Assembly (NCBI RefSeq): GCF_002931555.1
Contig: NZ_PSTZ01000009.1
Coordinates: forward strand, 1 to 64,000
DNA: 64,000 nt
Direction of reading: 5' to 3'
Source of the DNA: Pseudoclavibacter sp. RFBB5
Lineage (GTDB): Bacteria > Actinomycetota > Actinomycetes > Actinomycetales > Microbacteriaceae
The notes beneath the pieces are model-generated. The model saw only the letters and a list, made by a program, of their open reading frames with translations. It searched no databases and was not told the DNA's origin. This document shows, in pieces, positions 1 to 64,000 of this stretch; position 1 is the first letter of the stretch, and each line of letters opens with the position of its first letter. The position numbers and the translations under genes are program-made.

Positions 1-129
1 GCCGCTTCCCGTGAAGAGCGTCGAGCCGTCTCCGCGGGGGATGAGCGGGGCTCGGTCGATCCTGACGTGCCCGAGTCGCTCCTGGTAGTCGAGGTAGGCC
101 TTGCGAATATCCTGCGCATTCATGTTCAT
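1..129 (-). CDS. Alanyl-tRNA synthetase-like protein, N-terminal fragment (cut by window edge)
   Basis: Only the first 43 codons are inside the window; the gene runs off the left end. The peptide starts MNMNAQDIRKAYLDYQERLG and continues with a Leu-Ile-Pro then Thr-Leu-Phe-Thr-Gly-Ser-Gly segment. This matches the start of class II alanyl-tRNA synthetases, where a helix ending in a Gly-His pair is followed by the Leu-(Val/Ile)-Pro...Leu-Leu-Phe-Thr-Asn-Ala-Gly strand. The ATG at 129 has a GGAGGT ribosome site 11 bases upstream; a second in-frame ATG lies at 123. It begins 67 bases after the DedA/MprF-like gene on the same strand, so the two are probably one transcript. It may be the main alaS, but the position beside a lipid aminoacyltransferase suggests an AlaRS paralogue (inference). 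Confidence 0.65.
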   Translation of the reverse strand, partial: MNMNAQDIRKAYLDYQERLGHVRIDRAPLIPRGDGSTLFTGSG

Positions 130-196
130 TGTGCTTCGTTACCTCCGGTTGGTCGTGCGAGTGTCAGGGAGTGGCGGTGCAGAGACGGCGGGATGC

Positions 197-2965
197 CTAC
201 TTCCCTCCACTGAGTCCAGCTCTGATGATCTGTCCGGTCGTGGCGGTGGGCAGGTACGCGCGGGTCAGTCCGAGTCCGATGCGTGGAAGATCTGCTTCGT
301 CGCGGTAGAGGAGGTACATGGGCTCGAATCGCGGGTTGAACTTCATCTTGAAGTTGTGCAGCGAAGAGAACCCATAGAGCGGCTCGAGGAGCTCGGAGAC
401 ACGGCCGAGTACTTGGTCGAGCGCTGTCGCCTCCTCCTCCCCCGAACCTGCCAGGGGTGCGCCGGAGAGCGACGCGAAGGCCGCGCCTTCGTCGCGGAAG
501 GCGAGCGCTGAGGAGATGATGAGGAACTCCATGACGGCTTTGAACCCACCGTCGCGGCGGCGCATGAGATCGAGCGTCCATCCGCGGATCTCGCCGTTCC
601 CGCTGTAGACGGGCAGCCAAGAGGTGACGCCATGAACGCTGCCGTCATCGTCGATCGCGAGCCCCAGGCGGACGGCGGGGTCGAGCGCCTCGTCGACGCC
701 CCCGAGCGTGAAGCCCATCTCGGGGAGTCCCTTGTCTCCGACCCAGTCTTCCGATATGGCGCGAACCTGCGCGAGCACGGCCCAGGGCTCTTCGGCGAGG
801 GTGGTCATCTTGAAGCGGATGCCTTCCCGCTCGGCGCGGTTCACGGCGGAGCGCACCGGCTGCCAGGGCTTGCCTTTGAGCTCGAGCCCTGGCAGGTCGA
901 TGATCGTGTCCTCTGCCACCTGCACGCGTAGCCAGCCCTTCGGCGCCGCATCGACTGTGGCCTTCGTGGCAGAGAAGAACGCTGGCGTTTGGCCGGCCAG
1001 CTCCGCCCTTGACGCGAAGTCGTGGACGAGCTGCTTGAGGTCATCGGCCGGGACAACCGGGTCGCCGAGCGCCAACGCGACACCGGAGTACTCCTGGTAG
1101 GCGACGTAGCCGCTCTTCTCGGCGTTCAACAGATAGTTGTTGCGCGGCCACATCGTCATCCAGGAGACACTGCTGCCACCGACCCTGGGGAGAATCTCGC
1201 GGGCCTCTTCGAGCGTGCCGCTGCGCTCACCGGAGATCGAGTTCTTCGAAGGCCTCAGGCGTACCCCGAAGGAGCGGCGGGCGACGATGAGGAACGCCAC
1301 GACGAGCACCCAGAGTAGCGAGCCGGCGAAGTTCATCGTGAGGCCGTCATCGAGGCTGCCGGTCACGAAGACAAGCACGCCGATGACCAGGAGCTCGAGG
1401 AGGTTGAAGATACCGAGCGCGAGGGCAACGATCCACGCGAAGCGCTGACCGCGTCGAATGCCGTTGGCGACGAGGAGGATCACGACGACGTCGAGCGCCA
1501 CACCGATCCACGTCTCAGTTTCCGCGGTCGACGTGCCCAATGGCCCATCCAGCGAGAAGAGGGCAGCGACGACCTGCGCTGCTCCCAGGCCGATGAGGGC
1601 CGTGAATGCGATGAGTCGGTCCTCGCGCGTGCTGGTCGCGAAGCCCGTCTCACGGTGCCGTTGTACCGCGTAGATCGTGAAGATAACGGCGACCGGGAGG
1701 AAGTGTTCGATGTCTGCCAGGTCGCCGACGTAGAGAAGGCGCAGCGACACGAGCGCGCCCAAGGTGAGTCCGAGACGCAACCGCCACGGCGGGCGCAGCA
1801 CCCACACGAGTCCTGCCGCGAGTGCGTAGAGACCGCCGGAGGCGCCGACATCGAGGTCGCCCGCAAGGCGCTGTGCCCATTCCCACCCGGTCCGAGCGAG
1901 CACCGCGACGATCGCGAGCGTGCCGAGCACCGCAAGCGCCTGGCCGGCGACGAACACGAGGGCAGTGCGCTTCCACCCGAAGCGGAACTCGAAGACGCCG
2001 CCGACGATGAGGAGTTGGACGATGATGATCGCGTAGTGCCAGGTGCCCGCGCCGATGAGCGACCCCGTGAGTGGCGTCCACCACAGGCCGGCCTCGATGC
2101 TTGGGAGGCCGAAGGCGATATTGCTGAACCAGGCCTGCTCGCGGGCAAGATGCCACATGGCGCCGCTCACGATGCCCACCGCCAGGATGACGATCACGAG
2201 CAGTGACGTGAACGGGGCGCGACGCCCGAACGCCACGATCGGCTTGAGCGCAGCCGCGAGGGCATCACGCACTGCATCACCGCCCGGCGCCGAAGCTTGC
2301 GCGTCCTGTGCTGCGGGGATGAGGAGGTCGAGTTCCTGCTCTGTTTCGCTCCCTGCCGCGGCATCTACCGGGCGTCGGCGCGCACGGTAGATCACTACCG
2401 TGGCGATGACGAGGATGAGAACGCCGCCGATCGCCAGCGCGGCCCAGCCCGACGCGTGGATGATCGCGAGTGCGCTCTTTCCGAGGGCCGCTGTGATGCT
2501 CGTGACAGCCGCAGCCCAAGCGATGCCACCGAGTGCGTTCGCGAGAAGGAAGCGACCGTAAGGCATGGCCATGGTGCCGGCGAGCGGCCCCGCGAAGACA
2601 CGGAGGATGGCGACGAAGCGACCGAAGAAGACCGCGTACGCGCCCCACTTCTGCATGAGTCCCGCGGCTGCGTTGATGCGAGTGACGCTGAAGTACTTCG
2701 GGAACCGCTGCGACAGGTAGCGCAGGAGTCTTGACCCCCATCGCTTGCCGATGTAGTAGCCGATCGAGTCGCCGATGATCGCACCGGCAGCCGCCGCAGC
2801 GCCGAGGAGCCATGGATCCACGCCCGTGCCAGCGATGCTCATGAGCACCGCGGCGATCAGCACGCTCTCACCGGGAAGGGGCAGCCCGAGGCTTTCCAAG
2901 GTGACGACGCTCGCCACCAGGAGAACGACAAGAAGCGGGGGGACGGCGATTAACCAGTCGAACAT
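197..2965 (-). CDS. DedA / rhomboid-like / MprF (DUF2156) fusion membrane protein
   Basis: A 922-residue protein from the ATG at 2965, which has GGAG five bases upstream; an open extension to 3013 lacks such a site. Residues about 1-210 resemble the DedA/SNARE-associated family (LGLPLPGE motif, then GDSIGYYIG). Residues about 270-440 look like a rhomboid core: a Trp-rich first loop, a Glu-Phe-Arg-Phe-Gly stretch, a GASG motif with Ser about 376, and a later His about 421. More membrane segments follow to about 580. The last 330 residues match the soluble C-terminal domain of MprF/LysX-type enzymes (DUF2156), which transfer an amino acid from aminoacyl-tRNA to phosphatidylglycerol. The likely role is modifying and perhaps flipping envelope lipids. 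An AlaRS-like gene follows, so alanine is a plausible substrate (inference). Confidence 0.85.
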   Translation of the reverse strand: MFDWLIAVPPLLVVLLVASVVTLESLGLPLPGESVLIAAVLMSIAGTGVDPWLLGAAAAAGAIIGDSIGYYIGKRWGSRLLRYLSQRFPKYFSVTRINAAAGLMQKWGAYAVFFGRFVAILRVFAGPLAGTMAMPYGRFLLANALGGIAWAAAVTSITAALGKSALAIIHASGWAALAIGGVLILVIATVVIYRARRRPVDAAAGSETEQELDLLIPAAQDAQASAPGGDAVRDALAAALKPIVAFGRRAPFTSLLVIVILAVGIVSGAMWHLAREQAWFSNIAFGLPSIEAGLWWTPLTGSLIGAGTWHYAIIIVQLLIVGGVFEFRFGWKRTALVFVAGQALAVLGTLAIVAVLARTGWEWAQRLAGDLDVGASGGLYALAAGLVWVLRPPWRLRLGLTLGALVSLRLLYVGDLADIEHFLPVAVIFTIYAVQRHRETGFATSTREDRLIAFTALIGLGAAQVVAALFSLDGPLGTSTAETETWIGVALDVVVILLVANGIRRGQRFAWIVALALGIFNLLELLVIGVLVFVTGSLDDGLTMNFAGSLLWVLVVAFLIVARRSFGVRLRPSKNSISGERSGTLEEAREILPRVGGSSVSWMTMWPRNNYLLNAEKSGYVAYQEYSGVALALGDPVVPADDLKQLVHDFASRAELAGQTPAFFSATKATVDAAPKGWLRVQVAEDTIIDLPGLELKGKPWQPVRSAVNRAEREGIRFKMTTLAEEPWAVLAQVRAISEDWVGDKGLPEMGFTLGGVDEALDPAVRLGLAIDDDGSVHGVTSWLPVYSGNGEIRGWTLDLMRRRDGGFKAVMEFLIISSALAFRDEGAAFASLSGAPLAGSGEEEATALDQVLGRVSELLEPLYGFSSLHNFKMKFNPRFEPMYLLYRDEADLPRIGLGLTRAYLPTATTGQIIRAGLSGGK

Positions 2966-3105
2966 ATTCTCCAGCTGTCCGTGAGAGAGCTCACAGTGAA
3001 AGGGGTGGTGCACTCCGCGGATTCATGGCTGACTTCAGATGTGAGCGCAGAACCGCGGCGGCCACGGTTGGCCGCACGTCTGAGGAACTTCGATGTCGAC
3101 GGTTG

Positions 3106-3423
3106 CTACATGCTCTGCATAGCTGGAGCAACGACCCCGGCGATGATCGGCACGAGGCTCAGCACGGTCCCGAGAATGCCCAGATACCGAGGGCGAGCGA
3201 CGATGACGGCGATGAGTCCGAGCAGGACGCCTACGACGCCGACGACCATGGAGGCGTAGTAGCAGACGACCGCCAGGACGGCTGCGCCGGAGAGGCCTTG
3301 GCCGTCTGCTGCTGGCCCGATGATCCAGAAGCAGAGCATCATCGCGGTGGCGAGTGCCCCCACGATCACGGAGGTTGTCGCTAAGCCTCGGCGGGAGGTG
3401 CGCGGTGCCGAATGAGTGGTCAT
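3106..3423 (-). CDS. Small hydrophobic membrane protein
   Basis: This is a 105-residue protein with a short basic N-terminus followed by three hydrophobic stretches (about residues 15-35, 45-70 and 80-100), so it is almost certainly a small integral membrane protein. I do not recognise a family; many actinobacteria carry DUF4190-like proteins of similar size and topology. It starts 48 bases after the stop of the esterase gene on the same strand, which suggests co-transcription. An AGGG-type ribosome site precedes the ATG at 3423. Its 3' end lies 140 bases before the start of the DedA/MprF-like gene. No catalytic motif is visible and function is unknown. Confidence 0.6.
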   Translation of the reverse strand: MTTHSAPRTSRRGLATTSVIVGALATAMMLCFWIIGPAADGQGLSGAAVLAVVCYYASMVVGVVGVLLGLIAVIVARPRYLGILGTVLSLVPIIAGVVAPAMQSM

Positions 3424-3471
3424 CAGGGGAGCCCTTCGAGTGTGTGGGGGATTTCGACGCGGTCGCGTCTT

Positions 3472-4776
3472 CTACGTTCCGGCGGTGAGGCCGAGGATCG
3501 GGAAGAGGATCGTGAATCCCTCAGCCAAGCCCCCGGTGACCGCGGTTCCGCCGTGGTCGGCGCCCTGGACGATGAACAGAGTGGTGTTCATGCCGACGGA
3601 TTTGGTTTCGTTGGAGATGGTGGTCGCCATAGACACGAACGCAGGGTCTTCGCTACCTGCCGTGAAGACGGCGGTCATGCCGGCGTACGTTCCGGGTGGG
3701 GCGGCCTGCATGATGCTGATGGGCTTCGAGGCCTCGAAGGCGGCGCTGTCGCCTCCATAGATGTCCGTGGTGACGGCGTCCGAATCTTCGGACCCCGGGT
3801 GCTGTTCGCCGGAGACGCTGATGATGTTCTTGAACGTGCCCGGGTCCTTCGCGCCGTACTTGGCCGCGCATCCGCCGCCGTTGGAGTAGCCGGCGATGGT
3901 CCAGTACTTGGGGTCCTGGATGATGTTGAGGTTCGCGTTGGCCCAGTTGACGACGTCCGTGGTGACGTAGGTTTCTGCGTTCCCGAACTTCGCGGAGTCG
4001 GCGCAGGCCGGGTCTACATCGCCTTGCCCGCCGAGTTGGTCGGCGACGATCACGATGGGAGCGAGGCCGTTGTGCTGAGCCGCGAACTCGTCGAGCACTC
4101 CACTGATGATGGTGGGGTCGGGATTGCCGACGTACCCCATCATCATGATGACGACAGGCAGCGCAGGTGCATCCTGCACAAGCGCTGCTGGGGGGAGGTA
4201 GATGCCGGCGTCGCGAGCCACGAACCCCGATTCCGTTCCCGGGATGGGCGCAGAGCCGCGGGTACCCGCCGCGGGCATATCCGCTGGAGGCTTCCAGGTG
4301 GTGGCGAGCGGCTGGGTTGGCGCCTGCCGGTTGTCAGCGTTGAATTCGGGAAGCGTGATCTGGTCTTCTTCGACGATCCCGAACACGGACCCGAGGGTGG
4401 GGTTGAGGCCGTAGAGCGCGTTGATGCCGGTCGCTCCCGCGAGAACATACGCGAGGATCGCGACGCTCGCGACGAGCTTGCGCCAGGGCTTTGCGTCCGG
4501 GAAGGACGCGACCGCAAGGCCGATGCCGGCGAGCGTGAGCGCGGCCCACACTCCTACCGGGCCGGGTAGATCCACGCCGAACAGGTCAAGAGCGTTTCCG
4601 CCGAGGTAGATCAGGAAGCCAAGAAGTGCACCAGCCGCGACGCCGATCACCGCTCGCAGCACCCATTTCCGGTTCATCTCGCGCACACACAGGGTGATGG
4701 TCACGGCAACTGCGAGGGCGTAGATGATCCACATCACCGGGGAATCGATGATGGGCAGCGCCAGGACTCCGCTCAT
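3472..4776 (-). CDS. Membrane-anchored alpha/beta-hydrolase esterase
   Basis: A 434-residue protein if it starts at the ATG at 4776; a later ATG at 4734 is also possible, and the frame stays open to 5145 across non-coding sequence. The first 130 residues hold about four hydrophobic segments; the rest looks extracellular. The catalytic part belongs to the putative-esterase (PF00756-like) group: a nucleophile elbow Gly-Tyr-Ser-Asn-Gly within AGYSNGGGCAAKYG, and a late His in GADHGG. This fold includes mycolyltransferases and esterase D. The N-terminal membrane domain plus hydrolase layout is common in actinobacteria. The substrate cannot be read from sequence. The small membrane protein at 3106-3423 probably shares its transcript. 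Confidence 0.75.
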   Translation of the reverse strand: MSGVLALPIIDSPVMWIIYALAVAVTITLCVREMNRKWVLRAVIGVAAGALLGFLIYLGGNALDLFGVDLPGPVGVWAALTLAGIGLAVASFPDAKPWRKLVASVAILAYVLAGATGINALYGLNPTLGSVFGIVEEDQITLPEFNADNRQAPTQPLATTWKPPADMPAAGTRGSAPIPGTESGFVARDAGIYLPPAALVQDAPALPVVIMMMGYVGNPDPTIISGVLDEFAAQHNGLAPIVIVADQLGGQGDVDPACADSAKFGNAETYVTTDVVNWANANLNIIQDPKYWTIAGYSNGGGCAAKYGAKDPGTFKNIISVSGEQHPGSEDSDAVTTDIYGGDSAAFEASKPISIMQAAPPGTYAGMTAVFTAGSEDPAFVSMATTISNETKSVGMNTTLFIVQGADHGGTAVTGGLAEGFTILFPILGLTAGT

Positions 4777-5011
4777 GCGCGTGCGGGAAACGACATCGAT
4801 GACTCCTCGATCGCGCATCTCGCTACGCGGCCAAGGGGGCCGCTCTGACGACCGGATGCAAGCTGGGGACAATCTCTCACAGGATGGAAAAGAACACCAC
4901 TGCCGCGCGGAGACGTTCAGACGAATTTCTCGCCGCCCGGGACCATATCCGCGCGTAAACACCCCGATTTGCTCGACCCGGGTCCAGGTGTGTATATTCG
5001 CAAGCCATGGG

Positions 5012-5062
5012 GGACGCGTTCTTGAGACGCCTTGTCTGGTGCGATTCCAGAGTCCTCCACCA
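5012..5062 (+). other. tRNA 3'-half-like sequence (possible attachment-site remnant)
   Basis: The last 28 bases fit the 3' part of a tRNA exactly: a 5-bp T stem (TCTGG/CCAGA) enclosing a 7-base loop TGCGATT, then GTCCTCC as the acceptor 3' strand, A as discriminator and an encoded CCA ending at 5062. Upstream, GCGT/ACGC can form an anticodon-like stem, but no T at position 33, no D arm and no matching 5' acceptor strand (GGAGGAC) is present. It is therefore not an intact tRNA. It could be a tRNA pseudogene, an attachment-site remnant, or chance. The 434-bp gap between the esterase start (4776) and the permease start (5211) holds nothing else I can name. Confidence 0.3.
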
Positions 5063-5210
5063 ATTTTCTCGGTGACCGATACGCGACAATTCGGCATCGG
5101 TGCGTGCAAGATTGAACATCTCTCGGCGTAGTCCGCCGCAAGCATTTCTCGCCGTACACTTTGCGCATGTCAACTCTGCGAGTCTCATCGAGTGTCCGGT
5201 TCTTGGTTCG

Positions 5211-6641
5211 ATGACTGGCACTGCGGGGTCCGGGCCTGACAGCGCCGCAACCGATGGAGTCACGCTCGAGCGCGCGCTGAGCAATCGGCACATTCAACTC
5301 ATAGCTGTGGGTGGCGCCATCGGAACAGGGCTGTTCCTCGGGGCCGGAATCGGAATCAACAAGTCGGGCCCATCGATTCTGCTCGTCTACGTCATCACCG
5401 GCGCGATGCTGTTCGTCATGATGCGCGCCATGGGTGAGCTGCTCCTCTCGAATCTCGGATACCGCACATTCCAAGACTTTGCCGCCGCGTACCTGGGTGA
5501 GTGGGCTCGGTTCTTCCTCGGCTGGTCGTATTGGCTATGCCTCATCTCTATCGCAGCAGCAGACATGGTCGGCGTCCAGACCTATGCGAGGTACTGGTGG
5601 CCAGACCTCCCGGGGTGGGTTCCCATGGTCGTGGCCATCGCCTTCGTGCTGGCGCTCAACCTCATCGCGGTAAGGGCATTCGGCGAAGCGGAGTTCTGGT
5701 TCGCGCTCGTGAAGATCGTGACCATCCTTGGACTTATCGTGGTCGGCATCATCTTGATCGTGACGGCGTTCACGGCCCCAAGCGGAGACCGCGCGAGCAT
5801 CACGCACCTCTGGGATGACGGGGGCTTTTTCCCGAACGGATTCGTTGGATTCCTGGCGGGCTTCCAAATCGCGGTTTTCTCCTTCGGCTGCATCGAGCTC
5901 ATCGGCACGACAGCCGCCGAAGCCAAAGACCCCGAGAAGAACCTCCCGAAAGCGATCAACCAGGTGCCGCTGCGCATCCTCTTCTTCTACGTGGGCGCAC
6001 TGGCCGTCATCATGTGCGTGACGCCATGGAGCAAGATCGAGCCCGGCACGAGCCCGTTCGTGGCGTTGTTCGTGCTCACCGGCTTCGGGGGCGCCGCGGC
6101 GCTCATCAACGCCGTGGTCATGTCCTCCGCCGTGTCGGCCGCGAACAGCGGCTTCTTCTCCTCGAGCCGCATGGCCTATGGCCTGGCGACGACAGCCCAG
6201 GCACCTGCACGGCTGGGGCGCCTCACGAAGACCGCCGTTCCCGGCAACGCGCTTCTGCTTTCATGCGCAGTCGTCCTGGTTGCCGGCTCGCTCGGCCTCA
6301 TCTTCGATGACGCCTTCCAGCTCGTGACGGCGGTGTCTTCCATCCTGTTCATCTTCGTGTGGGCGATGATCCTGGTGTCATATCTCGCATATCGACGCCA
6401 GCGACCGGATCTCCACACGGCATCCACCTACCGCCTGCGCTGGGGTGTGCCCCTGGCATGGAGCGTCCTCGGATTCTTCGCATTCATCTTGGTGCTGCTC
6501 GCCGTGTTCGAGGACACAAGAGGCCCCCTACTGCTGACCCCCATATGGTTCGGCATCCTGGGCGTCGCGTGGGCAATGGTGCGACGCAGATCACGTCAGA
6601 CTTCCGAGGCGGCGACCCACCGCTCCCCCGCCGAGGCCTGA
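5211..6641 (+). CDS. Amino-acid permease of the AAT/CycA type
   Basis: A 476-residue polytopic protein with about twelve membrane segments, of the amino acid-polyamine-organocation superfamily. The signature at its N-terminus, RHIQLIAVGGAIGTGLFLGA, is the classic first helix of AAT permeases (CycA, AroP, ProY, GabP). MRAMGELLL follows, then the FWFALVK motif. It imports an amino acid by proton symport; CycA-like transporters carry D-serine, D-alanine and glycine, but the exact substrate is not fixed by sequence. The ATG at 5211 is chosen because MTGTAG then a hydrophilic lead precedes the conserved helix; no strong ribosome site is seen. It stands alone, transcribed away from the esterase, with recombinase remains downstream. 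Confidence 0.87.
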   Translation: MTGTAGSGPDSAATDGVTLERALSNRHIQLIAVGGAIGTGLFLGAGIGINKSGPSILLVYVITGAMLFVMMRAMGELLLSNLGYRTFQDFAAAYLGEWARFFLGWSYWLCLISIAAADMVGVQTYARYWWPDLPGWVPMVVAIAFVLALNLIAVRAFGEAEFWFALVKIVTILGLIVVGIILIVTAFTAPSGDRASITHLWDDGGFFPNGFVGFLAGFQIAVFSFGCIELIGTTAAEAKDPEKNLPKAINQVPLRILFFYVGALAVIMCVTPWSKIEPGTSPFVALFVLTGFGGAAALINAVVMSSAVSAANSGFFSSSRMAYGLATTAQAPARLGRLTKTAVPGNALLLSCAVVLVAGSLGLIFDDAFQLVTAVSSILFIFVWAMILVSYLAYRRQRPDLHTASTYRLRWGVPLAWSVLGFFAFILVLLAVFEDTRGPLLLTPIWFGILGVAWAMVRRRSRQTSEAATHRSPAEA

Positions 6642-6838
6642 CCTTAAACGTTCCTTCGACATGGCTCGGAAAGCATTTGATTTCCGAGACGCAGCGGCGA
6701 CTGTCCGTGGTGTGCCCGCTCCCCCGCAAGTCCGGGCTGAGCTTGTCTCGAAAACTCGCCTCATCATGAGTCGTCTCAGCCTGCACGAGCCACGGGGTTT
6801 CTGAGGCAAAGTGCCAAGTGAGACTCCTCAGCTAGGCC

Positions 6839-7295
6839 CGCGTCAGCACCGCGACTCAGGATGCGCAGCTCCAGCTCGACGCACTCGTCGACGTCGGCGT
6901 CCAGGAGCGCGACGTCTTCGCCGACATCACCTCCGTACGCCTGACTGCGATCACACGCCGGGGCGTGACGCGACTCCTCAAGCGCGGAGACCGGCAATAC
7001 TGTCGTCTCGTCGCGGGTCGATCACGTGGGGCAAGCACTCATCGACGCCCGCGACACCGTCAACTTCTCGCGGGAGTGCAGCATCAACGTGCGCTCAGTC
7101 GCCGACGCTATCGATCCGGCGACGCAAACGGGCCGCCTCATGCTGAACATGCTCTCCACCCTCGCCGAGTACGAGCGTGAACTCATCGTCCAGCTACTCT
7201 GGCGCAACAAGATGCGCCAGTCGGACTCGTCTAACGCAATCGGAGTAGCACGTCCGAACATCGGCTCGAAGCTGCGAGGCATTCCAGCTGGTATC
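6839..7295 (+). pseudogene. Decayed serine recombinase (resolvase/invertase) remnant
   Basis: Two pieces in different frames together resemble one Tn3-type resolvase. The first (from 6839) reads RVSTATQDAQLQLDALVDVG, matching the family's RVS(T)xxQ active-site start, and has a stop codon just before it where the true N-terminus should be. After a frame change near 7015-7026, the second reads TGRLMLNMLSTLAEYERELI, matching the family's TGRL...LAEFERELI helix. The DNA-binding helix-turn-helix end is missing; the frame runs on into the tRNA-Lys region. This is a fossil, not a functional gene. It marks a past mobile element or cassette insertion near tRNA-Lys. The 197 bases before it (6642-6838) hold no recognisable feature. 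Confidence 0.75.
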
Positions 7296-7339
7296 TCAAC
7301 GAGACCGCAAGCACTGCAGGTGGTCAGCAGCGAGAAGAG

Positions 7340-7412
7340 TGGGCCCGGTGGGGCTCGAACCCACGACCCGCGGATTAAAAGTCCGATGCTCTGCCAACTG
7401 AGCTACAGGCCC
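7340..7412 (-). tRNA. tRNA-Lys (anticodon UUU)
   Basis: The minus strand folds as a complete 73-base tRNA. The acceptor is GGGCCTG/CGGGCCC with one T-G pair, the D arm is TAGCTCAGTTGGCAGAGCA, the anticodon loop is ACTTTTAAT with anticodon TTT, the variable loop is short, and the T arm is GTGGG-TTCGAGC-CCCAC. The discriminator is A at 7340. CCA is not encoded and would be added after transcription. It lies between a resolvase fossil and a DUF1801 gene on the opposite strand. Confidence 0.96.
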
Positions 7413-7521
7413 CACAGTCGCCAGGCGCGCGGCGACCGTGGGGAATCCTATCGCGAATCGCGGCCGAGAACGGGCTCCGCGATGCGAGCGGTTTGTCGGC
7501 GGCCGGGTCCATACTCTCGTC

Positions 7522-7953
7522 ATGGCAGAAACGAAGACGAAGCCGTCAGATGTCTCACCCGATCTCATCATCGACCAGGCGGAGCCCGCCGGGCGGCGCG
7601 AGGATGCGCGCATCCTGAAGGAGATCATGGATCGGGTCACGGGCGAGGAAGCCGTCGTGTGGGGGCCGACGATGATCGGCTACGGCAGCTACCACTACAC
7701 GTACGAGAGCGGACACTCCGGTGACGCGATAATCCTGGGCTTCTCGCCGCGCAAGGCGTCGATGTCCATCTACGGTCTGCAGATGTGGGCCCCGGAGGGC
7801 CTCATCGAGCAGCTCGGCAAGGTGAAGCTCGGCAAGGACTGCATCTGGGCCGGCCGCTTCTCGTCCCTCAACCTCGAGGTGCTGGAAGAGCTGGTTCGGA
7901 TCGCCTGGTCGAAGCGGAAGGAACTGCAAGCAATGTTTCCGGCGGATGCCTGA
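7522..7953 (+). CDS. DUF1801 domain protein
   Basis: A 143-residue soluble protein. It matches the DUF1801 (YdhG-like) family in size and in the conserved stretch VWGPTMIGYGSYHYTYESG, followed by ILGFSPRKASMSIY and a C-terminal LGKDCIWAGRFSSLNLEVLE. Members have a small SufE/YdhG-like fold; their biochemical role is not established. The start is the ATG at 7522 (MAETKTK). It is convergent with the DUF418-type gene, and the two coding regions overlap tail to tail by 86 bases. Confidence 0.85.
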   Translation: MAETKTKPSDVSPDLIIDQAEPAGRREDARILKEIMDRVTGEEAVVWGPTMIGYGSYHYTYESGHSGDAIILGFSPRKASMSIYGLQMWAPEGLIEQLGKVKLGKDCIWAGRFSSLNLEVLEELVRIAWSKRKELQAMFPADA

Positions 7954-9010
7954 GCGACAGCACCCCGATGACCCTCTCGAGCGGGCCAACCCCGAGATAC
8001 CGGCGCCACAGCGTGGCGAACAGCATGCACACCACCATGATGGCCACCATCGTCAGCACACCCTGCGGCTGCCGGTAGATGAGCCCCGGCCCAGCCAGCC
8101 AGTTCTCCTCGCCGAGCAGCAGCTGCGACCAGATAGCCGTCAGGATCAGCACGTGCAGGCAGTAGATCGTGAACGCCATCGTGCCCATGTCAGCAAGCGG
8201 CCTCGTCAGCCGCGCAAACCACGTGCGCATCCGCTCACCCGAGAAGTCACCGAGCAGCTGGATGCCCGCGTACGCCAGCAGCGCGAGCCCGAGATCACGA
8301 GCCTCATCACCATACGAACCGGACTGGGCGACCCCCGTCGTCGCCTCCTCCCAACGGCGCATGAGCAGTGACCCTCCAAGCAGTACCGCTCCCCCGCCGA
8401 ACACCCACGCCGTGCGGCGCAGATCGCCGAGCTGCCACCGCGCCAGCAGGAAGCCGATCAACAGCATCGGCAGCAAGTTCGTGAGGCGGTACGCCGAACC
8501 CAGCACCGTCCAATCCAGCAGCAGCGCCGTCGGGTCGTACATCGACGTCGGCGAGAACGCCGACGTGAGCGCCCAGTTGCGGGCAGCCTCGTTCACGATC
8601 GGCGCCGCCGCCAGGAACACCAGCGCAGCACCCGCAGACCACGCCGCAGGAAGGAAGAGGAACGGCGTCGCCACGAGCATCATGATGCCCAGGAAGTCCA
8701 ACACGATGAGCACGCCAGAGAAATTGATGCTCAACAGCAGGCCAACGAGGATGAGCACGATCGACTTGATGACCCACGAGATCGCGAAGAAGCTCTTCCG
8801 ACGCGCATCCCACCGCGAAGCCTCCCGCAGCTGGTAGCCCGCAGTCACACCGATCACCAGCGCGAACAGCGGCGACGCCGCATCGTTGAGGAAGTGGAAC
8901 AGCACCTCCAGCGCCCGCGGCTCGCGGTCGTCCAAGAACACGACCGTGTGAGCGATGATCATGGCGAAGATCGCGAAGCCGCGCACCACATCGAGGGAAT
9001 TCAGGCGCAT
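7868..9010 (-). CDS. DUF418/HGSNAT-like multi-pass membrane protein
   Basis: A 380-residue protein with about ten membrane helices. It opens with MRLNSLDVVRGFAIFAMIIA, the SLDxxRG(F/I)A start typical of DUF418/DUF1624 and heparan-alpha-glucosaminide acetyltransferase-like proteins. The late GPLERVIG stretch fits the conserved GPLE(W/R) end of DUF418. The family is thought to include membrane acyltransferases, but function here is unproven. The ATG at 9010 is followed directly by the conserved motif. Its last 86 bases overlap the end of the convergent DUF1801 gene. It is divergent from the MauE-thioredoxin gene, with 77 bases between the starts. Confidence 0.75.
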   Translation of the reverse strand: MRLNSLDVVRGFAIFAMIIAHTVVFLDDREPRALEVLFHFLNDAASPLFALVIGVTAGYQLREASRWDARRKSFFAISWVIKSIVLILVGLLLSINFSGVLIVLDFLGIMMLVATPFLFLPAAWSAGAALVFLAAAPIVNEAARNWALTSAFSPTSMYDPTALLLDWTVLGSAYRLTNLLPMLLIGFLLARWQLGDLRRTAWVFGGGAVLLGGSLLMRRWEEATTGVAQSGSYGDEARDLGLALLAYAGIQLLGDFSGERMRTWFARLTRPLADMGTMAFTIYCLHVLILTAIWSQLLLGEENWLAGPGLIYRQPQGVLTMVAIMVVCMLFATLWRRYLGVGPLERVIGVLSLRHPPETLLAVPSASTRRSEPALPAPRG

Positions 9011-9087
9011 GCGTCGATCTTCGACGGCGCCGAGCCGACGGTCAAGCTCGACGAGGCGACGCGCCGCACACCAGCGATAATGAACGA

Positions 9088-10143
9088 GTGCTTCCCACCT
9101 TCGTGATCTTCCCTGTTCTCGTCGCCTGCGTGCTCATCGCGAGCGGAGCCCTGAAGCTCCCCCAACGCTCCCGCACGCTCCAGTCGTTCGCCGCCTTCGG
9201 CGTACCCGCCGCGCTCCGGAAGCCCTGGACCGCCGTCGCCCTGCCCATCGGCGAGATCATCCTGGGGGCAGCACTCCTCCTCCTGAGCGGCCCCGCGTAC
9301 CTCGTCGCCGCCGGCCTCAGCACCCTCCTCATGGCCGCCTACCTCGCCGTCGTCGCCCGAAGCGTCGCCAAGCGCCAGGCGGTCGACTGCAACTGCTTCG
9401 GCGCCCTCAGCACCGAACCCGTCAGCCAGATCACGATCTGGCGCAACGCCGGCCTCACCCTCGCCGCCCTGCTCGCGACGGTCATCCCTGGCATGGCCCT
9501 CGGCGTGCCGACCCAGCTGGCCCTCTTCTCGCTGGCCGACTGGATGTGGCTCGTCGCGATCGCGATCGTCGCCCTGCTCGGCATCGTCGCGAGCCTCGTG
9601 AAGACACCGGCTCCCACCGTGACGTCGACGGCCGGAGCGGCCAGCTCCGGGCAGGACTTCGAACTCGTCGAGCAGGGCCCCGACCTCATCTCGGACCCGA
9701 GCGCGCGCGACATGATCCCCCACAACCTCGAGCTCGTGTCGGGCGACGGCTCCCCCGAGCTGCTCTACAACCTCGTCGTCATCCCCCGCAAGACGACCAT
9801 CCTCATCTTCGCGAGAGTCGGATGCGGCTCCTGCGGCCCCGTGCTCAGCCAGATCGGCGACTGGTCGCGGCGCATGGGCGACGACGCGCAGATCATCGTC
9901 GCCACCTCCTCCAGCCGCGCCTCCATCAAGAAGAGCTACCCGAGCGCCCTCCCCTCCACCTACTTCGGGGCGAAGGCGGTCACCGAGTACTTCGAAGCCG
10001 AAGCCACCCCCGCAGCACTCCTCCTGGCCGCCGACGGCACCATCGCATCCGCCCCCGAATACGGCAGCGAGGTCATCACGGAGCGTGTCGAGCAGCTGCT
10101 CGCCTCGTTCGACGCGCAGCGCCAGGCTCAGCCTCAGGGCTGA
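9088..10143 (+). CDS. MauE/DoxX-type membrane protein fused to a thioredoxin-like domain
   Basis: A 351-residue protein from a GTG at 9088. Residues about 1-170 form a four-helix MauE/DoxX-like membrane domain with the Cys-x-Cys motif in VDCNCFGA, the place where MauE/VKOR-like redox proteins carry their cysteine pair. A hydrophilic linker follows, then a thioredoxin-like domain (about 205-345) with a CGSC active site in FARVGCGSCGPVL. MauE proteins support disulfide formation in exported proteins such as methylamine dehydrogenase, with a thioredoxin-like partner (MauD/TlpA). Here both are in one chain, suggesting electron transfer across the membrane. No mau genes are nearby, so the client is unknown. 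The gene is divergent from the DUF418-type gene. Confidence 0.8.
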   Translation: MLPTFVIFPVLVACVLIASGALKLPQRSRTLQSFAAFGVPAALRKPWTAVALPIGEIILGAALLLLSGPAYLVAAGLSTLLMAAYLAVVARSVAKRQAVDCNCFGALSTEPVSQITIWRNAGLTLAALLATVIPGMALGVPTQLALFSLADWMWLVAIAIVALLGIVASLVKTPAPTVTSTAGAASSGQDFELVEQGPDLISDPSARDMIPHNLELVSGDGSPELLYNLVVIPRKTTILIFARVGCGSCGPVLSQIGDWSRRMGDDAQIIVATSSSRASIKKSYPSALPSTYFGAKAVTEYFEAEATPAALLLAADGTIASAPEYGSEVITERVEQLLASFDAQRQAQPQG

Positions 10144-10257
10144 ACCGCTCGGCCAGATCCCGCTGCAACTCCGCCGCACGGCCGAAGCGCCCGCCACCTT
10201 GCTCCTCGTAGCGTGAAGGTGTCGGGATGCACCCCGGCCGAGCACTGGAGGATCAGC

Positions 10258-10533
10258 ATGAGCGAGCAGTACGTTGTCATCACCGAGACCGTGAGCATCA
10301 GCGCGGTCGGCACCAAGCTCGGGCACTCCGAGCCAGTCGGCACCGAGGCCGAGGGGCTCGAGCTGCTCGAGCAGGTCGCCCGCGGGGTCTTCCCCGACCT
10401 GCACACGCCCCACCGCCCCGGCCGCACGTTCCGCGTCAGCGAGACCGAGTACGTGGACCGCCGCGAAGGCAAAGCCCTGCCGAAGAAGCAGACCCGCATC
10501 ACGCTCACAAGGGTCGTCGCGACGCGCGACTGA
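10258..10533 (+). CDS. Small soluble protein of unknown function
   Basis: A 91-residue protein with a clear ribosome site (GGAGG six bases before the ATG at 10258), which supports it being real. The sequence is hydrophilic with no signal peptide or membrane helix; it has an acidic first half and a basic tail rich in Lys, Arg and Thr. I do not recognise a family. It sits 114 bases downstream of the MauE-thioredoxin gene on the same strand and ahead of the surface amidase. Confidence 0.6.
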   Translation: MSEQYVVITETVSISAVGTKLGHSEPVGTEAEGLELLEQVARGVFPDLHTPHRPGRTFRVSETEYVDRREGKALPKKQTRITLTRVVATRD

Positions 10534-10687
10534 GCACCCCCGAACGCACGGCCCGGTGGGCGCATCGATCAGGTGCATCCGCCGGGCCGCACCCGTGCGG
10601 AAAACAACACACGCTCGAAACAGCCGCGAAACCAGACCAGCCGAGACTGACGACATCCCCGTCGTCCTCTCCTCGCAAAGGTCTCCG

Positions 10688-12640
10688 TTGCCACACAAGC
10701 CCGCATTCCGCCGAGTCACCCAGATCACCGCCGCCACCGCCCTCTGCTCCGGCCTGGCCCTGAGCGCCGCCCTCACCGCACCGTCAGCATTCGGTGCCCC
10801 AAGCACCGAGGTCACGCTCCTCGCAGCACCAGAGGTCGTGAACCTCAGCATCACGGATGCGCTCGTGCTCCTCGAAGCGGGACGGACCACCTCCGTCGAC
10901 CTCACGCAGCGGTACCTCGACCGCATCGCCGCCTACGACGACCCGTACGGCGACCAGCCCGGCCTGGCAGCCGTGATCCTCGCCAACCCGGACGCGCTCA
11001 CCACGGCCGCCGAACTCGACGCCGAGCGCGCCGCCGGCACCCTCCGCGGGCCGCTGCACGGCGTCCCGATCCTCGTGAAGGACAACTACGCGACGTTCGA
11101 CATGCCCACGACAGCCGGCAGCGCATCCCTGCACACCTACCAGACCGAGCTCGATTCGACGGCGGTGCAGCGCCTCCGCGACGCCGGCGCGATCATCATC
11201 GCCAAGACGAACCTCTCCGAGTTCGCATGGCACGGAACCTACACGCTGAGCTCCGAACGCGGGCGCACCAACAACCCGTACAACCAGGCGAACAGCGCCA
11301 GCGGCTCGAGCGGCGGAACCGGAGCGGCCGTCGCCGCTGCCTTCGCACCGGCCGGATTGGGAACCGATTCCTGCGGCTCGATCGTCGGCCCCAGCGCCCA
11401 CCAGAGCCTCGTCGGATACCGCCCGACGATGGGCCTGACCAGCGTCACCGGCATCGTGCCGCTATCGCTACGGCAGGACGTCTCCGGCCCCATGACCACC
11501 ACGGTCACCGACGCCGCACTCCTCATGGAGGTGCTCGCCGGGTACGACCCGACCGACTCGCAGACGGTCATCGCCAACGAGCAGGACACCACTTCCTACG
11601 TCGAGGGCCTCAGCGACTCGGCCCTCGAAGGGCAGCGCATCGGCTACATCCGCTGGGACTACGAGGAGAACCCGGACCGCCCCGGCCTCGCCGAGACGAC
11701 GGCCCTCATCGACCAGGCGATCGAAGATCTCCGCGCCCAGGGCGCCGAGGTCGTCGAGGTGCCGGCCTTCACGAGCGAGTTCCTCACCGGCACGCTCAAG
11801 AGCGGCGGCTGGATCGACATGCGCCCGAGCATCGACTCGTTCTTCGCGAGCACGGCGGCGACGTGGCCGGAGGGGCTGGCGGAGCTCACGGGCGACCCGG
11901 ACGAGCTGACCTTCGCCGACGTCATCGCCGACGGGAAGTCGTCGATGACGCAGGACGACATCGACTACTTCCTCAGCAACGAGGACATCCCGAATGCGGC
12001 CTACGACGCCGCCGTGGCGGAGCAGGATGCCGGCAAGGCCGCGATGGACCAGTTCTTCATCGACAACGACCTCGACGCCCTCGCGATGCCGACGAGCGCG
12101 ACCTCCGCGACGCCAGATTGGGCCGGCACCACGTTCTGCGACCTCGGCGCGAACACGGGCATCCCGACCGTATCGCTGCCCGCCGGCTTCACGTCGACGG
12201 GCGCCGCGGTCGGCCTCGAGCTCGCCGCACCGCGCAGCCAGGACGCCGCACTCCTCGCGATGTCCTACGACTACGAGCAGGCGACCCAGCACCGGGTCGC
12301 CCCCTCGACGACCCCGGAGCTGGCAATCGAAGCGCCGACGCCCACGCCGACACCGACAACAACCGCAGGCCCGGTCGAGACGGTCGCCCCGCCGACGGCA
12401 GAACCGACGGCGGAACCCACCGCTGTCCCCACGCCCGGCACGACGGTCGCGCCGACAGCATCCGCTGCCCCGCCCGTGACGGCGCCGACGCCGACGGCTG
12501 AAGCCGGCGGCACGCCCACGCTCGCCCAGACCGGCGCGACTGACGCATCGTGGCTCGTGACGCTGGCAGTGGCCCTCGTGGCCGGCGGTGCCGGAGTGCT
12601 CGGCACCACCGCGGTGCGCAAGCGACGGCCCCAGGCGTAG
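10688..12640 (+). CDS. Secreted, cell-wall-anchored amidase (amidase-signature family)
   Basis: A 650-residue protein from a TTG at 10688, with AAAGG seven bases upstream; this start gives a proper signal peptide (basic start, hydrophobic core, Ala-x-Ala-like cleavage near SAFGA). The body is an amidase-signature enzyme: catalytic Lys in VKDNYAT, cis-Ser in GSSGGTG, and nucleophile Ser in GTDSCGSIVGPSA. Such enzymes hydrolyse amide bonds; the motif is close to peptide amidases. After about residue 545 comes a Pro/Thr/Ala-rich wall-spanning region, then LAQTG, a hydrophobic helix and RKRRPQA. That order is a sortase signal of the LAXTG type used by class E sortases. A strong terminator follows the stop. 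The substrate is unknown. Confidence 0.88.
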   Translation: MPHKPAFRRVTQITAATALCSGLALSAALTAPSAFGAPSTEVTLLAAPEVVNLSITDALVLLEAGRTTSVDLTQRYLDRIAAYDDPYGDQPGLAAVILANPDALTTAAELDAERAAGTLRGPLHGVPILVKDNYATFDMPTTAGSASLHTYQTELDSTAVQRLRDAGAIIIAKTNLSEFAWHGTYTLSSERGRTNNPYNQANSASGSSGGTGAAVAAAFAPAGLGTDSCGSIVGPSAHQSLVGYRPTMGLTSVTGIVPLSLRQDVSGPMTTTVTDAALLMEVLAGYDPTDSQTVIANEQDTTSYVEGLSDSALEGQRIGYIRWDYEENPDRPGLAETTALIDQAIEDLRAQGAEVVEVPAFTSEFLTGTLKSGGWIDMRPSIDSFFASTAATWPEGLAELTGDPDELTFADVIADGKSSMTQDDIDYFLSNEDIPNAAYDAAVAEQDAGKAAMDQFFIDNDLDALAMPTSATSATPDWAGTTFCDLGANTGIPTVSLPAGFTSTGAAVGLELAAPRSQDAALLAMSYDYEQATQHRVAPSTTPELAIEAPTPTPTPTTTAGPVETVAPPTAEPTAEPTAVPTPGTTVAPTASAAPPVTAPTPTAEAGGTPTLAQTGATDASWLVTLAVALVAGGAGVLGTTAVRKRRPQA

Positions 12641-12680
12641 CGCGCGGCGGCCGCGGCGCGGGATCCGGGAGCGACGGCAG

Positions 12681-12715
12681 AGGGCCCGAGCAGTTCGATG
12701 AACTGCTCGGGCCCT
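12681..12715. terminator. Bidirectional terminator hairpin between the amidase gene and folD
   Basis: A perfect 16-bp inverted repeat (AGGGCCCGAGCAGTTC and its complement) closes a 3-base GAT loop. It sits 40 bases after the amidase stop and 14 bases beyond the folD stop, so it can end transcription from both convergent genes. Confidence 0.85.
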
Positions 12716-12729
12716 TCGCTGTGTGGTTG

Positions 12730-13617
12730 CTAGACCGCCGGGTTGAGGCGCTCGGCCTGCTCGACGACGTTCTCGAGCAGCAGCGCGCGAGTCATGGGCC
12801 CGACACCACCGGGGTTCGGCGACACCCAGGCCGCCACATCCCAGACACCGGGGTCGACGTCGCCCGCGACCTTCGACTTGCCCGTCTCAGGGTCGTCGAC
12901 ACGGCTCACACCGACGTCGAGCACCGCGGCGCCAGGCTTGACCCATTCGGGGCGCACGATGCCGGCGACACCCGCCGCGGACACGATGACGTCGGCCTCG
13001 CGCGCGAGCACGCCGATGTCGGGCGTTCCCGTGTGCGTGAGGGTGACCGTCGCGTTGTTCTCGCGGCGCGTGAGCAGCGGACCGATGGAGCGGCCGACAG
13101 TGACACCGCGCCCGATGACGAGCACGTGCTTGCCGTTCAGCGAGATGTCGTTGCGGTGCAGCAGCTCGATCACGCCGCGAGGCGTGCACGGCAGCGGCGT
13201 CACGATCGGGTCGTTGGCGTTGAGCACGAGGCGGCCCAGGTTGGTGGGATGCAGGCCGTCCGCGTCCTTCGACGGGTCGATGCGCTCGATCACGCGGTCC
13301 TGATCGATGTGCTTCGGCAGCGGCAGCTGCACGATGTAGCCCGTGCAGGCGGGATCCGCGTTGAGGCGATCGATCTCCGCCTCGAGCTCCTCCTGCGTGG
13401 TCTCCGTGGGGAGGTCGACGCGGATCGACTCGATGCCCACCTCGGCGCAGTCGCGGTGCTTGCCCGCGACGTACCACTTCGAGCCAGGGTCGTCGCCGAC
13501 GAGGATCGTCCCGAGTCCTGGCACGACGCCCCGCTCCGCGAGCGCGGCTACGCGCTCGCGAAGCTCGGCCTTGATGTCGGCCGCGGCCTTCTTGCCGTCG
13601 AGTGCGGCAGCGGTCAT
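12730..13617 (-). CDS. folD: Methylenetetrahydrofolate dehydrogenase/cyclohydrolase FolD
   Basis: A 295-residue cytosolic enzyme that interconverts methylene-, methenyl- and 10-formyl-tetrahydrofolate using NADP. The start [16 protein letters not shown], the catalytic region [18 protein letters not shown] (Tyr-x-x-x-Lys), the [10 protein letters not shown] motif and the [14 protein letters not shown] nucleotide-binding loop are all intact. The length is normal. Its ATG at 13617 overlaps the stop of glyA as ATGA, so the two are translationally coupled and share the upstream ZTP riboswitch. It supplies formyl-THF for purine synthesis, consistent with purN, purH and purU in the same window. Confidence 0.97.
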
Positions 13618-14888
13618 GCTTCGCCGAGGCCCGGGTAGAGCGGGAACGCATCGGCGAGCGCCTTCGTGCGAGCGCGCAGGGCGGGCACATCCGCGTCAGG
13701 GAGCAGTGCCAGCGCGATGACGTCGGCCACCTCGGTGAACTCGACGTCGCCGAAGCCACGGGTCGCGAGCGCGGGCGTGCCGATGCGCAGGCCCGACGTG
13801 ACGAGCGGCGGGCGCGGGTCGTTGGGGACCGCGTTGCGGTTGACGGTGACGCCGACCTCGTGGAGGAGGTCCTCTGCCTGCCTGCCGTCGATCTCCGCGT
13901 TGCGGAGGTCGACGAGGATGAGGTGCACGTCGGTTCCGCCGGAGCGGACCGAGATGCCGGCGCCGGCCACGTCGGCCTGCTGGAGGCGGTCGGCGACGAT
14001 CTTCGCGCCGCGCAGCGTGCGCTCCTGGCGGTCCTTGAAGTCATCCGTCGCCGCGAGCTTGAACGCCGTCGCCTTGCCGGCGATGACGTGCATGAGGGGG
14101 CCACCCTGCTGGCCGGGGAAGACAGCCGTGTTGATCTTCTTCGCCAGGTCGGCGTCGTTGGTCAGGATGAAGCCGGAGCGGGGTCCGCCGATGGTCTTGT
14201 GGACCGTGCTGGACGTGACGTGCGCGTGCGGCACCGGGTTGGGGTGCAGGCCAGCGGCGACGAGTCCGGCGAAGTGCGCCATGTCGACCCACAGGTAGGC
14301 GCCGACCTCGTCCGCGATCTCGCGGAACTTCGCGAAGTCGAGCTGCCGCGGGTAAGCGGACCAGCCGGCGACGATGACCTTCGGCTTGTGCTCGAGCGCG
14401 AGCTCGCGCACCTGCTCCATGTCGATCTGCGAGGTCTCGGCGTCGACGCCGTAGGCGACGATGTTGTAGAGGCGGCCGGAGAAGTTGATCTTCATGCCGT
14501 GCGTGAGGTGTCCGCCGTGGTCGAGCGAGAGGCCGAGCAGGGTGTCGCCCGGGCGCGCGAGGGCGTGCATGACGGCGGCGTTGGCGGTTGCGCCGGAGTG
14601 CGGCTGGACGTTCGCGAACTCGGCGCCGAACAGCGACTTGGCGCGCTCGATGGCGAGGTTCTCGGCGATGTCGACGACTTCGCAGCCGCCGTAGTAGCGG
14701 CGACCGGGGTAGCCCTCGGCGTACTTGTTGGTGAGGACGCTGCCGGTGGCCTCGAGGACCGCGCGCGGAACGAAGTTCTCGCTGGCGATCATCTCGAGTG
14801 TCGAGCGCTGGCGGTCGAGCTCCTGCTCGAGGACCGCTGCGATCTCGGGGTCGACTTCACTCAGTGGGGAATTGAACGTATCGGTCAC
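13614..14888 (-). CDS. glyA: Serine hydroxymethyltransferase GlyA
   Basis: A 424-residue PLP enzyme that converts serine and THF to glycine and methylene-THF. The start is the GTG at 14888, with AAGGAG five bases upstream; the frame is open to 15116 but that stretch is the riboswitch leader. Conserved features: [20 protein letters not shown], and the PLP-lysine motif [14 protein letters not shown]. The gene ends in an ATGA overlap with folD. A ZTP riboswitch lies directly upstream, so expression should rise when purine or folate supply is short and ZTP accumulates. Confidence 0.97.
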
Positions 14889-14943
14889 GAAGGCTCCTTC
14901 AGAAAACCGGATGGCACGGCGAACATGTGGTCGTGAACCGGCG

Positions 14944-15018
14944 AGCCCAGGCGAACGGCTCGAAACCCGAAGAGCCGCTCCCCGGTGGTGACCCACCTGA
15001 ACGCCAGTCGCGGCCGTC
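14944..15018 (-). promoter_or_regulatory. ZTP (pfl-type) riboswitch upstream of glyA-folD
   Basis: On the minus strand the core reads CTGGCG, then a GGTGG/CCACC hairpin, then GGGGAGC, a GGCTC/GAGCC hairpin, then CGCCTGGGC. These are the invariant parts of the pfl motif, with GGCG pairing to CGCC to form the pseudoknot. pfl RNAs bind ZTP (derived from the purine intermediate AICAR) and turn on folate and purine genes. The aptamer ends about 55 bases before the glyA GTG, leaving room for an expression platform. It begins only seven bases after the stop of the gene at 15025-15660. Confidence 0.87.
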
Positions 15019-15024
15019 AGAAGT

Positions 15025-15660
15025 CTAGCGCGACTTGCCTGGTCGCCGCGAGAGCAGCGTGACGAGCCAGGTGAGCGCGACCCCGAGCACGACGAGGCCG
15101 ATGATCGTGAGCACAACCGGCGCGTAGCCCTGCTCCGTGGGGTTCAGGAAGGGGTAGGGGTACCAGCCGATGAGGTTGCCGCGCACGAGCGAGAAGGCCG
15201 CGTAGCCAGCGGAGAAGATGAGCCAGATGAGCGCCGTGCCGAACCGGATGCGCTTCGCCGGCCGGTCGATGAGGAGATCGATCAGCATCACGACCGGCAT
15301 GACGTAGTGGAGCACGGTGTTGTTCCACGGGACGGCGGTGAAGTCGACATCGGTCAGGCCGGAGAGCAGCAGCGCGAAGCCGATGCCCACGATGAGGATG
15401 TAGACCGTGACGGCGGCCCGGAACGCGTTGATCCGGGCCCCCTGCGCGTTGGCCGCCGTCGCGACGGCGCTGAGCAGCAGCGAGAGCACGACGAGCATGT
15501 TGGTCTCGATCGTGAAGTAGGCGAAGAAGTTCTCCGGCACCCAGGTGCCGCGCTCCACGATCGTCGCGATCTCCGACACGATCGAGGAGAAGGCGAGCAG
15601 ACCGAACCCGATCTTCGCGGTCACGAGCGCTGGGCGGTGAATGGACGAGGCCACGGTCAT
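15025..15660 (-). CDS. Pr6Pr family membrane protein
   Basis: A 211-residue protein with six predicted membrane helices. It matches the Pr6Pr family of actinobacterial membrane proteins: [12 protein letters not shown] near residue 46, [19 protein letters not shown] in the middle, and [13 protein letters not shown] before the last helix. The function of this family is not known; it resembles the FAR-17a/AIG1 group. The ATG at 15660 begins [10 protein letters not shown]. Its stop is seven bases before the ZTP riboswitch, so the glyA promoter must lie inside this gene or glyA is co-transcribed with it. Confidence 0.8.
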
Positions 15661-15758
15661 CCTTCTGTCGGCGATGAGGGAACAGGGAGCTACGCTGCGC
15701 CTGGCGCCTCGGCGAGCCCGCCGCGGGAGCCCGGAGCCGCAGACATGAGGCTACGCGG

Positions 15759-16775
15759 TCAGGCGCGTTCCTTGCGGTAGTCGGCGGGTGTCATGCCGAG
15801 TCGCGTGAGGAAATGTCGCCGCATCGTGGTCGCGTCCCCGAAACCCGCCGCAGCCGACACGTCGCTGAGCGAGAGCTGCGGCTGCTCGACCAGGAGCGCC
15901 GCCGCCGATTGGACCCGGCGTGCCGCGATGAGCCCCGCGATGCCGTCGGCCTCATCGGCGAGATCGCGGTACAGCTTCCGTCTGCTGATGTGCAGGGCGC
16001 GCGCGATGCTGTCCGCGTCGAAGCCCTGGATGACGTGGTACTTCTCGATGAGTTCGCGCACCGCCTCCTTCATCCGCAGCGAATGCTGGGCGGGTGTCAA
16101 TGCCGGAAGCGTCACCTGCGCGAGGACAGCCCGCAGCAGGTCGTGGAGCACGGGTTCCGTGCTGGCCGGCGACCGGCGACCGCCCCCGGTGCCCGACGTC
16201 GCCTCCACCAGGTAGCGGCCGATGAACGCCAGGAAGGCAGCGGTCAGAGCCGTCTCGGGCAGGCGGACGGCGCGGTCGCTGACGGTGATTCTCGCATCGT
16301 TCGCGACATCGTCGAGGGGCACGGCCAAGCCGAGCGTCTCGATGGGGCCGAGACTCGCCGTGACAAGTGGATGCTTCGAGTTCACGACGAGGACGTCGCC
16401 GGGGTTGAGCACACCAGAGAGGCTGCCGGTTCGGAACTTGAGCGACCCGCGGATCATTCCGATGACGACGAGCTTCTCGCTCTCGATGCGAGAGATATCC
16501 ACGCCCTCGCGTTCCGGGCCGGAACTCCGGCGAAGGCTGCCGAAGAGCTGCACGGTTCCGACGTGCGTATTCAGGAGGTACGCGTGGAAATCCGCGCCCG
16601 CCGCGGCATTCATCGTCGTCGATGTGCCCGTGAATTGGGCCAAGCCCGACTCTCCGCGGAATTCCTCGAATGCGTCGGGGTCTACGTCATCGGCGGAGAA
16701 GAAGCCTGACGACTCCCCCGAGTGCGCGATCCTACCGAGCCGCTCACTGAGATCCTGACGTGCATTCCCCGGCAC
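15759..16775 (-). CDS. AraC-family transcriptional regulator
   Basis: A 338-residue regulator. Residues about 1-215 form an AraC_binding_2/cupin-like sensor domain (LNPGDVLVVNSKHP). The last 110 residues are the double helix-turn-helix: DSIARALHISRRKLYRDLAD for the first and LSDVSAAAGFGDATTMRRHF for the second, ending MTPADYRKERA. The GTG at 16775 lies inside a 13-bp inverted repeat that spans its upstream region, suggesting autoregulation. It sits 105 bases downstream of putA on the same strand. In some actinobacteria AraC-type regulators control proline catabolism, so putA is a candidate target (inference). A LysR gene on the other side of putA competes for that role. Confidence 0.9.
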   Translation of the reverse strand: MPGNARQDLSERLGRIAHSGESSGFFSADDVDPDAFEEFRGESGLAQFTGTSTTMNAAAGADFHAYLLNTHVGTVQLFGSLRRSSGPEREGVDISRIESEKLVVIGMIRGSLKFRTGSLSGVLNPGDVLVVNSKHPLVTASLGPIETLGLAVPLDDVANDARITVSDRAVRLPETALTAAFLAFIGRYLVEATSGTGGGRRSPASTEPVLHDLLRAVLAQVTLPALTPAQHSLRMKEAVRELIEKYHVIQGFDADSIARALHISRRKLYRDLADEADGIAGLIAARRVQSAAALLVEQPQLSLSDVSAAAGFGDATTMRRHFLTRLGMTPADYRKERA

Positions 16776-16858
16776 TGAATACCCCCGACACCAGCCTGCC
16801 CAACCTTCGGATCAGAATACCGAGAGAAGACGGGCTGGAGAATCGCGGGGGTATTCAG
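16775..16858. promoter_or_regulatory. 13-bp perfect inverted repeat spanning the AraC promoter region
   Basis: CTGAATACCCCCG at 16775-16787 is repeated as its exact reverse complement at 16846-16858. A partial third copy (GAATACCG) lies between them at 16815-16822, and an imperfect CCAGCC/GGCTGG pair is nested inside. The left arm overlaps the GTG start of the AraC gene. Paired or looping operator sites for the AraC protein are the simplest reading; a long-stem terminator for putA is the alternative, but there is no T tract. Confidence 0.5.
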
Positions 16859-16880
16859 CGACCTCGATTGCGATCGAACA

Positions 16881-19800
16881 TCACCGAGAGAGAAGACCCT
16901 CGGTGAGCGCGTTCGGCGTGCCGAAACGGTGCGCCGTTATGGACACCGCCTGCTCCCGAAGGAATGGCAGCGTCTCCACCCGACCGGATTCGGTCACTGC
17001 TCCCGAGTAGATCGCCAGGTCCACCCGGCCGTCCACGGCACGCGCCAACGCGACCGCATCGCCGCCGATGAGACGCATCCGCCCACCTCGAAGCGAACCT
17101 GCGGCCGAGAGGAACTCCGCGTCGGACTCAGCCCGCATGCGCACGCCGGCCCCCGCGAGCGCCGCCTTGGCCGCCGAGGGCAGCTCGACCCCCGTCGAGA
17201 CCCGCAGCTGCGCTCCGGCGACGAGTCCGGCCGCGACGACCCGCAGGAGATCCGCGACGCGTGCACCCTCGGAGAGCCGCACCGTGATCTCACCCGGGAA
17301 CGTCAGGTACCGGAAGACGTTGCGCTCGGCGTACAGCCCCTGCACGTCGCGGTCGCGCCCGAACTCCTCAGCCCAGGCCTGCGCGTCGCTGCCGAGCGCG
17401 CGTTCGAGCATCGCGGTGTCACCACTCGTCAGCACCGCCGGCTGCGCCTTCGCGATCGCCACCGCCGCATCCAGGAGCGTCTGCGCGCTGGCGTTCGAGA
17501 CCGGGGCGATGTCGACGGCGCGAGCCCGCTCCCACGTCCCGAGGCCGACGAGGTAGTTCGGCCCGCCCGCCTTGGTCGTGCATCCGACCACCGACTTCTT
17601 CCACCCGCCGAACGGCTGGCGCTGCACGATCGCGCCCGTGATGCCCCGGTTCACGTAGAGGTTTCCCGCCTGGATCGTGTCGAGCCACTGCGCCACCTCA
17701 CCGCGGTCGAGCGAGTGGATGCCGGACGTCAGCCCGTAGTCGACCTCGTTGACGATCTCGATCGCCTCCTCGAGCGTGTCCGCCGTCATGATGCCGAGGA
17801 TCGGGCCGAAGTACTCGACGAGGTGGAACTCGGAGCCGCGCTGCACGCCCGCACGCACGCCAGGACTCCAGAGCTTCCCGCTGTCGTCGAGCTGGCGAGG
17901 CTCGACCACCCAGCGCTCCCCCGCGCCGAGCGTCGTGAGCCCGTCGAGCAGCTTGCCAGAGGCCGGCGTGATGATCGGCCCCATCTGCGACGGCGCGTCC
18001 CACGGGTAGCCGACCGTGAGCGAGCGCACCGCGTCGAGCAGCTGCTCGCGGAAGCGGCGTGAGCGCTGCGCCTGACCGACCAGCACCACGAGGGAGGCGG
18101 CGGAGCACTTCTGCCCTGCGTGGCCGAACGCCGACGCCACGACGTCCTTCGCCGCGAGGTCGTAGTCCGCGCTCGGCGTCACGATGATGGCGTTCTTGCC
18201 GCTCGTCTCAGCGAGCAGCGGCAGCTCGGGGCGGAACGACCGGAACAGCTCGGCCGTCTCGATACCACCAGTGAGAATGACCCGGTCGACCGACGGGTTC
18301 TTGATGAGCTCGCTGCCCAGCTCGCGGTCGGAGAACTGCACGTACTGCAGCACCTCCCGCGGCACGCCAGCCTCCCAGAGCGCCTCGACCATGACGGCAC
18401 CGCAGCGAGCCGCTGGCCGCGCCGGCTTGATGATGACGGAGGCGCCCGCCGCGAGCGCTGCCAGGGTCGATCCAGCCGGGATGGCGACGGGGAAGTTCCA
18501 GGGCGGCGTCACGACGATGACCTTCGACGGCACGAAGGATGCGCCGTCGACGTTGTCCAGCCCACGGGCGAGCTCCGCGTAGTAGTGCGCGAAGTCGATG
18601 GCCTCAGAGATCTCGGGGTCTGACTGGTCAAGGGTCTTACCCGCCTCGGACGCGGCGACCTCCATGAGATCAGCCCGGCGCCGCTCGAGCGCATCCCCCG
18701 CCCGGTGCAGGATCTCGGCACGCGCTGCGCCGGACAGGGCACCCCACGACTGGCTGCCCGTGACGGCACGCGTGACGCGGGCATCCAGTTCGCCGGCAGT
18801 GCCGATCGTGTTCGCCTCGATGGTCTCTGCGCCGAGCGTGGACGCCTCTGCGCGTTCGCGGATTCCACGCGCCCACGCCTGGTTGGCGGGCAGCGACGGG
18901 TCCGTGTCCGGAGTCTCCTCGAAGCGATCAGCGGGCAGCGGGGCTGGCTGCGCCGTGCGGTCCTGCACTCGGTTGCTCGCTGGCACCTCACGGTCGAGCA
19001 CGTCGAGCGACGCGATGAATCGCTGCGATTCGCGCTCGAAGAGCTCCTCGTTGTCAGCCAGCTCGAACACCGCCGACATGAAGTTGTCCTGGCTCGCCCC
19101 CTCCTCGAGGCGGCGGATGAGGTAGGCGATCGCCACGTCGAACTCCTGCGGGTGCACGACCGGCACGTACAGCAGCAGCCCGCCGACTTCGCGCTTCACG
19201 ACCTCGGCCTGGCTCTGCGCCATGCCGAGCAGCATCTCGTACTCGATGCCGTCGGTTGCGCCCCGGCGCTGGGCGAGCAGCCAGGAGAACGCGACGTCGA
19301 AGAGGTTGTGGCCAGCGACACCCACGCGCACGTTCTTGACGCGCTCAGGCGTGAGCGCGTAGTCGATGACCCGCTTGTAGCTCGTGTCCGAATCCTGCTT
19401 CGTGCCCCACGTCGCGAGCGGCCAGCCGTGCAGCGACGCCTCGACGCGCTCCATGGGGAGGTTCGCGCCCTTCACGAGCCGCACCTTGATCGGTGCACCG
19501 CCACGCGCGACGCGCTCCGCTGACCACTCCTGCAGTCGGATCATCGCCCCGAGCGCGTCTGGGAGGTAGGCCTGCAGCACGATGCCGGCCTCGAGGTTCA
19601 GGAACTCGGGGTCGTCCAGGATGCGCGTGAAGACCGCCATGGTCATCTCGAGATCCTTGTACTCCTCCATGTCGAGGTTGATGAACTTGCGCGTCGGGCT
19701 CTTCACGGCGAGCCGGTAGAGCGGAGTCAGCTCCTCGACGACATCGGCGACGGCCTCGTCGAACGCCCACGGCTGATGCGGTGCGGTTGTGGAGGAGACC

Positions 19801-20354
19801 TTGATCGAGACGTAGTCGACGTCGTCGCGAGCCAGGAGCTTCGTCGTGCCGTCGAGACGACGCGCCGCTTCCTTCTTGCCGAGCACCGCCTCGCCGAGGA
19901 GGTTCATGTTGAGCCGCACGCCCTTCCCGCGGATCTTCTCGATCGCGGGCCCGAGCTTCGAATCCGTCGCGTCGATGATGAGGTGCCCGACCATGTCCCG
20001 CAGCACCTTGCGTGCGGCCGGCACGACGACGCCAGGCAGGACGGGCGCGACCGTGCCACCGACCCGCACGGCGCTCTTCATGTACCAGGGCAGGAAGCCG
20101 GGCACCTGATCGGCGATCGCGCCGAGCTTGCGCGCAGCGACCTTGAGGTCCTCGGGACGCACCACCCCGTCCACGAACCCGACCGTGAAGTCGAGACCCT
20201 GCGGATCCTTCAGCACGCCGGCGAGCTGAGCGGCGGATGCATCCACCGGGATCTCGGCCGCCTCGGTCAGCCATCGGCGCACGAGCGCGACAGCCTCCGG
20301 AGCGAGCTCGGTGAGGGAATCTGTGGGGAAGACAGGCGTCTCGGTGGCGGTCAT
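16881..20354 (-). CDS. putA: Bifunctional proline dehydrogenase / glutamate-semialdehyde dehydrogenase PutA
   Basis: A 1157-residue enzyme that oxidises proline to glutamate in two steps: an FAD-linked proline dehydrogenase (about residues 110-450) and an NAD-linked P5C dehydrogenase (about 530-970). PRODH features include DYVSIKVSS and KFINLDMEEY. The aldehyde dehydrogenase domain shows VTPPWNFPVAIPAG, ILTGGIETAELF and the catalytic Cys in AGQKCSAASLV. A C-terminal extension of about 180 residues follows. It lacks the DNA-binding ribbon-helix-helix domain of enterobacterial PutA, so it does not regulate itself. A LysR gene is divergent 82 bases upstream, and an AraC gene lies downstream. Product electrons would enter the quinone pool. 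Confidence 0.95.
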   Translation of the reverse strand: MTATETPVFPTDSLTELAPEAVALVRRWLTEAAEIPVDASAAQLAGVLKDPQGLDFTVGFVDGVVRPEDLKVAARKLGAIADQVPGFLPWYMKSAVRVGGTVAPVLPGVVVPAARKVLRDMVGHLIIDATDSKLGPAIEKIRGKGVRLNMNLLGEAVLGKKEAARRLDGTTKLLARDDVDYVSIKVSSTTAPHQPWAFDEAVADVVEELTPLYRLAVKSPTRKFINLDMEEYKDLEMTMAVFTRILDDPEFLNLEAGIVLQAYLPDALGAMIRLQEWSAERVARGGAPIKVRLVKGANLPMERVEASLHGWPLATWGTKQDSDTSYKRVIDYALTPERVKNVRVGVAGHNLFDVAFSWLLAQRRGATDGIEYEMLLGMAQSQAEVVKREVGGLLLYVPVVHPQEFDVAIAYLIRRLEEGASQDNFMSAVFELADNEELFERESQRFIASLDVLDREVPASNRVQDRTAQPAPLPADRFEETPDTDPSLPANQAWARGIRERAEASTLGAETIEANTIGTAGELDARVTRAVTGSQSWGALSGAARAEILHRAGDALERRRADLMEVAASEAGKTLDQSDPEISEAIDFAHYYAELARGLDNVDGASFVPSKVIVVTPPWNFPVAIPAGSTLAALAAGASVIIKPARPAARCGAVMVEALWEAGVPREVLQYVQFSDRELGSELIKNPSVDRVILTGGIETAELFRSFRPELPLLAETSGKNAIIVTPSADYDLAAKDVVASAFGHAGQKCSAASLVVLVGQAQRSRRFREQLLDAVRSLTVGYPWDAPSQMGPIITPASGKLLDGLTTLGAGERWVVEPRQLDDSGKLWSPGVRAGVQRGSEFHLVEYFGPILGIMTADTLEEAIEIVNEVDYGLTSGIHSLDRGEVAQWLDTIQAGNLYVNRGITGAIVQRQPFGGWKKSVVGCTTKAGGPNYLVGLGTWERARAVDIAPVSNASAQTLLDAAVAIAKAQPAVLTSGDTAMLERALGSDAQAWAEEFGRDRDVQGLYAERNVFRYLTFPGEITVRLSEGARVADLLRVVAAGLVAGAQLRVSTGVELPSAAKAALAGAGVRMRAESDAEFLSAAGSLRGGRMRLIGGDAVALARAVDGRVDLAIYSGAVTESGRVETLPFLREQAVSITAHRFGTPNALTEGLLSR

Positions 20355-20376
20355 GTGACCAGTATCGGCACCCGAC

Positions 20377-20418
20377 TTCCGTTAGGTAAAGTGAAGGAAA
20401 TTGACGCGTTTCCGTCAG
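20377..20418. promoter_or_regulatory. Direct repeats in the putA-lysR divergent promoter region
   Basis: TTCCGTTAG (20377-20385) and TTCCGTCAG (20410-20418) are spaced 33 bp apart, about three helical turns, in the 82-bp gap between putA and the LysR gene. The second copy is inside ACGCG-N10-CGCGT, a small inverted repeat. They are candidate binding sites for the divergent LysR protein. Confidence 0.35.
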
Positions 20419-20436
20419 CGCGTGTGATGATTGATC

Positions 20437-21420
20437 ATGCTCGACGTACGCAAGCTCCGACTCCTCCGCGAAGTACAGCTCCGCGGCACCCTCGCCGAAG
20501 TCGCCAAGGCGCTCAACTTCTCGCCGTCGGCCGTCTCGCAGCAGCTCTCGGCCCTCGAAGCCGAACTCGGCGTCGAACTCCTCCGCAAGCACGGGCGCCG
20601 CGTGCAACTCACCCAGCAGGCCGAGATCCTCGCAGGGCACACGGCCGAGATCCTCGAACGACTCGAGATCGCAGAGCAGGAGGTCCTCGCCTCCACCAGC
20701 CGCGCCGTCGGCACGGTTCGCATCGCCGTGTTCCAATCCGCGGCCCTCACGCTCATCCCGCCGCTCCTCCGCGTCCTGGAAGAAGAGCACCCGGGCCTCC
20801 GCATCGAGATGGTGCAGCACGAACCGGAATCCGCGCTCTTCGACACCTTCGCGGGAGACTTCGACGTCGTCGTCGCCGAGCAGTACCCCGGCCACGCCGC
20901 GCCCCACCACCCCGGGCTCGACCAGCGGCTCCTCACCGGCGACGCGCTGCGCCTCGCCGTGCCCGTCGACTCCCCCGTCACCACCCTCGCCGACGCAGCG
21001 GAGCTCGCCTGGGTCATGGAACCGCAGGGCTCAGCATCCCGCCACTGGGGAGAGCAGCAGTGCCGCGTCGCGGGCTTCGAACCCGACGTGCGCTACGAGA
21101 CCGCCGACCTGCAGGCGCAGATGCGGTTCATCGAGACCGGCCACGCCGTCGGCATCCTCAACGACCTCACCTGGGCCCACTCCACGCCCAACGTGCGATT
21201 CCTCAGCCTCGCGGGTGCACCACGGCGCGAGATCTTCACGTCGATCCGAACCGCGAGCGCAGCGTCGCCGACCATCGCCGCAGTGCGAGACGGACTCCAA
21301 CGGGTCGCCGACGACCTCAGCGCGACCGGCCTCAGCACCGCCGCCATCACCCTGCCAGCGGCGACCCCGGCGGCGTTCAGCTCGTCCGGCGTCAGCTCGT
21401 CTGCTGCAGCGGACGCCTAG
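20437..21420 (+). CDS. LysR-family transcriptional regulator
   Basis: A 327-residue LysR regulator. The N-terminal winged helix-turn-helix is clear (LRLLREVQLRGTLAEVAKAL then FSPSAVSQQLSALEAELGVE), followed by the long linker helix and a periplasmic-binding-like effector domain (about residues 90-295). The chosen ATG at 20437 gives MLDVRKLR; a TTG two codons earlier is possible. It is transcribed away from putA, the classic layout for a LysR activator and its target, so control of putA by proline or P5C is plausible (inference). Its last 29 bases overlap the end of the convergent MFS gene. Confidence 0.9.
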   Translation: MLDVRKLRLLREVQLRGTLAEVAKALNFSPSAVSQQLSALEAELGVELLRKHGRRVQLTQQAEILAGHTAEILERLEIAEQEVLASTSRAVGTVRIAVFQSAALTLIPPLLRVLEEEHPGLRIEMVQHEPESALFDTFAGDFDVVVAEQYPGHAAPHHPGLDQRLLTGDALRLAVPVDSPVTTLADAAELAWVMEPQGSASRHWGEQQCRVAGFEPDVRYETADLQAQMRFIETGHAVGILNDLTWAHSTPNVRFLSLAGAPRREIFTSIRTASAASPTIAAVRDGLQRVADDLSATGLSTAAITLPAATPAAFSSSGVSSSAAADA

Positions 21421-22651
21421 CCAGCACCGCGTCGAGCACCAGCGCGCTCACCAGGCCGAGCCCGACCATCGCCAGGAAGAACACCGGCAGCGCCACGAGA
21501 CCCGCCGCATCCAGCAGCAGACCGCCCACGAGCGCACCCGAGCCGATACCGAAGTTGAAGCCCGACGTGTACAGCGCGCTCGACAGGTCGCGGTGGCGCG
21601 ACGGGGCGGCGTTCAGGATGCGCGACTGCAGCAGCGGCGGCAGCACGCCCATCCCGAGCCCCCAGATGACCAGCGCGATGAGCGCCACCGTCGTGTCGTG
21701 CGCGAACAGCAGCAGCGTCACGGCGATGAGCATGAGGCCGTAGCCGGTCGCGAGGCCGACGCGCGGCCGTGCCGTGAAGAACACACCGGCGAGCGCCGTC
21801 CCGCCCGCCGAGGCGATGCCGTAGGCGAAGAGCACGAGGCTCAGCGTCTCGACGGGGAAGCCGATGACGTCGAGCGAATACGGCGAGATGTAGGAGTAGA
21901 AGGCGTACTGAGCCGTCATCGTGATGAGCGTGATCACGCACAGCAGGATCACCGTCAGTAGCGAGCGCTGCGCGAAGCGGACGCGCTTCGCAGGCACCGC
22001 ATCCTCGTCCGAGTCATCCGGAAGCGCGATCGGGCGCGTGTAATAGGAGTCGTCGAGGTGGTTGACGCGTGGCAGCAGGAACCAGAGCAGCACCGCCACG
22101 AGCAGCGTCACGACCGCGAGCGAGCCGAAGGCGAACCGCCAGCCGAACGCCTGCCCGAGCGCGGTGCCGATCGGCACCCCGAGGACGTAGGCGATCGCGC
22201 CGCCGCCGAGCGTGATCGACACCGCGCGCGTCAGCAGCTCCTTCGGGGCGATGAGCGAGATATAGGAGGCGACGACCGCCCAGAACACGCCGTGGGCGAG
22301 GCCCGTGACCACGCGCGTCACGACGAGCCACGCGTACGTGGGCGCAAACGCCGAAGCTATGGAGCCGATCGCGAAGACCGCGAGGACCACGACCAGCAGC
22401 GCGTGTCGAGGGACGCGCTTCGTGAGCGCCGTCAGCGGGGTGCTCGTCAGCACGACCGTGAAGGCGAAGATCGTCATGAGCCAGCCGATCTCCGCACGCG
22501 TCGCGCCGAGGTCGACGGTCATGAGCTCGAGCAGGCCAGTTGGCAGCATCTCGATCGTGACGCTGATGAACGTGGAGAACGCAAGCGCGATCAGGGGGAC
22601 GAGCGGCAGCCTGGGGGCAGACGTCATCACAGGAGCAGAGAGAGAAGTCAT
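21392..22651 (-). CDS. MFS efflux transporter (DHA1, SotB/AraJ-like)
   Basis: A 419-residue protein with twelve predicted membrane helices. It has the DHA1 layout: FSTFISVTIEMLPTGLLELM in helix 1, GWLMTIFAFTVVLTSTPLTA, then the motif A-like KRVPRHALL, and a charged loop around residue 200. SotB/AraJ-type members export sugars, arabinose or drugs; the substrate here is not evident. The start is ambiguous: ATG at 22651 is used, with a TTG at 22657 and an ATG at 22627 as options. It converges with the LysR gene (29-base overlap) and is divergent from purU. Confidence 0.85.
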   Translation of the reverse strand: MTSLSAPVMTSAPRLPLVPLIALAFSTFISVTIEMLPTGLLELMTVDLGATRAEIGWLMTIFAFTVVLTSTPLTALTKRVPRHALLVVVLAVFAIGSIASAFAPTYAWLVVTRVVTGLAHGVFWAVVASYISLIAPKELLTRAVSITLGGGAIAYVLGVPIGTALGQAFGWRFAFGSLAVVTLLVAVLLWFLLPRVNHLDDSYYTRPIALPDDSDEDAVPAKRVRFAQRSLLTVILLCVITLITMTAQYAFYSYISPYSLDVIGFPVETLSLVLFAYGIASAGGTALAGVFFTARPRVGLATGYGLMLIAVTLLLFAHDTTVALIALVIWGLGMGVLPPLLQSRILNAAPSRHRDLSSALYTSGFNFGIGSGALVGGLLLDAAGLVALPVFFLAMVGLGLVSALVLDAVLARRPLQQTS

Positions 22652-22755
22652 TCGCAATATCCGAACGGCGCACTCCGGGCGAGCGGGAACCCTCGCCAGG
22701 GAGTCGACTGCGTGCGTACCGGCACGCCGGGGGCCGAGCGATACGCACGACCACA

Positions 22756-23655
22756 GTGAAGTCTACCCCTCAGGCGCAGGACGGCTACCCTGATGTGGTG
22801 ATTCAAGAAGCAACTCGATGGGTGCTCACCCTCAACTGCCCAGACCAGCCCGGCATCGTGCACGCCATCACGGGAGCCATCGTCGACTCCGCGGGCAACA
22901 TCGAAGAACTCCAGCAGTTCTCCTCGACAGACACCGGTCGCTTCTTCATGCGCGTCGACATCCGCACCGACGCCAGCCGCGAGGACCTCCTCGCCCGCCT
23001 CGAGCCAGTCGCCGAGCGCTTCAGCGCCGAGGTCTCCCTCGACGAGGCCGGCCGCCCCGTTCGCACCCTCATCCTCGCGACGAAAGCCGGCCACTGCGTC
23101 AACGACCTCCTCTTCCGTCAACGCTCCGGCCACCTCCACATCGACGTCCCGCTTGTCCTCGCGAACAACGAGGCCCTCGCGAGCCTCGCCGAGTTCTACG
23201 AGGTGCCATTCGAATACCTCCCCGTCACCGGGCCAGACGAGAAAGCGGCCTTCGAGGCCCGCATCCTGCAGGTCGTCGAGGAGCAGCAGATCGAGCTGGT
23301 AGTCCTCGCCCGCTACATGCAGATCCTCTCCCCCGAGCTCTGCGCAGAACTCGCAGGCCGCGCCATCAACATCCACCACTCCTTCCTGCCCGGCTTCAAG
23401 GGCGCGAACCCGTACCGTCAGGCGCACGCCCGCGGCGTCAAGCTCATCGGCGCGACGGCGCACTTCGTGACGAGCGACCTCGACGAGGGCCCGATCATCG
23501 AGCAGAACGTCGTCCGTGTCGACCACACACGTGCGCCCCAGGAGCTCATGGCCATCGGCCAGGACGAAGAATCGCGCACCCTCACGCAGGCCGTGAAGTG
23601 GTTCTCCGAGCACCGCGTGCTGCTCGACGGGCAGCGCACGATCATCTTCCACTGA
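22756..23655 (+). CDS. purU: Formyltetrahydrofolate deformylase PurU
   Basis: A 299-residue enzyme that hydrolyses 10-formyl-THF to formate and THF, balancing one-carbon pools and feeding formate to purine synthesis. An N-terminal ACT domain (WVLTLNCPDQPGIVHAITGA) precedes a formyltransferase-like domain with AINIHHSFLPGFKGANPY and the catalytic Asp in TSDLDEGPIIEQ. The GTG at 22756 is the longest start; GTG codons at 22795 and 22798 would give about 285 residues, closer to the usual length, and none has a strong ribosome site. An imperfect hairpin (about 23651-23682) follows the stop and may end the transcript. Confidence 0.95.
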   Translation: MKSTPQAQDGYPDVVIQEATRWVLTLNCPDQPGIVHAITGAIVDSAGNIEELQQFSSTDTGRFFMRVDIRTDASREDLLARLEPVAERFSAEVSLDEAGRPVRTLILATKAGHCVNDLLFRQRSGHLHIDVPLVLANNEALASLAEFYEVPFEYLPVTGPDEKAAFEARILQVVEEQQIELVVLARYMQILSPELCAELAGRAINIHHSFLPGFKGANPYRQAHARGVKLIGATAHFVTSDLDEGPIIEQNVVRVDHTRAPQELMAIGQDEESRTLTQAVKWFSEHRVLLDGQRTIIFH

Positions 23656-23681
23656 CCCGAATTCCGCTCGCTTCGGTCAGT

Positions 23682-23705
23682 CTGCTGCTGCTGCTGCTGC
23701 TGCTG
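23682..23705. repeat. (CTG)8 trinucleotide tract
   Basis: Eight perfect CTG units lie in the non-coding gap after purU and end one base before a 72-bp palindromic element. Pure trinucleotide tracts outside genes are uncommon in compact high-GC genomes. Confidence 0.95.
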
Positions 23706-23706
23706 G

Positions 23707-23778
23707 CCAACTTCCGTGATGAATCGGCCACTTCGGGCACGCCGGCGCTCTGTGCTCGCCTCCCATCACGGAAGTTGG
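23707..23778. repeat. 72-bp palindromic element, copy A
   Basis: The ends are a perfect 15-bp inverted repeat, CCAACTTCCGTGATG and CATCACGGAAGTTGG, around a 42-bp interior. It lies between purU and the DUF559 gene. Three related elements of the same length occur at 24776, 25006 and 37757. The 220-bp gap 23656-23875 also holds the (CTG)8 tract and a hairpin after purU. Confidence 0.85.
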
Positions 23779-23875
23779 ACACGTACTTCGCAGCAGGCGA
23801 GCTGTGGATGGCGACGACTCCACAGGAGGCCAGCTTCCTGTTCACGGGTCGGTAGATCTGCGCTGTGCTTGGCGC

Positions 23876-24775
23876 ATGCCAGAACCAGCAACTGCGAGAG
23901 CGCCCGCGCGAACCAGCGGAGGGGTCTTCTCGCGCGCTGAATGGAATGGAGAGGGCGGAACTCGCCGCGGGTTAGAGGCGTCGCTCAAACAAGGGACCTT
24001 CTGGCGGGTTTCGCCTGGCTGGTTTGCAACGCCAGACGCGTCCGCCGCAGTCGTTGAAGCTGTGCGCCTGCACGGTCGCGCCACTTGCCTCACGGCTCTC
24101 AGTTCGCAAGGAGTATGGACTCCGCCTCACTCCGGGGTGCATGTGCGAATCGCAGCGAGCGCGCTCGGCATCACGCGCACAACGTCTTCCAACCCCCGCA
24201 CGGGTGAAGTGGTCCTGCATCGAGCCTCAGTCCATCAAGCTCGCCCGCTTGAGAAGCATGCGGTTGACGACATCGATCTTGCTCTCGAATGCGCGCTCCT
24301 GTGCCTCCCCGAACGCGACCTTGTCGTCGTCGCCGACTCGGCGCTCCAGTTGCGCCTCATCACGCGAAGCTCGCTCACCGAGCTGGCCGCCCCGCTCGCC
24401 GTGAGCGCGCGCGAGAAGCTGAAATTCGTGGATGCGCGGAGCCAATCCGGCACGGAGAGCATCGTCCGGTTGTGGCTCCAGCTGCGCGGCGTGCGCGTCA
24501 CTCCGCAGTTCCACGTGGTCGGCGTCGGCCATGTGGACCTGCTTGTCGGCGATCGCCTCGTCATCGAGTGCGACTCTAAGGAGTTTCATTCCGCGGAGTG
24601 GCACTCTCGGAATGACCGCCGTCGAGACCTGGTGCTGAACAGGCTCGGATACCGAGTCCTGCGCTTGACCTACGAGCAGGTGATGTTCCAGTGGCCGCGT
24701 GTCGAGGCCACACTGCGGGCACTCCTCGCCGAAGGCAGCCACCTACGCGGCTCGCGCCGACGGCCCGGCGCCTGA
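23876..24775 (+). CDS. DUF559 / Vsr-like nuclease-fold protein with AbiEi-type N-terminus
   Basis: A 299-residue protein from the ATG at 23876. The first 100 residues (GLEASLKQGTFWRVSPGWFA, then a helical LTALSSQGVW stretch) resemble the winged-helix start of AbiEi-type antitoxin-like proteins. The C-terminal 100 residues are a DUF559 PD-(D/E)xK fold related to Vsr: Asp in GHVDLLVGD, then VIECDSKEFH with the Glu-x-Asp-x-Lys core, and a closing RRRDLVLNRLGYRVLRLTYEQ. Actinobacteria often carry several such genes; their role is unclear. There is no toxin partner beside it. It is bracketed by 72-bp palindromic elements, one starting on the base after its stop codon. Confidence 0.8.
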   Translation: MPEPATARAPARTSGGVFSRAEWNGEGGTRRGLEASLKQGTFWRVSPGWFATPDASAAVVEAVRLHGRATCLTALSSQGVWTPPHSGVHVRIAASALGITRTTSSNPRTGEVVLHRASVHQARPLEKHAVDDIDLALECALLCLPERDLVVVADSALQLRLITRSSLTELAAPLAVSAREKLKFVDARSQSGTESIVRLWLQLRGVRVTPQFHVVGVGHVDLLVGDRLVIECDSKEFHSAEWHSRNDRRRDLVLNRLGYRVLRLTYEQVMFQWPRVEATLRALLAEGSHLRGSRRRPGA

Positions 24776-24847
24776 CCCGCTTCCGGGACGAGACGACGCC
24801 AACGGGCCCCGGGCGCCTCAGCCACGCGCATCCATCACGGAAGTTGG
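24776..24847. repeat. 72-bp palindromic element, copy B
   Basis: The right end CATCACGGAAGTTGG is identical to copy A; the left end CCCGCTTCCGGGACG has drifted. The length is again 72 bp. It begins on the first base after the TGA stop of the DUF559 gene. Confidence 0.75.
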
Positions 24848-25005
24848 ACCGGCCGGTCTACTGCGGGTGCCGTTGGCAGGCGTCAAAGGTCGTCGCTGAG
24901 TGCTCCGCTGCCAACGAGCAGCGCCGCGGCGCTGCCGCCCACGGCCTCTTGACGCCCAAGGCACCCGTGACGGCGCCCGGCATCCGTGCCTGACGCTTGC
25001 CCGGA
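24848..25005. other. Non-coding spacer with nested inverted repeats
   Basis: This 158-bp stretch lies between elements B and C and has no credible gene. It holds GTTGGCAG (24872) pairing with CTGCCAAC (24908), GGCGTCAA (24879) pairing with TTGACGCC (24949) in an interleaved, pseudoknot-like order, and an 18-bp perfect palindrome at 24918-24935. It may encode a structured RNA or be decayed repeat sequence. Confidence 0.3.
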
Positions 25006-25077
25006 CCGACTTGCGTGACGAAAACGCTCCCGACGCCCGTCAGCACGCCAGATCTTCCCGTCCATCACGGAAGTCGG
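25006..25077. repeat. 72-bp palindromic element, copy C
   Basis: Ends CCGACTTGCGTGACG and CATCACGGAAGTCGG, 72 bp in total. It lies 23 bases beyond the trpEG stop, so it may serve as that gene's terminator. The whole 24776-25100 gap is made of elements B and C and the spacer between them. Confidence 0.75.
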
Positions 25078-25100
25078 CCACGCGCTATGACGGACGTGGC

Positions 25101-27251
25101 TCAGGCCGCAGGCACCCGCGCGGGAATGCGCTCCATGACGGCCTCGATGATGCGCTTCCCGGCGGAGTCGCGGAGCGTCATGAGCGATTCCGGGTGGAAC
25201 TGCACCGCGAAGATCGGCAGGTCTCGGTGCTGGATCGCCATCGGGATGCCGTCGTCGTCGGATGCGACGAGCACGAGGCTCTCCGGCATCGTCGCGGGGT
25301 CGATGTGGAGCGAGTGGTATCGGCCCGTGACGAAGCGCTCCGGCAGGGCGTCCAGGAATCCCGGGTTGGTCACGACGACCTCCCGCTCCTGCCCGTGCAG
25401 CGGGTACCCGAGCTGGCCGAGGGATGCGCCGAAGTACTCCCCGATGGCTTGCTGCCCGAGGCAGACGCCGAAGATGGGAAGCGAACGGTCGACGATCTCG
25501 TCGAGCAGCTCGGACGACTTGAAGTCGCTCGGCGCGCCGGGCCCGGGCGACATGACGACAAGCGATGGCTGCTGCTCGTCCAGGATGCGGGCCATCTCCT
25601 CACGCTCGATGCCGCCCTTGGGGATGCGCACGGTGCGCACTTCTGCGCCGGTCTCGCGCATATAGCCGGCCAGCATCTGCACGAACGAGTCCTCGTGGTC
25701 GAGGAAGAGGATGCGGTGACCGCGGCCGCTCAAGGAAGGCGCCGGCTCGGCGGCGACCTCGGGGGATGCGGACTCGGCGGCGGCGTCGAGCGCCTCGAGG
25801 AGCGCGGAGGCCTTCATCTCGGTCTCGAGCTCTTCGGCGGCTGGGGTCGAGTCCATGAGCAGCGTGCCGCCGGCACGGACCTCGGCGATGCCGTCGCGAA
25901 TCATGGCGGTGCGGATCGTCAGCCCGGTGTTGACGTCGCCGTTGGCGTGCAGCACGCCGATGGCCCCGCCGTACCAGGTGCGCGGGCTGCGTTCGTGCTC
26001 GTCGATGAAGCGCATGGCCCAGATCTTCGGGGCCCCGGTGACGGTGACGGCCCACATGTGGGTCGCGAACGCATCCAGCCCGTCGAATTCGGGGCGCAGT
26101 CGCCCCTCGACGTGGTCGACCGTGTGGATGACCTTCGAGTACAGCTCGACCTGGCGTCGGCCGATGATCTTGATCGACTCGGGCTCGCAGACGCGCGACT
26201 TGTCGTTGCGGTCCACGTCGGTGCACATGGTGAGCTCGGAGCGGTCCTTGTCGCTGTTGAGGAGCTCGAGGATGCGGTCGGCGTCTTCGATCGCGTCGGC
26301 CCCGCGGGCGATGGTGCCGGAGATGGGCACGGTCTCGACGCGGCTGCCCGCGACGCGGACGAACATCTCGGGGCTGGCGCTCACGAGGAACTCCTGCCCG
26401 CCGAGGTTCATGAGCGCGCCGTACGGGGCCGGGTTGTTGCGCTTCAGGTAGGCGAAGACGTCGGCTGGGGTGGTGCGGACGGGGCGTCGGAAGGCCTGAC
26501 CGGGCACGACCTCGAACAGGTCGCCGCGGGCGAAGGAGGCCTTGGCCGACTCGACGAGCGCCGCGTACTCCCCCGGCTCGTGGTCGCGCGATGACTGCGC
26601 GGATGCTGCGGGTGCGACGAAGGGGCTCGGCACCTGGGTGCGTGGCATGCCCTCGGTCGAGGTGATGCCGTCGGAGAACTCGAAGTCGTGGCGCGTGGCG
26701 TCGCCGCGCTGGCGGTCGACGGCGAGCACGGAGTCGGGCAGGAACACGACGAGGTCGCGCTGGTCGCCGCCGTTCGGGGCGTCGAGGGCCTCGATCTGCC
26801 GCACGAGGTCGTAGCCGAACGAGCCGTAGAGGCCGAGGTGGGGCGCGTCGTCCGGCATGGTCTCGATGATGGCTCGCAGCACGCTGAAGCTGGAACGCCT
26901 CCGCGTGCGCTGCTCTTCCGGGATGATCTCGTCGCGCTGCGAGGTCACGTCGATCTTGACCTCGCCGTCGGCGAGCACCCGCACCGTGACGCCATCCAGG
27001 CGCTCGAACGCCTCGGTGAAGGCTTTCAGCGGGATGCTGCCGCGCTCGTTGAGGGCGCGCATCCGCAGGGCGAAGCCTCGCCCCTCGATCATGAGCGGTG
27101 GATCGATGAACCCGATGTCCCATCGCGTGTACCTGCCCGGGTACTCGACGCCGGACGAGAGGACCACTCCGTAGCGGTCGTTGAGACCGGTCTGGATGTC
27201 GTCCATCTCCTCCGGGCTGGCAGCACGGGAGGTGTGGGTGATCGTGAGCAC
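25101..27251 (-). CDS. trpEG: Fused anthranilate synthase, components I and II (TrpE-TrpG)
   Basis: A 716-residue fusion that makes anthranilate from chorismate and glutamine. Residues about 1-500 are the TrpE chorismate-binding part: LSSGVEYPGRYTRW near residue 31 (the family's regulatory region), LFEVVPGQAFRRP, VETVPISGTIARG and CTDVDRNDKSRVCEP. Residues about 525-716 are a class I glutamine amidotransferase with the nucleophile in GVCLGQQAIGEYFG and the HxE pair in VQFHPESLMT. This layout is the rhizobial-type TrpE(G). The GTG at 27251 has AGGA upstream. It follows the ParA-like gene by 24 bases. No other trp genes are near, so it may be a second enzyme feeding anthranilate to a specialised product (inference). 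Confidence 0.92.
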   Translation of the reverse strand: MLTITHTSRAASPEEMDDIQTGLNDRYGVVLSSGVEYPGRYTRWDIGFIDPPLMIEGRGFALRMRALNERGSIPLKAFTEAFERLDGVTVRVLADGEVKIDVTSQRDEIIPEEQRTRRRSSFSVLRAIIETMPDDAPHLGLYGSFGYDLVRQIEALDAPNGGDQRDLVVFLPDSVLAVDRQRGDATRHDFEFSDGITSTEGMPRTQVPSPFVAPAASAQSSRDHEPGEYAALVESAKASFARGDLFEVVPGQAFRRPVRTTPADVFAYLKRNNPAPYGALMNLGGQEFLVSASPEMFVRVAGSRVETVPISGTIARGADAIEDADRILELLNSDKDRSELTMCTDVDRNDKSRVCEPESIKIIGRRQVELYSKVIHTVDHVEGRLRPEFDGLDAFATHMWAVTVTGAPKIWAMRFIDEHERSPRTWYGGAIGVLHANGDVNTGLTIRTAMIRDGIAEVRAGGTLLMDSTPAAEELETEMKASALLEALDAAAESASPEVAAEPAPSLSGRGHRILFLDHEDSFVQMLAGYMRETGAEVRTVRIPKGGIEREEMARILDEQQPSLVVMSPGPGAPSDFKSSELLDEIVDRSLPIFGVCLGQQAIGEYFGASLGQLGYPLHGQEREVVVTNPGFLDALPERFVTGRYHSLHIDPATMPESLVLVASDDDGIPMAIQHRDLPIFAVQFHPESLMTLRDSAGKRIIEAVMERIPARVPAA

Positions 27252-27275
27252 TGGGTTCCTAGGTCTGGGATTCGG

Positions 27276-29066
27276 TCAGAGGCGTTCCGCGATGGCGGCG
27301 GTCGCGGTGCGCCACGCGTCGCGCGTCGCGGGCTTGAGGCTGGACACGCTCAGCTCACCACCGCCGACGAAAGCCTGGTCGTACGGTACCTCAACGACGG
27401 CGCGGGTGAGCCGTTCGAAGTGGTGACGCAGACGGACGGTGAGCGCCTGGTCCTCCTTCGCGGAGGGGCTCGAGAGGATCGTGACCGCGTTCTCGAGCTT
27501 GTCCCCGAAGCCCCGCTCTCGGAGGCCGTCGGCGAGCCAGGCTGCGGATGCGGCGGTGTCCTCGCGTGCGGTGGAGACGATGACGAGCTGGTCGGCGACG
27601 TCGAGGGCGGCTTCCCAGTTGCTGGCGCGCATGTTGTTGCCGGTGTCGACGACGAGCACGCGGTAGAAGCGGCTGAGGGTGCGGTGCATGCGCGAGAACG
27701 CCTCTGCGTCGATGATGGCGGCCGAAGCGGCGTCGTCGTCGGATGCGAGCACGTCGAACTGGGCGTCGCCCTGGGGTCGTACGAAGCGGTCGACGTCGGC
27801 GATGGTCGCGCCTCCGGAGACCTCGAAGCGTGGCAGCTGCCTGAGGAAGTCGACGGCCGTGTTGCGGTGGCTGCCTGGGTGCGAGCGCCACCCGAGGGTG
27901 CCGCGCGTCTCGTTGTTGTCCCAGGCGAGCGTGTAGCCGCCGCGGATCTCACCGAACGTGGCGGCGATCATGAGCGTGGCCGTGGTCTTGTGGGCGCCGC
28001 CCTTGGGGTTCATGACGACGACGGTCCTTGATCCGTCGAACTGGCGCTGCACTCGACGGATCTCGTCCCGCTTGATGCGCTCAGCTTCGCCCGGGCCGAG
28101 CTTGATGAGCCCTCCGGTGCCGACGCGCAGCGCGCTGCGCCATCCCTGCTGGGCGGGCGCTTCGGGCGCCGCCTGCTTGTCGGCGAGGAGGTCGGCGAGG
28201 GTCGGCGCGGAGGTGTCGCTCTTGCGACGCTCCGGGGCGGTGCTGGATGCGGCCTTCGACACGGTGCCTGCCGAGGCGGATGCGGCGACCGGTGCGGTGT
28301 TCGTCGGTCTGGGCGGCAGGCCGGGTCGGATGATGTCGCGCGGTCCCGTCTCGACATTCTCGACCTCGTCGAGGTCGCGCTGCGCGCGGGCGTCGCGGGG
28401 GAAGCGCGGCTGCCACGGCTGGGTGTCCTCGAGGCCGTCTTCGTCGATCCGGTCCTCGAACCACACGGGTGGGGTCTCCGCCTGTGGCACGGGCGCACCC
28501 TGCGTCGCGTCGCGTCGTCCGTCGTCGAGCTCCGGCGCGGGGGCTGGCCCGTCTGCCTGTCCCTGCGGCGGGCCGGGGATGACGCCATCGTCGTCGGACT
28601 CGTGGTCGAGCGCATGGTGCATCATCTCGACTCGAGGGATGCGCACGGTCTCGTGCACGTTGCCCTGCGGGAGGAAGCCATCGCTGTTCGCGCCTGTCGA
28701 GGCCTCGTAGCCGCCGTCGACGGCCGGCTCAGCCGAAATGCCCGACTCCGCTGGCTCGGCGTGCGCGAGCCGGTCGGTCAGCTGGTCGTCGCCTGGTGCG
28801 AGCTCGCCGACGTCGCCCGTCTCGACGAGGCTTCCATCTGGCGACACCCGGAGGGGGAAGACGCCGTCGATGTCGATCGTGCGGAGGTCGATCACGATCT
28901 CCTCGCGCGTCGCGCGATCGACGACGCGCGTCATGATCTCCGAGCGAAGCTCGTCCGCGTCGGCCGCGATGATGCGCTCGACAGCGCCGCCTTCCCGGAT
29001 CTCGCCGACGCCGTCACGACGGATCAGCACCTCCAGTGCGAGGACGCCCGGTTCGGCATTGGTCAT
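27276..29066 (-). CDS. ParA/MinD-like ATPase with long disordered middle
   Basis: A 596-residue protein. An N-terminal domain (about 1-90) is compact and acidic. A Pro/Ala/Asp-rich, probably unstructured region runs to about 330. The last 250 residues are a P-loop ATPase of the SIMIBI class: deviant Walker A PKGGAHKTTA, ADVDRFVRPQG, and VLVVDTGNNMRASNWEAAL for the Walker B region. Similar proteins in actinobacteria accompany chromosome segregation, cell-pole or type VII secretion systems; none of those partners is here. The ATG at 29066 is 16 bases after the mdh stop; the open stretch to 29117 overlaps mdh and is rejected. It appears to be co-transcribed between mdh and trpEG. Confidence 0.8.
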   Translation of the reverse strand: MTNAEPGVLALEVLIRRDGVGEIREGGAVERIIAADADELRSEIMTRVVDRATREEIVIDLRTIDIDGVFPLRVSPDGSLVETGDVGELAPGDDQLTDRLAHAEPAESGISAEPAVDGGYEASTGANSDGFLPQGNVHETVRIPRVEMMHHALDHESDDDGVIPGPPQGQADGPAPAPELDDGRRDATQGAPVPQAETPPVWFEDRIDEDGLEDTQPWQPRFPRDARAQRDLDEVENVETGPRDIIRPGLPPRPTNTAPVAASASAGTVSKAASSTAPERRKSDTSAPTLADLLADKQAAPEAPAQQGWRSALRVGTGGLIKLGPGEAERIKRDEIRRVQRQFDGSRTVVVMNPKGGAHKTTATLMIAATFGEIRGGYTLAWDNNETRGTLGWRSHPGSHRNTAVDFLRQLPRFEVSGGATIADVDRFVRPQGDAQFDVLASDDDAASAAIIDAEAFSRMHRTLSRFYRVLVVDTGNNMRASNWEAALDVADQLVIVSTAREDTAASAAWLADGLRERGFGDKLENAVTILSSPSAKEDQALTVRLRHHFERLTRAVVEVPYDQAFVGGGELSVSSLKPATRDAWRTATAAIAERL

Positions 29067-29082
29067 TGCTGCTCTTCTCACT

Positions 29083-30090
<1,008 letters not shown>

Positions 30091-30125
30091 CTATTCTCCG
30101 CAGGCCAGGAGCCGGCCGCACGCAG

Positions 30126-30161
30126 AAGCCCCGCACCCTGCCGAAGCAGGATGCGGGGCTT
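30126..30161 (-). terminator. Terminator after icd
   Basis: AAGCCCCGCA/TGCGGGGCTT plus CCTGC/GCAGG form a 15-bp stem with one C-A mismatch and a CGAA-type loop. It sits 32 bases beyond the icd stop and isolates icd from mdh. Confidence 0.85.
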
Positions 30162-30193
30162 GTGAGGCGAGAGCCCCTGTGCCGTGGTGTCGC

Positions 30194-31411
30194 CTACGCG
30201 GACACTCGTGCGGCGAGGTTCTCGGCGATCGAGTTCATGAAGTCGTCGGTCGTCTGGTACGGGGTTCCCTCACCGACGAGCGCGGCGAGGTCCTTCGTCA
30301 TCTTGCCGGACTCGACGGTCTCGATGACCACCTCTTCGAGGGCCTGCGTGAAGTCGATGAGGTCCTGGTTGCCGTCGAGCTTGCCGCGGTGCGCGAGGCC
30401 GCGCGTCCAGGCGTAGATCGAGGCGATCGGGTTCGTCGACGTCGGCTTGCCCTGCTGGTGCTGACGGTAGTGGCGCGTGACCGTGCCGTGCGCGGCCTCA
30501 GCCTCGACGACCTTGCCGTCGGGCGTCGTGAGCACGCTCGTCATGAGCCCGAGCGAGCCGAAGCCCTGCGCGACGGTGTCCGACTGCACGTCGCCGTCGT
30601 AGTTCTTGCAGGCCCAGACGTAGCCGCCCTCCCACTTGAGGGACGCCGCGACCATGTCGTCGATGAGGCGGTGCTCGTACGTGATGCCGGCAGCCTCGAA
30701 CTTGTCCTTGAACTCGGCCTCGAAGATCTCCTGGAAGATGTCCTTGAAGCGACCGTCGTACTTCTTCAGGATCGTGTTCTTCGTCGACAGGTACACGGGG
30801 TAGCCGCGCGTGAGTCCGTAGTTGAGCGACGCGCGAGCGAAGTCGGTGATCGACGCGTCGAGGTTGTACTGCACCTGGGCGATTCCGTCGCCCGGCGAGT
30901 GGAAGACCTCGAACTTCTGCGGCTCGGAGCCGTCGTCCGGCGTGAACTCGACCGTGAGCTTGCCCTCGCCGGCGAAGCGGAAGTCGGTAGCCCGGTACTG
31001 GTCGCCGAATGCGTGGCGGCCGACGATGATGGGCTTGTTCCAGCCCGGCACGAGGCGCGGGATGTTCGAGATGATGATGGGCTCACGGAAGATGACGCCG
31101 CCCAGGATGTTGCGGATGGTGCCGTTCGGGGAGCGCCACATCTGCTTGAGGCCGAACTCCTCGACGCGTGCCTCGTCTGGAGTGATCGTCGCGCACTTGA
31201 TGCCGACGCCATGCTTCTGGATCGCGTGAGCCGCGTCGACCGTGATCTGGTCGTCGGTCTCGTCGCGCTTCTCGATGCCCAGGTCGTAGTACTCGAGGTT
31301 CACGTCGAGGTACGGGTGGATGAGCGTGTCTTTGATCTTCTGCCAGATGATGCGGGTCATCTCGTCGCCGTCGAGCTCGACAACCGTTCCTTCGACCTTG
31401 ATCTTCGCCAT
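30194..31411 (-). CDS. icd: NADP-dependent isocitrate dehydrogenase
   Basis: A 405-residue TCA-cycle enzyme making 2-oxoglutarate and NADPH. The start [20 protein letters not shown], the substrate loop [19 protein letters not shown] and [20 protein letters not shown] identify the homodimeric, eukaryote-like IDH (about 405 residues) rather than the 740-residue monomeric form found in some actinobacteria. The ATG at 31411 has GGAGG seven bases upstream. It is a single-gene unit: a terminator follows and a GNAT gene diverges from its 5' side. Confidence 0.96.
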
Positions 31412-31497
31412 AAAGTCCTCCTTCTGCGCGCGGTTTGCCTCCAGCCTACCGGGGACGCATTCGGAGAAATACTCAGACGGACCGCTACTCTGCATCC

Positions 31498-31974
31498 ATG
31501 AGCGAGCTGTATATCGAAGAGCTGTCCGCCGACAACATCGTCGCCGCCAACACGCTCACGCTGAAACCAGGCCAGGAGGCGTTCGTCGCGCCCGTCTCGC
31601 ACTCGATCTCGGAGGCCTACGTCAACCAGACGACGTCGTGGCCGAGGGTCGTGGTGCTCGACGGTCGGGTCGTGGGCTTCATCATGGCGAACTTCGATGA
31701 GGACGCCCCCGACGAGCTGTTCAGGGCCACGATCATGCGCATGAACGTCGACGCGGACTTCCAGCGCCGCGGCGTCGGGTCGTTCGCCGTCACGGCGATC
31801 CTCGACGAGGCCGCACGCCGCGGGTTCGACAAGGTGACGACCATCTGGGAAGAGGGCGACCTGGGGCCGGGAGATTTCTTCCGGAGCCTGGGCTTCGTCG
31901 TCACGGGTGAGACGCAGTACGGCGAGACGATCGGTGAGCGCGTGCTCAACGACCACGGCACCGGCTCGCTGTGA
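31498..31974 (+). CDS. GNAT-family N-acetyltransferase
   Basis: A 158-residue GNAT protein from the ATG at 31498. The acetyl-CoA loop is [12 protein letters not shown], within [13 protein letters not shown]; the preceding [17 protein letters not shown] strand and the later [12 protein letters not shown] are typical. The N-terminal half resembles spermidine/diamine acetyltransferases ([12 protein letters not shown]), as in BltD/SpeG-like enzymes, but the substrate is not certain. It is divergent from icd and convergent with the dimethylargininase gene. Confidence 0.88.
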
Positions 31975-32005
31975 CGCGAGCTGTGCCGCCGCCCTCGGCT
32001 TCCGC

Positions 32006-33307
32006 CTAGTAGGCGCGGGCCGAGAGGCAGGTGACGCCGCCCTCGAGCTTCTCGAACTCCGAGATGTCGAGGGACACGACACTGTAGCCGAGGCGCTTCA
32101 CGAGCTTCGCGGTCGCCGGGGCCGCCGCTGACACGAGAACGGTCTCGGAGTCGAGCGGCAGGACGCTGGCTCCCAGCAACTCTGGTGCCTCGATGTAGCC
32201 GCCGAAGAGCGACGGCTGCTCGAGGGCCGGCGTCCACGCGATGATGGTGCCGTCCGGCAGCGCCGTCGCGACGGTCTTCAGGTGCAGGGCACCCCTGATG
32301 GGCACCGCGACGACCCGGTATCCGAGGTCGAGCGCGATCTCGCGGAGCGCGCGGATGCCCTCCGCGTTGGTGCGCGTGGAGGCACCCACATAGACCGTGT
32401 CGCCAGCCAGGAGCACGTCGCCGCCATCCAACGTCGCCGGGGCCTCGATCTCCATCGTGACGAGCTCGGTCTCGGCGAGCGCCGCGCGCACGCCGGGCAG
32501 CTCGGCGCGCCGGGACGCCGCACCGCTGCGACCCAGAATCGCGACCTCACCTAGCACGATCACCTGGTCCTCGGTGAAGACCGAATCCGGCATGGTCTCG
32601 GCCGCAGGGACCTCGCGCGTCTCCCAGCCGTGCTCATCGAGCAGCGCCACATAGGACTCCCACTGCTCGTTGGCGCGATCCCGATCGACCTCGGCTCGCT
32701 CCTGGAACGTGACCTGGGCGTCCTGCGGGTTCGCGGCGGGGATGCGCACGAGTGCGAGCTTGCTGTTCGACTCGGAGAACCGTCGGAGCTCCCCGGCGTG
32801 CGCGACCCGCCCGGACACATCCCGGAGCATGTCGGCGACCTGCCGACGGAACAGGGCGGGCCCGATGATGGCCGTGTACACCGTGGCGGACACGAGGAAC
32901 ACGAAGTTGAGTCCGAAGAACTCCATGAAGATCGCCGACCAGGTCTCGCCAGTGAAGTCGGCACCGCCCGTCGCGAGCCGCACGACGTACCCGACCGTGC
33001 CAGCGATCAGCGCCAGCACGAACCCGGCGATCGCGGCGATCCACCAGCTCCTGAGCCAGCCGAGCCAGCCGACGAGCGTGACGAGGAACAGCAGAACCAG
33101 CACCGGCAGCGAGTAGAAGTCGAACGTGTTGCTCAGGGTGGTGAACGGCGAGAGGACGAGGGTCAGGTCGCGCTCGTTCATCACGACCAGGCAGGTGAGG
33201 AGCGTCGCCAGTGCAACCCCCATGGCGCTCACGAGCGCCGCGTTGAAGCGTGTTCCGCCGTCGAGCTCGCTCACGCGGGTGACGGGTTGGGAGGTGTTGG
33301 TGCTCAA
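32006..33307 (-). CDS. Dimethylargininase-like hydrolase with N-terminal membrane domain
   Basis: A 433-residue protein from a TTG at 33307. Residues about 1-140 carry four hydrophobic helices. Residues about 165-433 match N(G),N(G)-dimethylarginine dimethylaminohydrolase of the guanidino-group-modifying superfamily: LDGGDVLLAGDTVYVGASTR, the catalytic His in RGALHLKT and the nucleophile Cys in GGVTCLS near the C-terminus. DDAH converts methylated arginine or arginine to citrulline. The membrane-tethered form is unusual for this normally soluble enzyme. It lies 66 bases downstream of purH on the same strand and may be co-transcribed with it. Related arginine deiminases are the main alternative for the reaction. 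Confidence 0.82.
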   Translation of the reverse strand: MSTNTSQPVTRVSELDGGTRFNAALVSAMGVALATLLTCLVVMNERDLTLVLSPFTTLSNTFDFYSLPVLVLLFLVTLVGWLGWLRSWWIAAIAGFVLALIAGTVGYVVRLATGGADFTGETWSAIFMEFFGLNFVFLVSATVYTAIIGPALFRRQVADMLRDVSGRVAHAGELRRFSESNSKLALVRIPAANPQDAQVTFQERAEVDRDRANEQWESYVALLDEHGWETREVPAAETMPDSVFTEDQVIVLGEVAILGRSGAASRRAELPGVRAALAETELVTMEIEAPATLDGGDVLLAGDTVYVGASTRTNAEGIRALREIALDLGYRVVAVPIRGALHLKTVATALPDGTIIAWTPALEQPSLFGGYIEAPELLGASVLPLDSETVLVSAAAPATAKLVKRLGYSVVSLDISEFEKLEGGVTCLSARAY

Positions 33308-33373
33308 TTGCTGCTCTCGTGGAAGTCGGATGCGGGTTCGGGCGGACCTGCGCGACACGCAGATCGGCGCGGG

Positions 33374-35035
33374 TCAGTGGAAGAAGTGGCGCTCGCCCGT
33401 GAAGTACATCGTGACGCCTGCTTTCTCTGCGGCGGCGATGACCTCCTCGTCGCGGATGGACCCACCCGGCTGGACGACGGCGCTCACGCCAGCTTCAAGC
33501 AGCACTTCGAGGCCGTCCGCGAAGGGGAAGAACGCGTCGGACGCCGCGACGGATCCGGCGGCGCGCTCCCCCGCGCGCGAGACGGCGAGGTGGCAGGAGT
33601 CGACGCGGTTGACCTGGCCCATCCCGACACCCACGGAGGCTCCGTCTGAGGCAAGGAGGATCGCGTTCGACTTCACGGCGCGGCATGCTCGCCACGCGAA
33701 CTCGAGGTCCTCGACGGCCTGACCTGCGGCAGGCGCACCCGCCACGAGCGTCCATCCCTCGATGAGCGACGCGTTCGGCTCGAAGCGATCTGCGCTCTGC
33801 ACGAGGAAGCCGCCGGAGATCTGACGCACCTCGCGCTCCTCGAGGGCGGGGTTCGCCGGGAGCTGCAGGAGACGGATGTTCTTCTTCGCGCTCAGCACCT
33901 CGAGCGCCTCCGGCGCGAAGCTCGGAGCGATGACGACCTCGGTGAAGATCTTGGAGAGCGTCTGCGCCATCTCGAGCGACACCTCGCGGTTCGCAGCGAC
34001 CACGCCGCCATACGCGCTGACCGGGTCGCAGGCGTGGGCGCGACGGTGTGCCTCGGCGATTGCCTCAGCGGGTGCGAGCCCTTCCGGTGCCACGGCGATG
34101 CCGCAGGGGTTGGCGTGCTTGATGATGGCGACGGCTGGCGCGGCGTGATCGAACGCCGCGCGAAGCGCCGCATCCGCGTCGACGAAGTTGTTGTACGACA
34201 TCTCTTTGCCGTGGAGCTGCTCAGCCTGGGCGATTCCCCGACCGTCGGCGCGGCCGTAGACGGCGGCGACCTGGTGCGAGTTCTCGCCGTACCGCAGCGT
34301 CGCGAGCTGGGTGCCCTGAAGCGTGAACGAGTTCGGAAGCGTGTCGGAGGAGGCTGCCGGCGTCGATCCGGTTCCGGCCTCTGCTCCCCCGACCTCTGCG
34401 ATGTGGGAGACGAACCATGCCCCGACCGCCTGGTCGTAGCTCGAGGTGTGCTGGAACGCGGCCGCCGCGAGCGCGCGACGCGTCGACAGCGTGACGCCGC
34501 CGCCCTGGATCTCCTCGAGCACCTTGGCGTAGTCCCCAGGAGACGTGACGATCGTGGCGTTCGCGAAGTTCTTCGCCGACGCGCGCACGAGCGCTGGCCC
34601 GCCGATGTCGATCTGCTCGATGATCGCGGGCGCATCCGCCCCTGACGCCACCGTCTCCACGAACGGGTACAGGTTGACGACGATGAGCTCGAACGGGGCG
34701 ATGCCGAGCTCCTCGAGCTGGCGGACGTGGTCGTCGATGCGGCGGTCGGCGAGGATGCCGGCGTGCACCCCGGGGTGCAAGGTCTTCACGCGGCCGTCCA
34801 GCGATTCGGGGAACCCCGTCACCTGCTGCACGTCGGTGACGTCGAAGCCGGCCTCACGGATGGTCTTCGCGGTCGACCCCGTCGAGACGATCTCGACCCC
34901 GGCGGCCTTCAGGCCAGCCGCGAGCTCGGTGAGGCCGCTCTTGTCGCTCACGGAGACGAGCGCGCGCTTCGGCTCGATGCGCTCGAGGGTCGTCAACGAC
35001 CCGTGGGAAGGTCCGTGGGAGGCGGGGGTGCTCAT
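33374..35035 (-). CDS. purH: Bifunctional AICAR transformylase / IMP cyclohydrolase PurH
   Basis: A 553-residue enzyme for the last two steps of IMP synthesis. The N-terminal IMP cyclohydrolase domain shows [23 protein letters not shown]-like and [16 protein letters not shown]; the transformylase domain shows [18 protein letters not shown] and [10 protein letters not shown]. Start [10 protein letters not shown] at the ATG 35035, which overlaps the purN stop as ATGA. It uses 10-formyl-THF supplied through FolD and converts AICAR, the precursor of the ZTP sensed by the riboswitch at 14944-15018. Confidence 0.97.
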
Positions 35036-35640
35036 GCGGTGGCTCTTTCCTCGAGTGCGATTTCGCCGGAGGCGACGCCTCTGACGGTGTCTTCCAGCAG
35101 ACGGCGCTCCACGACCTTGATGCGGTCGTGAAGCAGCTCCTCGGTGTCACCAGGGAGCACGGGGATGCGGACGCGATCGATGATCGGTCCGGTGTCGACA
35201 CCGTTGTCGACGACGATGATGGAGGCGCCCGTCTCGGCGACGCCGGCCTCGAGCGCATCGCGCACGGCGTGGGCACCGGGGAACTCGGGCAGGTACGCGG
35301 GGTGGGTGTTCAGCAGGCGCGGGGCGAGCGCATCCACCACGGCAGGCGGCACGAGGCGCATGAACCCGGAGAGCAGCGTCAGGTCGGGTTCGAATCGCTG
35401 TATCTGCGCCAGCAGTTCCTCACCCCAGGCCGCCCTGTCGGCGAAGTCCTTCGGCCGCACGACGAACGACGGGATGCGGAACTCCTCCGCGAGCGCGAGG
35501 CCAGCGGCCTGCGTGTCCGCGCCGATCGCGACGACCTCGGCCCCGATGGGCGAAGCGGAAGCGGCAGATGCCTGGAGTGCCTCGAGCAGCGCACGCAGGT
35601 TCGAACCAGCGCCGGAGATGAGGACAACGACCTTGAGCAC
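35032..35640 (-). CDS. purN: Phosphoribosylglycinamide formyltransferase PurN
   Basis: A 202-residue formyl-THF-dependent GAR transformylase, step three of purine synthesis. The start [19 protein letters not shown], the [13 protein letters not shown] stretch, the active-site [21 protein letters not shown] (Asn-x-His) and the Asp in [10 protein letters not shown] are conserved. It is translationally coupled to purH (ATGA overlap) and follows perM by 62 bases, as in mycobacteria. Confidence 0.97.
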
Positions 35641-35702
35641 CGGGTCAGTCTAGTCGAGTGGACATTCCCGTCATCCCGAGAGTCGTCGCAGGTCGGGGCT
35701 CG

Positions 35703-37355
35703 TCAGTCGTCGATGTCGATATCGGCGTAGATGTCGGGCTCGTCGTCGTAGCGCGGGTTCTCGACCTTGAGCCGCTTCGCGCGGCGGATCTCCGACGTCT
35801 GGCGTTCCGCCGGCGGGTCGTCGGCCCGCACCTCGAGCGCGGTCCCCGGCTTCTTCTCGGACTCGCCCGGGTCCTCGAAGCGCTTCGAGACGGCGTCAGC
35901 CACCCACGGACGCTCGTCGGCGCTGTCCCTTGACGAGCGACGCTTCGCGGCCGACGACTTGGCCGCGGCGCCCGCGCCCTTCCCGGACGAAGCCGGCGCA
36001 GTCGATGCGCCTGCAGGCGCATCTCGCTTCGCGGCGTTCGCACTGGCGCGAGAACTCGCTGTCCTTGACCCTGCCTTCGTCTTTGCTGTTGCCTTCGCCG
36101 TCGACGTCGCGTCCACCGGCTCGTCGTTCTCCCGCGCATCGCGGCGGCGGTCGGACTCATCCGCGTCGTCGTCGAACTCCTCGGTGGAGAGCGGCACGAG
36201 CGCGCCGACCAGCGCGCCAAGCGCAAGCGTCCCGAAGGCGCTCGCACCAGTGAGGAGCGGGAATGGCCCGACGTCGGCGAGCCGCCCAGGGCCGGCGGAG
36301 CCCCCCGCGGCGAGCGCCAGGACCCCGATAGCGACAGCGGCGACACCGGCGGCGACAAGCGCGACCGAGATGCGCGACCACACCCCGCGCGCGGCACCAG
36401 CTGGCGCGTGCATCCGTACGCCGACCATCGCCGCGAGGCCGACGAGCACGGGGACCGCGATGACGGAGATCGCGAGCAGCGGCGGCGAGGCGGAGATCGC
36501 ACCGAGGAGCGGCACGACCGGCATCGGGCCGACCAGGGTCTCGGTCGGGGTGACACTCGAGCCGGTGCCGAGCGCGAAACCGGTGCCGAGCATCCACGCC
36601 GCAGACCAAACGACGCCGTTGACGGCGATCACGAGCTGGCTCAGGCCCACGACGATCGCACTGGTCACGTCGAGCGGCAGCGATTGGAACAGGGCTAGGA
36701 CGCTCGCGAGGCCCACCACCACGGCGATGACGAGGAGCACCACACCAGCACCAAGCACGCCCGTGATCATGATGCCGGCGGCCCGGAGACCCTGTGTGAG
36801 GAGCGCGCGGCCGCGCGTTTCAAGGCTCGAGACGGCGGCTTCGATGGGGGCGACCTGCCAGGCCCTGGCTCCGATGAACGCGGAGCCGAGGAAGATGACT
36901 GCGCCCACGATCGTGGTCTGCCAGACGCCGATGTCGATGCCACGACCGGTGGCCGCAATGGAGACGCCGGCCGCGCAGGCTGAGAAGACGGCGGTCGTGA
37001 AGAGCAGGCCCGGCCAGACCATGTCGGAACCGGCACGGATGCGCACGCCCGTCACGCGAGCCAGCCACACGGTGATGAGCGTCAGGCCGAGCGGCATCAC
37101 CCGCAACGTGAAGGCAATCGCCTCGCTGCCAGCAGGCAGGAGGCCTGAGCTCGGGTCGATCGCAGCGTTCACGAAGCCGCCGAGCGAGAGCGCCCAGACG
37201 GCGGCCGCGTACTGGAACCCAGCCAGGAAATCACTGCCGAAGCCAGCCGTCGCCAACTGCACCGCGACGACCGCGATCAGCGGGACGCCGAGGCCGACCG
37301 CGGCCGCGACAAGCGCGTCGACGGCCGAGTACAGGTACGTGATCGGGCGAGGCAT
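35703..37355 (-). CDS. perM: PerM/DUF6350 family membrane protein
   Basis: A 550-residue protein: about eleven membrane helices through residue 410, then a 140-residue charged tail rich in Lys, Ala, Ser and Asp, probably cytosolic and disordered. The family (DUF6350) includes mycobacterial PerM, an inner-membrane protein linked to cell division and stress survival. The same position directly upstream of purN-purH occurs in mycobacteria, which supports the call more than the sequence alone. The ATG at 37355 (MPRPITYLYS) starts at the first helix; the extension to 37400 would overlap the divergent chorismate mutase gene. Confidence 0.8.
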   Translation of the reverse strand: MPRPITYLYSAVDALVAAAVGLGVPLIAVVAVQLATAGFGSDFLAGFQYAAAVWALSLGGFVNAAIDPSSGLLPAGSEAIAFTLRVMPLGLTLITVWLARVTGVRIRAGSDMVWPGLLFTTAVFSACAAGVSIAATGRGIDIGVWQTTIVGAVIFLGSAFIGARAWQVAPIEAAVSSLETRGRALLTQGLRAAGIMITGVLGAGVVLLVIAVVVGLASVLALFQSLPLDVTSAIVVGLSQLVIAVNGVVWSAAWMLGTGFALGTGSSVTPTETLVGPMPVVPLLGAISASPPLLAISVIAVPVLVGLAAMVGVRMHAPAGAARGVWSRISVALVAAGVAAVAIGVLALAAGGSAGPGRLADVGPFPLLTGASAFGTLALGALVGALVPLSTEEFDDDADESDRRRDARENDEPVDATSTAKATAKTKAGSRTASSRASANAAKRDAPAGASTAPASSGKGAGAAAKSSAAKRRSSRDSADERPWVADAVSKRFEDPGESEKKPGTALEVRADDPPAERQTSEIRRAKRLKVENPRYDDEPDIYADIDIDD

Positions 37356-37387
37356 AGCACCCCGACGATAGCCGCTAACCTGCCGGA

Positions 37388-37756
37388 ATGACTGGATCAA
37401 CAGGCCCGCACGACATGACCGGCATCCGCGCGGCGATCGACTCCCTCGACGCGCAGATCGTCGCCCTCATCGGCCAGCGGCAGCGGTGGGTGGAGCGTGC
37501 AGCCGTCGCGAAACGAGGGCAGGATCAGGGCGCCGTTCGCGCTCCGGCGCGTGTGGAGCAGGTCATCTCCAAGGTGCGCGGGCTTGCCGAGTCGGCCGAC
37601 GCGTCACCCGACGTCGTCGAGGCCACGTACCGTGCCATGATCGGTGCCTTCATCGAGCTCGAGCTGCGAGAGCAGGCCGGCGAGGCCCTCAAGTCCGACT
37701 CGGACTCCGCCTCCGCCTCGGACTCGGACTCGGACTCGGCCTCGGCCTTGGCCTGA
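37388..37756 (+). CDS. Chorismate mutase (AroQ type) with Ser-Asp repeat tail
   Basis: A 122-residue protein. The AroQ helix bundle is clear: IRAAIDSLDAQIVALIGQRQ, then a Lys in VAKRGQ, VRAPARVEQVISKVRGLA and VVEATYRAMIGAFIELELRE. It converts chorismate to prephenate for Phe and Tyr synthesis. The last 20 residues are a repeat of Ser-Asp and Ser-Ala, encoded by a repeated GGACTC/GGCCTC pattern, and are not part of the enzyme fold. ATG at 37388 is used; one at 37415 is possible. The stop codon is followed without a gap by a 72-bp palindromic element. It is divergent from perM. Confidence 0.88.
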   Translation: MTGSTGPHDMTGIRAAIDSLDAQIVALIGQRQRWVERAAVAKRGQDQGAVRAPARVEQVISKVRGLAESADASPDVVEATYRAMIGAFIELELREQAGEALKSDSDSASASDSDSDSASALA

Positions 37757-37828
37757 CCAACTTCCGGGATCGCTCAACCCGCGGGCGAGCGAAGACGCCC
37801 CAACGGCGCCATCCATCACGCAAGTTGG
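37757..37828. repeat. 72-bp palindromic element, copy D
   Basis: Ends CCAACTTCCGGGATC and CATCACGCAAGTTGG, 72 bp in total, 12.7 kb from the other three copies. It starts on the first base after the chorismate mutase stop codon. The 120 bases after it, up to cydC, show no further feature. Confidence 0.8.
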
Positions 37829-37950
37829 CCAGGCCCGCGGCGGCGATCCTGCGGGCGGCTGACAAGCGGCGACCCGTGGGCGCGCGCGGCGTGCGGAGCG
37901 GCGAAGTGGCGTGCAGAGGGGGGTGCAGCTGCCGATGCCGCCGCGGCGGC

Positions 37951-39813
37951 TCAGCGCTCGAGGAGCTGCTGGAACGGGCCGCCCGCGTGGCGCAACCGCT
38001 CGGGCGAGCCGACCTCGACGATGCGCCCGGCGTCGAGGACGAGCACCCGGTCGGTGTCGCCGAGCGTGTCGATGCGGTGGCTGATCTCGAGGATGCTGCG
38101 TCCAGCGGCCCACGCGGCGAGGCGCTCACGGACGGTCTGCTCGGTGGCCGCATCGAGCGCGCTGGTCGCCTCATCGAGCACCAACAGCTGCGGGTCGGCC
38201 AGCACGGCTCGCGCGATCGCGACGCGCTGGCGTTGTCCGCCGGAGAGCCCGCCGCCGCGTTCCCTGACCGGGGTGTCGAGACCCTTCGGCTGCTGCAGCA
38301 CCCACTCGTCGAGTGCTGCGACGCGCAGCGCGGCGAGGATCTCCTCGTCGCTCGCGTCGGGCTTCGCGAGCGACACATTCTGGCCGACCGTGCCGTCGCT
38401 CAGGTAGGGACGCTGCGGGACGAGGGCCGTACGGGTTCGCAGTTCGTCGAGCGTGATGTGCTGCAGCGGCTCTGGCGCGACGTCGGCGTCGGCGTCGCGA
38501 CGGAGCGAGACCACCCCTCCGAGTGGGTCCCAGAATCGCAGGGCGAGGGAGGCGATCGTCGACTTGCCGCTTCCGGAGGGGCCGACGACCGTCAGGTGCT
38601 CGCCGGTGCGCAGGTCGAAGGTGACGTCGTCGAGCACGACCCGGTTGGCGGAGGCGTGGACTTCTGGATCGGAGCCGACTCCCGCCGGATACGCGAAGGT
38701 GACTCCATCGAAGGCGAGGGCCACCGGATGCTCGCGGTGCTCATCCCGAACGGAATGGGCGTGGCCAGTTGCACGCGTCTGCGCGCGTGCATCCGTGACG
38801 ATCGGCGACCGTTCGATGACCTCGTACAGGCGAGCGGCGCTTGCGAACGACGCGTTGAGGTCGGTCACGAAGCTCTCCACGGCTCGGGTCGGCACGAAGA
38901 GGCCGACGGCGACGGCGAGGGCGACGAGCAGCTGCGACCAGGTCCGGTCACCGGCCACCACTGCCGAGCTTCCGATGAGGAGGGCCGTGAGCACGGACCC
39001 CCACTGGAGGACGACGACAAGCGCGCCGCGCGCGGCGGAGATGCGGGATGCGAGCGACGACGAGCGAGCACCAGCCTCACCCCGCGCATCCAGATCGTCG
39101 AGGCGCGCTTCCGCATACTCGAAGGCCAGAATCTCCCGAGCTCCCTGCACGGAGTCGCTCACGTGCTGGGCGACGACGCCCTTCGCGGCGCCGGCCTCCT
39201 GCGAGGCGCGCCAGCTCGTGCGGCCACCAAGCGCCGGGACGACGAGCACGACGAGCGCGACGAAGGGGGCGAGCGCGAGCGCGAGCGCCACCCCCTGTGT
39301 GACGCCGAGCCACGTGAGGGCGATGCCCGGGACGAGCACTGCTGAGATGGCTGGCGGCGCGGTGTGGGCGAAGAAGACTTCAACGCGGTCGATGTCGCGC
39401 GTGGCTCGCTCGCTGAGCTCCCCGCTGCCGGCTCCCTCCGTGGCCGCGGGCGATTGAGGCGCGAGCCGGGCGTAGAAGAGATCTCGCAGTCGAGCGAGCG
39501 CGGCGAACGCCACGAAGTGGCCGCTGAACTGCTCGAGGTAGCGCAGCACGGCTTTTGCCAGCGCGAGGCCGACCATCGTCACGACGGTGACCGAGAGCGA
39601 GAGCCCGCCGGAGACCCCGATCACCGCGACGACGAGGATCGCGATGCCGGCCAGCTGACCGACGACCCGCAGCACGGTCGCCAGGGCGAGCGGCCACAGC
39701 AGCGGCGCTGTCTGGCGCAGCAGCCATGCGACCAGCTGCACCCTGTTCGGTCGCTGTGGGGTGGACTGCTGCGGAACCGCTGGGGGCTGCTGTACGTTCG
39801 TCGCCGCGTTCAT
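37951..39813 (-). CDS. cydC: Thiol-reductant ABC exporter subunit CydC
   Basis: A 620-residue half-transporter: a Gln/Pro-rich lead, six membrane helices (about residues 30-320) and a C-terminal ATPase with Walker A GPSGSGKST and signature LSGGQRQRVAIARA followed by LLVLDEATSALD. CydDC exports glutathione- or cysteine-type thiols and is needed to assemble cytochrome bd oxidase. It overlaps cydD by ATGA and should form the heterodimer with it. Genes for the oxidase itself (cydAB) are not in the window. Confidence 0.9.
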   Translation of the reverse strand: MNAATNVQQPPAVPQQSTPQRPNRVQLVAWLLRQTAPLLWPLALATVLRVVGQLAGIAILVVAVIGVSGGLSLSVTVVTMVGLALAKAVLRYLEQFSGHFVAFAALARLRDLFYARLAPQSPAATEGAGSGELSERATRDIDRVEVFFAHTAPPAISAVLVPGIALTWLGVTQGVALALALAPFVALVVLVVPALGGRTSWRASQEAGAAKGVVAQHVSDSVQGAREILAFEYAEARLDDLDARGEAGARSSSLASRISAARGALVVVLQWGSVLTALLIGSSAVVAGDRTWSQLLVALAVAVGLFVPTRAVESFVTDLNASFASAARLYEVIERSPIVTDARAQTRATGHAHSVRDEHREHPVALAFDGVTFAYPAGVGSDPEVHASANRVVLDDVTFDLRTGEHLTVVGPSGSGKSTIASLALRFWDPLGGVVSLRRDADADVAPEPLQHITLDELRTRTALVPQRPYLSDGTVGQNVSLAKPDASDEEILAALRVAALDEWVLQQPKGLDTPVRERGGGLSGGQRQRVAIARAVLADPQLLVLDEATSALDAATEQTVRERLAAWAAGRSILEISHRIDTLGDTDRVLVLDAGRIVEVGSPERLRHAGGPFQQLLER

Positions 39814-41741
39814 GCGCGCTCCCCCGTTCGGGCAACGCTCGGGGAACCCCCTGGGTTCGGGCTCACCGCACCATCGCTCGCGGCGGATGCAGCGGGTGGG
39901 GCATCGACCGGTGCGTGTGCGTCGGGTTCGACGGATCCGAGACGCACGACGCGGTTCGCCGCAAGGATGCTCGTCGGCCGGTGAGACACCATGATCACGG
40001 TCCGCCCCTCGGCAAGGTTGCTCAATGCGCGCGTGATGAGCCGCTCTGAGCGCAGGTCCACCTGGGCTGTCGGCTCGTCGAGGAGCAGCACGCTCGCGTC
40101 ACGGAGGAATGCCCTCGCGATCGCGACGCGCTGCGCTTGGCCGCCGGAGAGCGCGAGTCCGCTCTCGCCGACCTGCGTCGCGAGTCCGTCTGGCGCACGC
40201 TCGAGGTCGCCGCGCAGCTCAGCCGCTTCGAGCGCGGCCCACAGCTCGTCGTCGCTTGCGTCCGGCTTCGCGACCCGCAGGTTCTCCGCGACGGTGCCGG
40301 TGAAGAGGAACGTGCTCTGCTCGACGACGGCGAGCTCGGCGCGGGCGTCTGCGCTTCCGGCGGGCGCTCCACCGACGAGAACCTTCCCTTCGCGAGGGGC
40401 GAGCAGCCCCTGGGCCAGGGTCAGCAGCGTCGACTTTCCCGAACCGCTTGGCCCCGTGATGACGATCCGCTCACCGGCCTCGACGCGGAGCGAGTAGTCG
40501 GTGAGGATGTTTGGCGCCTGGTCGTAGCCCGCGGTGACGCCCCGAAGCTCCAGGGCGGCGGGTCCGCCCGCGGCTGCGGGCTCACCTGTCGCTGGTCGTT
40601 CTGCAGGCCTGCCCGCCCGCATGGCGATCGCGGCGCTCAGCTCCCGCTCGGCGCTCCGGCCCGTCATGCCGATGTAGAAGAACTGTCCGACGATGTCGAC
40701 CGGCCCTGTCAACAAGGTCGACAGAAGCACGATCGCGACTGCCTGCCCCGGCGTGATCGCGCCGTCGCCGAGGCGCCACACCGCGAGCGCGGCGGCGCCC
40801 GTGATCATTGCGAGCGAGAAGACGGCGTCGACGGCCAGGATCAGCACCTGGTTGCCTGCGAGCAGGCGCATGACGTTGCGCCGGTTCTGCTCGCCGCGGA
40901 CCCGGAGCTCGTCCCCGACGCGCGTCGCCGCGCGGTTGAGGGTGAGCGTCGTGAGTCCCTGGATGGCGTTGAGGAACGCGGCGGAGAGCTGCGCGGCGCT
41001 GCGCCGGTAGGCGCCGGTCGAGGAGCGGAACGCCCGCTGCACGCCGATGATGATGAGTGGGATGAGCGGGACGAGCAGCAGCAGCAGCCCGGCGGTGAGC
41101 GGGTCGATCGCAACCGCGATGACAAGCAGCACCAGGAGGGGCGTGGTCAGCGAGGCGATGATCGGCCCGAGGAAGCCCGCCCGGTAGGCGGCTGCTCGTT
41201 CTACGGATGCGGTGGCGGTGCTCACGAGCGCTCCCGTGCGCTCCCTCCCGAGAGCCAGGGGCCCGACGGTGAAGAGCTCGCCGACGAGGAGGCGGCGGAG
41301 GTCACGTTCGGTCGTGCTCTTGCTGCGCTGGACGAGGATCGTCGAGCCCGCTGCGGTGGCCGCGGCGACGAGGACCAGGACCACGAGCAGCGCGACGACG
41401 CCCCCGCTCGGCGACGCACCCGCGAGGACGCCGTCGAGGACGCGCCCGACGAGCAGGAGCGCGCATGCCAGCGCGAGGGCCTGGAGCCAGCCGAGCGCAA
41501 GGGGCCCGGCGATGCGCGGCCGCGGGGTCGCCGCGACGATGCGCTGGTCCAGCGGGACGGACGCGGCACCAGGGTGTCCGCCAGGGTGTCCGCCTGGCCG
41601 GCCGCCAGGATGGCCTCCTGGAGTTCGGGCGGGGCGCCCGCCTGGGTGGGGGCCGGGGCGCGCCCCGGGATACCCGCCCGGATGCGCGCCGGCGTGACCG
41701 TGCGGTCGTGCGGGGGCCGACTCTGGTCGTGACACGTGCAT
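39810..41741 (-). CDS. cydD: Thiol-reductant ABC exporter subunit CydD with Gly/Pro/His-rich N-terminus
   Basis: A 643-residue half-transporter and partner of CydC. Membrane helices run from about residue 80 to 370; the ATPase domain has GPSGSGKST, an LSGGQAQRVAIARAFL signature and LLLDEPTAQVDLRSER. The first 60 residues before the transporter are a repeat of Gly-Gly-His-Pro and Gly-Gly-Arg-Pro units, unusual for the family; a later start would remove them, but no good alternative with a ribosome site is evident. Histidine-rich tails can bind metals. The pair lies between sucD and the chorismate mutase gene. Confidence 0.88.
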   Translation of the reverse strand: MHVSRPESAPARPHGHAGAHPGGYPGARPGPHPGGRPARTPGGHPGGRPGGHPGGHPGAASVPLDQRIVAATPRPRIAGPLALGWLQALALACALLLVGRVLDGVLAGASPSGGVVALLVVLVLVAAATAAGSTILVQRSKSTTERDLRRLLVGELFTVGPLALGRERTGALVSTATASVERAAAYRAGFLGPIIASLTTPLLVLLVIAVAIDPLTAGLLLLLVPLIPLIIIGVQRAFRSSTGAYRRSAAQLSAAFLNAIQGLTTLTLNRAATRVGDELRVRGEQNRRNVMRLLAGNQVLILAVDAVFSLAMITGAAALAVWRLGDGAITPGQAVAIVLLSTLLTGPVDIVGQFFYIGMTGRSAERELSAAIAMRAGRPAERPATGEPAAAGGPAALELRGVTAGYDQAPNILTDYSLRVEAGERIVITGPSGSGKSTLLTLAQGLLAPREGKVLVGGAPAGSADARAELAVVEQSTFLFTGTVAENLRVAKPDASDDELWAALEAAELRGDLERAPDGLATQVGESGLALSGGQAQRVAIARAFLRDASVLLLDEPTAQVDLRSERLITRALSNLAEGRTVIMVSHRPTSILAANRVVRLGSVEPDAHAPVDAPPAASAASDGAVSPNPGGSPSVARTGERA

Positions 41742-41831
41742 CCTGTCTCGAATCCTGACCCGTCGGCGTGAATCCGGCGGAAGTTCAAGCGCGCGACGCG
41801 ACGCGGGGGCGTCGAGTCGCGTTGAGACGAA

Positions 41832-41868
41832 TGGGCTGCAGCCCGTGTTTCCACGTGACTGCAGCCCA
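41832..41868 (-). terminator. Probable terminator after sucCD
   Basis: TGGGCTGCAG/CTGCAGCCCA forms a 10-bp perfect stem with a 17-base loop, 67 bases beyond the sucD stop. There is no T tract, so a terminator role is likely but not certain. The 193-bp gap 41742-41934 also holds the cydD promoter region. Confidence 0.55.
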
Positions 41869-41934
41869 CTTCATCGTGTGCAGAGCCGATGCTCTGCGCT
41901 GGTTGCGAGGCGCCTCGCGGCGCCCGGCCGCTCG

Positions 41935-42819
41935 CTAGAGCGCTGCGTAGACCTCGCGGAGGAGGTTGGCCGTCTCGGTGGGCGTCGTGCCCACGCGAAC
42001 GCCAGCGGCCTCGAGGGCCTCCTTCTTCGCCTGAGCGGTTCCCGCGGAGCCGGTGACGATGGCGCCGGCGTGGCCCATGGTCTTGCCCTCGGGGGCCGTG
42101 AAGCCTGCGACGTAGCCGACGACGGGCTTGGTCACGTGTGCCTTGATGTACTCGGCCGCACGCTCTTCGGCGTCGCCGCCGATCTCGCCGATCATGACGA
42201 TCGCCTTCGTGTCGGGGTCAGCCTCGAACGCTTCGAGGGCGTCGATGTGCGTCGTGCCGATGACGGGGTCGCCACCGATGCCGATGGCGGTCGAGATGCC
42301 GAGGTCGCGGAGCTCGTACATCATCTGGTACGTGAGCGTGCCCGACTTCGAGACGAGGCCGATGGGGCCAGCACCGGTGATGTTCGCGGGCGTGATGCCG
42401 GCGAGCGACTTCTCCGGCGAGATGATGCCGGGGCAGTTCGGGCCGATGAGGCGGGTTTTGCCGACGCTCTGCGCGTGCGACCAGGCCTCGGAGGAGTCCT
42501 TGACCGGGATGCCCTCGGTGATGGCCACGGCCAGCGGGATCTCCGCGTCGATGGCTTCGATGATGGCGTCCTTGGCGAAGGCCGGCGGCACGAAGATGAC
42601 GGTGACGTTCGCGCCGGTGGCCTCGATGGCCTCCTTCACGGTGCCGAAGATGGGGAGTTCCTTGCCCGCGAGCTCGAGCGTCTGCCCGGCCTTGCGAGGG
42701 TTGGTGCCGCCGACGATGTTGGAGCCGGCTTCGAGCATGCGCGTGGCGTGCTTGGAGCCCTCCGAGCCGGTGATGCCCTGAACGATGATCTTGGAGTTCT
42801 CGTCGAGGAAGATCGACAT
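41935..42819 (-). CDS. sucD: Succinyl-CoA synthetase alpha subunit SucD
   Basis: A 294-residue subunit of the TCA-cycle enzyme that couples succinyl-CoA cleavage to ADP/GDP phosphorylation. The start is the ATG at 42819 ([20 protein letters not shown]). The CoA-binding Rossmann region, [10 protein letters not shown] and the phosphohistidine loop in [18 protein letters not shown] are intact. It follows sucC by 32 bases, so the two are co-transcribed. Confidence 0.97.
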
Positions 42820-42851
42820 TGTTGTTCCTTCTCTGCTTTTCTTCTGGCGAC

Positions 42852-44021
42852 TCAGGCGCGGGCGGCGAGTTCGGCGGCCTTGTCGGCTGCCTCGTCCATG
42901 GTGGCGACGACGGTCACGAGGGGGTGGTTCGCCTCGGCGAGGATGCGACGGCCCTCCTCGACGTTGTTGCCGTCGATGCGGACGACGATCTGCTTGGTGG
43001 CTGCGTCGCCGAGCGTGTTGAGGGCGCCCACGATGCCGTTCGCGACGGCGTCGCACGACGTGATGCCGCCGAAGACGTTCACGAAGACCGACTTGACCTG
43101 CTCGTCGCCGAGGATGACGTCGAGGCCGGCGGCCATGACCTCAGCGGATGCTCCGCCTCCGATGTCGAGGAAGTTGGCGGGCTTCTGTCCGCCGTGCTTC
43201 TCGCCTGCGCCGGCGACGACATCGAGCGTCGACATGACGAGGCCTGCGCCGTTTCCGATGATGCCGACGGAGCCGTCGAGCTTCACGTAGTTGAGGTCGT
43301 GCGCCTTGGCCTTGACCTCGAGCGGGTCGAGTCCGCCTGCCGCCTCGGCGAGCGCGACGTGGTCGGCGTGACGGAACTCAGCGTTCTCGTCGATCGTGAC
43401 CTTGCCGTCGAGTGCGACGATGTCGCCGCCCTTGGTGAGCACCAGCGGGTTGACCTCGACGAGCGTCGCGTCTTCCTGGTTGTACACCTCGTAGAGCTTG
43501 ACGAAGACGTCGGCGACCTTCGCGACGAGCTCTTCTGGGAAGTTCGCGGCGCGCGCGATCTCTTCCGCCTTGGCTGCGTCGATGCCGCGGATGGGGTCGA
43601 CGGCGATGCGCGCGAGGGCCTCAGGCTTCTCGACAGCGAGCTGCTCGATCTCCATGCCGCCTTCAACGCTCGCCATGGCGAGGTAGGAGCGGTTGGCACG
43701 GTCGAGGAGCACGGAGAAGTAGAACTCCTGGTCGATGTCCGCACCCTGCGCGATCATGACCTTCTCGACGATGTGGCCCTTGATGTCGAGGCCGAGGATG
43801 GCCTCCGCAGCGGTGAACGCCTCATCTGGGGTCTTCGCGAGCTTGACGCCGCCGGCCTTGCCTCGACCGCCGACCTTGACCTGCGCCTTGACGACGGTCA
43901 CGCCGCCGATCTTCTCGGCTGCGGCCTTCGCCTCCTCGGGCGTGTAGGCCACGAGTCCCTGGAGAACTGGAACACCGTGGGCGTCGAATACATCTCGCGC
44001 CTGGTACTCAAAGAGATCCAC
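42852..44021 (-). CDS. sucC: Succinyl-CoA synthetase beta subunit SucC
   Basis: A 389-residue ATP-grasp subunit binding the nucleotide and succinate. The start [20 protein letters not shown] from a GTG at 44021 is the family N-terminus; [44 protein letters not shown] and [13 protein letters not shown] are conserved. It is the first gene of sucCD. Two 13-mers (CGCCCGAGCCTTC, CGCTCGAGCCTTC) lie 37-71 bases upstream and may be operator half-sites. Confidence 0.97.
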
Positions 44022-44186
44022 GTTTCATCCCATCCGCGACGCGTCGTCGCGTTCGTTCGCCCGAGCCTTCGGATTCTCGCGCTCGAGCCTTCAGAATTTG
44101 CAGAGCGGACCGCATCGCCGGCAGGCAGTGTGTGCCCGCCGCCCGGCTAAACACGTCCGTCGTCCAGCCTAGTGCCCGCGCGCGCC

Positions 44187-46646
44187 TCAGTTGGTCAGCT
44201 TCTCGATCGGCGCGAGCTTCACGAGCAACTTCTTGCGCCCGGCACTGTCGAAGTCGACCTCCGCGATCCGCTTCGCCTCGCTGCCGAGGATCGCGCGCAC
44301 CGTGCCCTCGCCGAAGTCGACGTGCGAGATGCGATCGCCGGCGACGAGCTCCATGCCGCTGTTGTCGCGCATCTGTCCCGTGACCTCGTTGATCCACTTC
44401 TGCTTCGGTTTCGCCTTGGGGGCCGTCTCGCGACCCGCATCCGAGTCTCGGAAGCGGACCGCGCTGGAGAAGCCGGCGCTGCCCGCGTCAGAGGAGCTCC
44501 TGCCGTAGCCGCCCGCCGTTCCGTAGCCTTCGCTGCCGAGCGGCTTGCGTGCTGAGGTGACCGATCGCTGCTCGTAGCCGCCACGGCCGCCTGCGGCACC
44601 GGGCGAGACCCGCCACTCGATGAGCTCCTCGGGAATCTCCTGCAGGTAGCGACTCGGGAGCGAGGCGGCCGTCTCGCCGAACTGCGAGCGCATCATCGCC
44701 AGCGAGAGGTGGAGGCGCTTGCGGGCGCGCGTGATGCCGACGTAGAACAGGCGTCGCTCTTCCGCGGGGCCGCCCGGCTCGTCGGCGGCGATGCGGTGCG
44801 GCAGCAGCTCCTCCTCGACACCCGTGATGAAGACCGAGTCGTACTCGAGCCCCTTCGCGGTGTGGAGCGTCATCAGCACAACCGCGCCTGACTCGTCGAT
44901 GAGGTCGTCTGCGGCTGCGACGAGCGCGACGTCGGTGAGGAAGTCGATGACCGAGCCGCCAGCGTTGTTCTTGTCGAACTCGGCTGCGACCGAGATGAGC
45001 TCTTCGACGTTCTCGGCACGCGCCTCGTCCTGCGGGTTGCCGGTCTGGAGCAGCTTCTCGAGGTAGCCGGTGCCCTTGACGATCGTCTTGAGCGTCTGGC
45101 TCACGGTCTTGCGTCCCGTCGGCGAGTCGATGTCGAGGCCGGCCGTCGCGTCGTCGAGCAGCTTCGCGAGCTGCGCGATCGCACCGGTGACCTTCGGACC
45201 GAGCCCGAGCTCGCCGGCACGCCGCATGGCGTCGCGGAAGGTGATGCCGTACCTGTTCGCGAAGTCCCAGATCGCCGTCTCGGTGGCTGGGCCGATCGAG
45301 CGCTTCGGGGAGTTGAGGATGCGTCGCGTCGACAGCTCGTCCGCCGGGTTGACGAGGGCGGTCAGGTACGCGATGAGGTCCTTGATCTCGGCGCGCTCGT
45401 AGAACTTCGTGCCGCCCACGAGGCGGTACGGCACGGCGGAGCGGATGAAGATCTCCTCCAGCGCACGCGTCTGCGCGTTGGTGCGATAGAAGACGGCCAT
45501 GTCGTTGTAGCTCTGGCCGGCGTCGCGGAGCTTGTGGATCTCATCGGCTACGAACTGCGCCTCGTCGTGCGCCGAGAACCCGGTGAAGCCGACGATCTTC
45601 GCGCCCTCGCCGCCGTCGGACCAGAGCTTCTTGTCGACGCGATCGAAGTTGTTGCGGATGACGGCGTTGGCTGCCGAGAGGATGTTCTGCGTCGAGCGGT
45701 AGTTCTGCTCGAGCAGCACGACCTTGGCGTTCGAGAAGTCGCGCTCGAACTCGCTGATGTTGCGGATGTCGGCACCGCGGAAGGCGTAGATCGACTGATC
45801 GGAGTCGCCGACGACCGTGAGCGATGCGCCGGGGATGCCGCCGCGCTCGTCGAGCTCCATCCGGGTGTCGAGCGGCACGTGCTGCGGCTCGACGGGCCTC
45901 GTGAGCTCCCGGATGAGCGAGTACTGGGCGTGGTTCGTGTCCTGGTACTCGTCGACGAGCACGTGACGGAACCGACGCTGGTACTGCGCCGCGACGTCGG
46001 GGAAGGCGCGCAGCATCCACACCGTCTGCGAGATGAGGTCGTCGAAGTCGAAGGCGTTGGCGCGGCGCAGCGACTGCGTGTACTGCCGGTAGATGTCGAG
46101 GAACATGGCGTCGCGGGGGTCGCTCATGTTGGCCTGGCGGGCGAACCCGTCGACGTCGGTGAGCTCGTTCTTGAGCTTCGAGATGCGCGACTGGACGCTC
46201 GAGACCGTGAAGCCAAGCACATCAGCCTCGAGCGACTTCACGATGCGCTTGATGAGCGCCTTCGAGTCGGCGGAGTCGTAGATGGTGAAGCTCGTGGTGA
46301 AGCCGAACTTGTCTGCCTCGCGGCGCAGGATGCGCACGCAGGCCGAGTGGAACGTCGAGATCCACATGCCATCCGCAGCACCGCCCACGATGTGCTGGAT
46401 GCGCTCGCGCATCTCGGCGGCGGCCTTGTTGGTGAAGGTGATCGCGAGGATCTGGCTCGGCCACGCCTCACGGGATGCGATGAGGCCGGCGATGCGGTGG
46501 GTGAGCACCCGCGTCTTGCCGGAGCCCGCACCCGCCACGATGAGCAGCGCGGGGCCGCGGTAGGTGACGGCTTCCTTCTGTTGCGGATTGAGTCCGTCAA
46601 GGAGGTCGTTTTCAGAGGGATCGAAGACTGGTGGCAGTAGCGTCAT
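44187..46646 (-). CDS. pcrA: ATP-dependent DNA helicase UvrD/PcrA
   Basis: An 819-residue superfamily 1 helicase. The start is the ATG at 46646 (MTLLPPVFDPSENDLLDGLN). Motifs in order: GLNPQQKEAV (Q motif), Walker A in VAGAGSGKTRVLTHRIA, VDEYQDTNHAQY (motif II), GDSDQSIYAFRGAD (III), QNYRSTQ (IV), LMTLHTAKGLEYDSVFI (V) and VGITRARKRLHLS (VI). The C-terminal 70 residues form the Tudor-like domain that contacts RNA polymerase in PcrA. It acts in nucleotide-excision and transcription-coupled repair. It is divergent from the aldo/keto reductase gene and lies upstream of sucC. Confidence 0.96.
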   Translation of the reverse strand: MTLLPPVFDPSENDLLDGLNPQQKEAVTYRGPALLIVAGAGSGKTRVLTHRIAGLIASREAWPSQILAITFTNKAAAEMRERIQHIVGGAADGMWISTFHSACVRILRREADKFGFTTSFTIYDSADSKALIKRIVKSLEADVLGFTVSSVQSRISKLKNELTDVDGFARQANMSDPRDAMFLDIYRQYTQSLRRANAFDFDDLISQTVWMLRAFPDVAAQYQRRFRHVLVDEYQDTNHAQYSLIRELTRPVEPQHVPLDTRMELDERGGIPGASLTVVGDSDQSIYAFRGADIRNISEFERDFSNAKVVLLEQNYRSTQNILSAANAVIRNNFDRVDKKLWSDGGEGAKIVGFTGFSAHDEAQFVADEIHKLRDAGQSYNDMAVFYRTNAQTRALEEIFIRSAVPYRLVGGTKFYERAEIKDLIAYLTALVNPADELSTRRILNSPKRSIGPATETAIWDFANRYGITFRDAMRRAGELGLGPKVTGAIAQLAKLLDDATAGLDIDSPTGRKTVSQTLKTIVKGTGYLEKLLQTGNPQDEARAENVEELISVAAEFDKNNAGGSVIDFLTDVALVAAADDLIDESGAVVLMTLHTAKGLEYDSVFITGVEEELLPHRIAADEPGGPAEERRLFYVGITRARKRLHLSLAMMRSQFGETAASLPSRYLQEIPEELIEWRVSPGAAGGRGGYEQRSVTSARKPLGSEGYGTAGGYGRSSSDAGSAGFSSAVRFRDSDAGRETAPKAKPKQKWINEVTGQMRDNSGMELVAGDRISHVDFGEGTVRAILGSEAKRIAEVDFDSAGRKKLLVKLAPIEKLTN

Positions 46647-46704
46647 GACTCGTTGATTGTAGGTGCGGCCACCGACATCGCGTGGGCCGCGGAAGGGAAT
46701 CACC

Positions 46705-47664
46705 TTGACCACGCAGCTCTCCCCCGCCCGCCGCGCGCTCGGCGGCACGCTCTCCGTCTCCCCCGTCGCGCTCGGCGGCAACGTGTTCGGCTGGACCGCC
46801 GACCGCGACGCGTCGTTCGCGATCCTCGACGGCTATGTCGAGGCCGGTGGCAACTTCATCGACACCGCCGACGTCTACTCGGCCTGGGTCCCCGGCAATT
46901 CGGGGGCCGAGTCCGAGACGATCATCGGCGAATGGCTCCGCTCGCGCGGGCGTCCGGAGGATCTGGTCATCGCGACCAAGGTCGCCCAGTTCGCCAAGCG
47001 GCCCGGACTCAGCGCCGACAACGTGCGTGCAGCGGTCGACGACAGCCTCAAGCGCCTCGGCGTCGAGCAGATCGACCTCTACTACGCGCACCGGGACGAC
47101 CCGGAGACGCCCATCGCCGAGACGGCGGGGGTCTTCTCCGAACTCGTCGATGCCGGCAAGATCAAGGCCATCGGCGTCTCCAACTACTCGCCGACCCGTC
47201 TGCGCGAGTGGCTCTCCGCCGTCGAGAGCCACCGACTGCACCAGCCCACTGCGCTGCAGCCCGAGTACAACCTCCTCGAGCGCGACATCGAGGGCGAGCT
47301 CCTGCCGCTCGCCCGCGAGGCGGGCCTCGGGGTCGTCCCGTACTTCGCGCTTGCGCACGGCTTCCTGACCGGGAAGTACCGCAAGGACGTCGAGGTCGAC
47401 TCGGCCCGTGCGAGCTCCGTGGAGCAGTACCGCACCGATCGCGGCTACGCGATCGTGGATGCGGTTGCGGACATCGCGCAGGCCCACGGCACCCAGCCGG
47501 GAACGGTCGCGCTCGCCTGGCTCGCAGCTCAGCCCGGCGTCGTGTCCCCTATCGCCAGCGCCCGCACCGCTGAGCAGCTGCCGCTCATCACGGACGCGTT
47601 CACGCTCGCGCTCACCGACGACGAGCTGCGGACGCTCGACCGCGTCTCCGCGCAGGTCGCCTAG
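46705..47664 (+). CDS. Aldo/keto reductase
   Basis: A 319-residue NADPH-dependent reductase. The start is a TTG at 46705 with a GGAAGGGA ribosome site about five bases upstream. The catalytic tetrad is visible: Asp and Tyr in GNFIDTADVYSAW, Lys in LVIATKV and His in DLYYAHRDDP. The C-terminal cofactor region SPIASARTAEQL is conserved. It resembles the YhdN/general-stress aldo/keto reductases acting on small aldehydes; the substrate is unknown. It is divergent from pcrA, with 58 bases between the starts. Confidence 0.92.
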   Translation: MTTQLSPARRALGGTLSVSPVALGGNVFGWTADRDASFAILDGYVEAGGNFIDTADVYSAWVPGNSGAESETIIGEWLRSRGRPEDLVIATKVAQFAKRPGLSADNVRAAVDDSLKRLGVEQIDLYYAHRDDPETPIAETAGVFSELVDAGKIKAIGVSNYSPTRLREWLSAVESHRLHQPTALQPEYNLLERDIEGELLPLAREAGLGVVPYFALAHGFLTGKYRKDVEVDSARASSVEQYRTDRGYAIVDAVADIAQAHGTQPGTVALAWLAAQPGVVSPIASARTAEQLPLITDAFTLALTDDELRTLDRVSAQVA

Positions 47665-47705
47665 GCGCAGTCAGCGCCCGCTCGCTCCTCGCTCGAGCAG
47701 AGAGG

Positions 47706-47751
47706 TGCGAGAGATGCAGGTTCTCGGTCGCGGGAACCTGCATCTCTCGCA
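47706..47751. terminator. Long hairpin between convergent genes
   Basis: TGCGAGAGATGCAGGTTC and its exact complement make an 18-bp perfect stem with a 10-base loop, between the stop codons of the aldo/keto reductase and GDPD genes. There is no T tract. A bidirectional terminator is likely. Confidence 0.7.
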
Positions 47752-47780
47752 TGTCTCGTCCGGGCGGCCGGGTCCGAGCG

Positions 47781-48806
47781 CTACGCGCGCCGCGTCTGCG
47801 CATCGACGAGCGCGCGGACGCGGTCGGGCGCATCCGCGAAGACGCCGTCGACACCCGTGCGCAGGATGCCCCGCCAGTACGCCTCTGGGCGCCCCTCGAA
47901 CGTCGTCGGCAGGAACGCGTCCTCCGGACGCAGGGTCCACGTGTACACCGCGAGGCCGCGGGCGTGAGCTCGCTCGACGAGCCTCCGGCCCGCCTGGGGA
48001 TGCGCGGCGCTGGCCTCGTCGCGGACCCCGAGCAGCAGGTGGCTGAGGCTGATACCGTCCGCCCACCCCGCAACCGCATCCAGCCCCGGCCCCGTCAGGT
48101 CGCTGGCGTAGCTCTGCGCGCGGGAGCCGTCCCGCGCGAGCCGATCGTGCGGGGCCCCCTCGTCGTCGATCAGGTAGACCAGCGATGCGTCCACCGCGAT
48201 GCCTCGCCGCCGAAGGTCGCGCAGCACCTCGCCCTCGAAGCTCTCGATGACGAGTCCCTCGAGCGCGGGTGAACCCCACAGCCCGGCCAGCTCGCGTTCG
48301 AGCAGCGCAGCCAGATCGAACCCGAGCTCGCGGAACCAGCTCGCGTGCTTGAGCTCGATCACCAGGCGTGGCCGTGCTCCCGCCGCGGTCCGCTCGTGCT
48401 CCACCAGCTCGACGAGCTCGCGAAGCCGCATCAGCGCTGACGTCCCGTCGCAGACGGCGTTGGCGGGGCGGATGTGGGGGATGCGCTCGACCGCCCGCAG
48501 CGACCCGAGCTGTTCCCACGTGAAGTCGTGCGCAAACCAGTCGGTGAGCGACCCGTCCGGTGTCGAGCGGGTGCGAGCGTGCCCGAACTCGGTTGGGCGT
48601 GCGGCGATGTCGGTGCTCGCCCCGAGCATGGGCTCGTGGCGGATCAGGAGCACGCCGTCGCGAGTCGGGACGACATCCGGCTCGAGCGCATCAGCGCCCT
48701 GCCGCACGGCGAGGAGGTACCCCTCGGCCGTGTGCTCCGGCCGGTACGCGGGGGCACCGCGGTGGCCGATGACGAGGGGACATTTGTGCTGGCTTGGCGC
48801 GTTCAC
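47781..48806 (-). CDS. Glycerophosphodiester phosphodiesterase family protein
   Basis: A 341-residue cytosolic enzyme (no signal peptide) with the GDPD TIM-barrel: HRGAPAYRPEHTAEGY holds the catalytic His and Glu, EPDVVPTRDGVLLIRHEPML the metal ligands and second His, and LVIELKHASW the later acidic site. It hydrolyses glycerophosphodiesters to glycerol-3-phosphate and an alcohol. The product could feed glpD, which is elsewhere in the window. It is convergent with the aldo/keto reductase gene and divergent from the DUF3054 gene. Confidence 0.93.
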   Translation of the reverse strand: MNAPSQHKCPLVIGHRGAPAYRPEHTAEGYLLAVRQGADALEPDVVPTRDGVLLIRHEPMLGASTDIAARPTEFGHARTRSTPDGSLTDWFAHDFTWEQLGSLRAVERIPHIRPANAVCDGTSALMRLRELVELVEHERTAAGARPRLVIELKHASWFRELGFDLAALLERELAGLWGSPALEGLVIESFEGEVLRDLRRRGIAVDASLVYLIDDEGAPHDRLARDGSRAQSYASDLTGPGLDAVAGWADGISLSHLLLGVRDEASAAHPQAGRRLVERAHARGLAVYTWTLRPEDAFLPTTFEGRPEAYWRGILRTGVDGVFADAPDRVRALVDAQTRRA

Positions 48807-48844
48807 GCGCGCAGTGTGCCGGACCCAGGCGTACGGTTGGTGTC

Positions 48845-49264
48845 ATGCGGCGAACACGTTCGGTCTATCGCGCTGGCGGCGGCTACGCGCTCCCCCTCAT
48901 CGTCGACCTGCTCCTTGTCGTGGTGTTCGCGGTCATCGGGCGGATGAGCCACGCAGAGGGCCTCTCCCTTGCGGGCATCGTGACGACCGGTTGGCCGTTC
49001 GTCCTGGGCCTGCTCCTCGCCTGGGTGCTCGTGACGCTCTTCCGCTGGAAGCCCTGGCGCCCGTTCCCGGCCGGCGTCTTCGTCTGGATCGTGACCGTCG
49101 GCGGCGGGATGCTGCTTCGCCTCATGATCGGCGACACCGCGGAGGTCGCCTTCATCATCGTCGCCTCCATCGTGCTCGGCGCGTTCCTGCTCCTGCCGCG
49201 ACTGCTGCTCGGCACGGGCCGCGACGCCCGCTCGACAAGCGACGCGAGGACCGCCGTCCGCTGA
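48845..49264 (+). CDS. DUF3054 membrane protein
   Basis: A 139-residue protein with four membrane helices. LPLIVDLLLVVVFAVIGRMS near the start and the WPFVLGLLLAWVL and TVGGGMLLRLMIGD stretches fit DUF3054, a family of actinobacterial and haloarchaeal membrane proteins with no known function. The ATG at 48845 is used. It lies 108 bases upstream of the Bax inhibitor-1 gene on the same strand. Confidence 0.85.
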   Translation: MRRTRSVYRAGGGYALPLIVDLLLVVVFAVIGRMSHAEGLSLAGIVTTGWPFVLGLLLAWVLVTLFRWKPWRPFPAGVFVWIVTVGGGMLLRLMIGDTAEVAFIIVASIVLGAFLLLPRLLLGTGRDARSTSDARTAVR

Positions 49265-49372
49265 GGGCGCACACCTCCAAGTCGTATTCACGAACTCTTT
49301 CGTTAGAATCCCGGCAACCCCGTCTCTGGCGGGCATCTTGACCTTCGAGACAGAACGGACTCACGGACAGCC

Positions 49373-50251
49373 ATGGCGAATTCCGCGCTAGAACGCAACC
49401 CCTACTTCAACGGGGAGGCACGCAGGCAGCACGGCCAACAGTTCGGCCAGGCGCCCACCGCTCCCTCCTACGGCAACGCACCGTCCGCGTCGGCCTACGG
49501 GCAGCAGCCTCCCGCGCCGCTCACCGCCGACCAGCTGAACGCCCAGTTCCAGGCACCGCCCGCGACACCTGACCAGATGGAGCGGATGTCCTACGAGGAC
49601 ACCATCGCGAAGACCGCTGGCCTCTTCGGCATCGTGCTCGTCGCGGCTGCTGTGGCCTGGTTCGTGCCGATGCTCATGATCGTCGGCGCGATCGGCGCGC
49701 TTGTGCTCTCGCTCGTGCTCGCGTTCCAGCGCGAGCCCAAGACGGGCCTCATCTTCGCGTTCGCCGCGGCTGAGGGCCTCCTGGTCGGTGGCCTCTCCTC
49801 GATCCTCGAGGGGATGTTCCCGGGCATCGCCATGCAGGCCGTCCTCGCGACGTTCTCCGTGGTCGCCGTGACGCTTGTGCTGTTCCGCTTCGGCAAGGTC
49901 CGCACCTCGCCGCGCATGACCAAGATCGTGCTCGTCGCGATGCTCGGCTACGCGCTCTTCTCGCTCATCAACTTCGGCATGATGATGTTCGGGTTCGAGA
50001 GCGCGGCTGGCCCGTGGGGCATGCGCTCAATGGAGGTCTTCGGCATCCCGCTCGGCGTGATCCTCGGCATCTTCGCCGTCCTCATGGGCGCGTACATGCT
50101 CGTCATGGACTTCGAGCTCATCAAGAACGGCGTCGAGGGTGGCGCTCCCCGCAAGTACGGCTGGATCGGTGCGTACAGCCTCGTCTCCACCGTCGTCTTC
50201 ATCTACGTGGAGATCATCCGCGTGCTGGCCATCCTGCGAGGCAACAACTAG
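49373..50251 (+). CDS. Bax inhibitor-1/YccA family membrane protein
   Basis: A 292-residue protein. The first 85 residues are a hydrophilic Gln/Pro/Ala/Tyr-rich lead; seven membrane helices follow (about residues 88-290). MSYEDTIAKTAGLFGIVL, EGLLVGGLSSILEGMFPGI and DFELIKNGVEGGAPRKYGWI mark the actinobacterial BI-1/YccA branch. Family members are calcium-leak or stress-related channels in bacteria; the role here is unknown. A TAGAAT sequence about 65 bases upstream is a possible -10 box. A clean terminator follows. Confidence 0.9.
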   Translation: MANSALERNPYFNGEARRQHGQQFGQAPTAPSYGNAPSASAYGQQPPAPLTADQLNAQFQAPPATPDQMERMSYEDTIAKTAGLFGIVLVAAAVAWFVPMLMIVGAIGALVLSLVLAFQREPKTGLIFAFAAAEGLLVGGLSSILEGMFPGIAMQAVLATFSVVAVTLVLFRFGKVRTSPRMTKIVLVAMLGYALFSLINFGMMMFGFESAAGPWGMRSMEVFGIPLGVILGIFAVLMGAYMLVMDFELIKNGVEGGAPRKYGWIGAYSLVSTVVFIYVEIIRVLAILRGNN

Positions 50252-50276
50252 CGCAGGACATCCCCTGGGATGTGAG

Positions 50277-50304
50277 AAGGGCCGCTCCGAGAGGAGCGGC
50301 CCTT
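50277..50304. terminator. Terminator between the Bax inhibitor-1 and FHA genes
   Basis: A 12-bp perfect GC-rich stem (AAGGGCCGCTCC and complement) with a GAGA loop, 25 bases after one stop codon and 28 before the other. It can act in both directions between the convergent genes. Confidence 0.85.
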
Positions 50305-50331
50305 CGTGCGTCCGACCTGCGGTGCGTGGCG

Positions 50332-51222
50332 TTACCGGCGCGCCGGCAGCGTCCGGTCGTCGAACCCCGCGTCGGGATCGACGTCGAGCAGGTACAGCTC
50401 GTCTTCACCGACGAGCTTGTTGCGCACGGCGTAGTCCACGAGTCGAGCGCGACGGTTGGTGGCGTACGAGCGAGCCCCTCCGCGGAGCCCTTCCACGCCG
50501 ATGCGGTCGAGCTTCTCGCACACGTTGTCGAGCTTGCGGTTGAAGGCGGTGACGGTCCAGCCGAGGCGTTCAGCGGCGCGAGCGCTCGTGGGGATGTCGC
50601 CGAGGCCGTGCTCGCCTCGCAGCAGGACCGATTCACAGAGCGCGAGCAGCAGGAGGCGCTGTGCGGGGGTCAGCGCGATGTGCGTCAGCTCGCGCCCGGC
50701 GGTCTCCGGAGCTGAGCCGGGGCCGCCCGGCAGATCCATGTACACCGGTGAGGCGGCGTGCACCTTGACCTCGTACTGGCGCTCGCCGGCGGAGAAGTGG
50801 ATGCTCGTGCGTTCGAAGACGATCGGAAGGTGCGCGCCTGGCAGCAACCGCCCCTGGACGCGCCCTGAACCGTCGACGACGCTGAGCGTCATCCGGGTCC
50901 CGATGTTGGACACGAACCAGAGCCCATCCTTCGCGGCGATGCGGAGCAGCTTGCGGTGCAGGAACGGGTTCGCGTCGAGGCGGATGTCGGCGTCGCGCCC
51001 GATCTCGATGCGCTCGCCTGGCCGCACTGACACCCACTGGCCCTGGTATTCGACGGAGAGCCCGTGGTCGGGGTCCGCCTCGAGGAGCTGACCCGCGGCG
51101 TCCTGCAGCAGCTCGTGATCGACGAGGTGACCTGAGGTCGAGTCCTCGCGCTGGGGCGTCGAGATCAGCCCTGTGTCGGCGGGTACCTGGGGAAGCGGGT
51201 CGGCTGGGAAGCGTGGTGCCAT
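50332..51222 (-). CDS. FHA-domain protein with C-terminal winged-helix-like region
   Basis: A 296-residue protein from the ATG at 51222; an upstream ATG at 51279 is possible. Residues about 65-165 form a forkhead-associated-like beta domain (IEIGRDADIRLDANPFLHRKL for the phospho-threonine-binding edge, then LWFVSNIGTRMTLSV). The C-terminal 110 residues look like a DNA-binding winged helix (LTPAQRLLLLALCESVL, IPTSARAAERLGWTVTAFNR). FHA domains read Ser/Thr kinase signals, so this may be a kinase-regulated adaptor or regulator (inference). No kinase is nearby. It lies downstream of guaA on the same strand, 393 bases away. Confidence 0.72.
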   Translation of the reverse strand: MAPRFPADPLPQVPADTGLISTPQREDSTSGHLVDHELLQDAAGQLLEADPDHGLSVEYQGQWVSVRPGERIEIGRDADIRLDANPFLHRKLLRIAAKDGLWFVSNIGTRMTLSVVDGSGRVQGRLLPGAHLPIVFERTSIHFSAGERQYEVKVHAASPVYMDLPGGPGSAPETAGRELTHIALTPAQRLLLLALCESVLLRGEHGLGDIPTSARAAERLGWTVTAFNRKLDNVCEKLDRIGVEGLRGGARSYATNRRARLVDYAVRNKLVGEDELYLLDVDPDAGFDDRTLPARR

Positions 51223-51615
51223 GTCGCGAACTCTCTGAGCGGGGAGGTGAAGTTGCACATCTGGGAACCCCTCAACCATGCCACCACCCAACGAGCATCA
51301 CTAGCCACGATTCGCCCACCAAACAGGCGTTTTCTCCCGTCCGGGCACTCGAGGTTCCCGGGTCGGAAATCCGGAATCCCTGACTCGGAAACCGAAAACC
51401 TTTCGCCTTCTCGGTTTTGATCACCCCAACCAGGCCTTTATGTCCGGGCACATTTGCCCGGGGCGTTGCACCCAGACACCGGTCGACCGCCGCCGCGCCG
51501 CGAGCTCCGGAACGCTGGTGTCGCGATTCTGCTCAGATTTCACCTGATCTGGCACAGAATGCACGAACGGGGATGCACAGTGTGCATCCCCGCTCGGCTC
51601 AGCTTTCGCCGAGGA
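51223..51615 (-). other. Non-coding gap between guaA and the FHA gene, with two hairpins
   Basis: No credible gene in 393 bp. 51568-51592 is an 11-bp perfect stem (CGGGGATGCAC) with an AGT loop, 24 bases past the guaA stop: the guaA terminator. 51444-51461 is a 7-bp stem (CCGGGCA) with a CATT loop. Between 51340 and 51420 are repeated TTTCCGA/ATTCCGG-like words on the minus strand, possibly operator sites for the FHA gene. Confidence 0.6.
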
Positions 51616-53223
51616 CTACTCCCACTCGATGGTTCCCGGCGGCTTCGACGTCACGTCGAGCACCACGCGGTTCACGTCGTCGACCTCGTTCGTGATGCGG
51701 TTCGAGATGCGCGCGAGCAGATCGTAGGGCAGGCGCGTCCAGTCGGCCGTCATGGCGTCCTCGCTGGAGACGGGACGCAGCACGATGGGATGCCCGTAGG
51801 TGCGGCCGTCACCCTGAACGCCCACCGAGCGGACGTCGGCGAGCAGCACGACCGGGCACTGCCAGATCTCCGTGTCGAGCCCAGCCGCGGTCAACTCCTG
51901 GCGCACGATCGCATCGGCCTCGCGCAGCAGATCGAGCCGCTCCTGCGTGACCTCGCCGATGATGCGGATGCCGAGCCCCGGGCCAGGGAACGGCTGGCGA
52001 GCGACGATCTGCTCCGGAACTCCGAGCTCGCGGCCGACAGCCCGGACCTCGTCCTTGAAGAGCGTCCGCAACGGCTCGACCAGCTCGAACTGCATGTCCT
52101 CCGGCAGGCCGCCCACGTTGTGGTGACTCTTGATGTTGGCCGTGCCGGTGCCGCCGCCGGACTCGACGACGTCAGGATAGAGCGTGCCCTGGACGAGGAA
52201 GCGGATGCGCTCCCCCGACTCCTGCGCTTCCTTGATGAGGTCGACCTCGGCCTGCTCGAAGCTGCGGATGAACTCGCGGCCGATCGTCTTGCGCTTCTCC
52301 TCCGGGTCGGTGATGCCCGCGAGTGCCGTGAGGAACTGCTCGCGTGCATCCACCGTCACGAGGCGCACGCCGATCGCGTCGACGAAGTCCTCCTCGACCT
52401 GACGGCGCTCGTCCTGACGGAGCAGGCCGTGGTCGACGAACACGCACGTGAGCTGGTCGCCGACGGCCTTGTAGACGAGGGCGGCGGCGACGGCGGAGTC
52501 GACACCACCGGAGAGGCCGCAGATGACCTTGGCGTCGCCGATCTGCTCGCGGATACGTGCGACCTGCTCGTCGATCACCGACGCGGGGGTCCAGTCGCTG
52601 GGAATGCCGGCGGCTCGGTGCAGGAAACCCTCGAGGAGCGCCTGACCGTGCTCGGAGTGCAGCACCTCGGGGTGCCACTGCACCCCGTAGAGGCCCCGCT
52701 CAGTGTTCTGGAACGCCGCCACGGGGGTGTCCTCCGTCGTGGCGAGCACCGTGAAGCCCTCGGGCGCGCGGGCGACCGAGTCGCCGTGGCTCATCCACAC
52801 CGTCTGGTCGTCGGGCTGACCGTCGAGCAGGCTCGACTCGCCGCCTGCGAGCTTCACCGCGGTGGAACCGTACTCACGACGACCGGTCTTCGCGACCGCG
52901 CCACCGAGCTGCGTCGCCATGACCTGGAAGCCGTAGCAGATGCCGAGCGTCGGCACTCCGAGGTCGAGGATGCCCGAGTCGAGCGATGGAGCCGCCTCGG
53001 CGTACACGCTGGAGGGGCCGCCCGAGAGGATGATGCCGACGGGGTTCTTCGCGGCCACCTCCTCGGCCGAGATGGTGTGCGGCACGATCTCGGAGTAGAC
53101 GCTCGCCTCGCGAACGCGCCGAGCGATGAGCTGGGCGTACTGCGCGCCGAAGTCGACGACGAGCACTGGGCGCTGATCTGTCGACTGCTGCGGAGCTGTG
53201 GCCTGCGGGTCGGTGGTTGCCAT
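51616..53223 (-). CDS. guaA: GMP synthase (glutamine-hydrolysing) GuaA
   Basis: A 535-residue enzyme that aminates XMP to GMP. The N-terminal glutamine amidotransferase has its nucleophile in [15 protein letters not shown] and the HxE pair in [11 protein letters not shown]; the ATP pyrophosphatase loop is [15 protein letters not shown]; the C-terminal dimerisation domain ends in [13 protein letters not shown]. The ATG at 53223 has AAAGG upstream; a GTG two codons earlier is possible. It follows the DUF3817 gene by 48 bases. guaB and guaB3 lie a few kilobases upstream on the same strand. Confidence 0.97.
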
Positions 53224-53271
53224 GGACACCTTTCGGGTGGTGCGGAGAGTGCGGCTGGGAAAGTTGGCGCG

Positions 53272-53811
53272 TCAGTTCGCGCGGCGCTGGTGCTCGGCGA
53301 GTGACTGCTGCACATCGCTCTCGAGCTGCTCGCGTTCCGACTCGCTCAGGCTCGCCTCGAAGTCGCGGAGCTTCTGCTCCTCACCGGCGGCGGCGAGTCG
53401 CTGTTCTTCTCGCAGCACGAGGTCGCGCTTCGCTCGTCGCGACATGAACCACTCGGTGACGAACGACAGGAACGGCACGACACCGCCAGCCGCCATGGCG
53501 AGGAGCCAGACGATGGGCCAGCGCATCTGCTGCCAGAGCACATAGGAGGCGACGAGGTACACGACGTAGAACCAGCCGTGCACGATGAGCACCCACAGGC
53601 TCAGGTTGAGCGCGGTCGTCGTGCCCTCCTGGACCAGCGCGATGACCCCGAACGGGCCGAACGCCTCGACCTCGAGGTGGAAGGCGTACTTGAGGAACAT
53701 CTCGATGCACAGCAAGAGCAGGAGGATGCCGGTCACGTACGCCGTCACCTGATAGAAGCGGAGCGCCCGTCGGAAACCGGGGTTGGCGTTCAGGAGGGCG
53801 TCGTGAGGCAT
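53272..53811 (-). CDS. DUF3817 membrane protein
   Basis: A 179-residue protein with three membrane helices (RFYQVTAYVTGILLLLLCIE at the start, LNLSLWVLIVHGWFYVVYL, and WPIVWLLAMAAGGVVPFLSF) followed by a charged, coiled-coil-like tail rich in Glu, Arg and Gln. This matches DUF3817, an actinobacterial family often found next to guaA or SURF1 genes. Its function is not known. It starts six bases after the SURF1 stop, so the genes are co-transcribed. Confidence 0.85.
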   Translation of the reverse strand: MPHDALLNANPGFRRALRFYQVTAYVTGILLLLLCIEMFLKYAFHLEVEAFGPFGVIALVQEGTTTALNLSLWVLIVHGWFYVVYLVASYVLWQQMRWPIVWLLAMAAGGVVPFLSFVTEWFMSRRAKRDLVLREEQRLAAAGEEQKLRDFEASLSESEREQLESDVQQSLAEHQRRAN

Positions 53812-53816
53812 GGCCT

Positions 53817-54767
53817 CTAGTCTAGGCGAAGGGCCTCGCCCTTCGTTCGCTCGTCGAGCATGGCCTTGAGCCGGTCGCGCTTGAGCTGCTCGGCGAGCAC
53901 GCTCGGCGCCTCGGCCGCTTCACGGCGCTCCTTCTCGTACTCGTCGCGGGCGAGCCGCCACCACATGAAGATCGCGAACCCGGCGAAGAGCGCCCACTCG
54001 ATGGCGTAGAAGATGTTCAGCCAGTTGAGCTGCGGAGCCTCGAGGGCCTGGGGCGTGATGGCCTCGAGCTCCCCGCTGCCAGAAGCTGGACCGAGAACCG
54101 CCAGCATCGAGGGCTCGTCGAGGCTCACGTAGATGCCGTAGTTCTGCGCGGCCGGCTCTGCCCAGCGGTTGATGAGGTGCGTCGGCGCCATTGCGGTGAG
54201 CGCCTGCGCGTCGTCACCGCGATTTACCTGCGGCGCCTGCCCGTACTCGAGCCTGCCGGAGAGCTCGAGCTCTCCATCGCCCGCCGAGGCCTGCAGCCTC
54301 GTCACCAGCTCGGTCGCCGAAGCCGCATCCTCCGTCCACCCGACCGCGACGGCAAGCCCCGGGGCCATCCCAGCGGCACCGGACCCGCCGGCCTCGTCAT
54401 CCGTGACCGCCACGTGCCCGATCACCCAGTAGCCGAGCCGCTCCCCCTGGAGTCGTTCAGCGACGACATCGAAATCGCGGGCATCCACGACACCGGCGAA
54501 CGTGACCTGCCGGCCGACGGCCGCATCAGCAACCCGCTGCTGCGGCTGCGCCAGCTCTCCGAGACCCACGGGCGGCTGCGTCGCCTCCTGGGCGACGGTC
54601 CTGCCGTGCTCGAGTGAGAGGAACGCGGATTCCAGCTGCCAGCGCCCGAGCCACGCGAAGACCGACGCGACGACGAGTGCGAGGGCAAGCACGCCTAACC
54701 ACTTGGGGCGCACGAGCACTCGACCCATCGACGGCGGCGCGGGATGAGCGCTGGCAGCTTCGGACAT
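53817..54767 (-). CDS. SURF1 family cytochrome oxidase biogenesis protein
   Basis: A 316-residue membrane protein with one helix near the start (WLGVLALALVVASVFAWLGRW) and one near the end (WLNIFYAIEWALFAGFAIFM) around an extracellular domain, the SURF1 topology. WLGRWQLE at the N-terminus is the family hallmark. SURF1 helps assemble the aa3-type cytochrome c oxidase. Its ATG shares one base with the glpD stop (TGATG), so translation is coupled to glpD. A charged tail follows the last helix. Confidence 0.87.
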   Translation of the reverse strand: MSEAASAHPAPPSMGRVLVRPKWLGVLALALVVASVFAWLGRWQLESAFLSLEHGRTVAQEATQPPVGLGELAQPQQRVADAAVGRQVTFAGVVDARDFDVVAERLQGERLGYWVIGHVAVTDDEAGGSGAAGMAPGLAVAVGWTEDAASATELVTRLQASAGDGELELSGRLEYGQAPQVNRGDDAQALTAMAPTHLINRWAEPAAQNYGIYVSLDEPSMLAVLGPASGSGELEAITPQALEAPQLNWLNIFYAIEWALFAGFAIFMWWRLARDEYEKERREAAEAPSVLAEQLKRDRLKAMLDERTKGEALRLD

Positions 54768-56611
54768 CAGGACTTCTGGGCGTCCTTCGACTCGGCCTTG
54801 ACCGTCGCGGCCTCGACGTCTGCAGTCTCGTCGACCTCGATCATCGGCAGAGCCGGAGCAGTTCCGAAGGGCGTGTTGTCACCGGCGTGGCCGAGGACCG
54901 AGTCGATGTCGGGAGCTTCGAGGCGGATGCGGTCGGCTGACTCGTCGTCGGGCTGCTCCTGGCTCGCGATCTCTGCCGCCACTCGCTCGACGTAGGTGTC
55001 GATCTCGCGCTGGGTGCGCTCCTCGTCCCACCCGAGGGCGTCCGCCATGAGACGCGCGGCGACCGGAGCCGCCGAGATGCCGCGGTCCCACGCCTCGATG
55101 GAGATGCGGGTGCGGCGCGCGAGCACGTCGTCGAGGTGCAGGGCACCTTCGTGCGTCGCCGCGTACGTGATCTCCGCCTGCAGGTAGTCGTCGGCACCGG
55201 GCATGGGCTCCGCCAGCTTCGGGTTCTGACGGATGAGGTCGAGGATCTCGTCCGTGAGCGTTCCGTAGCGGTTGAGGAGGTGCTCGATGCGCACGCGGTG
55301 CAGGCCGAAGGCGCGGGCGATCTTCCCGCGACGGTTCCAGGCGGCCTTGTAGCCGACGGCGCCGAGCAGCGGGATGTCCTTGGTGGTGGAGGCGGGGATC
55401 TTGCCGTCGAGCGCATCCGCTGCCGCGTCGATCGCGTCCTTCGCCATGATGCGGTAGGTCGTGTACTTGCCGCCGGCGATGAGCACGAGGCCGGGCACGG
55501 AGTGCGCAACCATGTGCTCGCGGGAGAGCTTCGAGGTCTCATCCGACTCGCCGGACAGCAGCGGCCGAAGGCCCGCGTAGACGCCCTCGACGTCGGCTCG
55601 GGTGAGCTTCACCGCGAGGACCTCGTTGACGTGCTTCAGGATGTAGTCGATGTCGGCGGCCGTCGCGGCGGGGTGCGCCTTGTCGAGCTTCCAGTCGGTG
55701 TCCGTCGTGCCGATGATCCAGTGGCGACCGTTCGGGATGACGAACAGCACGCTCTTCTCCGTGCGGAGGAGGAGGCCGGACGCCGACTGGAAACGGTCAC
55801 GGGGCACGACGAGGTGGACGCCCTTGGAGGCGCGGACCCGGAAGGAGGCGCGCTCGCCGACCATCTTGTTGGTGTCGTCGGTCCAGACTCCGGTGGCGTT
55901 CACGACCTGCTTCGCACGGATCTCGAAGCGCTCGCCGGTCTCGAGGTCGACGACCTGGGCGCCGACGACGCGCTGGCCGACCTTGAGGAAGCCTTCGACT
56001 CGCACGCGCGGCGCGACGTGGGCGCCGTAGAAGGACGCCGTGCGGGCGAGGACCGCGACGAACCGCGCGTCGTCGACGCCCGCGTCGTAGTAGGTGAGCC
56101 CGCCCGAGAACGAGTTCTTGGACAGCCCGGGAGACATCTTCGCGACCTGGCTGCGCGTGTAGTGGCGATGCATGGGCACGCCCGGCTTGACCTCTCCGGT
56201 CTTCGCGAAGAGGTCGTACATGAGCATGCCGGCGCCGATGTAGAAGCGCTCGAGCGGGTTCTTCAGCGGGTAGAGGAAGCGGATGGGCTTCACGAGGTGC
56301 GGGGCGAGGCGCTGCAGGAGCAGACCGCGCTCGAGCAGCGCTTCGCGCACGAGGCCGAAGTTCATCTGCTCGAGGTACCGGATGCCGCCGTGGATGAGCT
56401 TCGACGAACGGCTCGATGTGCCGGATGCGAAGTCGCGCGCCTCGACCATGCCGACGCTGAGGCCTCGGGTGACGGCATCGAGTGCGGCGCCCGCACCGAC
56501 GACGCCGCCGCCGACGACGAGCACGTCGAGGTTCTTGGTCTTGAGGGACTCGATCGCCGCAGCACGTTCCTGCGGGCCGAGCTTGTCGCTTCGAGAGACG
56601 CTGTTCGCCAT
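54767..56611 (-). CDS. glpD: Glycerol-3-phosphate dehydrogenase GlpD
   Basis: A 614-residue FAD-dependent enzyme oxidising glycerol-3-phosphate to dihydroxyacetone phosphate and passing electrons to quinones at the membrane. The FAD loop VLVVGGGVVGAGAALDAVTRGL, EARDFASGTSSRSSKLIHGG, the RYLEQMNFGLVREAL stretch and GGKYTTYRIMAKDA are conserved. The C-terminal domain and an acidic tail follow. ATG at 56611. It is coupled to SURF1 by a one-base overlap, which links substrate oxidation with oxidase assembly. Confidence 0.96.
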   Translation of the reverse strand: MANSVSRSDKLGPQERAAAIESLKTKNLDVLVVGGGVVGAGAALDAVTRGLSVGMVEARDFASGTSSRSSKLIHGGIRYLEQMNFGLVREALLERGLLLQRLAPHLVKPIRFLYPLKNPLERFYIGAGMLMYDLFAKTGEVKPGVPMHRHYTRSQVAKMSPGLSKNSFSGGLTYYDAGVDDARFVAVLARTASFYGAHVAPRVRVEGFLKVGQRVVGAQVVDLETGERFEIRAKQVVNATGVWTDDTNKMVGERASFRVRASKGVHLVVPRDRFQSASGLLLRTEKSVLFVIPNGRHWIIGTTDTDWKLDKAHPAATAADIDYILKHVNEVLAVKLTRADVEGVYAGLRPLLSGESDETSKLSREHMVAHSVPGLVLIAGGKYTTYRIMAKDAIDAAADALDGKIPASTTKDIPLLGAVGYKAAWNRRGKIARAFGLHRVRIEHLLNRYGTLTDEILDLIRQNPKLAEPMPGADDYLQAEITYAATHEGALHLDDVLARRTRISIEAWDRGISAAPVAARLMADALGWDEERTQREIDTYVERVAAEIASQEQPDDESADRIRLEAPDIDSVLGHAGDNTPFGTAPALPMIEVDETADVEAATVKAESKDAQKS

Positions 56612-56703
56612 AACCTGCTCCTCGTTCTCAGTTGCTGCTTGTAGGGGAAGTCTGAACGCTCAACCTTTGACCGAGCCGTCAGCCGGCCCGACCGCGGCTC
56701 CGG

Positions 56704-57828
56704 CTAGGCCGTAGGCGTGTAGGGGGCGACGACCATCTCGGCGCGCTGGAACTCCTTGAGTCCCGAGTAGCCGGTCGTCGCCATCGAGTGGCGGAGGGCT
56801 CCCGTGAGGTTCGAGATGCCGTCGGCGCTGTCAGCGGGGCCCGCGACGATCTCCGCCATGGGAGCCACCTGCCCGACCTGCACGCGGTTTCCGCGCGGGA
56901 GCTTCTCGTGGCGCGCCTCGGCACCCCAGTGCCAGCCGCGGCCAGGCGCATCCGTCGCACGTGCGAGCGCCGCGCCGATCATGACCGCGTCGGCGCCGGA
57001 GGCGATGGCCTTCACGAGGTCACCGGACGTGCCGATGCCGCCGTCCGCGATGACGTGCACGTAGCGTCCGCCCGACTCGTCGAGGTAGTCGCGTCGAGCA
57101 CCCGCGACGTCGGCGATGGCCGTCGCCATGGGGGCGTGGATGCCGAGCACGCGACGCGTGGTCGACGCCGCTCCGCCGCCGAAGCCGACGAGCACGCCGG
57201 CGGCGCCCGTGCGCATGAGGTGCAGGGCGGCCGTGTACGTCGCGGCCCCGCCGACGATGACGGGCACGTCGAGCTCGTAGATGAACTGCTTGAGGTTCAG
57301 GGGCTCCTGGTTGTGCGAGACGTGCTCGGCCGACACGGTCGTACCGCGGATGACGAAGAGGTCGGTGCCTGCCTCGAGCACATCGTTCATGAACTGCTGC
57401 GTGCGCTGCGGGGAGAGCGCACCTGCCGCGGGCACACCGGCCTCGCGAATCTGCTGCAGGCGCTCCTTGATGAGCGTGCCCTTGACGGGCTCGCGGTAGA
57501 TCTCCTGGAGCTTGGCTGTCGCCTGCTTGGCAGGCAGATCCGCGATCTGCGCGAGCAGCGGGGCCGGGTCGTCGTAGCGAGTCCACAGGCCCTCGAGGTC
57601 GAGCACGCCGAGGCCGCCGAGCTTGCCGAAGCCGATCGCCGTCTCGGGCGACATGACCGAGTCCATGGGAGCTGCGATGAGCGGGATGTCGAACGTGAAC
57701 GCGTCGATCTTCCACGTGATGGAGACATCCTCCGGGTCACGGGTTCGCCGCGATGGCACGATCGCCACATCGTCGAAGGAGTACACGCGGCGGGCTCGCT
57801 TTGCGCGGCCGATCTCGATCTCAGTCAC
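56704..57828 (-). CDS. IMP dehydrogenase-related protein GuaB3
   Basis: A 374-residue single-barrel relative of IMP dehydrogenase without CBS domains. The start MTEIEIGRAKRARRVYSFDD, DSVMSPETAIGFGKLGGLGV and ADGGIGTSGDLVKAIASGAD match the actinobacterial GuaB3 group. In true IMPDH the catalytic loop reads CTTR, as in guaB next door; here the same place reads STTR, in GGGAASTTRRVLG. Normal IMPDH chemistry is therefore doubtful. The gene lies directly downstream of guaB, the common layout. Confidence 0.92.
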   Translation of the reverse strand: MTEIEIGRAKRARRVYSFDDVAIVPSRRTRDPEDVSITWKIDAFTFDIPLIAAPMDSVMSPETAIGFGKLGGLGVLDLEGLWTRYDDPAPLLAQIADLPAKQATAKLQEIYREPVKGTLIKERLQQIREAGVPAAGALSPQRTQQFMNDVLEAGTDLFVIRGTTVSAEHVSHNQEPLNLKQFIYELDVPVIVGGAATYTAALHLMRTGAAGVLVGFGGGAASTTRRVLGIHAPMATAIADVAGARRDYLDESGGRYVHVIADGGIGTSGDLVKAIASGADAVMIGAALARATDAPGRGWHWGAEARHEKLPRGNRVQVGQVAPMAEIVAGPADSADGISNLTGALRHSMATTGYSGLKEFQRAEMVVAPYTPTA

Positions 57829-57909
57829 CTGCCTAGCCTAGCCCTCCCCCGTGCCCGCTGCTGCGGCGCGGCGGCGGGGAGACCCCGACGCGCCACGCCG
57901 CTGCGACAG

Positions 57910-60485
<2,576 letters not shown>

Positions 60486-60602
60486 CTCGCGATCGTACGC
60501 CCGAGCCGGCCTCCGGATGCACGAATGGCGCCCACCCGGAGGTGGACGCCATTGCGAGCCAGTCAGTCCCGAAGGACCTGGCAGTCTCAGTGGAGCTGGA
60601 GA

Positions 60603-60896
60603 CTAGACGATCTTCGCGAGGATGTCGCGAGCCGAGAGCACGAGCAGCTCTTCGCCGCCGTACTTGACCTCGGTTCCGCCGTACTTGGAGTAGATGACCT
60701 TGTCGCCGACCACGAGGTCGAGCGGCACGCGGTTCCCGTTGTCGTCGATGCGGCCGGGGCCGACTGCGACGACTTCGCCCTCCTGGGGCTTCTCCTTGGC
60801 GGTGTCCGGAATCACAAGACCCGAAGCCGTGGTCTGCTCGGCCTCGACCTGCTTGATGACGATGCGATCCTCGAGCGGCTGAATGTTCACCGACAC
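60603..60896 (-). CDS. groS: Co-chaperonin GroES
   Basis: A 97-residue Cpn10 that caps the GroEL chamber. The start is a GTG at 60896 with an AAGAGG ribosome site; the sequence opens with [13 protein letters not shown], and shows [20 protein letters not shown] (mobile loop and beyond), VAVGPGR and [20 protein letters not shown]. The promoter and a CIRCE operator lie just upstream. No groEL follows; the next gene is rarD, so groES stands apart from groEL in this genome. Confidence 0.97.
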
Positions 60897-60931
60897 GGTT
60901 GACCTCTTTCTCAGCGATAGGAAGTTCAGAA

Positions 60932-60958
60932 TTAGCACCCTCCCCATGAGAGTGCTAA
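60932..60958 (-). promoter_or_regulatory. CIRCE operator (HrcA site) of groES
   Basis: TTAGCACCC-N9-GAGTGCTAA matches the CIRCE consensus TTAGCACTC-N9-GAGTGCTAA except for one base in the left arm. It lies six bases downstream of the -10 box and 35 bases before the groES GTG, where bound HrcA would block transcription until heat or misfolding releases it. Confidence 0.93.
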
Positions 60959-60963
60959 CTCCG

Positions 60964-60993
60964 AGTGTAGGGGCGATCCGGCGAGGGTTGCAA
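60964..60993 (-). promoter_or_regulatory. Housekeeping sigma-factor promoter of groES
   Basis: On the minus strand, TTGCAA (-35, 60988-60993) and TACACT (-10, 60964-60969) are separated by 18 bases, close to the sigma-A consensus. The CIRCE operator follows directly. Confidence 0.75.
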
Positions 60994-61028
60994 CGCGGCG
61001 CCGTCTTCGGGCGTACGCCGGTAGCGTA

Positions 61029-62225
61029 GTGAACGTGCAGCGCGACGAACTCCTGGCCCTCCTCACGCCCGAGGCGATGACGCTGCTCGACGATGCCCCG
61101 GCCGTCGCGTCGTCCGCAGACGCGCTCGCGCTCGTGACCAGGCTCCGCGCCGCCGGCGGATCGCCCGCGACCGTCGCCGCCGTGGTGACGCAGGCGAAGC
61201 TGCGGCGTCGCGCGCTCGCCAAGTTCGGGCCCTTCGCCGAGCGGATGCTCTTCACCGACGCCGGGTTGCAGCAGGCGACCAGGCTGCAGGTCGCGGCCCA
61301 CCACGCAGACCGGTTCCGTCGAGCGGGCGCGGTCAGCGTCGCCGACCTGGGCTGCGGCATCGGCGCCGACTCGATGGCGTTCGCCTCGCTCGGCCTCGAG
61401 GTGACCGCCTACGACCTCGACGAGGTCACGGCGGCGATCGCGGCGCACAACCTCGCACCGTTCCCCAACGCGCGGGTCGAGCACGGCCGGGCGGAGGAGG
61501 TCGACCTCGCAGATTTCGATGCCCTCTGGTTCGACCCGGCTCGGCGAACGACCAGCGGCGGAAGCACCGCGCGGCACTTCGACCCCTCTGATTGGAGCCC
61601 GGCGCTCGACTTCGTGTTCGCGGCTGGCCGCGAGCGCCCTACAGGCGTCAAGCTCGGTCCTGGCATCGACCACTCGTACCTGCCGGCGGATGCCGAGACC
61701 CAGTGGGTGTCGTCTGGCGGCGACCTCGTCGAGGCGACGGTGTGGATGCACGACGCGGCGCGCGCGGGCATCCGCCGGTCGGCGATGGTCATCGGCAAGC
61801 GGGGGGCGACCGAGCTCACCAGCAGCGAGGACGTGCACGATGCCGAGGTCGGCGAGCTCGGGGCCGTGCTCTACGAACCCGACCCGGCGATCATCCGTGC
61901 CCGCCTCATCGGCGACCTCGCGCGGTCGCTCGAGGCCACCATGATCTCCGAGAGCATCGCGTGGATGACGGCGGACACCTTCGCACCCTCCCCGTTCGCG
62001 AGCGCCTTCTCGGTCCGCGAGGTGCTCCCCCTGCATGTGTCATCGCTGAAGAGCGAACTGCGGAAGCGCGATATCGGCGTGCTCGAGATCAAGAAGCGCG
62101 GCGTCGACATCGACCCCGCGGAGTTCCGGCGCAGGCTGGCGCTCAAGGGAGCCAGCTCCGCCGTGCTGATCCTCACCAGGATCGGCGACAAGCGAGTCGC
62201 GATCCTCGCCGATCGCCTGAGCTGA
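61029..62225 (+). CDS. Class I SAM-dependent methyltransferase, THUMP-like type
   Basis: A 398-residue soluble protein from a GTG at 61029. The SAM-binding loop is [20 protein letters not shown], followed by an acidic AYDLDE strand and [11 protein letters not shown] in the catalytic-loop position. The C-terminal 90 residues ([20 protein letters not shown], then [19 protein letters not shown]) form the THUMP-like domain seen in actinobacterial methyltransferases near groES and tsaD. An RNA substrate is likely (inference). It is divergent from groES, sharing a 132-base region that holds the CIRCE site. Confidence 0.85.
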
Positions 62226-62236
62226 CGGACAGGACC

Positions 62237-62959
62237 TCAGACGGTCAGGACGACGATGAGCGTCGCGAGGGCGACCAGCACGGCCAGTCCACCGGTGATG
62301 AGGCCCACGATCCCGAGCGTGCGCCCGAGGCCCTTGGGCGCACGGAGCCCGGCGATACCGAGCCCGACGGCTCCGAGGCCGAAGACGAGCGAGACGATGT
62401 AGGCCCACCCCGGGAGCAGGAGGAGAAGAAGCGAGAGCGCGCCGAGTGCGACCGCGATGATGCCGAGCACGGGCGCTGGCGCCTTCGGCTGCTGCCCGTA
62501 GCCCTGTCCACCGAACTGCTGACCGGGCTGCTGGCCGTACTGCGCCTGCTGAGCGGAACCGAACTGTCCCTGCTGCGGCGCGCTGTACTGCGGCTGGCCG
62601 TACTGCCCCTGTTGCGCCGGAGCACCGAACTGCGGCTGCCCGTACTGGTCGTGCTGGGGTGCGCCGTAGGCCTGCTGCGCTGGAGCCTGCTGGGCAGACG
62701 GCGCCTGCTGCTCGTAGCCCGGGTACCCGGGCTGCTGCTGACCGTAGCCGCCGTCGCCTTGGCCATAGCCTGGCTGCTGACCGTAGCCGCCAGGCTGCTG
62801 GCCGAACTGCTGCCCTCCCGGCTGGGCCTGCCCATACTGCTGGGACTGGTCGTATGGTTGCTGGCCATACGGCGCCTGCCCGTTCTGGGGCTGACCATTG
62901 TGGGGCTGCCCGCCCTGGTGAGGCTGCTGAGGGTACTGGGGGCCGTTCGGGTCAGACAT
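62237..62959 (-). CDS. DUF4190-like membrane protein with Gln/Pro/Tyr-rich N-terminus
   Basis: A 240-residue protein from the ATG at 62959 (AAGGA upstream). Residues 1-165 are a low-complexity run of Gln-Pro-Gly-Tyr-type repeats, probably disordered and cytosolic; the last 75 residues hold two or three membrane helices ([20 protein letters not shown] and [20 protein letters not shown]), the DUF4190-like layout. Many actinobacterial membrane proteins share such tails; no specific role is known. Its stop is 11 bases from that of the convergent methyltransferase gene. Confidence 0.7.
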
Positions 62960-63060
62960 GGTGTCCTTCTCAGTCGTCGACAAGGCTGCAGGTGCTGTTC
63001 AAGCTTAGAGTGCGGGCGGAGACTTCCGCCCGCACTCCTGCCGGTTCTGTCAGCTGGTGA

Positions 63061-63837
63061 TCAGTATCCGTATCCCGACATCTCGTTCAGGAACAGCGCA
63101 GCGCCGGCAATAAAAATGATGCCGACGATGGCCGAGATGACGATCGCGGCGATCGAGACCCAGAAGCCCCAGGTGCGGATCGCTCCGGCCTGCGGTTCGC
63201 GCTTCTTCGCCATGATCGCGCAGATGAGGCCTGCGACACCGAGCGGGAGCCCGAGGTAGAACTGGCCGAGGAGCCCGAGCAGGACGCCGACTCCACCTAG
63301 GGAGAGTCCGACGATGCTGAGCGTGCGCTTCGGCGTCGCCGACTGCGTCGGGTAGCCGGGAGTCGCATAGCCCTGCGTGGCGCCGTAGCCCTGCGGTTGT
63401 CCCTGTCCCTGTCCAGGCGCGGACCCGTACGCGGGCGCCTGTCCTGCTGAGGGCGCCTGGGAGTACGGAGCGGCACTGGGCGCGGCAGCTGGTTCGCTCG
63501 GCGGCGTGTAGCTCACCGACCCGGAAGCGGCCGACCCGGAAGCGGCCGACCCGGAAGCTGCTGGCGGCGTGTACTGGCTGCCCGCGGCAGAAGGCGGCGT
63601 GTAGTCGCCTCCCGAGGACGAAGGCGGCGTGTAGTCGCCTCCCGAGGACGAGGGAGCCGAGGAGTCCGTGCCGGACGCGGCCGGCGGCGTGTAGTCGGTT
63701 CCCGAAGCTGCGGGTGCCGAGTAGTCCACGGACTCCGCGGGAGGCGTGTAGGCGGCGGGCGCCTCGTACTGGGGAGGCGTGTTCCCGTCGTCGGGAAGCT
63801 TGGGCTTGTCTCCTGGGACCTGGTTGCTGTCGCTCAT
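63061..63837 (-). CDS. DUF4190-like membrane protein with Ser/Thr/Pro-rich repeats
   Basis: A 258-residue protein. Residues 20-160 contain repeated Asp/Gln/Ser-Tyr-Thr-Pro-Pro units separated by Ser-Gly-Ala-rich spacers (about seven copies), then Gln/Gly-rich sequence. Residues 165-250 carry DUF4190-like helices (LSIVGLSLGGVGVLLGLLGQ, GVAGLICAIMAKKR). ATG at 63837 with AGGAG upstream. It resembles its neighbour at 62237-62959 in layout and lies 101 bases upstream of it, so the two may have arisen by duplication. Confidence 0.72.
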   Translation of the reverse strand: MSDSNQVPGDKPKLPDDGNTPPQYEAPAAYTPPAESVDYSAPAASGTDYTPPAASGTDSSAPSSSGGDYTPPSSSGGDYTPPSAAGSQYTPPAASGSAASGSAASGSVSYTPPSEPAAAPSAAPYSQAPSAGQAPAYGSAPGQGQGQPQGYGATQGYATPGYPTQSATPKRTLSIVGLSLGGVGVLLGLLGQFYLGLPLGVAGLICAIMAKKREPQAGAIRTWGFWVSIAAIVISAIVGIIFIAGAALFLNEMSGYGY

Positions 63838-63938
63838 TGCGGAGCTCCTTCCGGTTCACCGCTCTCGCGGTGTTGTTGGCTGGTGTTCACGTGCGTGGAG
63901 CAGGCGAGGGTGCTCTTGCGGGCGTCCGTCAGACCCTA

Positions 63939-63963
63939 GGTTCCCAGGGTTTGACTGGGAACC
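63939..63963. other. 9-bp hairpin near the window end
   Basis: GGTTCCCAG/CTGGGAACC with a 7-base loop lies upstream of the gene at 63061-63837. It may be a terminator of a gene beyond the window or an operator. The 163 bases from 63838 to the end hold no gene. Confidence 0.4.
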
Positions 63964-64000
63964 GTCACACAAGGTGCGGTCGGTCGTTGACGCTCAGTAG

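Follow-up and report, generated by a model that had tools for sequence, protein, structure and literature searches.

The first genes of the window, a 64,000-nucleotide stretch of the genome of Pseudoclavibacter sp. RFBB5 (contig NZ_PSTZ01000009.1, positions 1 to 64,000), probably constitute most of an alanyl-lipid operon, in which a dedicated alanyl-tRNA synthetase (AlaRS) without an editing domain supplies Ala-tRNA to an alanyl-lipid synthase. The candidate operon has the order esterase, small protein, mprF2, and alaS2, and its genes may be co-transcribed. The short AlaRS, composed of aminoacylation and tRNA-acceptor-recognition parts, would charge tRNA(Ala). The alanine would then be moved from Ala-tRNA onto a membrane lipid, either phosphatidylglycerol (PG) or diacylglycerol (DAG), by the GNAT-type domain of MprF2, which is predicted to lie in the cytoplasm. 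The alanyl-lipid may be carried to the outer side by the DedA and rhomboid-like pseudoprotease parts, which replace the usual MprF flippase, and the role of the esterase may be to take the alanine off again. The domains, gene order, co-occurrence, and repeated adjacency of the genes were computed directly, as was the origin of the AlaRS from an enzyme of Saccharibacteria type.

Table 1. Features of the putative alanyl-lipid operon in the window.
Feature	Position	Strand	Basis or remark
alaS2, first 42 codons of short AlaRS gene	1..129	-	Truncated by contig end
Terminal 99 bp, exact match to the end of contig C5; repeat within alaS2 at which the assembly breaks	1..99		Contig comparison
Shine-Dalgarno-like stretch GGAGGTAACGAAGC ahead of alaS2	133..146	-	Sequence
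mprF2, DedA + rhomboid-like + aminoacyl-lipid synthase, 922 aa	197..2965	-	ORF and Pfam
LPG_synthase_C, MprF-type tRNA-dependent synthase domain, residues 589-887	305..1201	-	Pfam
Rhomboid-like core with Ser376 (GASG)	1742..2083	-	PF01694 over gathering score
DedA/VTT domain, residues 31-157	2495..2875	-	PF09335; coordinates converted from residues
Small ORF of 105 aa located between mprF2 and the esterase; hydrophobic by eye	3106..3423	-	Pfam: no match
Esterase (PF00756), N-terminal part hydrophobic, start approximate	3472..4785	-	Pfam

The mprF2 gene starts with the ATG at position 2965, which is preceded by GGAG a few bases 5' of it. The minus-strand reading frame and its profile matches confirm the fusion of DedA, rhomboid-like, and MprF domains described in the first-pass annotation. 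According to Pfam, MprF2 is a member of the DedA family (PF09335 VTT, 58.8 bits versus a cut-off of 33.9) and of the aminoacyl-lipid synthases (PF09924 LPG_synthase_C, 232 bits versus 27.5). It scores below the cut-offs of canonical bifunctional MprF (NF033480, 157 versus 600 bits, with only residues 546–902 matched) and of the LysX equivalog (NF002821, 103 versus 742 bits), and a profile scan of the whole protein detected no LysRS domain. Besides VTT and a weak Rhomboid_2 match, the Pfam scan of MprF2 found no further membrane-domain family. Hydropathy analysis predicts ten transmembrane (TM) segments between the charged loop of residues 193–251 and the synthase, and eight lysines or arginines lie within the 40 residues following the last predicted segment. 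The MprF-like domain of LysX2 from M. tuberculosis, which the available part of its description places outside the cytoplasm (PMC8974105), counts against the estimated cytoplasmic position of the MprF2 synthase. The DedA domain, which had been proposed as a part of the module, is present in MprF2 of the window but is not constant: the AlaRS-linked MprFs of g51 and g77 are encoded by frames of 699–701 codons, and their alignment begins at residue 233 or later.

The middle part of MprF2, scanned alone, matches PF01694 Rhomboid with 26.4 bits versus a gathering score of 22.6, and thus belongs to the rhomboid superfamily, as had been suggested, whereas the scan of the whole protein gave merely a weak Rhomboid_2 match under the cut-off (E 0.023). 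In the 22 MprF relatives scanned, Rhomboid was detected in six and Rhomboid_2 in nine (E 0.01). The AlphaFold2 prediction of full-length MprF2, made with four aligned sequences only, has a mean pLDDT of 37.5 and was set aside. Alignment A3 included eight of the ten rhomboid-family loci, and alignment A2 comprised 22 MprF middle domains, chosen from 46 available rows. Ser376 of the GASG motif and the downstream His421 are located where the first-pass annotation put them and coincide in the alignment with the catalytic residues of rhomboid proteins from the same genus, but the TM2 asparagine of those proteins is not conserved in MprF2. This asparagine is a defining feature of rhomboid intramembrane proteases, and MprF2 therefore falls outside that group as delimited by the Ser-His pair together with the TM2 asparagine. 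The aligned pair and the PF01694 score would be expected if the middle domain were an active intramembrane protease processing a substrate within the module; however, besides the loss of the asparagine, the position of Ser376 is occupied by threonine in the MprFs of Williamsia and the two Pseudonocardia genomes, which are themselves AlaRS-linked, and both histidine and serine are missing from the MprFs inspected from g12 (two) and g27 (one) and of Rhodococcus type (two), which makes such a function very improbable. The threonine substitutions and the lost asparagine also speak against the earlier proposal that the rhomboid part processes membrane proteins, and, judged by its sequence, the middle domain is unlikely to have protease activity.

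The alaS2 gene starts at position 129, 67 bases past the stop codon of mprF2 and on the same strand, so that the start of the AlaRS-like gene noted there previously is real. Only 42 codons are included in the window because window base 1 is the end of the contig, and the contig break is a collapsed repeat with two copies in the genome. The encoded fragment matches tRNA-synt_2c with an E value of 5e-5 and 22.4 bits, under the cut-off of 30.3 because just 42 residues are present. The other end of alaS2 is probably located at contig C1, where it was placed by elimination; a deacetylase encoded at this presumed other flank has a good match in one genus relative only (57%, G002). No terminator-like sites were found in positions 1–3600 versus 1.2 expected in shuffled sequences, a difference so small that it is weak evidence. 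The AlaRS-like gene is not the sole alaS of the genome, which also encodes a separate full-length housekeeping AlaRS of 889 residues with an editing domain, and the second AlaRS is therefore free for a special task.

Complete relatives of the alaS2 product are 463–494 residues long and consist of the catalytic and tRNA-recognition part only. Ten of them reach 337–372 bits versus a cut-off of 30.3 for the class II (A) catalytic and tRNA-recognition domain, and Pfam scans detected SAD (editing) and DHHA1 domains in none of the ten. Three short relatives score 339–381 bits with TIGR00344, the profile of complete bacterial AlaRS, versus a cut-off of 457. Residues 4 to 463 of the short AlaRS L083 align with the crystallised 441-residue AlaRS catalytic fragment 3hxu. 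No tRNA genes are located near the short AlaRS in the 12 loci scanned.

Of 32 genomes with a short AlaRS (23 from the family, G004, G005, and eight named ones, with Subtercola boreus, L113 = G209, counted once), 11, from six genera, have its gene next to that of a rhomboid-type MprF, and the pairs show three gene orders. The window pair is in tandem with mprF first and a 67-bp gap, whereas that of G095 is in tandem with alaS first and 13 bp between the matched stretches. The pairs of G147, G198, G059, G182, G271, and G230 are convergent, with approximately 40–140 bp separating the matched stretches, and those of Williamsia and two Pseudonocardia genomes are convergent at 67–286 bp. On the synthase tree, the adjacency label requires four changes, three of which are forced by starred branches. 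Because the pairing recurs in other actinobacteria, the two proteins probably work together, and the recurrent adjacency supports the previous suggestion that a tRNA-charging enzyme is supplied in trans to the MprF-type synthase. Among 299 genomes of the family, 38 contain a rhomboid-type MprF (a match that begins no later than query residue 250, E < 1e-115; at most three candidates per genome were scored, and split or lower matches may escape), 23 a short AlaRS (at least 60% identity from the query start, with the genome of the window counted via fragments and G253 via a partial match), and 16 both (Fisher p 2.5e-11, descent ignored). Both genes occur in 6 of 85 genera (p 9e-5).

The pair is not adjacent in the other 21 of the 32 genomes, where the genes lie at a distance from each other or on separate contigs, a small number of them close to contig ends in drafts, and this counts against the dedicated supply of Ala-tRNA. 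The Brachybacterium and Brevibacterium short-AlaRS genomes have no synthase-domain match, and in the count no rhomboid-type MprF was recorded for six g12 genomes and one g27 genome with a short AlaRS. The short AlaRS could instead be a stand-alone spare or inhibitor-resistant enzyme, spread horizontally, whose proximity to MprF is incidental or reflects shared envelope-stress regulation. Its patchy distribution, in 2 of 396 evenly drawn Actinomycetota genomes (that of the window and G149), agrees with such a role, as do its positions beside ribonucleotide reductase genes in the two genera without a synthase match (in Brachybacterium also beside an integrase-core gene) and among cobalamin-pathway genes in one Rhodococcus genome. 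However, the repeated pairing with MprF, which takes three arrangements and involves each of the two independently acquired AlaRS clades, is hardly due to chance, and the lack of the editing domain in all ten proteins scanned is odd for a spare translation enzyme, which renders this explanation unlikely.

It is solely the linked AlaRS that points to alanine as the substrate of MprF2. The synthase is about equally similar to the alanyl enzyme 4v34 (83 bits) and the lysyl enzymes 4v36 (79 bits) and LpiA (100 bits), and 22 of the 38 family genomes with a rhomboid-type MprF do not have a short AlaRS, as would fit an MprF2 that is supplied with lysine or some other amino acid by ordinary tRNAs, so that its product is not set by the pairing. 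We consider this quite improbable given the association of MprF with the short AlaRS and a corynebacterial MprF homologue reported, in the part of the source available, to make Ala-DAG and Ala-PG (PMC10580965), which makes alanine a known substrate in the phylum.

The nearest full-length relatives of the short AlaRS are those of Saccharibacteria, with up to 70% identity over residues 1–464 (G333) and 69% for MAG L114, so that alaS2 is no duplicate of the housekeeping gene. Saccharibacteria are tiny bacteria that parasitise actinobacteria. Their AlaRS frames mostly have 600–715 codons, whereas the actinobacterial ones end before the editing domain; L114, the one Saccharibacteria AlaRS scanned with Pfam, contains the tRNA_SAD editing domain. 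The actinobacterial short AlaRSs form two clades of separate origins (AU p 0.0002–0.0003, computed on sets smaller than the 67 rows of the quick tree), one nested inside Saccharibacteria and the other in or beside them. Contamination was rejected by inspection, as the genes are on large contigs; short AlaRSs occur on a 1.46-Mb contig of Rhodococcoides fascians and in the single-contig genomes G230 and G095. Plasmid carriage was also rejected: all 65 matched PLSDB records have less than 60% identity, and the highest is 40% among the 15 of 65 listed. A search for a truncated AlaRS in Patescibacteria gave one candidate with a 437-codon frame (L154), which is not a true short form because editing-domain-like sequence follows a masked stretch in a different frame. 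It is possible, albeit doubtful, that Actinobacteria captured the AlaRS of Saccharibacteria or of a close relative at least twice, and that each captured gene, which now ends ahead of the editing domain, serves membrane-lipid alanylation. Without editing, such an AlaRS could in that case also pass serine or glycine on to the synthase, so that the pair may make mixed aminoacyl-lipids, possibly for envelope defence against antimicrobial peptides or the parasites.

The window esterase is from the same family as the esterase adjoining MprF in Williamsia and Pseudonocardia. That an esterase flanks MprF in 4 of the 11 genomes with adjacent pairs (the window, Williamsia, and the two Pseudonocardia) supports the proposed operon. 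Counting against it, the esterase is missing at 39 of the 45 MprF loci checked, three of which duplicate others and whose flanks upstream of MprF were covered over 0 to approximately 7.5 kb. The loci without it include the seven other AlaRS-adjacent ones (G095, g51, g77) and the C12 MprF copy.

As far as the accessible parts of the sources describe them, LysX of mycobacteria and corynebacteria is a LysRS fused to an MprF-type synthase (PMC9437257, PMC10580965), VlmL-VlmA is a SerRS paralogue with an MprF-like transferase (PMC2922099), and ErdS is a fungal AspRS-MprF fusion (PMC9437257). LysX and the window system are both actinobacterial and both couple a dedicated aminoacyl-tRNA synthetase with a lipid synthase of MprF type, but the window system has an AlaRS rather than a LysRS, of Saccharibacteria type and encoded by a separate gene, and a rhomboid-like membrane part with DedA. 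In VlmL-VlmA and ErdS, a special synthetase likewise feeds an MprF-fold transferase, but the amino acids and targets are others, and their synthetases are described as paralogues, whereas the window-type AlaRS was horizontally acquired. AlaDAGS of C. glutamicum and C. pseudotuberculosis, the homologue that makes the alanyl-lipids, was studied in a strain also without the gene pesT, and no dedicated AlaRS is mentioned in the portion of the report available (PMC10580965). By description, AlaDAGS resembles MprF2 as an actinobacterial MprF homologue. PesT is a putative esterase encoded next to AlaDAGS, and this pair would, by description, be similar to the window esterase and its neighbouring synthase.

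If the proposed function is correct, the window system would represent a dedicated AlaRS for lipid modification in the form of a separate, editing-free enzyme. It would also mean that a housekeeping gene for translation has passed from Saccharibacteria or their near relatives to the phylum that they parasitise. This raises the question of whether a second synthetase without proofreading is kept because its product never meets the ribosome, and suggests a route to aminoacyl-lipids in which the amino acid would be set by the linked synthetase.

The AlaRS-like gene (alaS2) starts 67 bp downstream of mprF2, the window gene for the three-part MprF protein. Window base 1 is an end of contig C18, which leaves only 42 codons of alaS2 visible. 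The terminal 99 bp of C18 recur unchanged as the closing 99 bp of contig C5. The later AlaRS-like fragments, one opening C3 and the other closing C1, likewise have exactly 99 bp in common. The inner part of the gene is evidently present twice and collapsed, a pattern typical of a short-read assembler at a repeat. Four relatives from the genus (L052–L055) contain a single short AlaRS, flanked by the same gene on either side, which joins a C5-like start to a C3-like end, so that the window copy is assigned by elimination to the end of C1 and would stop after ...TAGLPS. mprF2 is also an extra copy: a second gene on C12, encoding 922 aa, has 80% DNA identity and 84% protein identity to it, and is followed by a gene other than AlaRS. 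The alaS copies match perfectly at both 99-bp repeat ends, whereas the mprF copies share only 80% identity in DNA, which may reflect recent copying of alaS or gene conversion.

The first-pass annotation proposed that an AlaRS acting in trans feeds the MprF-type synthase, and asked whether the genome has another alaS. It does: the housekeeping AlaRS encoded on C1 has 889 aa, with catalytic, SAD, and DHHA1 domains. Comparative evidence supports the idea of a supply in trans, and the origin of the AlaRS is unexpected. Five of the ten genus genomes searched contain a short AlaRS (in the genome of the window it is fragmented), and these five also carry the 922-aa fusion; in the four relatives the two genes lie apart. 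Among 299 genomes of the family, which includes Subtercola and is on that basis taken as Microbacteriaceae, short AlaRS occurs in 23, MprF with a rhomboid-like middle in 38, and both in 16 (Fisher p 2.5e-11, uncorrected for descent; p 9e-5 by genus). The genes are adjacent in 11 of 32 genomes with short AlaRS: mprF precedes alaS in the window, alaS precedes mprF in genome G095, and they converge in six genomes of family genera g51 and g77, and in Williamsia and two Pseudonocardia. On the synthase tree, adjacency has to change at least four times, and three of these changes are forced by starred branches. The two genes are not adjacent in the other 21 genomes, and short AlaRS is missing from 22 of the 38 genomes with rhomboid-MprF. 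No match to the synthase was found in Brachybacterium and Brevibacterium, and rhomboid-type MprF is absent from seven genomes of genera g12 and g27 in the family count.

The short AlaRS measures 463–494 aa from the aligned start (29 complete loci), and the class II (A) model is the sole match in all ten actinobacterial short proteins scanned. The relative L083 aligned almost end to end with a crystallised catalytic fragment of AlaRS. Asn303 and Asp400, which read the G3:U70 pair in E. coli AlaRS, are both kept in L083 by our count. In addition to the class II (A) region, the longer relatives L114 (Saccharibacteria) and L126 (a MAG without assigned lineage) have the SAD editing domain. When the genome collection was scanned with one short AlaRS, the best 80 of 588 loci comprised 8 actinobacterial, 53 Patescibacteria-named (8 of these Saccharibacteria), 10 unnamed bacterial, and 9 otherwise named loci. 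Of the 72 non-actinobacterial frames in this set, 68 have 585–665 codons; of the other four, two run into the locus end, one is split, and one masked. Matches occur in 143 of the 147 genomes in the class to which one Saccharibacterium belongs, usually one gene of 600–715 codons; only partial frames occur in G323, G332, G341, and G354.

Trees of 112 and 67 rows, both quick searches, divide the actinobacterial short AlaRSs into two groups. Group A contains Rhodococcus, Rhodococcoides, Williamsia, Pseudonocardia, and family genus g79; group B contains Brachybacterium, Brevibacterium, Subtercola, and the other family genera with short AlaRS. Host-type AlaRS is a distant outgroup in the 112-row tree. 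With smaller sets, AU tests rejected a single clade of A and B (p 0.0003; second set p 0.00025), and in the second set also a Saccharibacteria clade excluding both (p 0.00006). Group B lies inside Saccharibacteria, with starred branches of 100 and 97 in the 67-row tree, and a position of A beside instead of inside Saccharibacteria stays allowed (p 0.25). The nearest relative of group A is L126. Two acquisitions of short AlaRS by actinobacteria are supported by these phylogenies, and the predicted donor of group A is a member of Saccharibacteria or a near relative. Because no scanned member has an editing domain, either this domain was lost twice or short donors are absent from the sample. AlaRS-like frames of 570–586 codons, 45–46% identical to the Williamsia short AlaRS, were found in two genomes of the phylum (G492:C154:5297-6559 and G614:C79:45970-47289), the former alongside a usual 882-codon AlaRS; they may be further transfers or contamination.

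The rhomboid-like middle of the window protein matches PF01694 above the cut-off, and of 22 aligned relatives nine match Rhomboid_2 and six match Rhomboid at E 0.01. In a profile comparison, GASG falls on the GASG, and His421 on the catalytic histidine, of eight rhomboid-family proteins from the genus (E 4e-4, probability only 36%). By profile the proposed core is rhomboid-related. Protease activity (Ser376/His421) is unlikely: the Asn in TM2 of the genus's rhomboid proteins is not kept, and Ser is replaced by Thr in three AlaRS-linked proteins. We read the domain as a putative rhomboid-like pseudoprotease in place of the usual MprF flippase. The AlaRS-linked MprFs of both Pseudonocardia align to the window protein from residue 216 or later only, and both genomes carry stand-alone DedA frames 47–49% identical to the window DedA domain (G309:C129:8982-9599, G310:C3:115737-116345), possibly a split version of the fusion. 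Rhomboid-spanning DUF2156 relatives of the window protein, at 42% identity, are carried by plasmids of Rhodococcus qingshengii (NZ_AP023173.1 303751-305820) and Tsukamurella (NZ_LR134465.1 269279-271177).

Features around mprF2 in the window
Feature	Position	Strand	Remark
mprF2, 922 aa	197-2965	minus	DedA/VTT domain, rhomboid-like middle, MprF-type synthase
105-aa ORF and esterase (PF00756)		same as mprF2	upstream of mprF2
Amino-acid permease	5196-6638	+	divergent from esterase
Serine recombinase fragment	7026-7301	+	PF00239, E 8e-8
tRNA-Lys	7339-7412	minus	beside recombinase fragment

An esterase of the same family is the direct neighbour of MprF in Williamsia and both Pseudonocardia; one also lies beside MprF in two genomes of g12, in one of Rhodococcus, and in genome G002. 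Of 45 MprF loci checked, 39 lack it, including the C12 copy and the other seven AlaRS-adjacent genomes; in g51 the gene directly upstream of AlaRS encodes a different alpha/beta hydrolase. PesT is a putative esterase encoded beside the corynebacterial MprF homologue. According to PMC10580965, that homologue produces both Ala-DAG and Ala-PG, and the work on it used a strain also without pesT. The best NCBIfam model for the permease is a D-serine/D-alanine/glycine transporter (613 bits, below the cut-off of 732); the permease may be unrelated to the module or may import alanine. The recombinase fragment by tRNA-Lys and the low G+C content of the first 9 kb (60–66.5% in 1-kb steps vs 68.3% for the whole window) hint at a genomic island that includes the module.

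Full-text searches, with most subscription journals outside their scope, returned no paper pairing MprF or alanyl-phosphatidylglycerol with AlaRS, or a rhomboid with such a synthase, and none on the AlaRS of Saccharibacteria or its horizontal transfer. In two papers, the dedicated synthetases described for MprF-fold transferases are LysRS (LysX), SerRS (VlmL), and AspRS (fungi; ErdS) (PMC2922099, PMC9437257), and the table in the latter gives aminoacyl:carrier-protein ligases as the only AlaRS entries. The window would follow the same principle as LysX, VlmL, and ErdS, the pairing of a dedicated synthetase with an MprF-type synthase, here with an AlaRS.
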